A DNA stretch of 29,772 nt. It comes from a virus. Position 1 is the stretch's first letter; every line of letters begins with the position of its first letter. Of the stretch, positions 1 to 29,772 are shown in pieces. The position numbers were made by a program, and so were the translations under genes. The stretch covers positions 1 through 29,772 of IMG/VR virus record IMGVR_UViG_3300040809_001246. One strand, given 5' to 3'. Under the pieces are notes generated by a model. It did no database searches. It saw only the letters and a program-made list of their open reading frames with translations, and was not told the DNA's origin.

Positions 1-823
1 CCGTAGCAGCAGTCACAAAGCCATTAGGCTGTGCAGTGCCTGTGCCGGTAGTGGCGTGCTGGTTGATGATACGCCCCAAGCGCTCAGCAAAGCTGTCGAT
101 GATGAAGTTCTCCAGGTCGAATGCTGTATCCTGAGCAAGCTGCACAGATACCTTCACAATACCGGAGGTGTAGGTGTAAGCGTCGAGCACCTTGTTCGCA
201 AAGGTCATATCCTGAACAGCCGCAGCACCTGCGGTTTCTGTAAGGATAGAGCCGATTGCAGAGGTGTCGTCAACCGTGGGCCAGTCCACCTGATTACCTG
301 TAGCGGTATTGAACAGGCGGGCGACATTCAGCATTTCACCAAAATACTTCATGCGGATTTCCAGCTCATCGCTGAACCCCTGAGGGATGGTGTAACCACC
401 CTGTGCGTCAGCAGTGGTTTGCGGGTCAGTACCCCGCTTTTCCATCAGGATTTGCTGCTCGCTTGCATTCAGGGAAGTAGCGCCCCACCGGAGGTACTTG
501 CTGAAGATGCTGCGGTATTGCTTGTCCTTGTCTTCCGGGGACAGTTGCTTGGTGGCCTGTTCGGCTTCACCACGCTGTGCGCGCTGCTCGATCTGCTCTT
601 TTTGCAGTTCTTCGACGCGTTGCTGGCGGTCAAGCTTCCGGGTAAGCGCCTGATAGTCCTCATCGAACTTCATGAAGCGGGCGTCCTCTTCTTTGTTGAG
701 GTCGCGGCTCTGCTTCTCTGCGCTGTTGACAATATCGCGCATCTGTTCCTTGATCCATGCACGGCCCTCGCGCAGTTCCTGTGCGCTCGCCTGGCCATTG
801 AGCAATTGCTCGGTACTTTTCAT
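1..823 (-). CDS. HK97-family major capsid protein, 3' end missing
   Basis: Main shell protein of the phage head. The reading frame opens at the ATG at 823 (MKSTEQLLNG) and is open to the window edge, giving 274 residues, so the C-terminal part is absent. Residues 1 to about 105 are charged and rich in Q, E, K and R and look coiled coil, as expected of the scaffolding-like delta domain that the prohead protease removes. From about residue 137 (TTADAQGGYTIPQGF) the sequence has the typical start of the mature HK97 subunit, followed by the N-arm and the E-loop/P-domain region (AGAAAVQDMTF, YTYTSGIVKVS, DTAFDLENFIID). It lies directly downstream of the protease and portal, the standard order. The family assignment is firm; cross-linking or an extra surface domain cannot be judged without the end. 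Confidence 0.93.
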   Translation of the reverse strand, partial: MKSTEQLLNGQASAQELREGRAWIKEQMRDIVNSAEKQSRDLNKEEDARFMKFDEDYQALTRKLDRQQRVEELQKEQIEQRAQRGEAEQATKQLSPEDKDKQYRSIFSKYLRWGATSLNASEQQILMEKRGTDPQTTADAQGGYTIPQGFSDELEIRMKYFGEMLNVARLFNTATGNQVDWPTVDDTSAIGSILTETAGAAAVQDMTFANKVLDAYTYTSGIVKVSVQLAQDTAFDLENFIIDSFAERLGRIINQHATTGTGTAQPNGFVTAAT

Positions 824-855
824 AGCTTTAATTTTTGCTATTCAAAAAAATAGGG

Positions 856-2259
856 TTATTCGTCACCTTCCGGCAACTCGATAATACGCAGCTTCCGCCC
901 TGCCAGGCTGGCCCGCGTTTTTTCTTTCTGTTCTTCTGTTTGCGCTGTGCGCTTTTCGATGCTCCGAGCACTCGCCTCCGTCTGCGTGTAAGCAGGGAAG
1001 GTAACAGGCGAAATGTCAAACACCTCACCAATGCGCTTCAATGTTCGCACAGGGTAGTCTCCTGATTCGTCCCATTCGTCTTCAGTAAGCGTGAAGCCGA
1101 ACGAACTTTGCGTTACATCGCCCCGCTTCATTGGCTCGATAACCAAGTCCCGGACAAGCTGTGTGTCAGGAGGGGTGATAGTGTAGCGAAGCCCGCGCTC
1201 GTCAATTTCGAGCTGTAGGGTATTGTTCGTTGTCCTGCCAAGCACGAAGTTAGGGTCGTGGTTGAACAGCGCCCGGACATCAGAAATATCAGCATCAGCG
1301 AATGCCTGCCGGTCAATGCGCTCGACAAAGCTGCCCATCAGCAGTTCTGAGTCAGAATCGAAAACAGCAGCATAGCCCCTGATTTGAGGCTTTCCGGTTT
1401 TCATATCCATGCGTAGCTCTGCGTTATATGTCCGGCGTTCAGTTCCGGTAGTCTGCTGCACCTTATCGGCAGGCTTGAATCGGTATTCCACTTCAATGGT
1501 TTTTGCGCTGCGGAAGTCGCTCGCCATCTCTTTTGTAAGAGTAGTGAAGCGGTGTGCAACGATTAGTACAGGGTCGCGCTCTACGAATAGCCCGCTTTCT
1601 TCGTCAAGCTCATAGACGCTGATTAAGGCAGCAGGGTCATCAGGCGTGCCGGTGACTTCAAATCCGCTATCAGCGACAACAGTGCCATCAGGTTCAATCT
1701 GTGTGACCTGCCCGTAAGCACGCCCTCCGGAGTTATTCCAGCTGACGTAATCGCCTACAGATAGCTCGTCAGGCTCTGCACGCTTTTTCTTTTTCTTGCC
1801 CTTGTAGGCGTTCATCTCCATATCGTCCATATCATCTTCAGCGTCCTCGATATCGGGCTTTGCAAAGGTGATAGTGATGTAGTCGTCATCCTCCTGAATG
1901 CCGACGATATGCCTTGTTATTTTTAGCTCGTCCATTGTCCTTTCTGATTCTTGCAGGTTATTGACGATGGTTTCTGTCCACCGGAGCATTGGGTCGCCGC
2001 CCCATGCAGCGTAACTAACACTGCCACAAATCTCGTTCCCATCGCTATCTAAAAAGTCTCCTTTGTCATATACTTTTGACCTTGAAAGAAAACTATAAGT
2101 TCTTTTTACCACATCCTCACTAATTGCCTCACGCTTAGCTAACTGATTTGCTCTAGCCCAACCCACAGCTGTGCCGCAGCTACTGCCATAAGACTCTTTG
2201 TGTCTTAGTGCTTTCCTAGCCTCTTCACTTGCCGCCTTAGGGTAGTCGCTATACGGCAT
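856..2259 (-). CDS. Prohead protease (S78/HK97 type) with long N-terminal extension
   Basis: Serine protease that trims the capsid delta domain during head maturation. The C-terminal half (about residues 270-440) is the S78 domain: RGYAAVFDS near 294, the catalytic-type histidine in LFNHDP (H334), and serine in TQSSFGF (385/386), then the typical DISPVTFPAYTQT. The 467-residue length is about twice a minimal prohead protease. Residues 28-100 (GTAVGWARANQLAKRE ... GGDPMLRWTE) match the N-terminal module seen in phage proteases of the XkdF-like type. Residues 166-215 (LSVGDYVSWNN ... GQVTQI) look like a DUF2945/Tudor-like small barrel, preceded by an acidic stretch and a KGKKKKKR run. The start ATG lies inside an 11-bp repeat that also forms the end of the upstream gene. 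Domain boundaries are by eye. Confidence 0.92.
   Translation of the reverse strand: MPYSDYPKAASEEARKALRHKESYGSSCGTAVGWARANQLAKREAISEDVVKRTYSFLSRSKVYDKGDFLDSDGNEICGSVSYAAWGGDPMLRWTETIVNNLQESERTMDELKITRHIVGIQEDDDYITITFAKPDIEDAEDDMDDMEMNAYKGKKKKKRAEPDELSVGDYVSWNNSGGRAYGQVTQIEPDGTVVADSGFEVTGTPDDPAALISVYELDEESGLFVERDPVLIVAHRFTTLTKEMASDFRSAKTIEVEYRFKPADKVQQTTGTERRTYNAELRMDMKTGKPQIRGYAAVFDSDSELLMGSFVERIDRQAFADADISDVRALFNHDPNFVLGRTTNNTLQLEIDERGLRYTITPPDTQLVRDLVIEPMKRGDVTQSSFGFTLTEDEWDESGDYPVRTLKRIGEVFDISPVTFPAYTQTEASARSIEKRTAQTEEQKEKTRASLAGRKLRIIELPEGDE
2249..2259 (-). repeat. Direct repeat ATGCCGTATAG, downstream copy
   Basis: Supplies both the stop codon (TAG) of the GIY-YIG gene and the start codon of the prohead protease gene. 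It is identical over 11 bp to the copy at the portal end. Together the two copies bracket a 631-bp unit that is wholly coding, so they look like the footprint of the endonuclease gene insertion. Confidence 0.85.
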
Positions 2260-2890
2260 TTTGCTTTATTTTTTTCTTAGCTCTGTAAATACAGCCCTTT
2301 GAATATCCAGTCATCTCTGTTATTTGACTCTCTGAAAAGCCATCATTTAACAGATGTTTGATTTGTTGTGCAACTTCAGTATAATCGTACTTAGTTAATG
2401 ACTTCCTCATCTTTTCAATTGCTGAGGGCTTCTGTATCCTACCCTTCTGCGCTTTACCGATATTGTCTCTCCACTCCTTGTGTTTCCCTCTGCTATTTAA
2501 TTGCTTCATCCAATTAGATCTGCGCTGTCTTTCCTTATCTGAAATATTGTCTATAAAGCCTTTTATCCCACCGACTCTTACATTGTAAGTGTCTGGCCTT
2601 TGTACAAAATCCTCATTAACAATGAATTTCTCTAATTCAGCAGCAGCCTTATACGATTCTAGTATAGCTATAATCTCTCGTTTGAAATTTTCACATCCAT
2701 GCTTCAATACGGCAGCTACAAATGGAATGCCTTTCCTTGATGAATAATCCCTACGAAGGGTTTGCCCATCTAATGATGTATACACACCGTTACCTATATA
2801 TCCATCGTTCAATTTTTTACATTTATGTATCCCAACATAAATATTACCATTGACTGTATTAGTGGTTTTATATAGGATACTATACGGCAT
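2249..2890 (-). CDS. GIY-YIG homing endonuclease inserted between portal and protease genes
   Basis: Probable free-standing homing endonuclease of 213 residues. The N-terminus (SILYKTTNTVNGNIYVGIH) is a GIY-YIG core with LYK and YVG in place of the two signature triplets. The middle (KHKEWRDNIGKAQKGR) looks like NUMOD3-type DNA-binding repeats, and the C-terminus (EVAQQIKHLLNDGFSESQITEMTGYS) is a helix-turn-helix. I chose the ATG at 2890 rather than 2929 because it begins inside the repeat ATGCCGTATAG; the same 11 bp return at the 3' end and supply its stop codon. The gene is clearly more A-T rich than portal and protease, which fits recent arrival. Homing activity is inferred from the family. 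Confidence 0.88.
   Translation of the reverse strand: MPYSILYKTTNTVNGNIYVGIHKCKKLNDGYIGNGVYTSLDGQTLRRDYSSRKGIPFVAAVLKHGCENFKREIIAILESYKAAAELEKFIVNEDFVQRPDTYNVRVGGIKGFIDNISDKERQRRSNWMKQLNSRGKHKEWRDNIGKAQKGRIQKPSAIEKMRKSLTKYDYTEVAQQIKHLLNDGFSESQITEMTGYSKGCIYRAKKKIKQNAV
2880..2890 (-). repeat. Direct repeat ATGCCGTATAG, upstream copy
   Basis: Supplies the stop codon of the portal gene (it ends GAT GCC GTA TAG) and the ATG of the GIY-YIG gene. In the presumed ancestor one copy would have been both the end of portal and the start of protease. Confidence 0.85.
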
Positions 2891-4130
2891 CGCCATCACT
2901 ATTTTGTGCCGGTTGTTGCGGCTGGTCAATCGTTGTCATATTGAGCTGAATAAAGTGCTTATCGCCGCCCTCTACAGGGTTAAGCTTCTCTGTTTTTCGC
3001 ACTTCATTGATGCTCATCCATCCGTTCTGAATTGCCTTGTTGTAGTATTCAGCTCGTGCCTCAGTATCTGCACGCATGAAAGCGTCCATGTTCAGGCGAA
3101 CTTTAAAGCGCCCGCGCTCATACTGGCTGAACACCTTGCGGTTGTACTCCTGCTCCCACCGCTTTACCCACGGACGGATAGTGTACTTTGCAAATTCAAG
3201 GCTCAGTTGCTCGATGTTATTGAACGTTGCCCTGTCGAGTGCTTGCAGCATATGCATAGGCACGCCGGTGATACGCGCTATGTCCTCTACGTTAAACTTC
3301 TGAGTAGGGATAAGCCCGGCATCTTGAGGGCCCATGTTCAGCGGGACAAATTCGCTGCCTTGGTCGAGTATTGCTGTTTTGCCGCTGTTCTCTGCGCCTC
3401 CGTAGTTGGCATTCCAGCCCCGTTTTACCCGGTCAAAGCCCTCTTCATTTAGTTTTGTGGGGTATTTAATATAGCCGTTCAGGTGTGCGCCGTTCTTGAA
3501 GAAGTTAGCGCCAAAATCACGCGCAGCAAGCCCTGTGCCTAGATTGTCTTTGTGTACGTCAATAGTGTTCAGCCCTGCAATGCCATTCATGCTGAATCCG
3601 GGGATATGGATAATCTCTTCAGCTTTGAATGTTTGAACTTTGTTTTTGTGCCTAAAGGTGTAGTACATCAGCCCCTCATCGCTAACGAAAATATCAATGT
3701 GCCGGGCATCAAGGATAGTAAACTTGCGGGGCCTGCCGTCATCATCCCGGTGAATGCGGGCATAGGCGTTGCCGAACATACAAGCGTGCACCATCATGGT
3801 ATGCCGAAAGGTGAAGGAGGTGTATAACTGGCTTGGCTCTGCATCAATCAGGTAGGCGATAGGGTGCTGCCGGTTGATGTTGATATTGCCCTCATCGTCA
3901 ATCTCAAGGACTTCAAAGGGAAGCCCTGCGATAGACTCAGCAAGAATGGACACGGCACGCCAAAAGGCGGTGACTGTGATGGCGCTCTCCGGTGATACGT
4001 CAACCCCTGCTTTGCTCGCTTTGCCGAAAATCGCTGTTAGCCAGCTTGCAGGGTTCGACAGGCTAGTGCCCGGCCGTTCGGGGCTACTCCTGAAAATTCG
4101 AGGGATAGATATGCCTAATACTTTCGCCAT
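2880..4130 (-). CDS. HK97-family portal protein
   Basis: Dodecameric ring at the head vertex through which DNA is packaged. At 416 residues it is normal for the family. Recognisable stretches are VTAFWRAVSILAESIAGLPFEV near residue 50, LYTSFTFRHTMMVHACMFGNAY near 105, GFSMNGIAGLNTIDVHKDNLG near 180 and the C-terminal stem/crown region FNVEDIARITGVPMHMLQ with FNNIEQLSLEFAKYTIRPW. The protein ends in a Q/P-rich tail. The start ATG at 4130 precedes MAKVLGISIPRIF. It is the first gene of the portal-protease-capsid series, now separated from protease by the GIY-YIG gene. Confidence 0.95.
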   Translation of the reverse strand: MAKVLGISIPRIFRSSPERPGTSLSNPASWLTAIFGKASKAGVDVSPESAITVTAFWRAVSILAESIAGLPFEVLEIDDEGNININRQHPIAYLIDAEPSQLYTSFTFRHTMMVHACMFGNAYARIHRDDDGRPRKFTILDARHIDIFVSDEGLMYYTFRHKNKVQTFKAEEIIHIPGFSMNGIAGLNTIDVHKDNLGTGLAARDFGANFFKNGAHLNGYIKYPTKLNEEGFDRVKRGWNANYGGAENSGKTAILDQGSEFVPLNMGPQDAGLIPTQKFNVEDIARITGVPMHMLQALDRATFNNIEQLSLEFAKYTIRPWVKRWEQEYNRKVFSQYERGRFKVRLNMDAFMRADTEARAEYYNKAIQNGWMSINEVRKTEKLNPVEGGDKHFIQLNMTTIDQPQQPAQNSDGDAV

Positions 4131-4210
4131 ACGTGCGAAAATTGCATGTTTTTAGGCGTACTGCCCTGAACTTTTGGTGTATATTTTGTATTTTGGTGCG
4201 GTGAAAGCCT

Positions 4211-4283
4211 TGCGCGGTAGTTCAATTGGCAGAACACGAGACTAACGGTTCTTGACGTGCAGGTTCGAATCCTGTCTGCGTAG
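4211..4283 (+). tRNA. tRNA-like gene with an 8-nt anticodon loop
   Basis: A full cloverleaf can be drawn. The acceptor stem TGCGCGG/CTGCGTA has 7 pairs, two of them wobble. The D arm is GTTC/GAAC around AATTGGCA, and the T arm is GCAGG-TTCGAAT-CCTGT. The anticodon stem CGAGA/TCTTG encloses CTAACGGT, which is eight bases, not seven. A seven-base loop breaks the stem. Read conventionally the anticodon is AAC; a four-base anticodon is also possible. CCA is not encoded. The flanks GTGAAAGCCT and AGGCTTTTCAC are complementary and extend the stem outward. It shares acceptor, position 8-9 and loop details with the second tRNA, so the two are related. It may be a frameshift-type tRNA or a decayed one. 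Confidence 0.75.
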
Positions 4284-4306
4284 GCTTTTCACTAAACAAC
4301 AAATCA

Positions 4307-4504
4307 ATGAGAGAACAAGAAACAAAAACACTGCTAAAGTTGAACGAGCTTAGAAAAGAAGCTTTTGCAAAAGCTCAGAACCCGCCTGAAGGCAGCATCA
4401 ACGGCTCTGAATACTACTACGGTGTTTGTCAAGGGTATGATGATGCGATAGCGATGCTGCTCGGTAAACCTTCATTTACAGAACGTGAAAAACAAAAGGT
4501 ATGA
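4307..4504 (+). CDS. Small phage protein, unknown
   Basis: 65 residues, starting 24 bp after the tRNA-like gene. The sequence MREQETKTLLKLNELRKEAF is a charged, probably helical N-terminus; the second half contains EYYYGVCQGYDDAIAMLLGK, a pattern (tyrosines, then YDxAI) seen in many small phage proteins of unknown role. Its stop overlaps the next start in ATGA, so the two genes are translationally coupled. No membrane segment or metal site is visible. I do not recognise a named family. Confidence 0.65.
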   Translation: MREQETKTLLKLNELRKEAFAKAQNPPEGSINGSEYYYGVCQGYDDAIAMLLGKPSFTEREKQKV

Positions 4505-5250
4505 GGTTTTCAAAAGGGCTTTATCCGCATTTGACAAAAGAAAGGTGGGGACAGATTAGGTTTGATTCAGGAATAGCAGATGATATCCGTCAATCTACTA
4601 TATCTGCTTTCCATGAAATTCACAGCCTTACTGGTATTGATTATGTATCTAAGGTATTTAAAAAAGAAGCATGGAGTAATTTTGATAGATTGTTAGAGCA
4701 TTCAAATGTTGTTTACGGTGAACCTTACAGCGTAACAGATAATTCAAGGTTCCATATTTTTGGTTATACTGGAGTTCAATGTTACATCTTAGTTGGAGGG
4801 TTGTTCTGCACTACTATATGGACAGATGATAATGTTAATTATAACCCTAAAAAAGGTTTTTACACTAGAGCTTATTCATCAAAAAGATACCACGATAGTC
4901 TAACTAAAAACCTAGGCGATACTATAAAAATAAATGAATATCTTTCACAAGAATTCATGAAATCATTTGTCTATTATTCTTTTGCAAAAATCGCAGAACT
5001 CAAAGCCAAACAACTCCCGCCAAAGGGTAAACTCAAAGACTTTCATTGCCGTTATAAGTCTGATTTGAATATACCAATCAACCTGCTAACCGAAAATTGG
5101 TACACCGAATCCTGTCAAAACCACCCGTTTGTAGTTAGAGGCCATTGGAGGATGCAGGCTTGCGGTGAAGGTTTATCAGAAAGGAAACTTATTTACGTCA
5201 ATCCCTTTATGAAGAAAGGGTACACTAAAGGCACCTACAAAGATAATTAA
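4501..5250 (+). CDS. Unknown protein with C-terminal VRGHWR motif
   Basis: 249 residues, soluble, A-T rich compared with the structural genes on either side. The most distinctive part is the C-terminus: HPFVVRGHWRMQACGEG followed about ten residues later by KLIYVNPFMKKGYTKG. A similar VRGHWR-x-Q ... P-F-x-x-G ending occurs in other phage and plasmid proteins of unknown function; I cannot name a family or a reaction. An aromatic stretch (FHIFGYTGVQCYILVGGLFCTTIW) near residue 85 could be a buried strand pair. It starts inside the stop of the previous gene (ATGA), so it belongs to the same transcript as the tRNA-like gene. Its position inside the late region on the opposite strand suggests a moron-type accessory gene. 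Confidence 0.72.
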   Translation: MRFSKGLYPHLTKERWGQIRFDSGIADDIRQSTISAFHEIHSLTGIDYVSKVFKKEAWSNFDRLLEHSNVVYGEPYSVTDNSRFHIFGYTGVQCYILVGGLFCTTIWTDDNVNYNPKKGFYTRAYSSKRYHDSLTKNLGDTIKINEYLSQEFMKSFVYYSFAKIAELKAKQLPPKGKLKDFHCRYKSDLNIPINLLTENWYTESCQNHPFVVRGHWRMQACGEGLSERKLIYVNPFMKKGYTKGTYKDN

Positions 5251-5280
5251 CGCCCTTTTTGAGATGCACGGCGATATAGA

Positions 5281-5341
5281 AAGCAAAGCAGGCAATTAGC
5301 GTTGACATGAACCAACCGGATAAGCATTGCCTGCCCTGCTT
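5281..5341. terminator. Large inverted repeat between convergent genes
   Basis: AAGCAAAGCAGGCAAT pairs with ATTGCCTGCCCTGCTT across a 29-nt loop (14 of 16 pairs). It sits between the convergent ends of the VRGHWR-motif gene and the ParB-like gene, the usual place for a bidirectional terminator, but there is no clear U tract on either side. An RNA-processing or protein-binding role is possible. Confidence 0.5.
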
Positions 5342-5372
5342 GAAGAGGGGAGTTAAGTATACTGCTGTTTAG

Positions 5373-6134
5373 TTAAAACCTAATATTCCCATTATCACCG
5401 CGCTTACGGTAATTGTAAACCTTCTCTAATATCTGCTTATAGTGTGACTGATCTGCTTGAGCCCTAAACACATAAGGATATTTCTTAATCTGCTGAATCA
5501 GCCTGTTGGGCTTAAATTCTGGATTCAGTGAAAGGGAGCCTAATGCGGAAGCTAAAGAGTATTTGTTTTTAACTTCCTCTCTAGGCACGTTGTTTTCGAT
5601 AGCAGTTAACATCTGAGAAACCAATGCCGCTTTTTTTCTCGCTTCTTCTGGAAACGGGTACAGTCCTTGCTTAAATATTTCTGAGCCAGTTGAACTTCTA
5701 TCTTTGCCTCCTTGCCACAGAGTAAGTAAGTACTGAATCCTCATGTTTGTAAAATCAGACAAAAACTTTTTAACTCTAATATAGTCAGGCTTTCCTTGAG
5801 TAGCATAGAAATTCAAGTAATCTAAAGGCTTCCAATTCTCCTGCCCAGTATTAAACGTTGCAATGTCTTCAATACCTACAGATTCCGAAATGATATAGTA
5901 AATCGGCAACCCTAATTCCATACAGGCGAAGTACCTGCCCTGCCCGTCAATGATAATGTAACCGTTATCTGCAACGATTACAATAATCGGTACGTAGCGG
6001 CTCATATCCTTCTTTTTCAGGCTTTTAGCTATTTTTGGCCAGTGATTAGGAGGTCTGTTAGAGTTGTGTAACTTAAATAAATTGTAATCAAAAGTTACAT
6101 GTACGCGTGGAGCTTCGTAGATTTGACTTGACAT
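5373..6134 (-). CDS. ParB/Sulfiredoxin-fold (ParB-like nuclease domain) protein
   Basis: 253 residues. Residues 25-95 form a ParB-like N-terminal domain: WPKIAKSLKKKDMSRYVPIIV leads into GYIIIDGQGRYFACMELGLPIYY, with the characteristic (I)DGQ-x-R box. The rest (NTGQENWKPLDYLNFYATQG ... IRVKKFLSD) matches phage and mobile-element ParB-like proteins rather than chromosome-partition ParB, since there is no clear HTH. Such proteins serve as nucleases, regulators or partners of PAPS-reductase-like proteins (the IbrA/IbrB pair). A PAPS-reductase-family gene does occur in this window, but 20 kb away and on the other strand, so a link is only a suggestion. The gene is the only leftward member of the accessory island. 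Confidence 0.8.
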   Translation of the reverse strand: MSSQIYEAPRVHVTFDYNLFKLHNSNRPPNHWPKIAKSLKKKDMSRYVPIIVIVADNGYIIIDGQGRYFACMELGLPIYYIISESVGIEDIATFNTGQENWKPLDYLNFYATQGKPDYIRVKKFLSDFTNMRIQYLLTLWQGGKDRSSTGSEIFKQGLYPFPEEARKKAALVSQMLTAIENNVPREEVKNKYSLASALGSLSLNPEFKPNRLIQQIKKYPYVFRAQADQSHYKQILEKVYNYRKRGDNGNIRF

Positions 6135-6158
6135 AGTAATGATTTTGGATTATTAATT

Positions 6159-6187
6159 AAGGGGCAGCCGTGCAGGGCTTGCCCCTT
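6159..6187 (-). other. Leader hairpin before the ParB-like gene
   Basis: On the minus strand AAGGGGCA/TGCCCCTT forms a stem with a 13-nt G-C-rich loop, followed by TTAATTAATAAT and the ATG of the ParB-like gene 25 nt later. It follows the pattern of GC hairpin, A-T tail and start codon seen before several genes in this window. It could be an attenuator or an RNA-stabilising hairpin. Confidence 0.45.
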
Positions 6188-6196
6188 TGTTCGTTA

Positions 6197-6204
6197 CAAA
6201 CATA
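6197..6204 (-). promoter_or_regulatory. Possible -7 box for the ParB-like gene
   Basis: TATGTTTG on the minus strand fits the Bacteroidota -7 consensus TAnnTTTG, but no TTG is found about 20 bp upstream, so the promoter call is weak. Confidence 0.3.
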
Positions 6205-6247
6205 AGCATAAAACCGCAAAAATCGGTATATTGCGACTAACTAATAT

Positions 6248-6319
6248 TGCGCGGTAGTGTAGCTGGCAACACGCAGGACTCATGATCCTGAACCGGAGGT
6301 TCAAATCCTCCCTGCGCAA
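6248..6319 (+). tRNA. tRNA with CAT anticodon (Met, or Ile if the C is modified)
   Basis: Complete cloverleaf: acceptor TGCGCGG/CTGCGCA with one G-T pair, TA at 8-9, D arm GTGT/ACAC, anticodon stem CAGGA/TCCTG around CTCATGA, a four-base variable loop, and T arm GGAGG-TTCAAAT-CCTCC. The discriminator is A and CCA is not encoded. The anticodon stem lacks the three G-C pairs of initiator tRNA, so elongator Met or Ile2 is more likely. The acceptor start TGCGCGG is the same as in the tRNA-like gene 2 kb upstream. Confidence 0.88.
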
Positions 6320-6332
6320 CTAAACACAACGA

Positions 6333-6587
6333 ATGCAATTAACCACCTGCCGGTACACCCTGAGCGTCAATTTTAAGCCTGCATCTTACAGAGTTGACAG
6401 GTACACAAATCAAAAAGCGCTGAGGGTGTCAATCGACAAAGAGCAGGGATTTTTATACTTGAAAGAATACAACCCGGAGGCATTTATCAAGCAAATACAT
6501 CAACATGGGCAAAGAGCAGTATCAAAAAGGCTCAGAAGGGAAATCGAAACACGGTACTATCAAAAGCAAGTCAAAAGCAAATGCTGA
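6333..6587 (+). CDS. Small basic protein, unknown
   Basis: 84 residues starting 13 bp after the tRNA. MQLTTCRYTLSVNFKPASYRVD suggests beta strands and the C-terminus is rich in R, K and Q (AVSKRLRREIETRYYQKQ). The last 83 bp overlap the next gene in another frame, so one of the two could be an accident; this frame has a clean ATG and plausible composition. No family recognised. Confidence 0.5.
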   Translation: MQLTTCRYTLSVNFKPASYRVDRYTNQKALRVSIDKEQGFLYLKEYNPEAFIKQIHQHGQRAVSKRLRREIETRYYQKQVKSKC

Positions 6588-6711
6588 GCGACTTGCTGAA
6601 AAATTAGTCAATTTTCGTACCTTTAGCGAGGAAGAAGTAAAAGCCTTGATTGTGCGAGCGTATCAGACAGGGTGGCGAGATAGCCTTATTGACGTCATCA
6701 CAGAGGAATAA
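6505..6711 (+). CDS. Small helical phage protein, unknown
   Basis: 68 residues. After a lysine/glycine-rich start (MGKEQYQKGSEGKSKHGTIK) the C-terminal half (FSEEEVKALIVRAYQTGWRDS) has the acidic helix-plus-YxxGW pattern common in small phage proteins. It ends 27 bp before a strong terminator, so it is the last gene of this short rightward transcript. It overlaps the preceding frame by 83 bp, which is large; of the two, this one looks the more protein-like. Confidence 0.6.
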   Translation: MGKEQYQKGSEGKSKHGTIKSKSKANAERLAEKLVNFRTFSEEEVKALIVRAYQTGWRDSLIDVITEE

Positions 6712-6729
6712 TTGTTAGTTGTTTCATAC

Positions 6730-6999
6730 CTACTTTTGAGGCTCCCGGTGAATACCAGGGAGCCTTTTTTGTATCGTATCGCGAACCCAAATCCGGTACT
6801 GATTCCTAAAGCTGTCATAATTCGCATACCTTCGCGCCATGCCGTATTTTTCAAGCTCTGCTTCTGCAAGCTCGTAGGCTTCCCGGAATCGCTCAACATC
6901 CTGACCCATGCGCTGAACGAGCTTAAAGAAGCCTACCCGGTGTGTTGCATCAATCAATTCGATAGGTACGCTAACTGTCATTTGCTTATCCTCCATCAC
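6730..6999 (-). CDS. Small protein downstream of terminase, unknown
   Basis: 89 residues (or 88 from the second Met). It begins in the stop of the terminase gene (ATGA-type overlap), so it is co-translated with TerL. The protein is mostly helical and charged: VQRMGQDVERFREAYELAEAELEKYGMARRY. The 3' end overlaps the opposite-strand terminator. Proteins of this size between TerL and portal are frequent in HK97-type phages; no specific role can be read from the sequence. Confidence 0.65.
   Translation of the reverse strand: MMEDKQMTVSVPIELIDATHRVGFFKLVQRMGQDVERFREAYELAEAELEKYGMARRYANYDSFRNQYRIWVRDTIQKRLPGIHREPQK
6739..6770 (+). terminator. Intrinsic terminator ending the tRNA-Met transcript
   Basis: AGGCTCCC/GGGAGCCT with an 11-nt loop and a run of six T. 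It lies over the last codons of the leftward gene that follows, so it acts on rightward transcripts only. Confidence 0.88.
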
Positions 7000-8696
7000 A
7001 CAAAAAGTAAGTCATTATTATTGTAGAAACTGCCTGCATCGGTCTCTAAGTCCATCGCCTCAGCGCGGGCCATCACCATAGCGACAACACCGTCAATCTT
7101 TTCATTGCTTTTGTCTTTGTCCGGCTTTATATTTCCTGCCGGGTCGTGCTTTAAATCGACGTTTGACATCATCCAAGCCATCACAGGATTGCCATCGTGC
7201 CTGACGTTCTGCTGTAGTATCTCTGTCTCTAGCTGCTTAGTAGGTGCTGACAACGAAGCGAAGCCCTGCCCAATCTTGCGCATATTAATGCCCTCATCAA
7301 GCAGGTCGATTACTAACTGAGAACTGTTCCACCTGTCATATGCGATGCTCTCGACCTGAAAGTCCTCACAGTCTTGCTTAATCTGCTCTTTGATGTAGCC
7401 GTAATCCGTCACATTGCCTGGCGTTACCGTTATCCAATAATCTGCTGCCCATTGCCGGTAAGGGATAGCGTCATTGCGCTCTCGCTCTGTTGCCTGGTCT
7501 TCCGGGCACCACATATTCCAGATCATCACAGGCTCAGCCAGCCCCTCCTGAACCGGGAAGTAGTAGCACAGCGCTGTAATGTCCCGCGTGCTTGCAAGGT
7601 CAAGCCCTCCATAGCATCTTTTGCCCTTTAGTGATTCATAATCCAGGTCTGTTTCGCAAGCTTTCCAATCCTCAGCCTTAATCCATGTGGCGGAGCTTGT
7701 CATCCACATATTGAGGTTCTTCGTCTTAAAATTGATGATCTTGCTTTGCCCCTGCGTTTTTGCTTTTGCATACTCTGCGAATAAGAAGTCCTCTAAGGTG
7801 TCAATATAGGGCAGTGCCGGATTTGCTTTTATCCAATTATTGCTATCCTCCCAGTCATCATCTTCATCAAGGTCGAAGATCATTGCAAAGATGTTGTCAT
7901 TCTCTTTTACGCCGTCCAATATCTGCTTGCAGGACTTTTCAAACAGTGCGCACGGGCTTTGAGGGTTGAAGCCTGCTGTAGTGATAAACCACATCATAGG
8001 GTTAGAGCGTGAGCCCATACCGGATTCGATAACGTTTACCATGCCGTCATTTTTGTGTGCGTGGTATTCGTCGCATAGGCCGTAATGCGGGCTAAGACCA
8101 TCCTCTGTGTCGCTATCTGCCCCTAAGTAAGCGACAAAACCTGTCCCTTTTTGGGTGTAAATCCTGTATTTTGACGTATCGCAGAACCGGGCGAACCGGC
8201 TGCTGTCATTACGGAGCTGCAAAACCATCTCCTTTTGCCTGTCCCATCCGATCTTCGCTTGGTCTTTTTTCGTCGCAAACCAGTATATCTCAGCATCGCT
8301 TTCGCCTTCAAAGTAAAAGCCAAGGTTGCCAACGCCCGCTAGGAACTCTGTTTTTGCATTTTTTCGCGCTACTTTGATGTAAACCGTCCGAAAACGCCTC
8401 TTTTTATCGCTTTTGCGCTTCCAGCCGTAGACAGAATACAAAATGAAGGCTTGCCAGGGCATTAAATCAAAGCTATTGCCCCTCCATTTGCCCTTCCCGT
8501 GCCGAAAGACGCCAAAAACCTTCAAAATGTGCAATGCGGTGCTCTCATCGAAGAAATAGTCGAATTTATTGGTTTTTGACCGCTCCAAATCCCTCAAATG
8601 GCGCTCAATAGCAAGTTTTACCCACTTAGAAGCGGTAATACTGCCATTTTTGACGTTTTCGACGTACCAAAGCGCTTTTTTGAGGTTTTCAGACAT
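6996..8696 (-). CDS. Terminase large subunit (TerL)
   Basis: ATP-driven packaging motor and nuclease that cuts concatemers and docks on the portal. 566 residues, normal for the HK97-type/Terminase_1 group. The N-terminal ATPase has the Walker A variant ARKNAKT (110-116) after RTVYIKV, Walker B GLCDEYH (about 206-212) and a coupling-type WFITTAGFNP near 236-244. The C-terminal RNase H-like nuclease has GGLDLASTRD (aspartate at 366), VESIAYDRWNSSQ, and a late acidic region around KSNEKIDGVVAMVMARAEA. The gene is 1 bp from TerS and overlaps the next gene. Confidence 0.96.
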   Translation of the reverse strand: MSENLKKALWYVENVKNGSITASKWVKLAIERHLRDLERSKTNKFDYFFDESTALHILKVFGVFRHGKGKWRGNSFDLMPWQAFILYSVYGWKRKSDKKRRFRTVYIKVARKNAKTEFLAGVGNLGFYFEGESDAEIYWFATKKDQAKIGWDRQKEMVLQLRNDSSRFARFCDTSKYRIYTQKGTGFVAYLGADSDTEDGLSPHYGLCDEYHAHKNDGMVNVIESGMGSRSNPMMWFITTAGFNPQSPCALFEKSCKQILDGVKENDNIFAMIFDLDEDDDWEDSNNWIKANPALPYIDTLEDFLFAEYAKAKTQGQSKIINFKTKNLNMWMTSSATWIKAEDWKACETDLDYESLKGKRCYGGLDLASTRDITALCYYFPVQEGLAEPVMIWNMWCPEDQATERERNDAIPYRQWAADYWITVTPGNVTDYGYIKEQIKQDCEDFQVESIAYDRWNSSQLVIDLLDEGINMRKIGQGFASLSAPTKQLETEILQQNVRHDGNPVMAWMMSNVDLKHDPAGNIKPDKDKSNEKIDGVVAMVMARAEAMDLETDAGSFYNNNDLLFV

Positions 8697-8697
8697 A

Positions 8698-9165
8698 TTA
8701 AGCCCCTCCCGGCATTAGGTTTTCTAGTGGGTCGTGCTCCGGTTCACCTTCATCGAGGAAGGCTACCATATCCTGACGGCTTTTAGGGTCGCCGCCTATC
8801 ATTTTGCTGAGTTGGCGCATTTCTTCATTGGCTTTTTTGAAGATGCTGAACTCCGGACTGATATTACGGGTGCCGTTATCGAACTCCTGAATCAACCCTA
8901 GCTTGTTCATCATCTGCACCGCCTTATTGCGGCTATCTACTGCAATCGCATAGCTGACGATGTGAAAGGTATCAATGTCCAGTAGGATGTCTTTGTCTTT
9001 CAAGTGGTCGCAGATGCGGCAGAATAGCACCATCTGCTCATCGGTTAGATTGATGCCTGGATCGGGATAGCCTTCGTATTGTGATTTTTGGAGCTGCTTG
9101 TCTTCGCTTGCCCTATATGTGCCCTTCTTTTTCCTGTCAGCAGCGGGCTTCCTTGTTCGTGCCAT
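8698..9165 (-). CDS. Terminase small subunit, P27-like
   Basis: Recognises the packaging site and recruits TerL. 155 residues: a basic N-terminus (MARTRKPAADRKKKG), then helices including LTDEQMVLFCRICDHLKDKDIL and AVQMMNKLGLIQEF, and NISPEFSIFKKANEEMRQLSKMIGGDPKSRQ, which is the typical core of P27-family (Terminase_4) small subunits. Its position directly before TerL supports the call. A 96-bp gap follows toward the next gene upstream. Confidence 0.85.
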   Translation of the reverse strand: MARTRKPAADRKKKGTYRASEDKQLQKSQYEGYPDPGINLTDEQMVLFCRICDHLKDKDILLDIDTFHIVSYAIAVDSRNKAVQMMNKLGLIQEFDNGTRNISPEFSIFKKANEEMRQLSKMIGGDPKSRQDMVAFLDEGEPEHDPLENLMPGGA

Positions 9166-9261
9166 TTTTGATGTTTTAACGTTGACCCCCCTTTGGGGAA
9201 AATTACCGTTGAACTTCTCTGCGGGGGTGCGGTCGATGTTATGGATTATAACCTAGACTTA

Positions 9262-10122
9262 TCATACACCCCTCCCCCTATAGGCATCCTCTATAGCCCT
9301 AACAAAAGAGAAGTCCTCACAGGTCATATCGTACTGAAATTGTGATAGCTCAGTACCCGGCAGCTTGTCATAGCTGTGTATGTTGCTGCCTGTCTTAACG
9401 TCCATCACCATATCCTTACCGGGCAGCACTCTGCACCTGGCTTTGTGCATCCCGTGAACCCATATCAGCCTGCTCTCGCTGCTATAGTCTAGCCCTGCGT
9501 TCTTGTTAGGCTCCCATAGCTGCACAGTCGTTACATCACTTAGTACTTCATGCATTGCAGGCTTAATGAGCTTAGTAGGGAGCAGCTCCGTGGAGCCTTT
9601 GCCCTGCTGATGCGTTTTGCCTGTGCAGCTGTGTTTCCATCGAACAGGCTTACAATGCACTGCGCTATCTAACAGGCTGCGATGTATGAACCGGCCTGCA
9701 CCGAACGGGCGAAGAAAATTCGAGGTCTTCATCTTGCGCTCTGTAGCATGCATCACTAACAGGTTGTTAAACGCGAATATAGGGATGCGCTGATCTAGTG
9801 CCTGTTTTACGTCCTTGTTAATCCAGAACGAATCACAAAGGAAGTCATCACTTCCTAGTTGCATCAGATAGTCGAAGTCCTGAGCCATCGCATGCTCAAG
9901 ACCTGTGTTATGCTTTGCGCCGAGTGGCAGGTTAGGAGCCTCAGCAGGTGCATGCCCGTAATAGTTCGCAAGGGCTATATCTTCAGCCTCAGACGCTACA
10001 ACCTGAAGGGACAAGTCAATGCCTTCTTTTAGCGCTCTTATCCGCTGATCGGCAAACGCCTGGTAGAAGATGCCTGTTATCTCCCTGCGTTGGTGGACCG
10101 CTGTTAGGCAGACTATCTTCAT
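9262..10122 (-). CDS. GT-A-fold glycosyltransferase-like protein
   Basis: 286 residues. The first 125 look like a nucleotide-sugar domain: MKIVCLTAVHQRREIT, then LPLGAKHNTGLEHA, then FDYLMQLGSDDFLCDSFW, where GSDDF stands in the place of the DXD metal site. The C-terminal half has conserved-looking H, W and C residues (VRWKHSCTGKTHQQGKG, IWVHGMHKARCR). It lies between the HNH gene and TerS and overlaps the HNH stop by four bases, so it is expressed with the packaging genes. Target (phage DNA, virion protein or host polymer) cannot be told. No membrane segment is seen. Confidence 0.72.
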   Translation of the reverse strand: MKIVCLTAVHQRREITGIFYQAFADQRIRALKEGIDLSLQVVASEAEDIALANYYGHAPAEAPNLPLGAKHNTGLEHAMAQDFDYLMQLGSDDFLCDSFWINKDVKQALDQRIPIFAFNNLLVMHATERKMKTSNFLRPFGAGRFIHRSLLDSAVHCKPVRWKHSCTGKTHQQGKGSTELLPTKLIKPAMHEVLSDVTTVQLWEPNKNAGLDYSSESRLIWVHGMHKARCRVLPGKDMVMDVKTGSNIHSYDKLPGTELSQFQYDMTCEDFSFVRAIEDAYRGRGV

Positions 10123-10526
10123 ATCTTGAATTTGATTAGCTTGTCATACACCTGCTGAATGCCTGCAAGTGTTGGTATTAGCTCGCCGTCACTGTTGCGC
10201 CTGAAGTCAGGGACAAACCCATGCGCTTCATGCCCTGACTTCTTGTTGTGGCATTTGTCGCACATCGGCATAAAGTTCTCCTCTGATAGCTTTGCGCCGC
10301 CTTGTGATACTGCTATGATATGATCGACAATAGCAGCGTGCTTAATGCTGCCACGCTTCAGGCACACAGCACAAAGGCTGTTGTTCGGATGGCTATCGAG
10401 AAAGGCCCGCCGAGCTTTGCGCCAGACAGGGGAGTTGTAAAACTCCTGATCTGACGTAGGTTTGCGCTCTGTTGGCTTCTTGCTCTGATAACGCCTTCGT
10501 GGTTCGTTGTATGAAATAATTGGCAT
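10119..10526 (-). CDS. HNH endonuclease of the packaging type
   Basis: 135 residues. FYNSPVWRKARRAFLDSHPN precedes a zinc-stabilised HNH fold: CAVCLKRG, then the DH pair in AAIVDHIIAVSQGG, ENFMPMCDKCHNKKSGHE. Zinc-binding CxxC pairs and the catalytic D-H are all present. HNH proteins of this form next to terminase genes assist TerL-dependent cutting in HK97-like phages, which is the best reading here. Confidence 0.9.
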   Translation of the reverse strand: MPIISYNEPRRRYQSKKPTERKPTSDQEFYNSPVWRKARRAFLDSHPNNSLCAVCLKRGSIKHAAIVDHIIAVSQGGAKLSEENFMPMCDKCHNKKSGHEAHGFVPDFRRNSDGELIPTLAGIQQVYDKLIKFKI

Positions 10527-10557
10527 TATTCAAAGATAGGTAAAAAGAATGAATAGT

Positions 10558-11127
10558 TCAATGGAACAGTTTTTTGACCTGCTTGCGTACTTGCGATTCC
10601 TGCCGCTTGCGCTGTGCGCGTTTTTTATATCTTTCACGTTCTCTTTTACTCATGCGCTGCCAAAGGTGCTTGCTATGCTCCTGCCTTGACATCGCTTTGA
10701 GGTTGCTTAGTTCAGTGTTCATTGTGTCACCATCTAAGAATGCGACGATGTGCTTATCAGGGATAGGTCCTATAAGCTGTAAGTAAAGATACCTATGCAG
10801 TGCCATTGGTGGATCATCAAGGGTGTATTTGACATATTGCACGCTTCGCCCTCTTGATCTGCGCGTGCTGATTTGCCCTACCTTATTCGCGGTGTGTTTG
10901 TGATTAGGCTTAAACCCTCCTTTGTGGCAGTAGGATTTGCCTTTGTTCCACGGGATATTCCCGTTTTGAAAGGCTGTCCTGCGCCTGCCTTTTATGCCTT
11001 CTTTGTGGCAGAACTGCACCACTGCCGTTTGTGTTCTGCCTAACTGCATAGCACACCATCGAGCACCACGATTAGCGTAGTGCTTTTGGAGGAAGGTGCG
11101 TTCTTTGACTTTCCACTGCTTCGGCAT
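10558..11127 (-). CDS. HNH homing-type endonuclease with N-terminal HTH
   Basis: 189 residues from the ATG at 11127. The N-terminus (PKQWKVKERTFLQKHYANRGARWCAMQLGRTQTAVVQFCHKEGI) is an HTH in the style seen in phage homing enzymes. The middle has the HNH_3-type pattern MALHRYLYLQLIGPIPDKH followed by VAFLDGDTMNTELSNLKAMS and QEHSKHL. The C-terminus is very basic. A terminator lies just upstream, so expression may need read-through or its own signal. It may be a free-standing mobile gene; no flanking direct repeat was found. Confidence 0.82.
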   Translation of the reverse strand: MPKQWKVKERTFLQKHYANRGARWCAMQLGRTQTAVVQFCHKEGIKGRRRTAFQNGNIPWNKGKSYCHKGGFKPNHKHTANKVGQISTRRSRGRSVQYVKYTLDDPPMALHRYLYLQLIGPIPDKHIVAFLDGDTMNTELSNLKAMSRQEHSKHLWQRMSKRERERYKKRAQRKRQESQVRKQVKKLFH

Positions 11128-11131
11128 AAAC

Positions 11132-11167
11132 AAAAAAAAATAAGCGCCCCACTTTTGCAGGGCGCTT
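11132..11167 (-). terminator. Intrinsic terminator upstream of the HNH homing-type gene
   Basis: On the minus strand AAGCGCCC (with an extra base) pairs with GGGCGCTT around an A-rich loop, followed by ATTTTTTTTT. It closes the transcript of the small genes to its right. Confidence 0.85.
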
Positions 11168-11183
11168 GGTTGTTGATAGTGTT

Positions 11184-11384
11184 TTACTGCTGATCGTACA
11201 GTTTAAAGAAGAATGTGTAAGCCGCTTGCCCCATCTTGCTTAATCCCCTCCGGCCTGCAAGCTGATGGCTGATTACATCAAGGGTGAGCCTGCCACCTAG
11301 CGCGTTAAATGCGCTGATGAAGTCGCTGTTTGATGCGAAGCGGCTTGATATTTTGGTTTGGAGCTGTTCTTTTGTCATTCCCAT
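11184..11384 (-). CDS. Small protein, HTH-like, unknown
   Basis: 66 residues, or 64 if the second Met at 11378 is used. FISAFNALGGRLTLDVISHQLAGRRGLSKMGQAAYTFFFKL resembles short regulatory proteins in which a helix-turn-helix-like pair is followed by an aromatic helix, but I cannot assign a family. It is the last gene before a strong terminator, after two other small genes with matching leaders. Confidence 0.6.
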   Translation of the reverse strand: MGMTKEQLQTKISSRFASNSDFISAFNALGGRLTLDVISHQLAGRRGLSKMGQAAYTFFFKLYDQQ

Positions 11385-11405
11385 TGGGTGCGATTAAGTT
11401 TTGAT

Positions 11406-11657
11406 TTAAAGTGTCTCAGCAAAAGCAGCTTGGCACAACTCAACGTAATCTATGATCGTTACACCGCCATCCTCATCACGTTGAGTATCTAACTCAGTTC
11501 TGTTGTCCCAATATGCTTTCGCTAGATCGGATACGTTTTCAGAGGCTTCGTTTGTAGCCATGCCGTTTTGAATCGGATAATTTTCAGGGTAAAGGCTAAA
11601 GTTTTCCTTTGCCAATCCTGTTACTGATTGCTTTGCTAATTGATAAAAAATGTTCAT
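11406..11657 (-). CDS. Small acidic protein, unknown
   Basis: 83 residues with MNIFYQLAKQSVTGLAKENFSL at the start and an acidic second half (TELDTQRDEDGGVTIIDYVELCQAAFAETL). No cysteine cluster or membrane segment. It follows a hairpin with a conserved loop (11685-11709) and the leader AACAACAAAACAATCAGACA just before the ATG; the same leader stands before the next gene upstream. Confidence 0.62.
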   Translation of the reverse strand: MNIFYQLAKQSVTGLAKENFSLYPENYPIQNGMATNEASENVSDLAKAYWDNRTELDTQRDEDGGVTIIDYVELCQAAFAETL

Positions 11658-11684
11658 TGTCTGATTGTTTTGTTGTTGAAAAAT

Positions 11685-11709
11685 CCCCCATTGATGTTAT
11701 CGCAGGGGG
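11685..11709 (-). other. Intercistronic hairpin with conserved 15-nt loop, copy 1
   Basis: On the minus strand CCCCC/GGGGG encloses TGCGATAACATCAAT and is followed by ATTTTTC, so it could also terminate. The loop matches the rightward copy at 26234-26260 at 13 of 15 bases, while the stems differ. Inside the loop GAT and ATC can pair, leaving a TGC/AAT internal loop. Confidence 0.7.
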
Positions 11710-11719
11710 TTGCGGTTTA

Positions 11720-11980
11720 TTACTTGCTAAAAGTTGTTACGCCGTTTGCATTAGTATGCGCTTTCGGAAATACAGAGTAATACAGGTCTTTTGGCAAAGA
11801 TCGCGTTACAGCTTCAGTAAAGAAAAACTGTGCTTTACGATTTTCAAATGTGATGCCTTCAATTTCAACCACAGTTTCAAGAATCATTTCATAAAGCTCA
11901 GGCTTTACTTCGATGCCTTGCGCAATCGAAGATAAAATTTGCTCTGCTACTTGGTTTGTTATGTTTTGTACAGTTGTCAT
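11720..11980 (-). CDS. Small protein, unknown
   Basis: 86 residues from the ATG at 11980; a longer reading from 12013 would begin upstream of the expected transcript leader. MTTVQNITNQVAEQILSSIAQGIEVKPELYEMILETVVEIEG is helical; the second half contains ENRKAQFFFTEAVTRSLPKDLYYSVFPKA. No known domain. It is the first gene after the perfect promoter at 12011-12041 and is preceded by an A-rich leader with no Shine-Dalgarno site. Confidence 0.65.
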   Translation of the reverse strand: MTTVQNITNQVAEQILSSIAQGIEVKPELYEMILETVVEIEGITFENRKAQFFFTEAVTRSLPKDLYYSVFPKAHTNANGVTTFSK

Positions 11981-12010
11981 GTCTGATTGTTTTGTTGTTT
12001 TCTTATGATA

Positions 12011-12041
12011 CAAATATACGGCACTTTTGTCGTTGTGTCAA
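12011..12041 (-). promoter_or_regulatory. Bacteroidota-type promoter, leftward
   Basis: TTG, 20 bp, TATATTTG on the minus strand: an exact match to the TTG-N(19-21)-TAnnTTTG consensus of the Bacteroidota primary sigma factor. It drives the three small genes that end at the 11132-11167 terminator. Transcription would start about 25 nt before the ATG at 11980. Confidence 0.82.
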
Positions 12042-12084
12042 GTATTTGAGTATTTATTTTTGACAGAAACGCAAATTTTAACAT

Positions 12085-12555
12085 TTACCACACCAGCATA
12101 TCCCTAACCGCCTCAAAATCTGCAATGCTGCGAATGATGAAGTAGTCGAAGCCGAGGCTGTCAACAGTTTTTTGCCACTTCTTTTGTACTACACTTTGGT
12201 TTTTGCCTGGCAGCTTGACTTCTAGGTAGGCAACACGTCCACATAGGTCATCGTCTAAGTAGAGGTACGTCAGGTCTGCAACGCCCGCCACAACGCCCTG
12301 CCCTTTCATGATCGCGCCTTTCTTGCGGCTGTGAGAGTTGTTGTTGTTGTGATATAGCCTACCGCGTTCGTCTTTGTAGGTATTCCAGTGGTGCATGAAT
12401 ATGCGCTGTTGCAATGCTGCTTCCGATAGAGTTTCGTCACCTGGCTCGTAGCCGTAGTTAAGGGCTTTGGCGGGTATTACTAGCCCTTTGTTATTCATCA
12501 TTACCGACTTAGATATCTTGCAGTAATATGTCTCGTATGGGTATTTGATTATCAT
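12085..12555 (-). CDS. VRR-NUC nuclease
   Basis: 156 residues. The PD-(D/E)XK fold of the VRR-NUC family is clear in the second half: GVVAGVADLTYLYLDDD supplies the aspartate, GRVAYLEVKLPGKNQS the E-x-K, and VVQKKWQKTVDSLGFDYFIIRS the following Q and helix. The N-terminal helix SEAALQQRIFMHHWN contains the upstream acidic/Q residues of the family. Phage VRR-NUC proteins are thought to act on branched DNA in replication or recombination. Its ATG overlaps the stop of the small gene upstream, so the two are coupled. Confidence 0.87.
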   Translation of the reverse strand: MIIKYPYETYYCKISKSVMMNNKGLVIPAKALNYGYEPGDETLSEAALQQRIFMHHWNTYKDERGRLYHNNNNSHSRKKGAIMKGQGVVAGVADLTYLYLDDDLCGRVAYLEVKLPGKNQSVVQKKWQKTVDSLGFDYFIIRSIADFEAVRDMLVW

Positions 12556-12695
12556 TTCCGTTCTTTTTGCTCCACATACGCAATCAGTAAATCAAACGCC
12601 TGCCCGATATAGGTAGGATTTGGCATTGGGTTCTGCCCGCCTCTGCGCCAGATTTGGTAATCTTTAATGATTTGGAGTGCTGTTTGGATGCTCAT
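12552..12695 (-). CDS. 47-residue phage protein, unknown
   Basis: Short gene with clean ATG start and TGA stop overlapping the VRR-NUC start (ATGA). Its sequence includes IIKDYQIWRRGGQNPMPNPT and IGQAFDLLIAYVEQ, a pattern (helix, WRRG, PMPNP, helix) shared by many tiny phage proteins found near replication genes. Function unknown. A GC hairpin with a T-rich tail lies 20 bp upstream of the start. Confidence 0.75.
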   Translation of the reverse strand: MSIQTALQIIKDYQIWRRGGQNPMPNPTYIGQAFDLLIAYVEQKERK

Positions 12696-12714
12696 CAGGT
12701 TTCTTTTTCAAAAT

Positions 12715-12736
12715 GCGAAGGTGGCACGCCCTTCGC
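12715..12736 (-). other. Leader hairpin before the 47-residue gene
   Basis: On the minus strand GCGAAGG/CCTTCGC with an 8-nt loop, followed by ATTTTGAAAAAGAAACC and the ATG. Same layout (hairpin, short T run, A-rich leader, start) as at other starts in this window. Confidence 0.45.
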
Positions 12737-12815
12737 TGCTATATATTCAACAAATCATCAAACGAGGTTAAAAAATTGGGTTCAAAATATCCCTGCCGTG
12801 CCGCAGGGGTTAGTC

Positions 12816-13175
12816 TTAGATCGGCTTCACTTGCTCCTTCAGGAAGCTTTGCTGCACGCCGTTGCTGAACTTCACATCAATAAGACCGTAGCTGCTGATT
12901 CGCTTAACGACACCTGCGCCTTTAGGAGTGCTAACCACATCCTCAAGGTTGATGGTCTGATTAATCTTCTTCAGGCGCTTGCGAGCGTTGTCCCGTTTCT
13001 GCTTGCGTTTTTTTGGGTCTGCCTCGTTGTCCTGTTCGCGGATCCATTTTCGCGCTCGCTGTAGGGCTGTCACCTTATCAAGAGATGTGGTTGCCGTCCG
13101 GTATAGCTCTTTTCTGTAGTGCGTCACTGCGCCGTACCATTCGCCGTTAGATGCTTCAATTGCTGTTGGTTTCAT
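12816..13175 (-). CDS. Basic protein with C-terminal KOW/SH3-like barrel
   Basis: 119 residues from the ATG at 13175 (MKPTAIEASNGEWYGAVTHY); a longer frame from 13232 would overlap the end of the neighbouring gene. The middle is a strongly basic helix (PKKRKQKRDNARKRLKKI). The end, VVSTPKGAGVVKRISSYG followed by VKFSNGVQQSFLKEQV, has the turn and strand pattern of a KOW or SH3-like barrel. A nucleic-acid binding role is plausible but not proven. Confidence 0.68.
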   Translation of the reverse strand: MKPTAIEASNGEWYGAVTHYRKELYRTATTSLDKVTALQRARKWIREQDNEADPKKRKQKRDNARKRLKKINQTINLEDVVSTPKGAGVVKRISSYGLIDVKFSNGVQQSFLKEQVKPI

Positions 13176-13231
13176 ATCATAATTATTAAGGTTAGCAATA
13201 TACAAAAACTGGATGTAGCGGAGGTCTAGCA

Positions 13232-14746
13232 TTAAGATAGGTTAGTGATCTCAAACTCAACTTTCGCAATTTCAGCCTGAAGGCTTTTCGCTTCAGATAA
13301 CTTGCGCTCCAGCCCTGCCATGTTGGTTTCTGCATTGCCCTTGCCTTTGCTCAGGTTACTTCTGTATGCTCTCGCCGCTGCTGTTGCTTTGTCTTTTTGC
13401 GCTTTTTTGCGCCGCAAAGATTGCAGCAGAGCCTTTTTTTGCGCCTCTGTTTTGCCTGCCTCATCAGCATCATTGCCCGAAACTTTGCGGTCTTCATTAT
13501 TTTTTTTGCGCTCTTTGCGCTCAGTGTTTACAGGCGTTTCAGGTTGCTCTGCTTCATTTGCGGCTTCATTGTCAGCACGTTTGATAGGCTTTGCGGATTC
13601 TTTGCGCTGCCCTGGTTGCGCTTTTGCGGTGCTTTGCGTTTTCGTGCTCCTGAATTGTGCAATGGCTTCAGCTCTTTTTGCGTTCGCGTTCTCTGCTGTA
13701 GTCGCAACGCTTGCCATCAAGCTGCTGCCCCTTAGTTGTAGGGTAGCAGTTAACCAACCGAAGGCGCTTACTACCATCTCCCACATAGCCATGGCGCCGT
13801 TGTGCAGCTCATCTAACAAGCTTGGCTCAGGAGGGAAGAAGTAAGTAATATCTTCATCTTTTTCGGCAAGTTGAACGGAGCAAATAAAGGCGCAAAAGAT
13901 AGTCATCAGGGAAGCGACAATATCTATCAGGAATAGGCTCTTTTCAATAATCCATGCTTTGCTTTCTTCGTGCTCGATCTGCTTATCAATAGCCTTGCCG
14001 AGCACTGCAATGGATTGGTCTTTTTCAAGCGATGCAAGGCGGTCATCAAGGGAGTGCAAAAGAGCAGTGCGCTCTGCCTCAGCTTTTGCAATTATTTGTT
14101 CTGCCTTTGCCTTTGCTTTTGTCACGTTATCGCGGTAACTGCGGATAGATGATTTGTTCGTTGACATAAACCAGGCGTTGCCGGAGGTGTAATAATTAGC
14201 CCATTTTTGCCCTTTGGCGTTAATCGCATCATTGATAATCTGCTCAGCCCTGCGTTCTGCTTTTTGTGTAATGGCATCAGCCTGGCGCATATAGGTTGAC
14301 CTGGTTTCATTGATTGCAGTCATCCGGCTAACACCTGCCTGTTCAATCGGCTTAGTGTCTATCTGCTCTTTGCTTTCTTCAGCCATGAACATCGCAGAAG
14401 ATAAGGTTGATGTAGTAGAAAGCCCAAACCGGATGAATGCTAGAGCTAAGGACATACCTATTGCCAGCTTGATGGCAAAGCTCCCTGTTTTGAAGTCGCC
14501 TGAGAGTAGTGAAGCAATAGAGGCAATCAGGTTTTTGTACAGGTCAGTATCAATGATACGGGTAATGACAAAAGCAGCAATAACAGAAATGTACGGCGCT
14601 GCTGACATCACCGATTCAGGGAGCTTTTCGCTGAGTGAACTCATAACAACGCTGTTTGCTAGGTATAGCGTTGTTATCATGAGCACTCTGCTAGACCACT
14701 TGCCGATGCCAAAAAGGCTGTCGACCATGCTTTCAAGGTATTTCAT
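13232..14746 (-). CDS. Membrane protein with long coiled-coil/charged regions, unknown
   Basis: 504 residues. Four hydrophobic segments: about 20-40 (VLMITTLYLANSVVM), 48-65 (YISVIAAFVIT), 90-108 (IKLAIGMSLALAFI) and about 270-290 (LFLIDIVASLMTIFCAFICSV). Between the third and fourth lies an alanine/lysine/glutamate-rich coiled coil of roughly 130 residues. The last 150 residues are charged, first low complexity, then another coiled coil. It is co-transcribed with the ribbon-helix-helix gene and a small membrane protein. It is too early in the layout, and lacks the features, for a tape measure protein. It may resemble membrane-coiled-coil proteins of the DUF4407 kind, but I am not sure. Confidence 0.75.
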   Translation of the reverse strand: MKYLESMVDSLFGIGKWSSRVLMITTLYLANSVVMSSLSEKLPESVMSAAPYISVIAAFVITRIIDTDLYKNLIASIASLLSGDFKTGSFAIKLAIGMSLALAFIRFGLSTTSTLSSAMFMAEESKEQIDTKPIEQAGVSRMTAINETRSTYMRQADAITQKAERRAEQIINDAINAKGQKWANYYTSGNAWFMSTNKSSIRSYRDNVTKAKAKAEQIIAKAEAERTALLHSLDDRLASLEKDQSIAVLGKAIDKQIEHEESKAWIIEKSLFLIDIVASLMTIFCAFICSVQLAEKDEDITYFFPPEPSLLDELHNGAMAMWEMVVSAFGWLTATLQLRGSSLMASVATTAENANAKRAEAIAQFRSTKTQSTAKAQPGQRKESAKPIKRADNEAANEAEQPETPVNTERKERKKNNEDRKVSGNDADEAGKTEAQKKALLQSLRRKKAQKDKATAAARAYRSNLSKGKGNAETNMAGLERKLSEAKSLQAEIAKVEFEITNLS

Positions 14747-14963
14747 ATGATTGTTTTTTGACTGCCCAATCTGTCGGGTCAGTAGGGTGTACTAATTTGC
14801 AATCAAGCAGGGCTAGTTCTCTGTCAAGGCGTTCCAGCCTGCTTTCTTGATCTGCGGTGAATAAGAAGGGATCTTTTTTTGCTGCTGGCATATTGTAGAG
14901 CACCCAAAAAGCATCCACGGCCAGCCATAATAAGAATAGCCCGCTGACGATATGCTCTATCAT
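14733..14963 (-). CDS. Small single-pass membrane protein
   Basis: 76 residues: MIEHIVSGLFLLWLAVDAFWVL is one hydrophobic N-terminal segment, then a charged, probably coiled-coil stretch (DQESRLERLDRELALLD). Overlaps the stop of the upstream ribbon-helix-helix gene by four bases and the start of the downstream membrane protein by 14, so all three are one translation unit. It may partner the large membrane protein. Confidence 0.7.
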   Translation of the reverse strand: MIEHIVSGLFLLWLAVDAFWVLYNMPAAKKDPFLFTADQESRLERLDRELALLDCKLVHPTDPTDWAVKKQSYEIP

Positions 14964-15115
14964 TCATGATTGTCTTTTTGTTGCTTGTTAATATAAGCCC
15001 TCACAGCATCCTCAACCACGTCGCGGATGAGCATACCTGTCTGAGCAGCGTGCACCTTAATAAGTCGGTGCGCTTCGCTGCTGATCGCAATAGTGCTAAG
15101 TTGTATTTTTTCCAT
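14960..15115 (-). CDS. Ribbon-helix-helix (CopG/Arc-like) regulator
   Basis: 51 residues: a short strand (MEKIQLSTIAIS), then two helices (EAHRLIKVHAAQTGMLIRDV, VEDAVRAYINKQQ), the full ribbon-helix-helix fold. I use the ATG at 15115; the extra 16 residues of a longer frame fall in the promoter region. It is the first gene of the leftward block and is divergent from the replication block, a natural place for a switch repressor that also regulates itself. Confidence 0.78.
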   Translation of the reverse strand: MEKIQLSTIAISSEAHRLIKVHAAQTGMLIRDVVEDAVRAYINKQQKDNHE

Positions 15116-15119
15116 GTGT

Positions 15120-15150
15120 GCAATATAAATACAAATTTGAAATTTTACAA
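15120..15150 (-). promoter_or_regulatory. Possible leftward promoter for the ribbon-helix-helix gene
   Basis: TTG, 20 bp, TATATTGC on the minus strand: spacing is exact but the -7 box is one shift from TAnnTTTG. If used, the transcript would be nearly leaderless at the ATG at 15115. Confidence 0.4.
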
Positions 15151-15224
15151 AGCACTTCCCCAAAAACCCCTATATTGCAGCGGGGAAATAGTATTCATTG
15201 TGATTGTTTTTGTTGTTAGTCATG

Positions 15225-15252
15225 CCCGGTGGTTATGCTGCCGGGTTTTTTT
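15225..15252 (+). terminator. Intrinsic terminator in the divergent region
   Basis: CCCGG/CCGGG with an 11-nt loop followed by seven T. It lies 78 bp before the first rightward gene and upstream of its likely promoter, so it would stop a short rightward leader transcript or read-through from the left. Confidence 0.75.
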
Positions 15253-15277
15253 ATTTTCAAAAAACTGGTTTTTATAT

Positions 15278-15308
15278 TTTACTTTTATAATTCTTTTTTA
15301 TAATTTTG
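15278..15308 (+). promoter_or_regulatory. Probable rightward promoter of the replication block
   Basis: TAATTTTG fits the -7 consensus TAnnTTTG; 20 bp upstream is TTT rather than TTG, in a very A-T-rich stretch. The leader that follows (ACAAAAGCAATTAGA, then ATG) recurs before the gene at 25858, which has a perfect promoter. Confidence 0.55.
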
Positions 15309-15329
15309 TAATAACAAAAGCAATTAGAG

Positions 15330-15875
15330 ATGGAAATTCAAGATTTCAAGATTGACACGCATACTGCCCTTATGACGCTTATCGCTCAAGACGGCGAAGG
15401 GTACGCAAATACGGTAGAGTTTATGAAGTGGCTAGTCAAATGGGGCTATGCAAAAAGCTTTATTGGCTTTTGCGATGTGCTTGTCCCGCACAACGGGCGC
15501 GGCATTACTTACCGTGACTTGCTCAGCCACTACGGGCATGACACTCTGATGGATTGGATTCAGCACTGGGTGTATGAAGCTGCTGATGTAGAATGGCATA
15601 TACAAGAGCAGCAGCACGAGCAACTGCATGTTGTTGAGGTGCTTGATTCAGAAGATAAAAAATACAGGCTTGGCCGGATGAAGGCAATGCGCGAAGCAAT
15701 ATTGTGGACCCTGCGCCTGTCTGATGGCAGACAGTGTACTTCATTAATAAACAGAAGCCTGCAAAACGGCACTATTCGCTTAGGCGACAAAGTGCAAGTA
15801 AAAGGCGAATTGAAAGAAACCAAGTACGGCTTACAGATTAAGGCAAAATCTATAAGCGCACTTGATAAAGCATAG
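15330..15875 (+). CDS. First gene of the rightward block, C-terminal OB-fold-like domain
   Basis: 181 residues. The N-terminal 95 are unassigned (NTVEFMKWLVKWGYAKSFIG, then a helical D/E/H-rich stretch). A basic linker (KYRLGRMKAMREAILWTLRL) leads to SDGRQCTSLINRSLQNGT, IRLGDKVQVKGELKETKYGL and a final strand, the layout of a small OB-fold as in nucleic-acid binding proteins. It is followed by genes for an SSB-like protein and a helicase, which supports a DNA-metabolism role. Leader and promoter resemble those of the gene at 25858. Confidence 0.65.
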   Translation: MEIQDFKIDTHTALMTLIAQDGEGYANTVEFMKWLVKWGYAKSFIGFCDVLVPHNGRGITYRDLLSHYGHDTLMDWIQHWVYEAADVEWHIQEQQHEQLHVVEVLDSEDKKYRLGRMKAMREAILWTLRLSDGRQCTSLINRSLQNGTIRLGDKVQVKGELKETKYGLQIKAKSISALDKA

Positions 15876-15892
15876 ATTACGATTTGTTGACC

Positions 15893-15923
15893 GCTGCCGG
15901 GCGTACCTGCTCGGCGGCTTTTT
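15893..15923 (+). other. Hairpin with T tail before the next start codon
   Basis: GCTGCCGGGC pairs along its whole length (two wobbles) with GCTCGGCGGC across GTACCT and is followed by five T, then AAACCAAAAAAA and ATG. Has the form of a terminator or attenuator 12 bp before the start codon. Confidence 0.65.
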
Positions 15924-15935
15924 AAACCAAAAAAA

Positions 15936-16247
15936 ATGACTGAAAACATTATCCGCGAAACAACGCGGCTGCGGGCAGAGCTGCAACATGGCAGCGTTGA
16001 TACTCGCTTCGACCTGCCTGTTAGTATCAAAGAGCAGGCCCGCGAAACGCAGCGCGATATTAAAGAAAAAAGTGGAGTGCCTGTAGATTATTCGCAGGTA
16101 CTTATCATGGCTATCCGGCGCGGGCTGACTATGATTAACAGTGAGCTTACTGCTGAGTATAACGCTGATGCACTTGACTATCAGGTTGCGGAGGCTGCGG
16201 AGCAGGAATTAAACGCTATTGATTACATTAACAACCAAAAACAATAA
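15936..16247 (+). CDS. Small protein, possible ribbon-helix-helix type, unknown
   Basis: 103 residues. VDTRFDLPVSIKEQARETQRD followed by SQVLIMAIRRGLTMINSEL could be a strand and two helices of a ribbon-helix-helix fold; the C-terminal 25 residues are acidic and A/E-rich. It sits 2 bp before the SSB-like gene, after a hairpin with T tail, so its level may be set by partial termination. Confidence 0.65.
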   Translation: MTENIIRETTRLRAELQHGSVDTRFDLPVSIKEQARETQRDIKEKSGVPVDYSQVLIMAIRRGLTMINSELTAEYNADALDYQVAEAAEQELNAIDYINNQKQ

Positions 16248-16249
16248 CA

Positions 16250-16864
16250 ATGGAAGGTTTTATGTTGAACAACGACCGTCACACCTACCGGCTGCGCTTA
16301 GACGCAAAACAAGGGTGCTTAGTATCGAAGATCAAAAACCCAAATGACGAATGGGTGGAAGACCAGCGCATGAAAGGCGTGAAGGGTATTCTTACCGATG
16401 CGTCAGTCAAGTACAACGAGAATGCTGAGAAGCACTATCTGTACTTGACGTTCAGTCACGAAGGCGAGACGCTTATGGTGTATGCGCCGTTCAATAACGC
16501 GGTGTTGGACCTTATCAACCGCCTATCTGGTCCTGTTGACCCATTCGGCAGGGAGTGCACCCTGAAGGTGTGGCCGGTGAAGCTTGCAAACGGCACAACA
16601 GCAGGTATTGCACTGTATGCTGAAGACGAGCGCTGCGAATGGAAGTATGATGTCGCTGCAATTGACAAGGTGCGTCAGGCGGGCCGTGATAAATGGGCTG
16701 AGATGTTCACAAAGTTTGTTGCGCCGAAAGTGGAGGCTTACAAGGCAATTAACCTTGACCCACTTGCAACAAACCATCCTCAGCCTACTCCCGCGCAGGC
16801 AAATGGATACAACGACCCTGCTGACAGCGTTGATGACAGCGTGCCGGATGACCTGCCGTTCTAA
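16250..16864 (+). CDS. Single-stranded DNA binding-like protein with SSB-type tail
   Basis: 204 residues. The body (residues 10-150) reads as a beta-rich OB-like domain with repeated aromatic strands (KHYLYLTFSHEGETLMVYAPF, CTLKVWPVKLANGT). A P/Q/N/G-rich linker then leads to the acidic end DDSVPDDLPF, the same kind of C-terminal tip that bacterial SSB uses to recruit partners. Replication context fits. The fold is inferred; it is not a close match to host SSB. A second Met at residue 5 (16262) is an alternative start. Confidence 0.78.
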   Translation: MEGFMLNNDRHTYRLRLDAKQGCLVSKIKNPNDEWVEDQRMKGVKGILTDASVKYNENAEKHYLYLTFSHEGETLMVYAPFNNAVLDLINRLSGPVDPFGRECTLKVWPVKLANGTTAGIALYAEDERCEWKYDVAAIDKVRQAGRDKWAEMFTKFVAPKVEAYKAINLDPLATNHPQPTPAQANGYNDPADSVDDSVPDDLPF

Positions 16865-16889
16865 GGCGTATTGAATTGAGTATCTAACC

Positions 16890-16920
16890 GCTGCCTGGTG
16901 CTGTTTGCCGGGCAGCTTTT
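16890..16920 (+). other. Hairpin with T tail before the next start codon
   Basis: GCTGCCTGGT/GCCGGGCAGC (wobbles allowed) with a 7-nt loop and four T, 13 bp before the ATG at 16934. Closely resembles in stem sequence the hairpin at 15893-15923. Confidence 0.6.
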
Positions 16921-16933
16921 AAAACAACAGACA

Positions 16934-17266
16934 ATGATAATGACAGAAAAAGAAATGTATTACGATGAGCTTGCATCACAGTGCAAAGGGCTTGTTTGGC
17001 ACTATTCTATCGGTATAGGCTTTGCGCCTACAGCTAGGCAGAACAACTTTATGCGCGGGCAGGTAAGAGGGTATGAACTTGCTTACAAAGCGCTGAAGGT
17101 CGGCGATACACTGACATGGCTGAATAAAATGATAGGCGAAGAGGCTGTAAGGTTTGCAGATCAGGAGCCTGGGCCTGAGCATGACAAGACAAACGGCTTA
17201 CTTGATGCGCTTCGCCATGTGCGTGATGCGATTGTAGATGATGAATACTTGTATAATGAAGAATAA
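16934..17266 (+). CDS. Small protein, unknown
   Basis: 110 residues from the ATG at 16934 (the in-frame ATG at 16940 is an alternative). FAPTARQNNFMRGQVRGYELAYKALKVGD has the look of a phage helper protein with a central helix pair; the C-terminus is acidic (DAIVDDEYLYNEE). Overlaps the next start by 11 bp. No named family. Confidence 0.62.
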   Translation: MIMTEKEMYYDELASQCKGLVWHYSIGIGFAPTARQNNFMRGQVRGYELAYKALKVGDTLTWLNKMIGEEAVRFADQEPGPEHDKTNGLLDALRHVRDAIVDDEYLYNEE

Positions 17267-17459
17267 TACCCAACACTACGTCCCTGAATGGCACACTGAC
17301 GAAGGCGTGCGCATCGTAGTAGCCCGCATATACGTAGGCAGCAAACGAACATCAGCCTACGTGCCTATGCCGCAAGGGCACTGGCCGGACGGTATGCCAA
17401 GGGAGGTTTATCGGAAGGTGCAGGAGATGTATAAAATTGACAACAATAAACCGTTTTAA
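17256..17459 (+). CDS. Small protein, unknown
   Basis: 67 residues from the ATG at 17256, inside the end of the previous gene. HYVPEWHTDEGVRIVVARIYVGSK is a likely strand pair, and the second half contains GHWPDGMPREVYRKVQEMYK. The start at 17238 would overlap more deeply and is less likely. Coupled to the gene before it and 11 bp from the helicase-methyltransferase gene. Confidence 0.6.
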   Translation: MKNNTQHYVPEWHTDEGVRIVVARIYVGSKRTSAYVPMPQGHWPDGMPREVYRKVQEMYKIDNNKPF

Positions 17460-17470
17460 CAAAAATCACA

Positions 17471-19990
17471 ATGAACTATCAAGAATTTTTAAAAGGGAAA
17501 GTTGTCATTGCCGAAGAATTTGGTATTGACACAGGTGGGATAGAGTATTCAGACATGCTATTCCAGCACCAAAAGGATATTGTTAACTTCTGCCTAAAAG
17601 GCGGCAGGCGAGCGATCTTTGCCAGCTTTGGGCTTGGAAAAACTTTCATGCAGCTCGAGCTTGCAAAGCAGGTCATATCCGAAACTGGAAAGCCTTTTTT
17701 AATTTGCTGCCCTCTTGGAGTTTCAGGCGAATTCAAAAGAGACAATGAAAAACTAGGTACAGGGCATACAATAACTTACATAACCGATACAGACAGTATT
17801 CCCTCTGAAATTGAGCCGCAGATATACCTTACTAATTATGAGCGAGTAAGAAAAGGCGATATTGATGCTGAGACATTCGGAGGCGTTAGTTTTGACGAAG
17901 CATCTATTTTACGTAACCTGAAAACTAATACCACTAACATGGTATTGAAGTATTTCAGAAAAGTCAAATACCGCTTTGTAGCTACTGCAACGCCTACTCC
18001 TAACGACTACATCGAGATCCTGAATTATGCCGATTATCTCGGCGTAATATCTCGGGGGCACGCGCTTACCCGTTTTTTTCAGCGTGACAGTACGAAAGCT
18101 GGAAACCTGAAGCTTTACCCTAATAAAGCGAAAGAGTTTTGGCAGTGGGTGTCCACTTGGTCTGTATTCATCAACACGCCTGCCGACCTTGGATATGAAG
18201 ATACAGGATATGACCTTCCACCTTTGAAGGTATCTGAGCATCGTATAAACTACTCAAGCGATGAGCCGCAATATGATGAACACGGCAATTTGATACTCAT
18301 TAAGCAGAAAGCAAAAGGCTTAAAAGAATCAAGCCGGGAAACTCGAGAGACTGTTGAGATGAGGTGTGAAAAAGCCTTAGATGTTGCTGCCAATGATTGC
18401 ACTGGCAGAGCTATATTTTGGTGCTTGCGCAACTCTGAACAGGATTACATTGCAAGAAAGCTAAAGCAGCAAGGCTACAAGGTAGCAAGCGTACATGGCT
18501 CTTTAAAGAACTCTGAAAAGGAAGATATGCTGATTGGATTTAGCGAAGGGCAGTATGACTACCTTGTAACTAAGCCCAAGATTGCAGGCTCCGGCTGCAA
18601 CTTCCAAGATGCTGCTTATGAATCTATCTTTGTCAGTATTGATGACAAGTTCAACGATTTTATACAGGCGATGCACAGGGTTTACCGCTTCGGGCAAAAA
18701 AACGAGGTAACGGCCCATGTAGTGTACACCGAATATCAAGACCGTACATTTGCTAACCTCATGCGCAAATGGGAACAGCACAAGCAGCTTCAGAAAGAAA
18801 TGATCTCCCTAGTAAGGGAGTACGGACTTAATTCAGAACTAATAAAATCACAAATGGAACGTCAAATATTTGCAGGAGGAGCAAAGCGCACAATAGGCAG
18901 CGCAACAGTTTACAATAATGATACTGTAATTGTCCATCAGGATAAAGATGAGATGCCAGACGATAGCATTGACTTTTACATTACCTCGATACCGTTTGGA
19001 GATCATTACGAATATTCTGACAATTACAACGATTTCGGGCATAATCACGGAAATGACAAGTTTTTCGAGCAGATGGATTTTATTATCCCTGAAATGTTAA
19101 GATGCCTAAAGCCTGGAAGAGTTGCCGCTATTCATGTGAAAGACCGCATCCGTTACAGCTACCAGAACGGCACGAGTTTCACAACTATCAGCGATTTTTC
19201 AGGGCAGACTGTCACGGCATTTGAAAAGCACGGTTTTTATCTTATTGGAAAGATTACAGTAACGACAGATGTTGTTGCTGAAAACAATCAGACCTACCGG
19301 TTAGGATGGACAGAGCAATGCAAGGATTCCAGCAAGATGGGCGTTGGCCTGCCTGAATACGTCTTATTGTTCAGAAAGGCACCTACGCACAGCGATAACT
19401 CCTATGCTGACAAACCTGTAACACACTCGAAAGAAGAATACACAAAAGCCAGATGGCAGTTAGACGCCCATGCTTATCACAGGTCCAGTGGCAACAGGCT
19501 TTTGACCGGCGATGAGCTGCGCACAATGGAGGTGAAGCATATTGTAGCGGCATGGAAGAAACATAACACGCAAAGTGTTTACGACTTTAACGAGCATCTG
19601 TCGATTTGTGAAGAAATGGACGAATTAGAAAAGCTTTCTTCTACATTTATGACTTTGCCGCCTCATTCTAACAATGAGATGGTATGGACTAATGTAAGCC
19701 GTATGCGGACACTTAACGCTAATCAGGTGCAAAAGAAGAAAGAAAAGCACATCTGCCCTCTCCAATTTGACATTATTGACAGGCTCATTGAACGTTATTC
19801 AATGCCGGGCGAGGTTGTTTGCGACCCTTTTGGAGGCATTATGTCAACCCCTTACCGGGCAATGGCAATGGACAGAAAGTCTATTGCCATTGAGCTGAAT
19901 ACAGAATATTTCAATGATGGCTGTTATTATCTCAATGCGATGGACTACAAAATGAACGTACCAACATTATTTGACTTCGTAAATGCTTAA
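17471..19990 (+). CDS. SNF2-type helicase fused to a DNA methyltransferase
   Basis: 839 residues with two enzymes. Residues 1-460 are a superfamily 2 helicase/translocase: Walker A FGLGKT (53-58), FDEAS as motif II (141-145), ATATPTPND as motif III (171-179), helicase C from about 310 (VHGSLKN, GSGCNF) and motif VI MHRVYRFGQ (401-409). Residues 475-835 are an amino-methyltransferase with the order motif IV then motif I: SIPFGDHYEY (506-515) where most enzymes have (D/N/S)PP(Y/F), a middle region GLPEYVLLFRK, and VCDPFGG near 783-789 for S-adenosylmethionine. This fusion recurs in phages and would protect or remodel phage DNA. Whether the methyltransferase half is active with SIPF is open. Confidence 0.9.
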   Translation: MNYQEFLKGKVVIAEEFGIDTGGIEYSDMLFQHQKDIVNFCLKGGRRAIFASFGLGKTFMQLELAKQVISETGKPFLICCPLGVSGEFKRDNEKLGTGHTITYITDTDSIPSEIEPQIYLTNYERVRKGDIDAETFGGVSFDEASILRNLKTNTTNMVLKYFRKVKYRFVATATPTPNDYIEILNYADYLGVISRGHALTRFFQRDSTKAGNLKLYPNKAKEFWQWVSTWSVFINTPADLGYEDTGYDLPPLKVSEHRINYSSDEPQYDEHGNLILIKQKAKGLKESSRETRETVEMRCEKALDVAANDCTGRAIFWCLRNSEQDYIARKLKQQGYKVASVHGSLKNSEKEDMLIGFSEGQYDYLVTKPKIAGSGCNFQDAAYESIFVSIDDKFNDFIQAMHRVYRFGQKNEVTAHVVYTEYQDRTFANLMRKWEQHKQLQKEMISLVREYGLNSELIKSQMERQIFAGGAKRTIGSATVYNNDTVIVHQDKDEMPDDSIDFYITSIPFGDHYEYSDNYNDFGHNHGNDKFFEQMDFIIPEMLRCLKPGRVAAIHVKDRIRYSYQNGTSFTTISDFSGQTVTAFEKHGFYLIGKITVTTDVVAENNQTYRLGWTEQCKDSSKMGVGLPEYVLLFRKAPTHSDNSYADKPVTHSKEEYTKARWQLDAHAYHRSSGNRLLTGDELRTMEVKHIVAAWKKHNTQSVYDFNEHLSICEEMDELEKLSSTFMTLPPHSNNEMVWTNVSRMRTLNANQVQKKKEKHICPLQFDIIDRLIERYSMPGEVVCDPFGGIMSTPYRAMAMDRKSIAIELNTEYFNDGCYYLNAMDYKMNVPTLFDFVNA

Positions 19991-20057
19991 CAATGACAAA
20001 GGCAAAACGGTAAACGAGACTTTTATTAAAGCTGAAAAATAAGTATCTTGCACCCAT

Positions 20058-20184
20058 AATTAGCAAAACACATTTTTACATACCCAGTGTTTCTTGACGC
20101 GAGTAGCAGCGCAGCAAGAAATGCTAATTCGCCCTAACGTGGGCACAATTAGCCTGACAGTCTGCTACCTGTCGGGCTTTTTTT
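20058..20184 (+). promoter_or_regulatory. Structured leader with alternative stems (attenuator-like)
   Basis: Non-coding leader of the DUF3223-like gene. AATTAGCA (20058) can pair with TGCTAATT (20122), enclosing a TTTCTTG/CAAGAAA hairpin. The same TGCTAATT can instead pair with AATTAGCC (20147), enclosing a GCCC/GGGC hairpin. The last AGCC of that second partner is also the base of the terminator stem, so the two folds are exclusive: one frees the terminator, the other breaks it. No sensor motif I recognise as a known riboswitch. A weak promoter-like TATCTTGC lies at about 20044. Confidence 0.65.
20151..20184 (+). terminator. Intrinsic terminator at the end of the structured leader
   Basis: AGCCTGACAG/CTGTCGGGCT with an 8-nt loop and seven T, only 9 bp before the next ATG. 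Strong enough to stop transcription in the leader unless the alternative stem forms. Confidence 0.85.
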
Positions 20185-20193
20185 ATTTAGCTT

Positions 20194-20808
20194 ATGACCA
20201 AGAAGAAGCAAACAGAAATTGCAAAAGACTTACTGCACAAAGCACAGTTGACCAGAGAGGATAAGCGCTGGCTGTATCGCTTGTTTGAAAATCACCCTGA
20301 GTGGACAAAAAAGAAGGGTGTTGGCATCAAGGATATTGTCAGGAGAAAGACAATGTGGGGCAATAGCTGCTTCTATCTTATCCGAAAAGATAACAGCGAA
20401 ACAGACATTAGTTATAAAGTCTGCATTATTGGAAAGCCTACAAAACTTGCAGAGGTTAAAAAAGCTTGCCGCTATGCTATAACCAGTGAAGTGATGAAAG
20501 TAGCGAATGCTGTTCGTTATGGCGTTGACACCTGCCCGGTTACAGGAGATATTTTAACTAAGGGCAATACCCATATCGACCATTACAATTTGACTTTTGC
20601 TGAGTTGTTCAAAAAGTGGGTGAAGCAGTACGATATTGATATGCTGCACTCTCTAATCAATAGAAGCGCAGATGGCGACACAATGACTCGTTTTGTAAGT
20701 GCTCAGATTGAAAAAGACTTTATCGCTTTTCATAACGCTAACACACAACTTAGAGCAGTAACAAAGGAGGCTAATCTAAACATCTTAACAAAGAAAAGCT
20801 CAAAATAA
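20194..20808 (+). CDS. DUF3223 (DCL-like) protein
   Basis: 204 residues. LYRLFENHPEWTKKKGVGIKD followed by CFYLIRKDNSETDISYKVCI is the DUF3223 pattern (a K-x-G-x-G loop, then CF-x-x-x-R-x-D and S-Y-x-x-C). A second part, TCPVTGDILTKGNTHIDHY with NLTFAELFKKW, is the CxxTG...HIDH extension that often follows it and could bind metal in an HNH-like way. Function unproven; such proteins occur near nucleic-acid genes. The start follows the attenuator-like leader and the stop overlaps the next ATG. Confidence 0.75.
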   Translation: MTKKKQTEIAKDLLHKAQLTREDKRWLYRLFENHPEWTKKKGVGIKDIVRRKTMWGNSCFYLIRKDNSETDISYKVCIIGKPTKLAEVKKACRYAITSEVMKVANAVRYGVDTCPVTGDILTKGNTHIDHYNLTFAELFKKWVKQYDIDMLHSLINRSADGDTMTRFVSAQIEKDFIAFHNANTQLRAVTKEANLNILTKKSSK

Positions 20809-21767
20809 TGAAACAAGATCAACCAAGTTACTTCGCTATTATCCCTGCGAATGTGCGCTATGATAAGAGACTGCCTGCTGGCGCGAAGCTTATGTATGGC
20901 GAGATAACAGCCTTATCGAACAAAAACGGTTATTGCTTTGCTTCAAACGGTTATTTCTCTGAGCTTTATGGATGCACAAAGCAGGCAATAAGCAAGTGGA
21001 TAAAGCTTCTTGAAAAGAGAGGGTATGTCAATATCAATTACGTTGAAAACAACGGCGTATCACAAAGGAGGGTATCAATATCAGTTGATACCTATCAACC
21101 ACAGTTGATGGGGGTATCAACTCAGGTTGATCATAATAATACAAGTATTAATAAGAGTATTGTCGGGAAACCCGACAGTGCGCCTTTTCACAAAGATGTT
21201 ATTGACTACCTGAATGCGTCAACAGGAAGTAAATACCGCCCATCAACCAAAGCGACAAAACGCCTTGTATCTACCCGCGCGAATGAAGGCTTTACACTTG
21301 AGCACTTCAAGCAGGTTATTGATACGAAAACTGCTGAATGGAAAGGCACGCCGTCTGCAAAGTACCTGCGCCCTGAAACGTTGTTTGGCACTAAGTTTGA
21401 ATCCTATCTTAATCAAGCGGCAAGCACAACGGTAGCCAACAGCGATTGCATTCTAAATGATGAGCAGCTAACAGATAGCCTACAGGCGAGCTACAATAAG
21501 TACATCGAGTTCGTACAATCAGAATGCCCTGAATTATACCGATCAGAATGCAAGGTCCTAACGCACTCAGAATACCGGAAGATGGCTAAACTGGTAGATC
21601 AGCCAGGAGCATTCAAAATACCACCGCAGGCCCGGCAGCGATTATTGAAGAAAGCCCACATCAGGCTCAACACCGATGAGTTTATGCGTAGGAAGTACAG
21701 CAACGTGTATCAACTCTATAAAGAAGCTATCCGGGCAGAACTGAACTTTGAAAAACTACCGATATGA
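20808..21767 (+). CDS. Replication initiator-like protein (HTH plus phage C-terminal domain)
   Basis: 319 residues. Residues 5-90 are a winged helix of the HTH_36 type (LPAGAKLMYGEITALSNKNG, then CTKQAISKWIKLLEKRGYV). A flexible segment (about 95-125) is encoded by the iteron DNA. Residues 127-200 (VIDYLNASTGSKYRPST ... LEHFKQVIDTKTAEW ... LRPETLFG) are the Phg_2220-type conserved phage C-terminal domain. The combination and its place directly before the primase-helicase point to an origin-binding protein/helicase loader in the style of lambda O. Stop overlaps the next start (ATGA). Confidence 0.84.
   Translation: MKQDQPSYFAIIPANVRYDKRLPAGAKLMYGEITALSNKNGYCFASNGYFSELYGCTKQAISKWIKLLEKRGYVNINYVENNGVSQRRVSISVDTYQPQLMGVSTQVDHNNTSINKSIVGKPDSAPFHKDVIDYLNASTGSKYRPSTKATKRLVSTRANEGFTLEHFKQVIDTKTAEWKGTPSAKYLRPETLFGTKFESYLNQAASTTVANSDCILNDEQLTDSLQASYNKYIEFVQSECPELYRSECKVLTHSEYRKMAKLVDQPGAFKIPPQARQRLLKKAHIRLNTDEFMRRKYSNVYQLYKEAIRAELNFEKLPI
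21073..21131 (+). repeat. Three tandem palindromic iterons, candidate replication origin
   Basis: Within the initiator gene, TATCAA(C/T)-spacer-(G)TTGAT occurs three times at 21073, 21093 and 21115, a repeat of about 21 bp whose halves are inverted copies. Just downstream come an A-T-rich tract (about 21132-21160) and a perfect hairpin TGTCGGG-AAA-CCCGACA (21161-21177). Iterons plus an unwinding-prone tract inside an initiator gene is the arrangement of lambda-type origins. Confidence 0.72.
21161..21177 (+). other. Perfect short hairpin beside the iterons
   Basis: TGTCGGG AAA CCCGACA, seven pairs with a three-base loop, inside the initiator coding sequence directly after the A-T-rich tract. 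Could be part of the origin; no T run, so not a terminator. Confidence 0.6.
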
Positions 21768-23647
21768 CAATCACAAGAGAAATAGCGCTTAAGTACTACA
21801 AAGCAGGCTTTCATGTTGTACCGGTAGGGCCTGACAAGCGGCCGCTGTGCAAGTGGAAGCAATACCAGACAGCGCAAACAGCAGAGGACGTACACCGGTT
21901 GTGGCAGTCTCCTTCATGGGGCATAGCTGCAATAACAGGCATAAACGGATTGGAGTGTATTGATGTGGACGAGAAGTACGATGTGAACGGCGATTTGTTT
22001 CTCCGGTATCAGCGCATGAATGACAAATACAGCGATGGCTCGATAGCATTCCCTTACCTGACGGTGTGCAGCACTATGAACGGCGGGTATCATATCTTCT
22101 ACAAATGCGATGCCGTGCAGGGTAATCAGAAGCTTGCAATGCGCCCTGCAACCGCTGAAGAAATGAATAAGCATAACGCCTCAGCTACAAAGAAACTAGA
22201 CAACCCTAACAGGCTTCCACAGGTGCTTATTGAAACACGCGGTGAAGGCGGCTACGTACTTATCACTCCCACCCCTGGCTATAGCGTTGAATATGGCGCA
22301 ATGAAAAGCATACCTGAGATAACGCAAGAACAGCGTTACAATCTGTTGATGAACGCTCGAAGGTTTGACGAGGTGGAAGTGCCGGCATCAGAGATAGATA
22401 TCCAGGCGAAAAAGCAGCCTGTACAGAATGGCAAAACCCCGTGGGATGACTATAATGAAAAACAGGATATTATAAGCCTTCTTGAGAGCTACGGATGGTC
22501 AGTAGTCTATGAAGATAGCGCAAGGGTGCACATGCTACGGCCGGGAGACTCAAGTACGAAGACATCAGGCAACTATCATAAGCAGCACAATCTTTTCAGG
22601 TGCCATTCTACATCTACCTGCCTGCCTCCCGACAAAAGCCTAACAGCAAGCGCGATATACACCTACTACGAGCATGGCGGTGACTTCAAAGCAGCGACAA
22701 AAGAACTTGCAGGACAGGGATTTGGAGATCAGCAAGTAAGCACACTCACCGTTGATGATCTGCTTAATGATAATACTGAGATCAAGCAGGAGCAGAAAAA
22801 GCAGCAGGCAGAGGATTTGCTTGCATTTGTCAAAAACACAAAATTTGATATTCGCCAGCCTATCAAAGAGGAGGATGCAGTGCTTACATCTACAATATTC
22901 GGTAAGCAATACAAGCTTGCTGGCAAAGGGATGATAGCAGGAGTAGTAGGTGCTCAGAAATCAGGCAAGACCCTTATTACTAGCTGCTTTGTTGCCTCTG
23001 CTCTTTCCGGTAAGCAAAAGCTTACTTTTGACATGGACCTACAGGGCAAAAACGCTATCTACTTTGACACGGAGCAGCCTGAATTTTGGTACAAAAAAAC
23101 GCAGGAGCGGATTCACCGCATGGCTGGCTTGTATGATAACCCTTCTAATTATGAAGCCTACATGCTCAGGAGATTGACAGTAAAGCAGCGCCTTGATGTT
23201 ATAACGCTGATGCTAAGAGGCAGGAAGGATTTGTCAATGATACTTATTGATGGCATTGTTGACCTATGCGAGAATTTCAATGATGAGGGAAAGTCGAGTG
23301 AAACAATTGAGCATTTGATGCGATGGAGCGATGAGACGGGAGCGCTTATTGTGACTGTATTGCACCTGACAAAAAGTGCAGGCTATATGCGTGGGCATCT
23401 TGGCACTGCACTTCAGAACAAGTACGATCTTGGATTGCAAATAGAGAATGACACCGAGCGTGGGGTATATACTATCAAGCACAGAGATAGCCGCTTTGCG
23501 CCATTCCCCGGCTTTGAGTTTCTTCGTGATGATAGAGGGATGCCAGTGCTTGATATCAATGACAGTGACGACGAAGACACCTACCCGGCACAACCAACCA
23601 ATCTAATAACCAAGACGGCTAACTCTGATGAGGATTTGCCGTTCTAA
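21764..23647 (+). CDS. Primase-helicase: Prim-Pol domain plus RecA-like ATPase
   Basis: 627 residues. Residues 1-200 are a bifunctional primase/polymerase (archaeo-eukaryotic primase) domain: GFHVVPVGPDKRPLCKW, the metal-binding DVD (67-69) and GGYHIF (107-112). A middle stretch (225-320) has HKQHNLFRCHSTSTC, perhaps a small metal-binding module. The ATPase has Walker A GAQKSGKT (396-403) and Walker B ILIDG (493-497), then VTVLHLTKS and RGHLGTALQNKYD, as in RepA/DnaB-like phage helicases. The last residues are NSDEDLPF, an SSB-like acidic tip. Together these give the replisome core of the phage. Confidence 0.9.
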   Translation: MTITREIALKYYKAGFHVVPVGPDKRPLCKWKQYQTAQTAEDVHRLWQSPSWGIAAITGINGLECIDVDEKYDVNGDLFLRYQRMNDKYSDGSIAFPYLTVCSTMNGGYHIFYKCDAVQGNQKLAMRPATAEEMNKHNASATKKLDNPNRLPQVLIETRGEGGYVLITPTPGYSVEYGAMKSIPEITQEQRYNLLMNARRFDEVEVPASEIDIQAKKQPVQNGKTPWDDYNEKQDIISLLESYGWSVVYEDSARVHMLRPGDSSTKTSGNYHKQHNLFRCHSTSTCLPPDKSLTASAIYTYYEHGGDFKAATKELAGQGFGDQQVSTLTVDDLLNDNTEIKQEQKKQQAEDLLAFVKNTKFDIRQPIKEEDAVLTSTIFGKQYKLAGKGMIAGVVGAQKSGKTLITSCFVASALSGKQKLTFDMDLQGKNAIYFDTEQPEFWYKKTQERIHRMAGLYDNPSNYEAYMLRRLTVKQRLDVITLMLRGRKDLSMILIDGIVDLCENFNDEGKSSETIEHLMRWSDETGALIVTVLHLTKSAGYMRGHLGTALQNKYDLGLQIENDTERGVYTIKHRDSRFAPFPGFEFLRDDRGMPVLDINDSDDEDTYPAQPTNLITKTANSDEDLPF

Positions 23648-23657
23648 AACGGGAGCA

Positions 23658-24137
23658 ATGACACTAATCGGCATAGACCCGGCATTCCGAAAATCCGGCT
23701 TCGCTATCTGTATTATTGATGAGGATGGCGAGGCGCAAGGCAAGATGTTCAAAAGCTTTTTGGACTTCCTGCGATGGCTGACAACGCCAGGTGAAGCTCC
23801 TGAGCGTGCAATAATAGGTATTGAAAATAGCAACCTGCAAAACGTCACTTTCGACATGAAAGGCACTAAAGGCATGGTAGCTAAAATCAGCCGCAACGTT
23901 GGCGCTAATCAAGCAGCAAGCCAGTACACGGTTGATGCCTGCAGATGGCATTACGGCGATAAGTATGTCTTCGAGGTAAGCCCTAAACAGAAAGGCGCGA
24001 AATGGACTCAAAAGATGTTCAGGGCTGTTGCAAAATCGAATAAGCACACTATCGTTGGTAGGTTCAATCAGGACCAAAGAGACGCCTATCAAATAGCAAT
24101 TGCAGCAAAGAACCTTGCAAAACTTGCTAGATTGTAA
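23658..24137 (+). CDS. RuvC-like Holliday junction resolvase
   Basis: 159 residues starting at MTLIGIDPAFRKSGFAI; a longer frame from 23628 would overlap the primase-helicase end. The RNase H-fold acidic residues are visible: D in IGIDPAF, E in IIGIENSNLQ, and the late D pair in NQDQRDAYQIAIAA. SPKQKGAKWTQKMF matches phage RuvC-like enzymes. It would cut branched DNA before packaging. It follows the primase-helicase by 10 bp. Confidence 0.87.
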   Translation: MTLIGIDPAFRKSGFAICIIDEDGEAQGKMFKSFLDFLRWLTTPGEAPERAIIGIENSNLQNVTFDMKGTKGMVAKISRNVGANQAASQYTVDACRWHYGDKYVFEVSPKQKGAKWTQKMFRAVAKSNKHTIVGRFNQDQRDAYQIAIAAKNLAKLARL

Positions 24138-24187
24138 AATTATAATTAAATTGCATTGTATTACATAACAACCAAAATCAATTAATA

Positions 24188-24478
24188 ATGAGCATGAACC
24201 ACATGAACCCCGACAATAACTGGGAAGACGACTACTACTCCCGCAAGCACCGCAGCCGGACCGTAATATCGGGCTATCTAGTCTGGCTAATCGGCGCTGT
24301 TGCAATCTTAGCAGCCCTTAGCCTGCTATTCTCCTGCAACCGCACAATGTTCTCCCCTGAAGTCCTGCAAGGCTATCAGCCGATTCAGCACGAACGCATC
24401 GCCTGCGATACCCTAATTGACCGGGCGACAGGAGAACTCATCCCGGTATATAACTGCGAGTCATGGCAAGAAAAATAA
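24188..24478 (+). CDS. Small membrane protein, unknown
   Basis: 96 residues. An N/D/H-rich hydrophilic start is followed by a basic patch (SRKHRSRT) and one hydrophobic segment (YLVWLIGAVAILAALSLLF), then a soluble part with two cysteines (ACDTLIDRATGELIPVYNC). The LLFSC stretch resembles a lipobox but comes too far from the N-terminus for a normal lipoprotein signal. A possible envelope role, for example lysis or exclusion, cannot be read from sequence. Confidence 0.65.
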   Translation: MSMNHMNPDNNWEDDYYSRKHRSRTVISGYLVWLIGAVAILAALSLLFSCNRTMFSPEVLQGYQPIQHERIACDTLIDRATGELIPVYNCESWQEK

Positions 24479-24645
24479 CCGTCAACACGGGGAAGTACTA
24501 TTGGGTAAAAACCTGCAAGTCATGCGAGTGGCGCATAGCTGAAGCCTACATATTGGTATTGCACTTGCGCCTTCGGTTCACAGATGGCTGCTGTGTGCCG
24601 CTTGACTCAATACACAGCATTCAAGAAGCAAAACCGCCAAGATGA
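24463..24645 (+). CDS. Small protein, unknown
   Basis: 60 residues, overlapping the previous gene by 16 bp and the next one in ATGA. MARKITVNTGKYYWVKTCKSCEWRIAEAY has a CxxC pair and beta-type pattern; the shape (WR-AE ... DGCCVPLDSIHSI) is common for small phage proteins whose C-terminal half is also beta. Unknown function. Confidence 0.6.
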   Translation: MARKITVNTGKYYWVKTCKSCEWRIAEAYILVLHLRLRFTDGCCVPLDSIHSIQEAKPPR

Positions 24646-24719
24646 ACCGCAACCTATCAGCAGCTACCGAAGTGCTGATCTGGCTGCTAATCGTAGCTGC
24701 AATTACAGCCCTATGGTAG
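24642..24719 (+). CDS. Tiny membrane peptide (25 residues)
   Basis: MNRNLSAATEVL then WLLIVAAITALW: a short hydrophilic head and one hydrophobic helix. The ATG overlaps the previous stop (ATGA) and the stop overlaps the next start (ATGGTAG), so the coupling in a chain of overlapping genes supports a real gene despite its size. Confidence 0.55.
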   Translation: MNRNLSAATEVLIWLLIVAAITALW

Positions 24720-24916
24720 CGCTGCACATCAGCGACATACAAACCGAGCCAGGCACCGAAATTGTCAAGGGTGCAGATGCAACTCGCGCCACCTGCTTTT
24801 TCGTTGCTTGGTATTCGGAAAGCAAAAAGACCATATACATTAACTGCTCGGACCCTAAAAAGCTGCTTCCACCTGATGTGGAGCGCATAGGGTTTCGGAA
24901 AAATAAAAAGCGATGA
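24713..24916 (+). CDS. Small protein, unknown
   Basis: 67 residues from the ATG at 24713, chosen because it overlaps the preceding tiny gene by 7 bp; the longer frame from 24584 would run through two other genes. Contains CFFVAWYSESKKTIYINCSDPKK, probably beta, and a basic end. Overlaps the next ATG by four bases. Confidence 0.6.
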   Translation: MVALHISDIQTEPGTEIVKGADATRATCFFVAWYSESKKTIYINCSDPKKLLPPDVERIGFRKNKKR

Positions 24917-25158
24917 TAATAGACCCTTACATCTTGGTAGATAGTCCTGAGCTGTCTTATCGCTATAAAATCGAGTACAGCAGAGCGCATGTCATTTGGC
25001 GCAACGGGCATGAGCATTGGTTCATTCTTGAAGATGAGGGATGGACATCTCGCAAACTCAATACGCATACGGAGACGTTGCAGGAGAGTATTACCAACTA
25101 CTCGACATTTTACGCTGACAAGGTAGATTATCGGGATTCAATCATTAATGACTTATGA
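24913..25158 (+). CDS. Small protein, unknown
   Basis: 81 residues, coupled at both ends by four-base overlaps. ELSYRYKIEYSRAHVIWRNG and HEHWFILEDEGWTSRKL alternate polar and aromatic residues, so beta-rich. The C-terminus is acidic. No family recognised. Confidence 0.6.
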   Translation: MIIDPYILVDSPELSYRYKIEYSRAHVIWRNGHEHWFILEDEGWTSRKLNTHTETLQESITNYSTFYADKVDYRDSIINDL

Positions 25159-25520
25159 TAACTCAAGAATTTATTGACAAGGCATTAGAAAGGGCATGGA
25201 AGAACAACCCGGATGCGCCTATTTTTGACACCGAGAGCGAGCTGTACCGGGATATATCCCGTCAGCTTGACCCGATTAACTTCGGCTACTACGGTGAGGT
25301 CGGTGGCCCTGATGAGCACTATATCCACGCTCATGAGCCGCTTGGCTGGGTACAAGGTGAGCCGTTCATCCTGACTGATGAAGATGATGCAATCGCGCTG
25401 TCGTCTTGGGATGCAACTTATCACCATCTCAAACAAAATCCTTGGCTAGATGACATTATCTTCATGGAAGCGCTTTATGATATTTTTCAGGAGATGAAGC
25501 GCCTAAAACAAGAACTATGA
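25155..25520 (+). CDS. Small acidic protein, unknown
   Basis: 121 residues, rich in D, E, W and Y (FGYYGEVGGPDEHYIHAHEP, FILTDEDDAIALSSWDATYHH) with a helical, charged end (FQEMKRLKQEL). Starts in the stop of the gene before it and is followed by a four-base overlap. The acidity could suit a DNA mimic, but nothing specific shows that. Confidence 0.62.
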   Translation: MITQEFIDKALERAWKNNPDAPIFDTESELYRDISRQLDPINFGYYGEVGGPDEHYIHAHEPLGWVQGEPFILTDEDDAIALSSWDATYHHLKQNPWLDDIIFMEALYDIFQEMKRLKQEL

Positions 25521-25687
25521 AAGACGAAGCATTCGAAATCCGGCACTTGCGAATGGAAATCAAGCGCGAAAGCGCCTGTGCATGTCATGCTGAGGACATG
25601 GGCAATCATGAGCTTGCAAAAGCCTATCGGGAGGGGTTAAAGGGTAAGAAAAAGAGGCTGAAAGAGTTAGTCGAGCAGCGACAGTAG
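25517..25687 (+). CDS. Short charged helical protein, unknown
   Basis: 56 residues: MKDEAFEIRHLRMEIKRESA then CACHAEDMGNHELAKAYREGL and a lysine-rich end. Reads as two charged helices with a CxC. Start overlaps the previous stop (ATGA). Last gene of the overlapping chain; a 170-bp non-coding stretch with a promoter follows. Confidence 0.62.
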   Translation: MKDEAFEIRHLRMEIKRESACACHAEDMGNHELAKAYREGLKGKKKRLKELVEQRQ

Positions 25688-25794
25688 GAGCGCTGGTGCC
25701 TTTTCTCTTCAGTTACAAACCCTTACCAATCCTGTCTATTCCGTGTGCGGCCTAAAATAAATATACATTAAGTATAAATTAATTAGGGTAAAAC

Positions 25795-25825
25795 TTGCGC
25801 GGTAAATATACTTGGTGTATATTTG
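25795..25825 (+). promoter_or_regulatory. Bacteroidota-type promoter before the cassette region
   Basis: TTG, 20 bp, TATATTTG: exact consensus. Transcription would begin near 25832, with a short leader (ACAAAAGCAATTAGA before the start) shared with the gene at 15330. No terminator with a long T run is seen between here and the first cassette elements, so this promoter could serve several of the genes that follow. Confidence 0.85.
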
Positions 25826-25857
25826 TAACATCAATAACAACAAAAGCAATTAGAATC

Positions 25858-26226
25858 ATGGACGCAGTAAGTATAATACTTGAGCTTAGAGAAAAAGGTT
25901 ACGAACTATCAGATCCTTTTTCTCACACCACAAAAGCTGGTGTATCGCTTGTAAAAAGAAGCGTTAGATTTAACACAAATAAAGGCTGGTCAAGCCTTGA
26001 ATTTGTGTTTGAGTCAGAACTATATCTGTCTTACACAGAGAAGATGGACTCATGTTCTGATGATGGGCTCAGAGCAGAGTATAAAGATGTAAACCTTTCT
26101 AAAAAAGAGGTTTATGGTACTCCTACCATTCAAAATGGAAGGATAGGCCGCTACTCTGCTTACAATCAACACCAAGCTCTTAAGTACTTTAGAGAAGAAA
26201 ACGTAGAAATCCTTCCTAAAGTATAA
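25858..26226 (+). CDS. Unknown protein at the start of the cassette region
   Basis: 122 residues from the ATG at 25858; the frame is open further upstream, but that part contains the promoter. MDAVSIILELREKGYELSDPF begins with a helix; the rest mixes strands (RSVRFNTNKGWSSLEFVFES) and a charged end. A-T rich, and unlike the replication genes to its left in base use. No family recognised. Confidence 0.7.
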   Translation: MDAVSIILELREKGYELSDPFSHTTKAGVSLVKRSVRFNTNKGWSSLEFVFESELYLSYTEKMDSCSDDGLRAEYKDVNLSKKEVYGTPTIQNGRIGRYSAYNQHQALKYFREENVEILPKV

Positions 26227-26233
26227 CAATCAC

Positions 26234-26260
26234 AGCCCCTGCGATAATATCAACGGGGCT
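26234..26260 (+). other. Intercistronic hairpin with conserved 15-nt loop, copy 2
   Basis: AGCCCC/GGGGCT encloses TGCGATAATATCAAC and is followed by AATTCTTTTATT and ATG. The loop matches the leftward copy at 11685-11709 at 13 of 15 bases, both differences being C/T changes. GAT and ATC inside the loop can pair. Confidence 0.72.
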
Positions 26261-26272
26261 AATTCTTTTATT

Positions 26273-26458
26273 ATGGATCAGATAATCAAAATATACCTAG
26301 AAAACCAAACCGAAAAAGCTAATCGGCTTGGTAAACATAGGCAAACATTAATCGCTTGGAAACGCAATCCTTCTCAGGCTAATCTTAATCTTATCGAAGA
26401 AGACCTTAAAGCGCTTCTTCTTTTGATTCAAGAATACAAGGCCGCAAATGCCATGTAA
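26273..26458 (+). CDS. Small HTH-like protein, unknown
   Basis: 61 residues: YLENQTEKANRLGKHRQTLI then AWKRNPSQANLNLIEEDLKALL. The pattern resembles a compact Cro/XRE helix-turn-helix with a second support helix. The stop codon TAA is itself part of the first attC-like R-box (TAAC) of the next element, as often seen for integron cassettes. Confidence 0.65.
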   Translation: MDQIIKIYLENQTEKANRLGKHRQTLIAWKRNPSQANLNLIEEDLKALLLLIQEYKAANAM

Positions 26459-26650
26459 CGGACAGTGCTACACGCTGTACAGGTCTGCCTTCGGGCTGAG
26501 TATGGTGTGTAGCATAGTGTTGTAGGCCTGGATAATTTTAATAGTAAGCCCGGAAAATATGGAGGGCGGCTGACTATAACAACGAGCATCATACCAATAT
26601 TCATGAGTTACTTTTAACCGGGCGGCAGGCAGCGGTAAAAATCAATAAAA
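26454..26650 (+). repeat. Structured intergenic element 1 (attC-like hairpin plus leader domain)
   Basis: Left part: TAAC (26456), 7-nt spacer, GCTACAC (26467) ... GTGTAGC (26507), 5-nt spacer, GTTGTAGG (26519); the top of the stem has a GCC-TTCG-GGC tip. Right part: GCCC-GGAAAATATGGA-GGGC (26548-26567), GAGCATCA, AATATTCAT, CCGGGCGGCAGGCAGCGG, then ATG 132 bp after GTT. The architecture is shared by the four copies that follow. Confidence 0.8.
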
Positions 26651-27493
26651 ATGAAAACAGTAACATCAATCTCAGGCGGAAAAACATCTGCTTATCTTGC
26701 TACTCATTATTCTTCTGATTACAATGTATTTTCGCTTGTAAGAATTGAGGATAAAGGTGCCGCGTTTCCAGATAAGAGAATCAGAAAAATGGTTGAGGAT
26801 AAGATACAAAAGCCATTTATTGCTACTGCTGAGGATGATACCATCATTTATACTATCCTTGATCTTGAGCAACATATCGGTAAAAAAATACACTGGGTAT
26901 CAGGTGATACTTTTGATGCTGTTATCCGACAGAAAGGTGGCTATCTTCCAAATAAAATGCAACGGTTCTGCACCTCTGAAATGAAGCTAAAACCTATATT
27001 TTATTGGTGGGCAGAAACAATAGGTGAACCTATAATAATGCAAATAGGCTACCGTGCAAATGAACAACGGCGGGCAAATACTATGTTATCGAAATGCAAT
27101 GAAAACGGGCTACTTGAATACAAAGCAACGTTTAGCCAACACAAAAACGGAAATCGAAAATGGGAATCTATTGAATGGCAAAAACCATCTTTCCCATTAA
27201 TTGATTATGCTGTTTTTCGTGACCAGATAGAAAATTATTGGGCAGGACAAACCGTTCGTTTTGCTGATTACAACAACTGTGTTGGCTGCTTCCATCGCAA
27301 TCCATTGTTTCTTCGGAAGATGTGGGATAAACATCCTCAAAAGATGGATTGGTTTGCATCAAAAGAAACAGGGTCAAAAAAACCTCAGTGGAGGGCTGAT
27401 ATTTCTTATTCAAAAATAAAGCGGCACCGGATGCAGTTTGAGTTAGAATTATCTGAATTTTCGGAATGTGACTCTGGGTACTGTGGATATTGA
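26651..27493 (+). CDS. PP-loop ATPase, PAPS-reductase-like family
   Basis: 280 residues. SISGGKTSAYLATHYS (from residue 6) holds the PP-loop SGGKTS that binds the ATP phosphates. NKMQRFCTSEMKLKPI near 107-120 matches the RxC-T-x-x-x-K stretch of phage PAPS-reductase-like proteins; NNCVGCFHRNPLFLRKM near 210 is a CxxC with basic residues, and the end SECDSGYCGY adds two cysteines. Such proteins adenylate or thiolate a substrate; relatives include IbrA, DndC and tRNA-thiolating enzymes. Here it is a stand-alone gene between elements 1 and 2. A role in nucleic-acid modification or defence escape is possible but not shown. Confidence 0.82.
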   Translation: MKTVTSISGGKTSAYLATHYSSDYNVFSLVRIEDKGAAFPDKRIRKMVEDKIQKPFIATAEDDTIIYTILDLEQHIGKKIHWVSGDTFDAVIRQKGGYLPNKMQRFCTSEMKLKPIFYWWAETIGEPIIMQIGYRANEQRRANTMLSKCNENGLLEYKATFSQHKNGNRKWESIEWQKPSFPLIDYAVFRDQIENYWAGQTVRFADYNNCVGCFHRNPLFLRKMWDKHPQKMDWFASKETGSKKPQWRADISYSKIKRHRMQFELELSEFSECDSGYCGY

Positions 27494-27496
27494 TTA

Positions 27497-27717
27497 TAAC
27501 TTATTAGCTGCCTGCCCTGGCATACACCGGCCTAGCTATGCGCAGTGCGACGTAGGAGCATGGCGTATGGCGAAATGGTGTGTGCAGTGCATACAAATAG
27601 TCATACGACGACCGACGATAGGAGGGAGAGACAAGAAACCCACAACGGGTATTACAATAACTGTTTCCTGTTTATTCAACGATGTGTAGAGCAGGGGCGA
27701 AGCAAATAGTAAAAATT
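27497..27717 (+). repeat. Structured intergenic element 2 (diverged copy)
   Basis: Begins just after the previous stop. Long stem GCATACACC (27520) ... GGTGTGTGC (27577) with an inner GCTATGCGC/GCGTATGGC arm and a 5-nt spacer on the 3' side; the R boxes at the expected places are degenerate. The right part keeps GACGATAGGA flanked by CC/GG and CCC-ACAA-CGGG-TATTA, aligned to the same places in the other copies. ATG follows 127 bp after the stem region. Confidence 0.65.
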
Positions 27718-27861
27718 ATGGTGACTAAAATACTAAAAAGCGGATACTGCAATTTGATAATGGCTTACTATGTTGATTACATAGATGATATTAATGGTAA
27801 GACACGGATTTATTTCGATTACATACATGAGCGAAATAAGTTTATATCTGATAATCAATAA
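27718..27861 (+). CDS. Small unknown protein between elements 2 and 3
   Basis: 47 residues: MVTKILKSGYCNLIMAYYVD then YIDDINGKTRIYFDYIHERN, aromatic and charged, looks like a small alpha-beta protein. It starts where the other cassettes start relative to their element and stops 78 bp before the next element's hairpin region. Base composition is A-T rich like the neighbours. Its size puts it near the limit, but the element spacing supports the call. Confidence 0.55.
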   Translation: MVTKILKSGYCNLIMAYYVDYIDDINGKTRIYFDYIHERNKFISDNQ

Positions 27862-27913
27862 TTTTTATTACGCACAATACTTATCTATGTTCAGTAGCTT
27901 ATTGAATATAGTT

Positions 27914-28129
27914 CTTCGCGCCCTGCGGAGCATTGCACACACCGTGCAGAGCTACACGCAGGGCAGGATCAGCGTTGGGTCGAGCGCCTTGTGTGTAGCG
28001 TGTAGTTAGGTACAGGCATACCAATAGATGCTCGGCTGGCGGACAATAGGGAGCCAGCTAAAGGAACCCTACTCGGGCATCAATCTTATTCATAGAATCT
28101 TTTCATCAGGCAAGCGAGTAATAAAGTAA
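27914..28129 (+). repeat. Structured intergenic element 3
   Basis: Left part: GTGCAGA (27944), GCTACAC (27951) ... GTGTAGC (27993), GTGTA, GTTAGGTAC (28005). The 5' R-box is degenerate (CACC), and GCCCTGCG/CGCAGGGC (27920/27957) offers an alternative stem. Right part: GCTGGC-GGACAATAGGGA-GCCAGC (28035-28058), CCCTACTCGGGCATCA, TTATTCAT. An ATG stands 125 bp after GTT but opens only a 22-codon frame. Confidence 0.78.
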
Positions 28130-28151
28130 ATGTTAAAGTTTACGAAAATAC

Positions 28152-28182
28152 TTGACAAAGTAAATAATATCACTTACATTTG
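28152..28182 (+). promoter_or_regulatory. Bacteroidota-type promoter inside the array
   Basis: TTG, 20 bp, TACATTTG: exact consensus, right after element 3. It drives the next two genes and possibly the cassettes downstream. Transcripts would start about 25 nt before the ATG at 28215. Confidence 0.85.
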
Positions 28183-28199
28183 TATCATCAGTTAATCAT

Positions 28200-28217
28200 T
28201 AAAACATTTACATCATG
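28200..28217 (+). repeat. 18-bp leader repeat TAAAACATTTACATCATG, copy 1
   Basis: Ends in the ATG of the acidic protein. Identical over 18 bp with copy 2 at 28472-28489, which ends in the ATG of the XRE gene. Confidence 0.8.
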
Positions 28218-28436
28218 ACTGTTTACAACGAAATCTTAGCACATTACGACAACAATCAAACTCGCAACCATTATAATAATACAGTTGCGGCAATGAGTGA
28301 TTCTGAAGGAGTAGAATCATATGATGATGCAGTAAAAAATATTGCTTCTGCTGTTCATGAGAATAACGGCAATTTAGATGATGCAATAGCAATGTATGAT
28401 AGTATGATTGCAAGTCTTCAGGATTACATCAACTAA
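28215..28436 (+). CDS. Small acidic protein, unknown
   Basis: 73 residues, acidic and rich in N, D, A and Y (MTVYNEILAHYDNNQTRNHY, then VKNIASAVHENNGNLDDAIA). Helical by pattern, soluble, no cysteine. It begins at the ATG of TAAAACATTTACATCATG, an 18-bp leader repeated at the next gene. Together with the following XRE gene it could form a regulator pair, but no toxin or antitoxin family can be named. Confidence 0.68.
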   Translation: MTVYNEILAHYDNNQTRNHYNNTVAAMSDSEGVESYDDAVKNIASAVHENNGNLDDAIAMYDSMIASLQDYIN

Positions 28437-28443
28437 ATCAAAA

Positions 28444-28472
28444 AGCCCGGTCTGGTCAATCCATTCCGGGCT
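28444..28472 (+). other. Intercistronic hairpin, 15-nt loop of another sequence
   Basis: AGCCCGG/CCGGGCT with the loop TCTGGTCAATCCATT, again 15 nt with an inner GG/CC pair and a TCT/ATT internal loop. It ends at the repeated leader of the next gene. Similar form but not the same loop as the copies at 11685 and 26234. Confidence 0.55.
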
Positions 28473-28489
28473 AAAACATTTACATCATG
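28472..28489 (+). repeat. 18-bp leader repeat TAAAACATTTACATCATG, copy 2
   Basis: Ends in the ATG of the XRE-type gene. Two identical leaders suggest a duplicated translation-start region that could bind a common regulator. Confidence 0.8.
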
Positions 28490-28699
28490 CCCAATTTAAG
28501 CCTTAAAGAATACAGAAACAAATACAACTATACTCAGTCTCAAATCGGCGAAATGTTAGACACCGTGAAACAGGTTGTCTACAAGTACGAAAAGGGGCAA
28601 ATCCCTTCTCCTGAGAAACTACTGTTGATGTTGAAAATGCCTCATGTCCAGGGCATCAACATCAATCTAAAAGGTGAGTTTTTCTTAATCACCAAATAG
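28487..28699 (+). CDS. XRE-family (Cro/CI-type) transcription regulator
   Basis: 70 residues. LKEYRNKYNYTQSQIGEMLDTVKQVVYKYEKGQIPSPEKL is a complete XRE helix-turn-helix (helices 1-4: RNKY, TQSQIGEML, KQVVYKYEKG). The last 25 residues (MPHVQGININLKGEFFLITK) are a short strand-rich end. Size and form fit a phage Cro-like regulator or the antitoxin of a toxin-antitoxin pair. Positioned before element 4. Confidence 0.86.
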   Translation: MPNLSLKEYRNKYNYTQSQIGEMLDTVKQVVYKYEKGQIPSPEKLLLMLKMPHVQGININLKGEFFLITK

Positions 28700-28710
28700 C
28701 GAGCGCTTGT

Positions 28711-28909
28711 ACCTAACGTGCAGAGCTACCCGCCGTACTGTTTAGGCCGAGCGTGGCGTATGGCGGGTAGCGTGTAGTTATACCTAGCGAAACCAATAAA
28801 TAGTCGGCTGCTGGAGGATGCGGAAGCAGCTAAAAAAACCAATACCGGGCATCCATATTTATTCATCATCGCCTATTCCTTTTGGCATGGGCGCATAAAT
28901 CAATTACAA
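28711..28909 (+). repeat. Structured intergenic element 4 (best-defined attC-like copy)
   Basis: TACCTAAC, 7-nt spacer GTGCAGA, GCTACCCGCC (28725), 27-nt variable top, GGCGGGTAGC (28762), 5-nt spacer GTGTA, GTTATACC (28777). The 10-bp stem is perfect. Then GCGAAACCAATAAAT, hairpin GCTGCT-GGAGGATGCGGA-AGCAGC (28807-28830), ACCGGGCATCC, TTATTCAT; ATG 133 bp after GTT. Confidence 0.84.
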
Positions 28910-29122
28910 ATGAAAAAGTTTCTTCCTCAGCTTGGTAAAAATTATCAGGTAGATCATCAAAACCGAATGATTGTTATTTGGCCATTTCAGCACCTAAAAG
29001 AAGCTGAGGTAAATGTTTTTATAGACGATGACTCTAACCTGCATATTAAAACACCTTATGATGAGCATGGCTTTGACGTTGAAAAGATATCAAAGGGGCA
29101 CATCAAAATTATTTACAAATAG
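28910..29122 (+). CDS. Small unknown protein between elements 4 and 5
   Basis: 70 residues: MKKFLPQLGKNYQVDHQNRM then IVIWPFQHLKEAEVNVFIDD and a beta-type end (GFDVEKISKGHIKIIYK). Looks like a compact alpha-beta fold. No signal, no cysteines. Exactly fills the space between two elements, so it is the cassette gene of that unit. Confidence 0.7.
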   Translation: MKKFLPQLGKNYQVDHQNRMIVIWPFQHLKEAEVNVFIDDDSNLHIKTPYDEHGFDVEKISKGHIKIIYK

Positions 29123-29136
29123 CGCCCTAGCTAGGG

Positions 29137-29310
29137 TATAACGGCTGGTGCATGCGCCGTTTTAATGGCGTATGCACTTGGTGTTAGGTACTGCGAAACC
29201 AGTAAATGGACAAGGCGGCGATAGCAAGCCGGGTGACTAAAACAATGGGCATCAAACCAATATTCATTATTCACATTCACCGGGCGACTGCCAGCGTAAA
29301 CAGCAATCAC
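29137..29310 (+). repeat. Structured intergenic element 5
   Basis: TATAAC, 6-nt spacer, TGCATGCGCC (29149) - GTTTTAAT - GGCGTATGCA (29167), 6-nt spacer, GTTAGGTAC (29183). The stem has one wobble. Then GCGAAACCAGTAAAT, GGC-GGCGATAGCAA-GCC (29214-29230), GGGCATCA, AATATTCAT, CCGGGCGACTGCCAGCG; ATG 128 bp after GTT. A 12-bp palindrome CCCTAGCTAGGG (29125-29136) precedes it. Confidence 0.84.
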
Positions 29311-29772
29311 ATGAAAAACTATACAATTCAAAGTATCCCATCAAAAACAGCATATCCTTTTTTGCTAAATATTCATTATGCAAAAAGAATACCGTCTATT
29401 AGTTTTTGTTTTGGGCTTTTTAAAGCGGCTACTCTTAAAGGAGTTTGTTGTTTTGGCACACCTGCATCTAGCCCGCTTCTAAAAGGTATAGCAGGCGATA
29501 AATGGGCACCTAATGTAATCGAACTAAATAGGCTCGTATTGATTGATAATGAAAAAAATTTAGCCAGCTACTTTGTTTCTAGGTGCCTGAAAAAACTACC
29601 AAAATCAAAGGTAGTAGTATCTTATGCTGATACTGGCATGAATCATGCTGGCTATGTATATCAAGCCTGTAATTTCATCTATACCGGTTTATCGGCCAAA
29701 AGAACAGACTGGAAAGTAAAAGGTAAAGAACATTTACATGGTCACACTATTGCAGATGAGTTCAGGGGTTTT
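29311..29772 (+). CDS. Mom-like DNA-modification protein (GNAT-type), 3' end missing
   Basis: 154 residues to the window edge, frame open. Matches the Mom family of phage Mu, which adds a carbamoylmethyl-type group to adenines and shields DNA from restriction: an N-terminal ISFCFGLFKAATLKGVCCFG strand pair, then NVIELNRLVLIDN, then the signature KVVVSYADTGMNHAGYVYQACNFIYTGL. The C-terminal part is cut off. Starts at the ATG that ends element 5. In the phage context it would modify phage DNA; the modification itself cannot be read from sequence. Confidence 0.85.
   Translation, partial: MKNYTIQSIPSKTAYPFLLNIHYAKRIPSISFCFGLFKAATLKGVCCFGTPASSPLLKGIAGDKWAPNVIELNRLVLIDNEKNLASYFVSRCLKKLPKSKVVVSYADTGMNHAGYVYQACNFIYTGLSAKRTDWKVKGKEHLHGHTIADEFRGF

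Follow-up and report, generated by a model that had tools for sequence, protein, structure and literature searches.

The last part of the window, the whole stretch of 29,772 nucleotides of viral DNA analysed here, carries five related folded elements between small genes, which raises the question of whether these elements are recombination sites and which segments they would move. An initial annotation had located the five elements between 26454 and 29310, and their presence there was confirmed by copies in related phages and by covariation of the stems. A profile of the five elements matched more copies in the phages G002 and G003 (L032/L084), the E-values being as low as 1e-39. Among 15 copies, 85% of the stem cells were paired and double-sided changes were found in 16 cells, compared to a shuffled mean of 5.5; the covariation score of 0.353 was equalled in none of 500 shuffles. 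Folding energies of single copies were moderate (z -1.4 to -4.1), and no Rfam family matched the elements. A covarying helix with unpaired spacers is the imperfect hairpin site of the integron/CALIN plan (CALINs are attC clusters without integrase). Each element runs on for about 110-130 nt beyond this. The added stretch, likewise conserved, is a hairpin-bearing leader in which the loop GACRRTAGGA is frequent, and it is located before the next start codon.

The initial annotation had read the two boxes flanking a stem as parts of one element. Instead, the R' box of one element pairs with the R'' box of the next, so that pairing defines a unit enclosing the gene. Within-unit R'/R'' pairing reached a mean of 9.47 of 10 positions (16 units from three phages), compared to 6.22 for the in-line pairing across the stem and to 6.34 (sd 0.39) for permuted boxes, and none of 100,000 permutations gave a value as high. 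In Freya the R'/R'' pairing appears weaker, as judged by eye. Copies 2 and 3 had been described as degenerate and perhaps inactive, but their boxes are of GGT/ACC type in place of GTT/AAC: the R' box of copy 2, GGTGTGTGCA, pairs at all ten positions with the R'' box of copy 3, TGCACACACC. The idea that both copies are dead elements was rejected; by their boxes they are not inactive. The boxes depart from the RYYYAAC/GTTRRRY consensus, which among the R' boxes of the window is matched by GTTAGGT (copies 3 and 5) but not by GTTGTAG, GGTGTGT or GTTATAC. A linkage between stem and R' was not significant over all elements, nor was any Mantel test of the stem against R', R'', leader or tail. The linkage is therefore drawn from the closest pairs and from isolate comparisons.

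Mobile units divide the end of the window, with the five elements as boundaries, and in the window as in G002 they form tandem short cassettes, mostly with one gene each, with all genes on the + strand. Each unit is laid out as stem, R' box, conserved leader, gene or genes and R'' box. The first unit (25668-26459) has a decayed 5' end, with a leader remnant (about 25668-25860), an open reading frame ending at 26226 and a 61-aa gene (26273-26458), the stop codon of which is overlapped by the R'' box GCCATGTAAC (26450-26459). Its leader remnant shows 83.5% identity to the leader of the last unit of G002, and its end (26234-26459) shows 86.4% identity to the end of the same G002 unit, the R' box of which, GTTACATGGC, matches the R'' box of the first unit. 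Stem 1 (26460-26518; spacers 5/3, helix 16 bp) is followed by unit 1 (26519-27528), in which R' GTTGTAGGCC (26519-26528) and R'' GGCATACACC (27519-27528) pair at 8 of 10 positions and enclose a leader and a PAPS-reductase-like gene (26651-27493; matches to phrog_424, 1.8e-23, SspD, 1.3e-13, and DndC, 2e-4). Behind stem 2 (27529-27576; spacers 6/5, helix 9 bp), unit 2 (27577-27943) starts with the fully paired R' box given above and contains a leader, a small open reading frame ending at 27861 and a long conserved tail, common to G002 8858-9004, before its R'' box at 27934-27943.

Stem 3 (27944-28004; spacers 7/5 by eye) precedes unit 3 (28005-28717), where R' GTTAGGTACA and R'' TGTACCTAAC (28708-28717) pair at 10 of 10 positions around a leader, a 73-aa gene (28215-28436) and an HTH gene (28487-28699; HTH_3, 6e-9). 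Stem 4 (28718-28776; spacers 7/5, helix 14 bp) is 95% identical to the stem of element gE3 in G002, upstream of which a different R'' box is located. It leads into unit 4 (28777-29142), containing R' GTTATACC, a leader, a 70-aa gene (28910-29122) and R'' GGTATAAC ending at 29142, with the first eight of eight positions paired. Stem 5 (29143-29182; spacers 4/4, helix 14 bp) opens unit 5 (29183-29772), which consists of R' GTTAGGTACT, a leader and a Mom-family gene from 29311 (PF25680, 4e-31; phrog_1384, 9e-46) and runs past the window end.

To find changes of such arrays, related phages were compared. DNA searches of the region gave only weak, chance-like matches in phages and none in plasmids. 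Other phages with a homologue of the 280-aa gene (L005-L019) have no elements beside it, with elements elsewhere in L005 only, and relatives found by a RuvC-like gene (L100-L107) are without elements. Two leads were discarded: a leader-pattern match in L002 covers 25 bases without element structure, and stem-pattern matches in bacterial genomes cover 20-35 bases of the element and resemble, by eye, a 16S rRNA stretch. In AT-rich genomes, the scanner first used for units accepted too much, with 7 chained hits per shuffle for P12002L, and a later chain scanner also yielded stray chains; units were thus counted only if they were backed by position or isolate comparison.

Relatives gain, lose and move whole units, which gives good support to the initial annotation's proposal of a phage-borne integron-type array with folded-DNA sites; the single-cassette differences that it had suggested looking for were found as exact units between closely related isolates. 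P12002L and P12002S share 99.7% identity in the flanks, and a unit that they have in common with 98.6% identity sits at a different position in each, bounded on both ends by R''AAC|stem. Seven Freya isolates are 99.99-100% identical over 42.3 kb, yet their arrays differ; the array ends with R''AAC|ACCCC in all seven, and one internal deletion has its junction at AAC. Right-hand identity stops within 5 nt after AAC/ACC in 14 of 21 cases (background 16%). Three phages of the window's group have three different last cassettes followed by identical sequence right after R''AAC. This constant sequence reads AAC|TACRYAACACCCGC in the window's group and AAC|ACCCCTATAACAAC in Freya, and such a constant insertion site lies at one array end in G002, L083, L084, P12002L and Freya; the window stops before this end. 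The exchange point is thus AA^C of R'', not G/TT of R' as annotated before. The left array boundary is ragged and without site specificity.

These comparisons bear on a reading of the elements as structured RNA, in which stems and leaders would serve transcript processing, termination or translation, genes would be insulated by R'/R'' pairing in the mRNA, and homologous or illegitimate recombination would account for the movement of units. The conserved leader hairpin, the covarying stem, the long-range pairing around each gene and the fact that some chassis (leader and tail) house different genes are in line with it. It would not predict that the same constant sequence is attached to varied R'' boxes immediately behind AAC, or that exact units move among near-identical isolates, and a recombinase gene is located at that array end in Freya; we regard this reading as unlikely, while the leader may have an RNA role besides recombination. 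Transposon-like units with unit-specific terminal inverted repeats, mobilized by an unseen transposase, would account for the unit-specific inverted ends of 8-12 bp. However, one constant site is joined to many different ends, a stem separates every pair of units, the Freya and P12002 junctions showed no target duplication on inspection by eye, no single units with target duplications were seen at unrelated positions, and the scanned proteins did not include a transposase, making this origin very improbable.

Recombinases were found next to the arrays of two phages. In Freya, an intact 271-aa Xer/IntI-like tyrosine recombinase adjoins the constant array end, and in Danklef a truncated tyrosine recombinase lies next to the array. 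The Freya protein matches NF040815 over nearly its full length (146 bits) and PDB 4a8e (E 2e-27), and shows the catalytic motifs HDLRHSF and GHKKTETTEIYAY by eye. It scores below every curated IntI/Xer cut-off (TIGR02249: 96.5 bits, cut-off 265). No tyrosine recombinase was found in the window, G002, P12002L, P12002S and mymlan. Within this set, some arrays clearly change in phages without a tyrosine recombinase of their own. The earlier suggestion of an integrase beyond the right edge fits the location in Freya exactly; for the window itself it loses ground, since its closest complete relative lacks a tyrosine recombinase. In the window's phage, such an enzyme thus probably acts on the array in trans.

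Homologues of the Freya recombinase adjoin chromosomal Bacteroidota arrays (L157-L160), in which the recombinase 3' end faces attI. These integrons resemble the phage arrays in unit pairing, again 9-10 bases, in having a constant end (attI) and in stems with GCTAC/GTAGC arms. They differ in recombinase length (345-347 aa) and in polarity: their genes read away from attI, whereas in 22 of 22 phage units the genes point to the side of the constant end and in none do they have the classical orientation. Likewise, in all five measurable chromosomal sites the GTT side has the longer spacer; among the phage elements, 21 of 22 have it on the AAC side. Since this asymmetry is opposite to that of integrons with homologous recombinases, the phage arrays are best described as integron-like with inverted cassettes. 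An ordinary CALIN of classical polarity, in which G^TT of R' would be the exchange point, units would run TT-gene-R''-stem-G and a host IntI would occasionally move them, is supported by the two GTTRRRY boxes in the window, by the known attC clusters of phages and by the recombination of P12002L_attC2 with IntI1 into attI1 (PMC9892861). Constant array ends and unit ends located after R''AAC and not before R', the reversed spacer asymmetry and several R' boxes without GTT or RRR make it improbable.

We therefore consider it likely, judging from sequence comparison, that the window ends in a phage-borne, integron-like cassette array with inverted cassettes. Against this reading stand the phages that have changing arrays but no tyrosine recombinase, the score of the Freya enzyme below the curated cut-offs, the non-significant linkage of stem and R', the ragged left boundary and the seemingly weaker pairing in Freya. 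The sequences themselves show the units and how they pair, the points of exchange, the constant end and the reversed spacer polarity, as well as the position of the Freya recombinase gene at the constant end and its homology to the chromosomal recombinases. A mobile unit would run C-stem-R'-leader-gene(s)-R''AA. Excised as a circle, it could close R''AAC, stem and R' into one fully paired folded site. A Xer/IntI-type tyrosine recombinase may bind this site as a folded single strand and would cut R'', the box next to the longer spacer, at AA^C; the unit would be inserted either at the site of another unit or at the constant site with which the array ends on its 3' side. For the window's phage, the enzyme might come from a host integron or a co-infecting phage. 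The genes carried (Mom, methyltransferases, a PAPS-reductase-like protein and tiny genes of unknown function) point to an exchange of accessory functions, anti-restriction among them. With some preference over the contrary, Bacteroidota phages may own an integron lineage with operon-fitted inverted cassettes, a 3' constant insertion site and a dedicated short Xer/IntI-like recombinase in some and none in others; virulent phages would thus borrow the recombinase and swap anti-restriction genes with each other, perhaps also with host integrons.

CTX-type phages integrate through a folded single strand in an XerCD-dependent way, whereby the whole genome is inserted at dif. The proposed system shares the Xer-family enzyme and the folded single strand, but moves single genes within an array. 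With class 1 and classical integrons, the phage arrays share cassette units with complementary ends, the G/AAC core triplet, a constant insertion end and a folded site with unpaired spacers; they differ in the inverted cassettes, in boxes that often depart from GTTRRRY and in having no IntI above the curated cut-off. Clusters of attC sites in phages, including Polaribacter phage P12002L, are already known (Qi et al., 2023; PMC9892861), and were read there as imported bacterial attC sites and off-target incorporation, with divergent directions noted in P12002L. The P12002L CALIN has the same architecture as the window, with tandem small genes including methyltransferases in a genome without integrase. 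Beyond that work, the present analysis delimits the units, establishes their polarity, locates constant ends and exchange points, and adds phages with an array-side recombinase; what appears to be new is the inversion of the unit, the constant end accompanied by a recombinase of the phage, and the precise points of exchange.

The arrays offer a concrete site-specific mechanism for mosaicism of phage accessory regions, of which the isolate series display single steps, and indicate that gene orientation and site polarity can be uncoupled. Because the Freya isolates differ solely in their arrays, a phage and host in culture are at hand in which loss and insertion of cassettes by a phage-encoded recombinase can be tested. 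The comparison also points to chromosomal Bacteroidota integrons whose enzymes fall below the IntI cut-off; within Bacteroidetes proper, a single complete integron was named by IntegronFinder 2.0 (PMC9024848).

The five structured elements that the initial annotation had described at the right end of the window (from 26454 on) were borne out: they are present there, and a profile built from them matched further copies in G002 and G003 (L084; L032 is the same record), two viral contigs related to the window. In gene direction, each element consists of an R'' box ending in AAC or ACC, a stem whose pairing is backed by covariation, an R' box beginning with GTT or GGT, and a leader that holds a second hairpin and precedes the next gene. 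The boxes that match belong to one unit, R' opening it and R'' closing it. Across 16 units of the window, G002 and L084, a mean of 9.47 of 10 bases is paired within a unit, whereas boxes flanking one stem pair at a mean of only 6.22 of 10. Permutation of the R'' boxes gave a mean of 6.34 (sd 0.39), and none of 100,000 permutations reached the unit-wise value. Since about eight different box sequences occur among these units, the pairing is not one inherited pair. At position 11, most unit types have a G (R') facing a T (R''), which ends the 10-bp perfect pairing. Pairing is weaker, judged by eye, in units of the Freya phages. The leader hairpin loop GACRRTAGGA (window leaders, e.g. 27587-27719) also occurs in phage P12002L (38838-38847 and 38901-38910), there too at a stem tip.

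G002 comprises 48,345 bases and is considered effectively complete, because about 127 bases repeat near both of its termini and its synteny with the window continues from one end into the other. The array of G002 and that of L084 sit between a 56-aa gene and an amidase gene; at this position, the related contig G004 (L083) retains a single cassette whose 5' end has decayed. The last cassettes of G002, L084 and L083 are three different ones, each ending in R''AAC, and the constant sequence that comes next, TACRYAACACCCGCAACCCCGTA, is identical in all three. Two pairs of elements with nearly identical stems (gE5 with lE2, and wE4 with gE3) have R' and leader in common and differ in R''; where two elements share R'', their stems are dissimilar. 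The correlation across all elements was not significant, so that such pairs alone would not settle the exchange point.

Clusters of attC sites have been reported and tested in phages including Polaribacter phage P12002L (PMC9892861), whose array has the same architecture as that of the window. Its relative P12002S has flanks 99.7% identical, and a methyltransferase unit (98.6% identical between the two) occupies different array positions, both of its ends lying at R''AAC followed by the stem. The array ends and other differences between these phages map to the same point. The Polaribacter phages Freya_1 to Freya_10 share the host strain on which they were isolated (PMC8776804). In seven isolates compared with Freya_1 as reference, the backbone (42.3 kb) is 99.99-100% identical and the arrays differ, ending in all seven with an R''AAC joined to ACCCCTATAACAACAATAAG. 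The R'' at this end is TGTTTACAAC in both Freya_1 and Freya_2, where it belongs to different cassettes, TTGCTAAC in Freya_8 and Freya_10, and GTTACCAAC, CTACCAAC and TTTACCAAC in the others. Freya_8 also lacks an internal block, the joint being TTTACAAC followed by TTACATG. Freya, P12002 and four phages of Muminvirus (mymlan, tooticki, mumin, filifjonk) together gave 21 distinct right-hand ends of identity, of which 14 follow an AAC or ACC by no more than 5 bases, against a chance expectation of about 16%; some of the remaining ends resemble alignment or gene-replacement ends. Whole cassettes are gained, lost or moved in related phages (P12002, Freya), with boundaries after R''AAC and not at the G/TT position that the initial annotation had proposed. 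The Muminvirus phages (L118, L162-L164), which infect Baltic Flavobacterium, have similar arrays in which methyltransferases abound, and many isolates exist that are usable for exchange mapping.

In Freya, a gene for a 271-aa tyrosine recombinase begins just past the constant array end; this 'integrase' was read as a hint of temperate potential (PMC8776804). NCBIfam places it as Xer/IntI-like, yet under every cut-off (NF040815, 146 bits against 220; TIGR02249, 96.5 against 265). In the PDB it matches XerA-like and IntI4 enzymes, and the best homologues among 396 Bacteroidota genomes share about 33-38% identity with it. Danklef_1 has a truncated recombinase directly after its array (8248-8697), with the C-terminal domain of the Freya enzyme kept and the N-terminal part lost; this coding stretch is also retained in the other Danklef phages. 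No PF00589 protein was found in the window, G002, P12002L, P12002S or mymlan, and all control genomes had one. Because of this, the predicted recombinase for these arrays would have to be supplied in trans or belong to a different type. Pfam-scanned proteins from parts of the window and G002 included no other recombinase or transposase. An integrase beyond the window's edge had been suggested; the effectively complete G002 has none, while the Freya gene lies where one would be sought.

At several loci of homologues in Bacteroidota, the recombinase adjoins an array whose units pair over 9-10 bases and lie about 120 bases apart. Three of four 345-347-aa chromosomal enzymes examined exceed the NF040815 cut-off and none that of TIGR02249. 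In the integron-like loci L157 (1103-8558), L158, L159 and L160, the 3' end of the recombinase faces the array. Phage and chromosomal arrays share recombinase homologues and the unit pairing, but gene direction and spacer asymmetry are reversed. The longest ORF points away from the recombinase end in 15/15 chromosomal units (those with an ORF of at least 59 aa), and phage genes read in the opposite direction in 22/22 units. All five measurable chromosomal sites have the longer spacer next to GTT, and 21 of 22 measurable phage elements have it next to AAC, with one tie; polarity units were hand-picked, and elements of one genome are not independent. Exchange mapping and spacer polarity therefore agree that the phage cassettes are inverted relative to the site. 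Judged from sequence, the array appears to work like an integron, which upholds this part of the initial reading as an integron-type cassette array; classical polarity and the box consensus are absent, and for this reason we file it as a probable inverted variant of phage integron arrays and not as a canonical integron.

Units of the window carry a PAPS-reductase-like protein, tiny proteins without known function, an HTH protein and a Mom-family protein, to which G002 adds a methyltransferase. In the window, the PAPS-reductase-like gene (26651-27493) forms a cassette; its G002 counterpart (12153-12995), 81.6% identical in DNA, follows the amidase as an ordinary gene outside the array, with no elements flanking it, so that a gene can move into or out of a cassette. 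Elsewhere in the window, an 839-aa protein (17471-19990) has a SNF2/helicase part fused to an N6/N4 DNA methylase domain, and two tRNA genes were found, one with an unusual four-base anticodon call (aacg; 4210-4285) and one for tRNA-Met (6248-6320).
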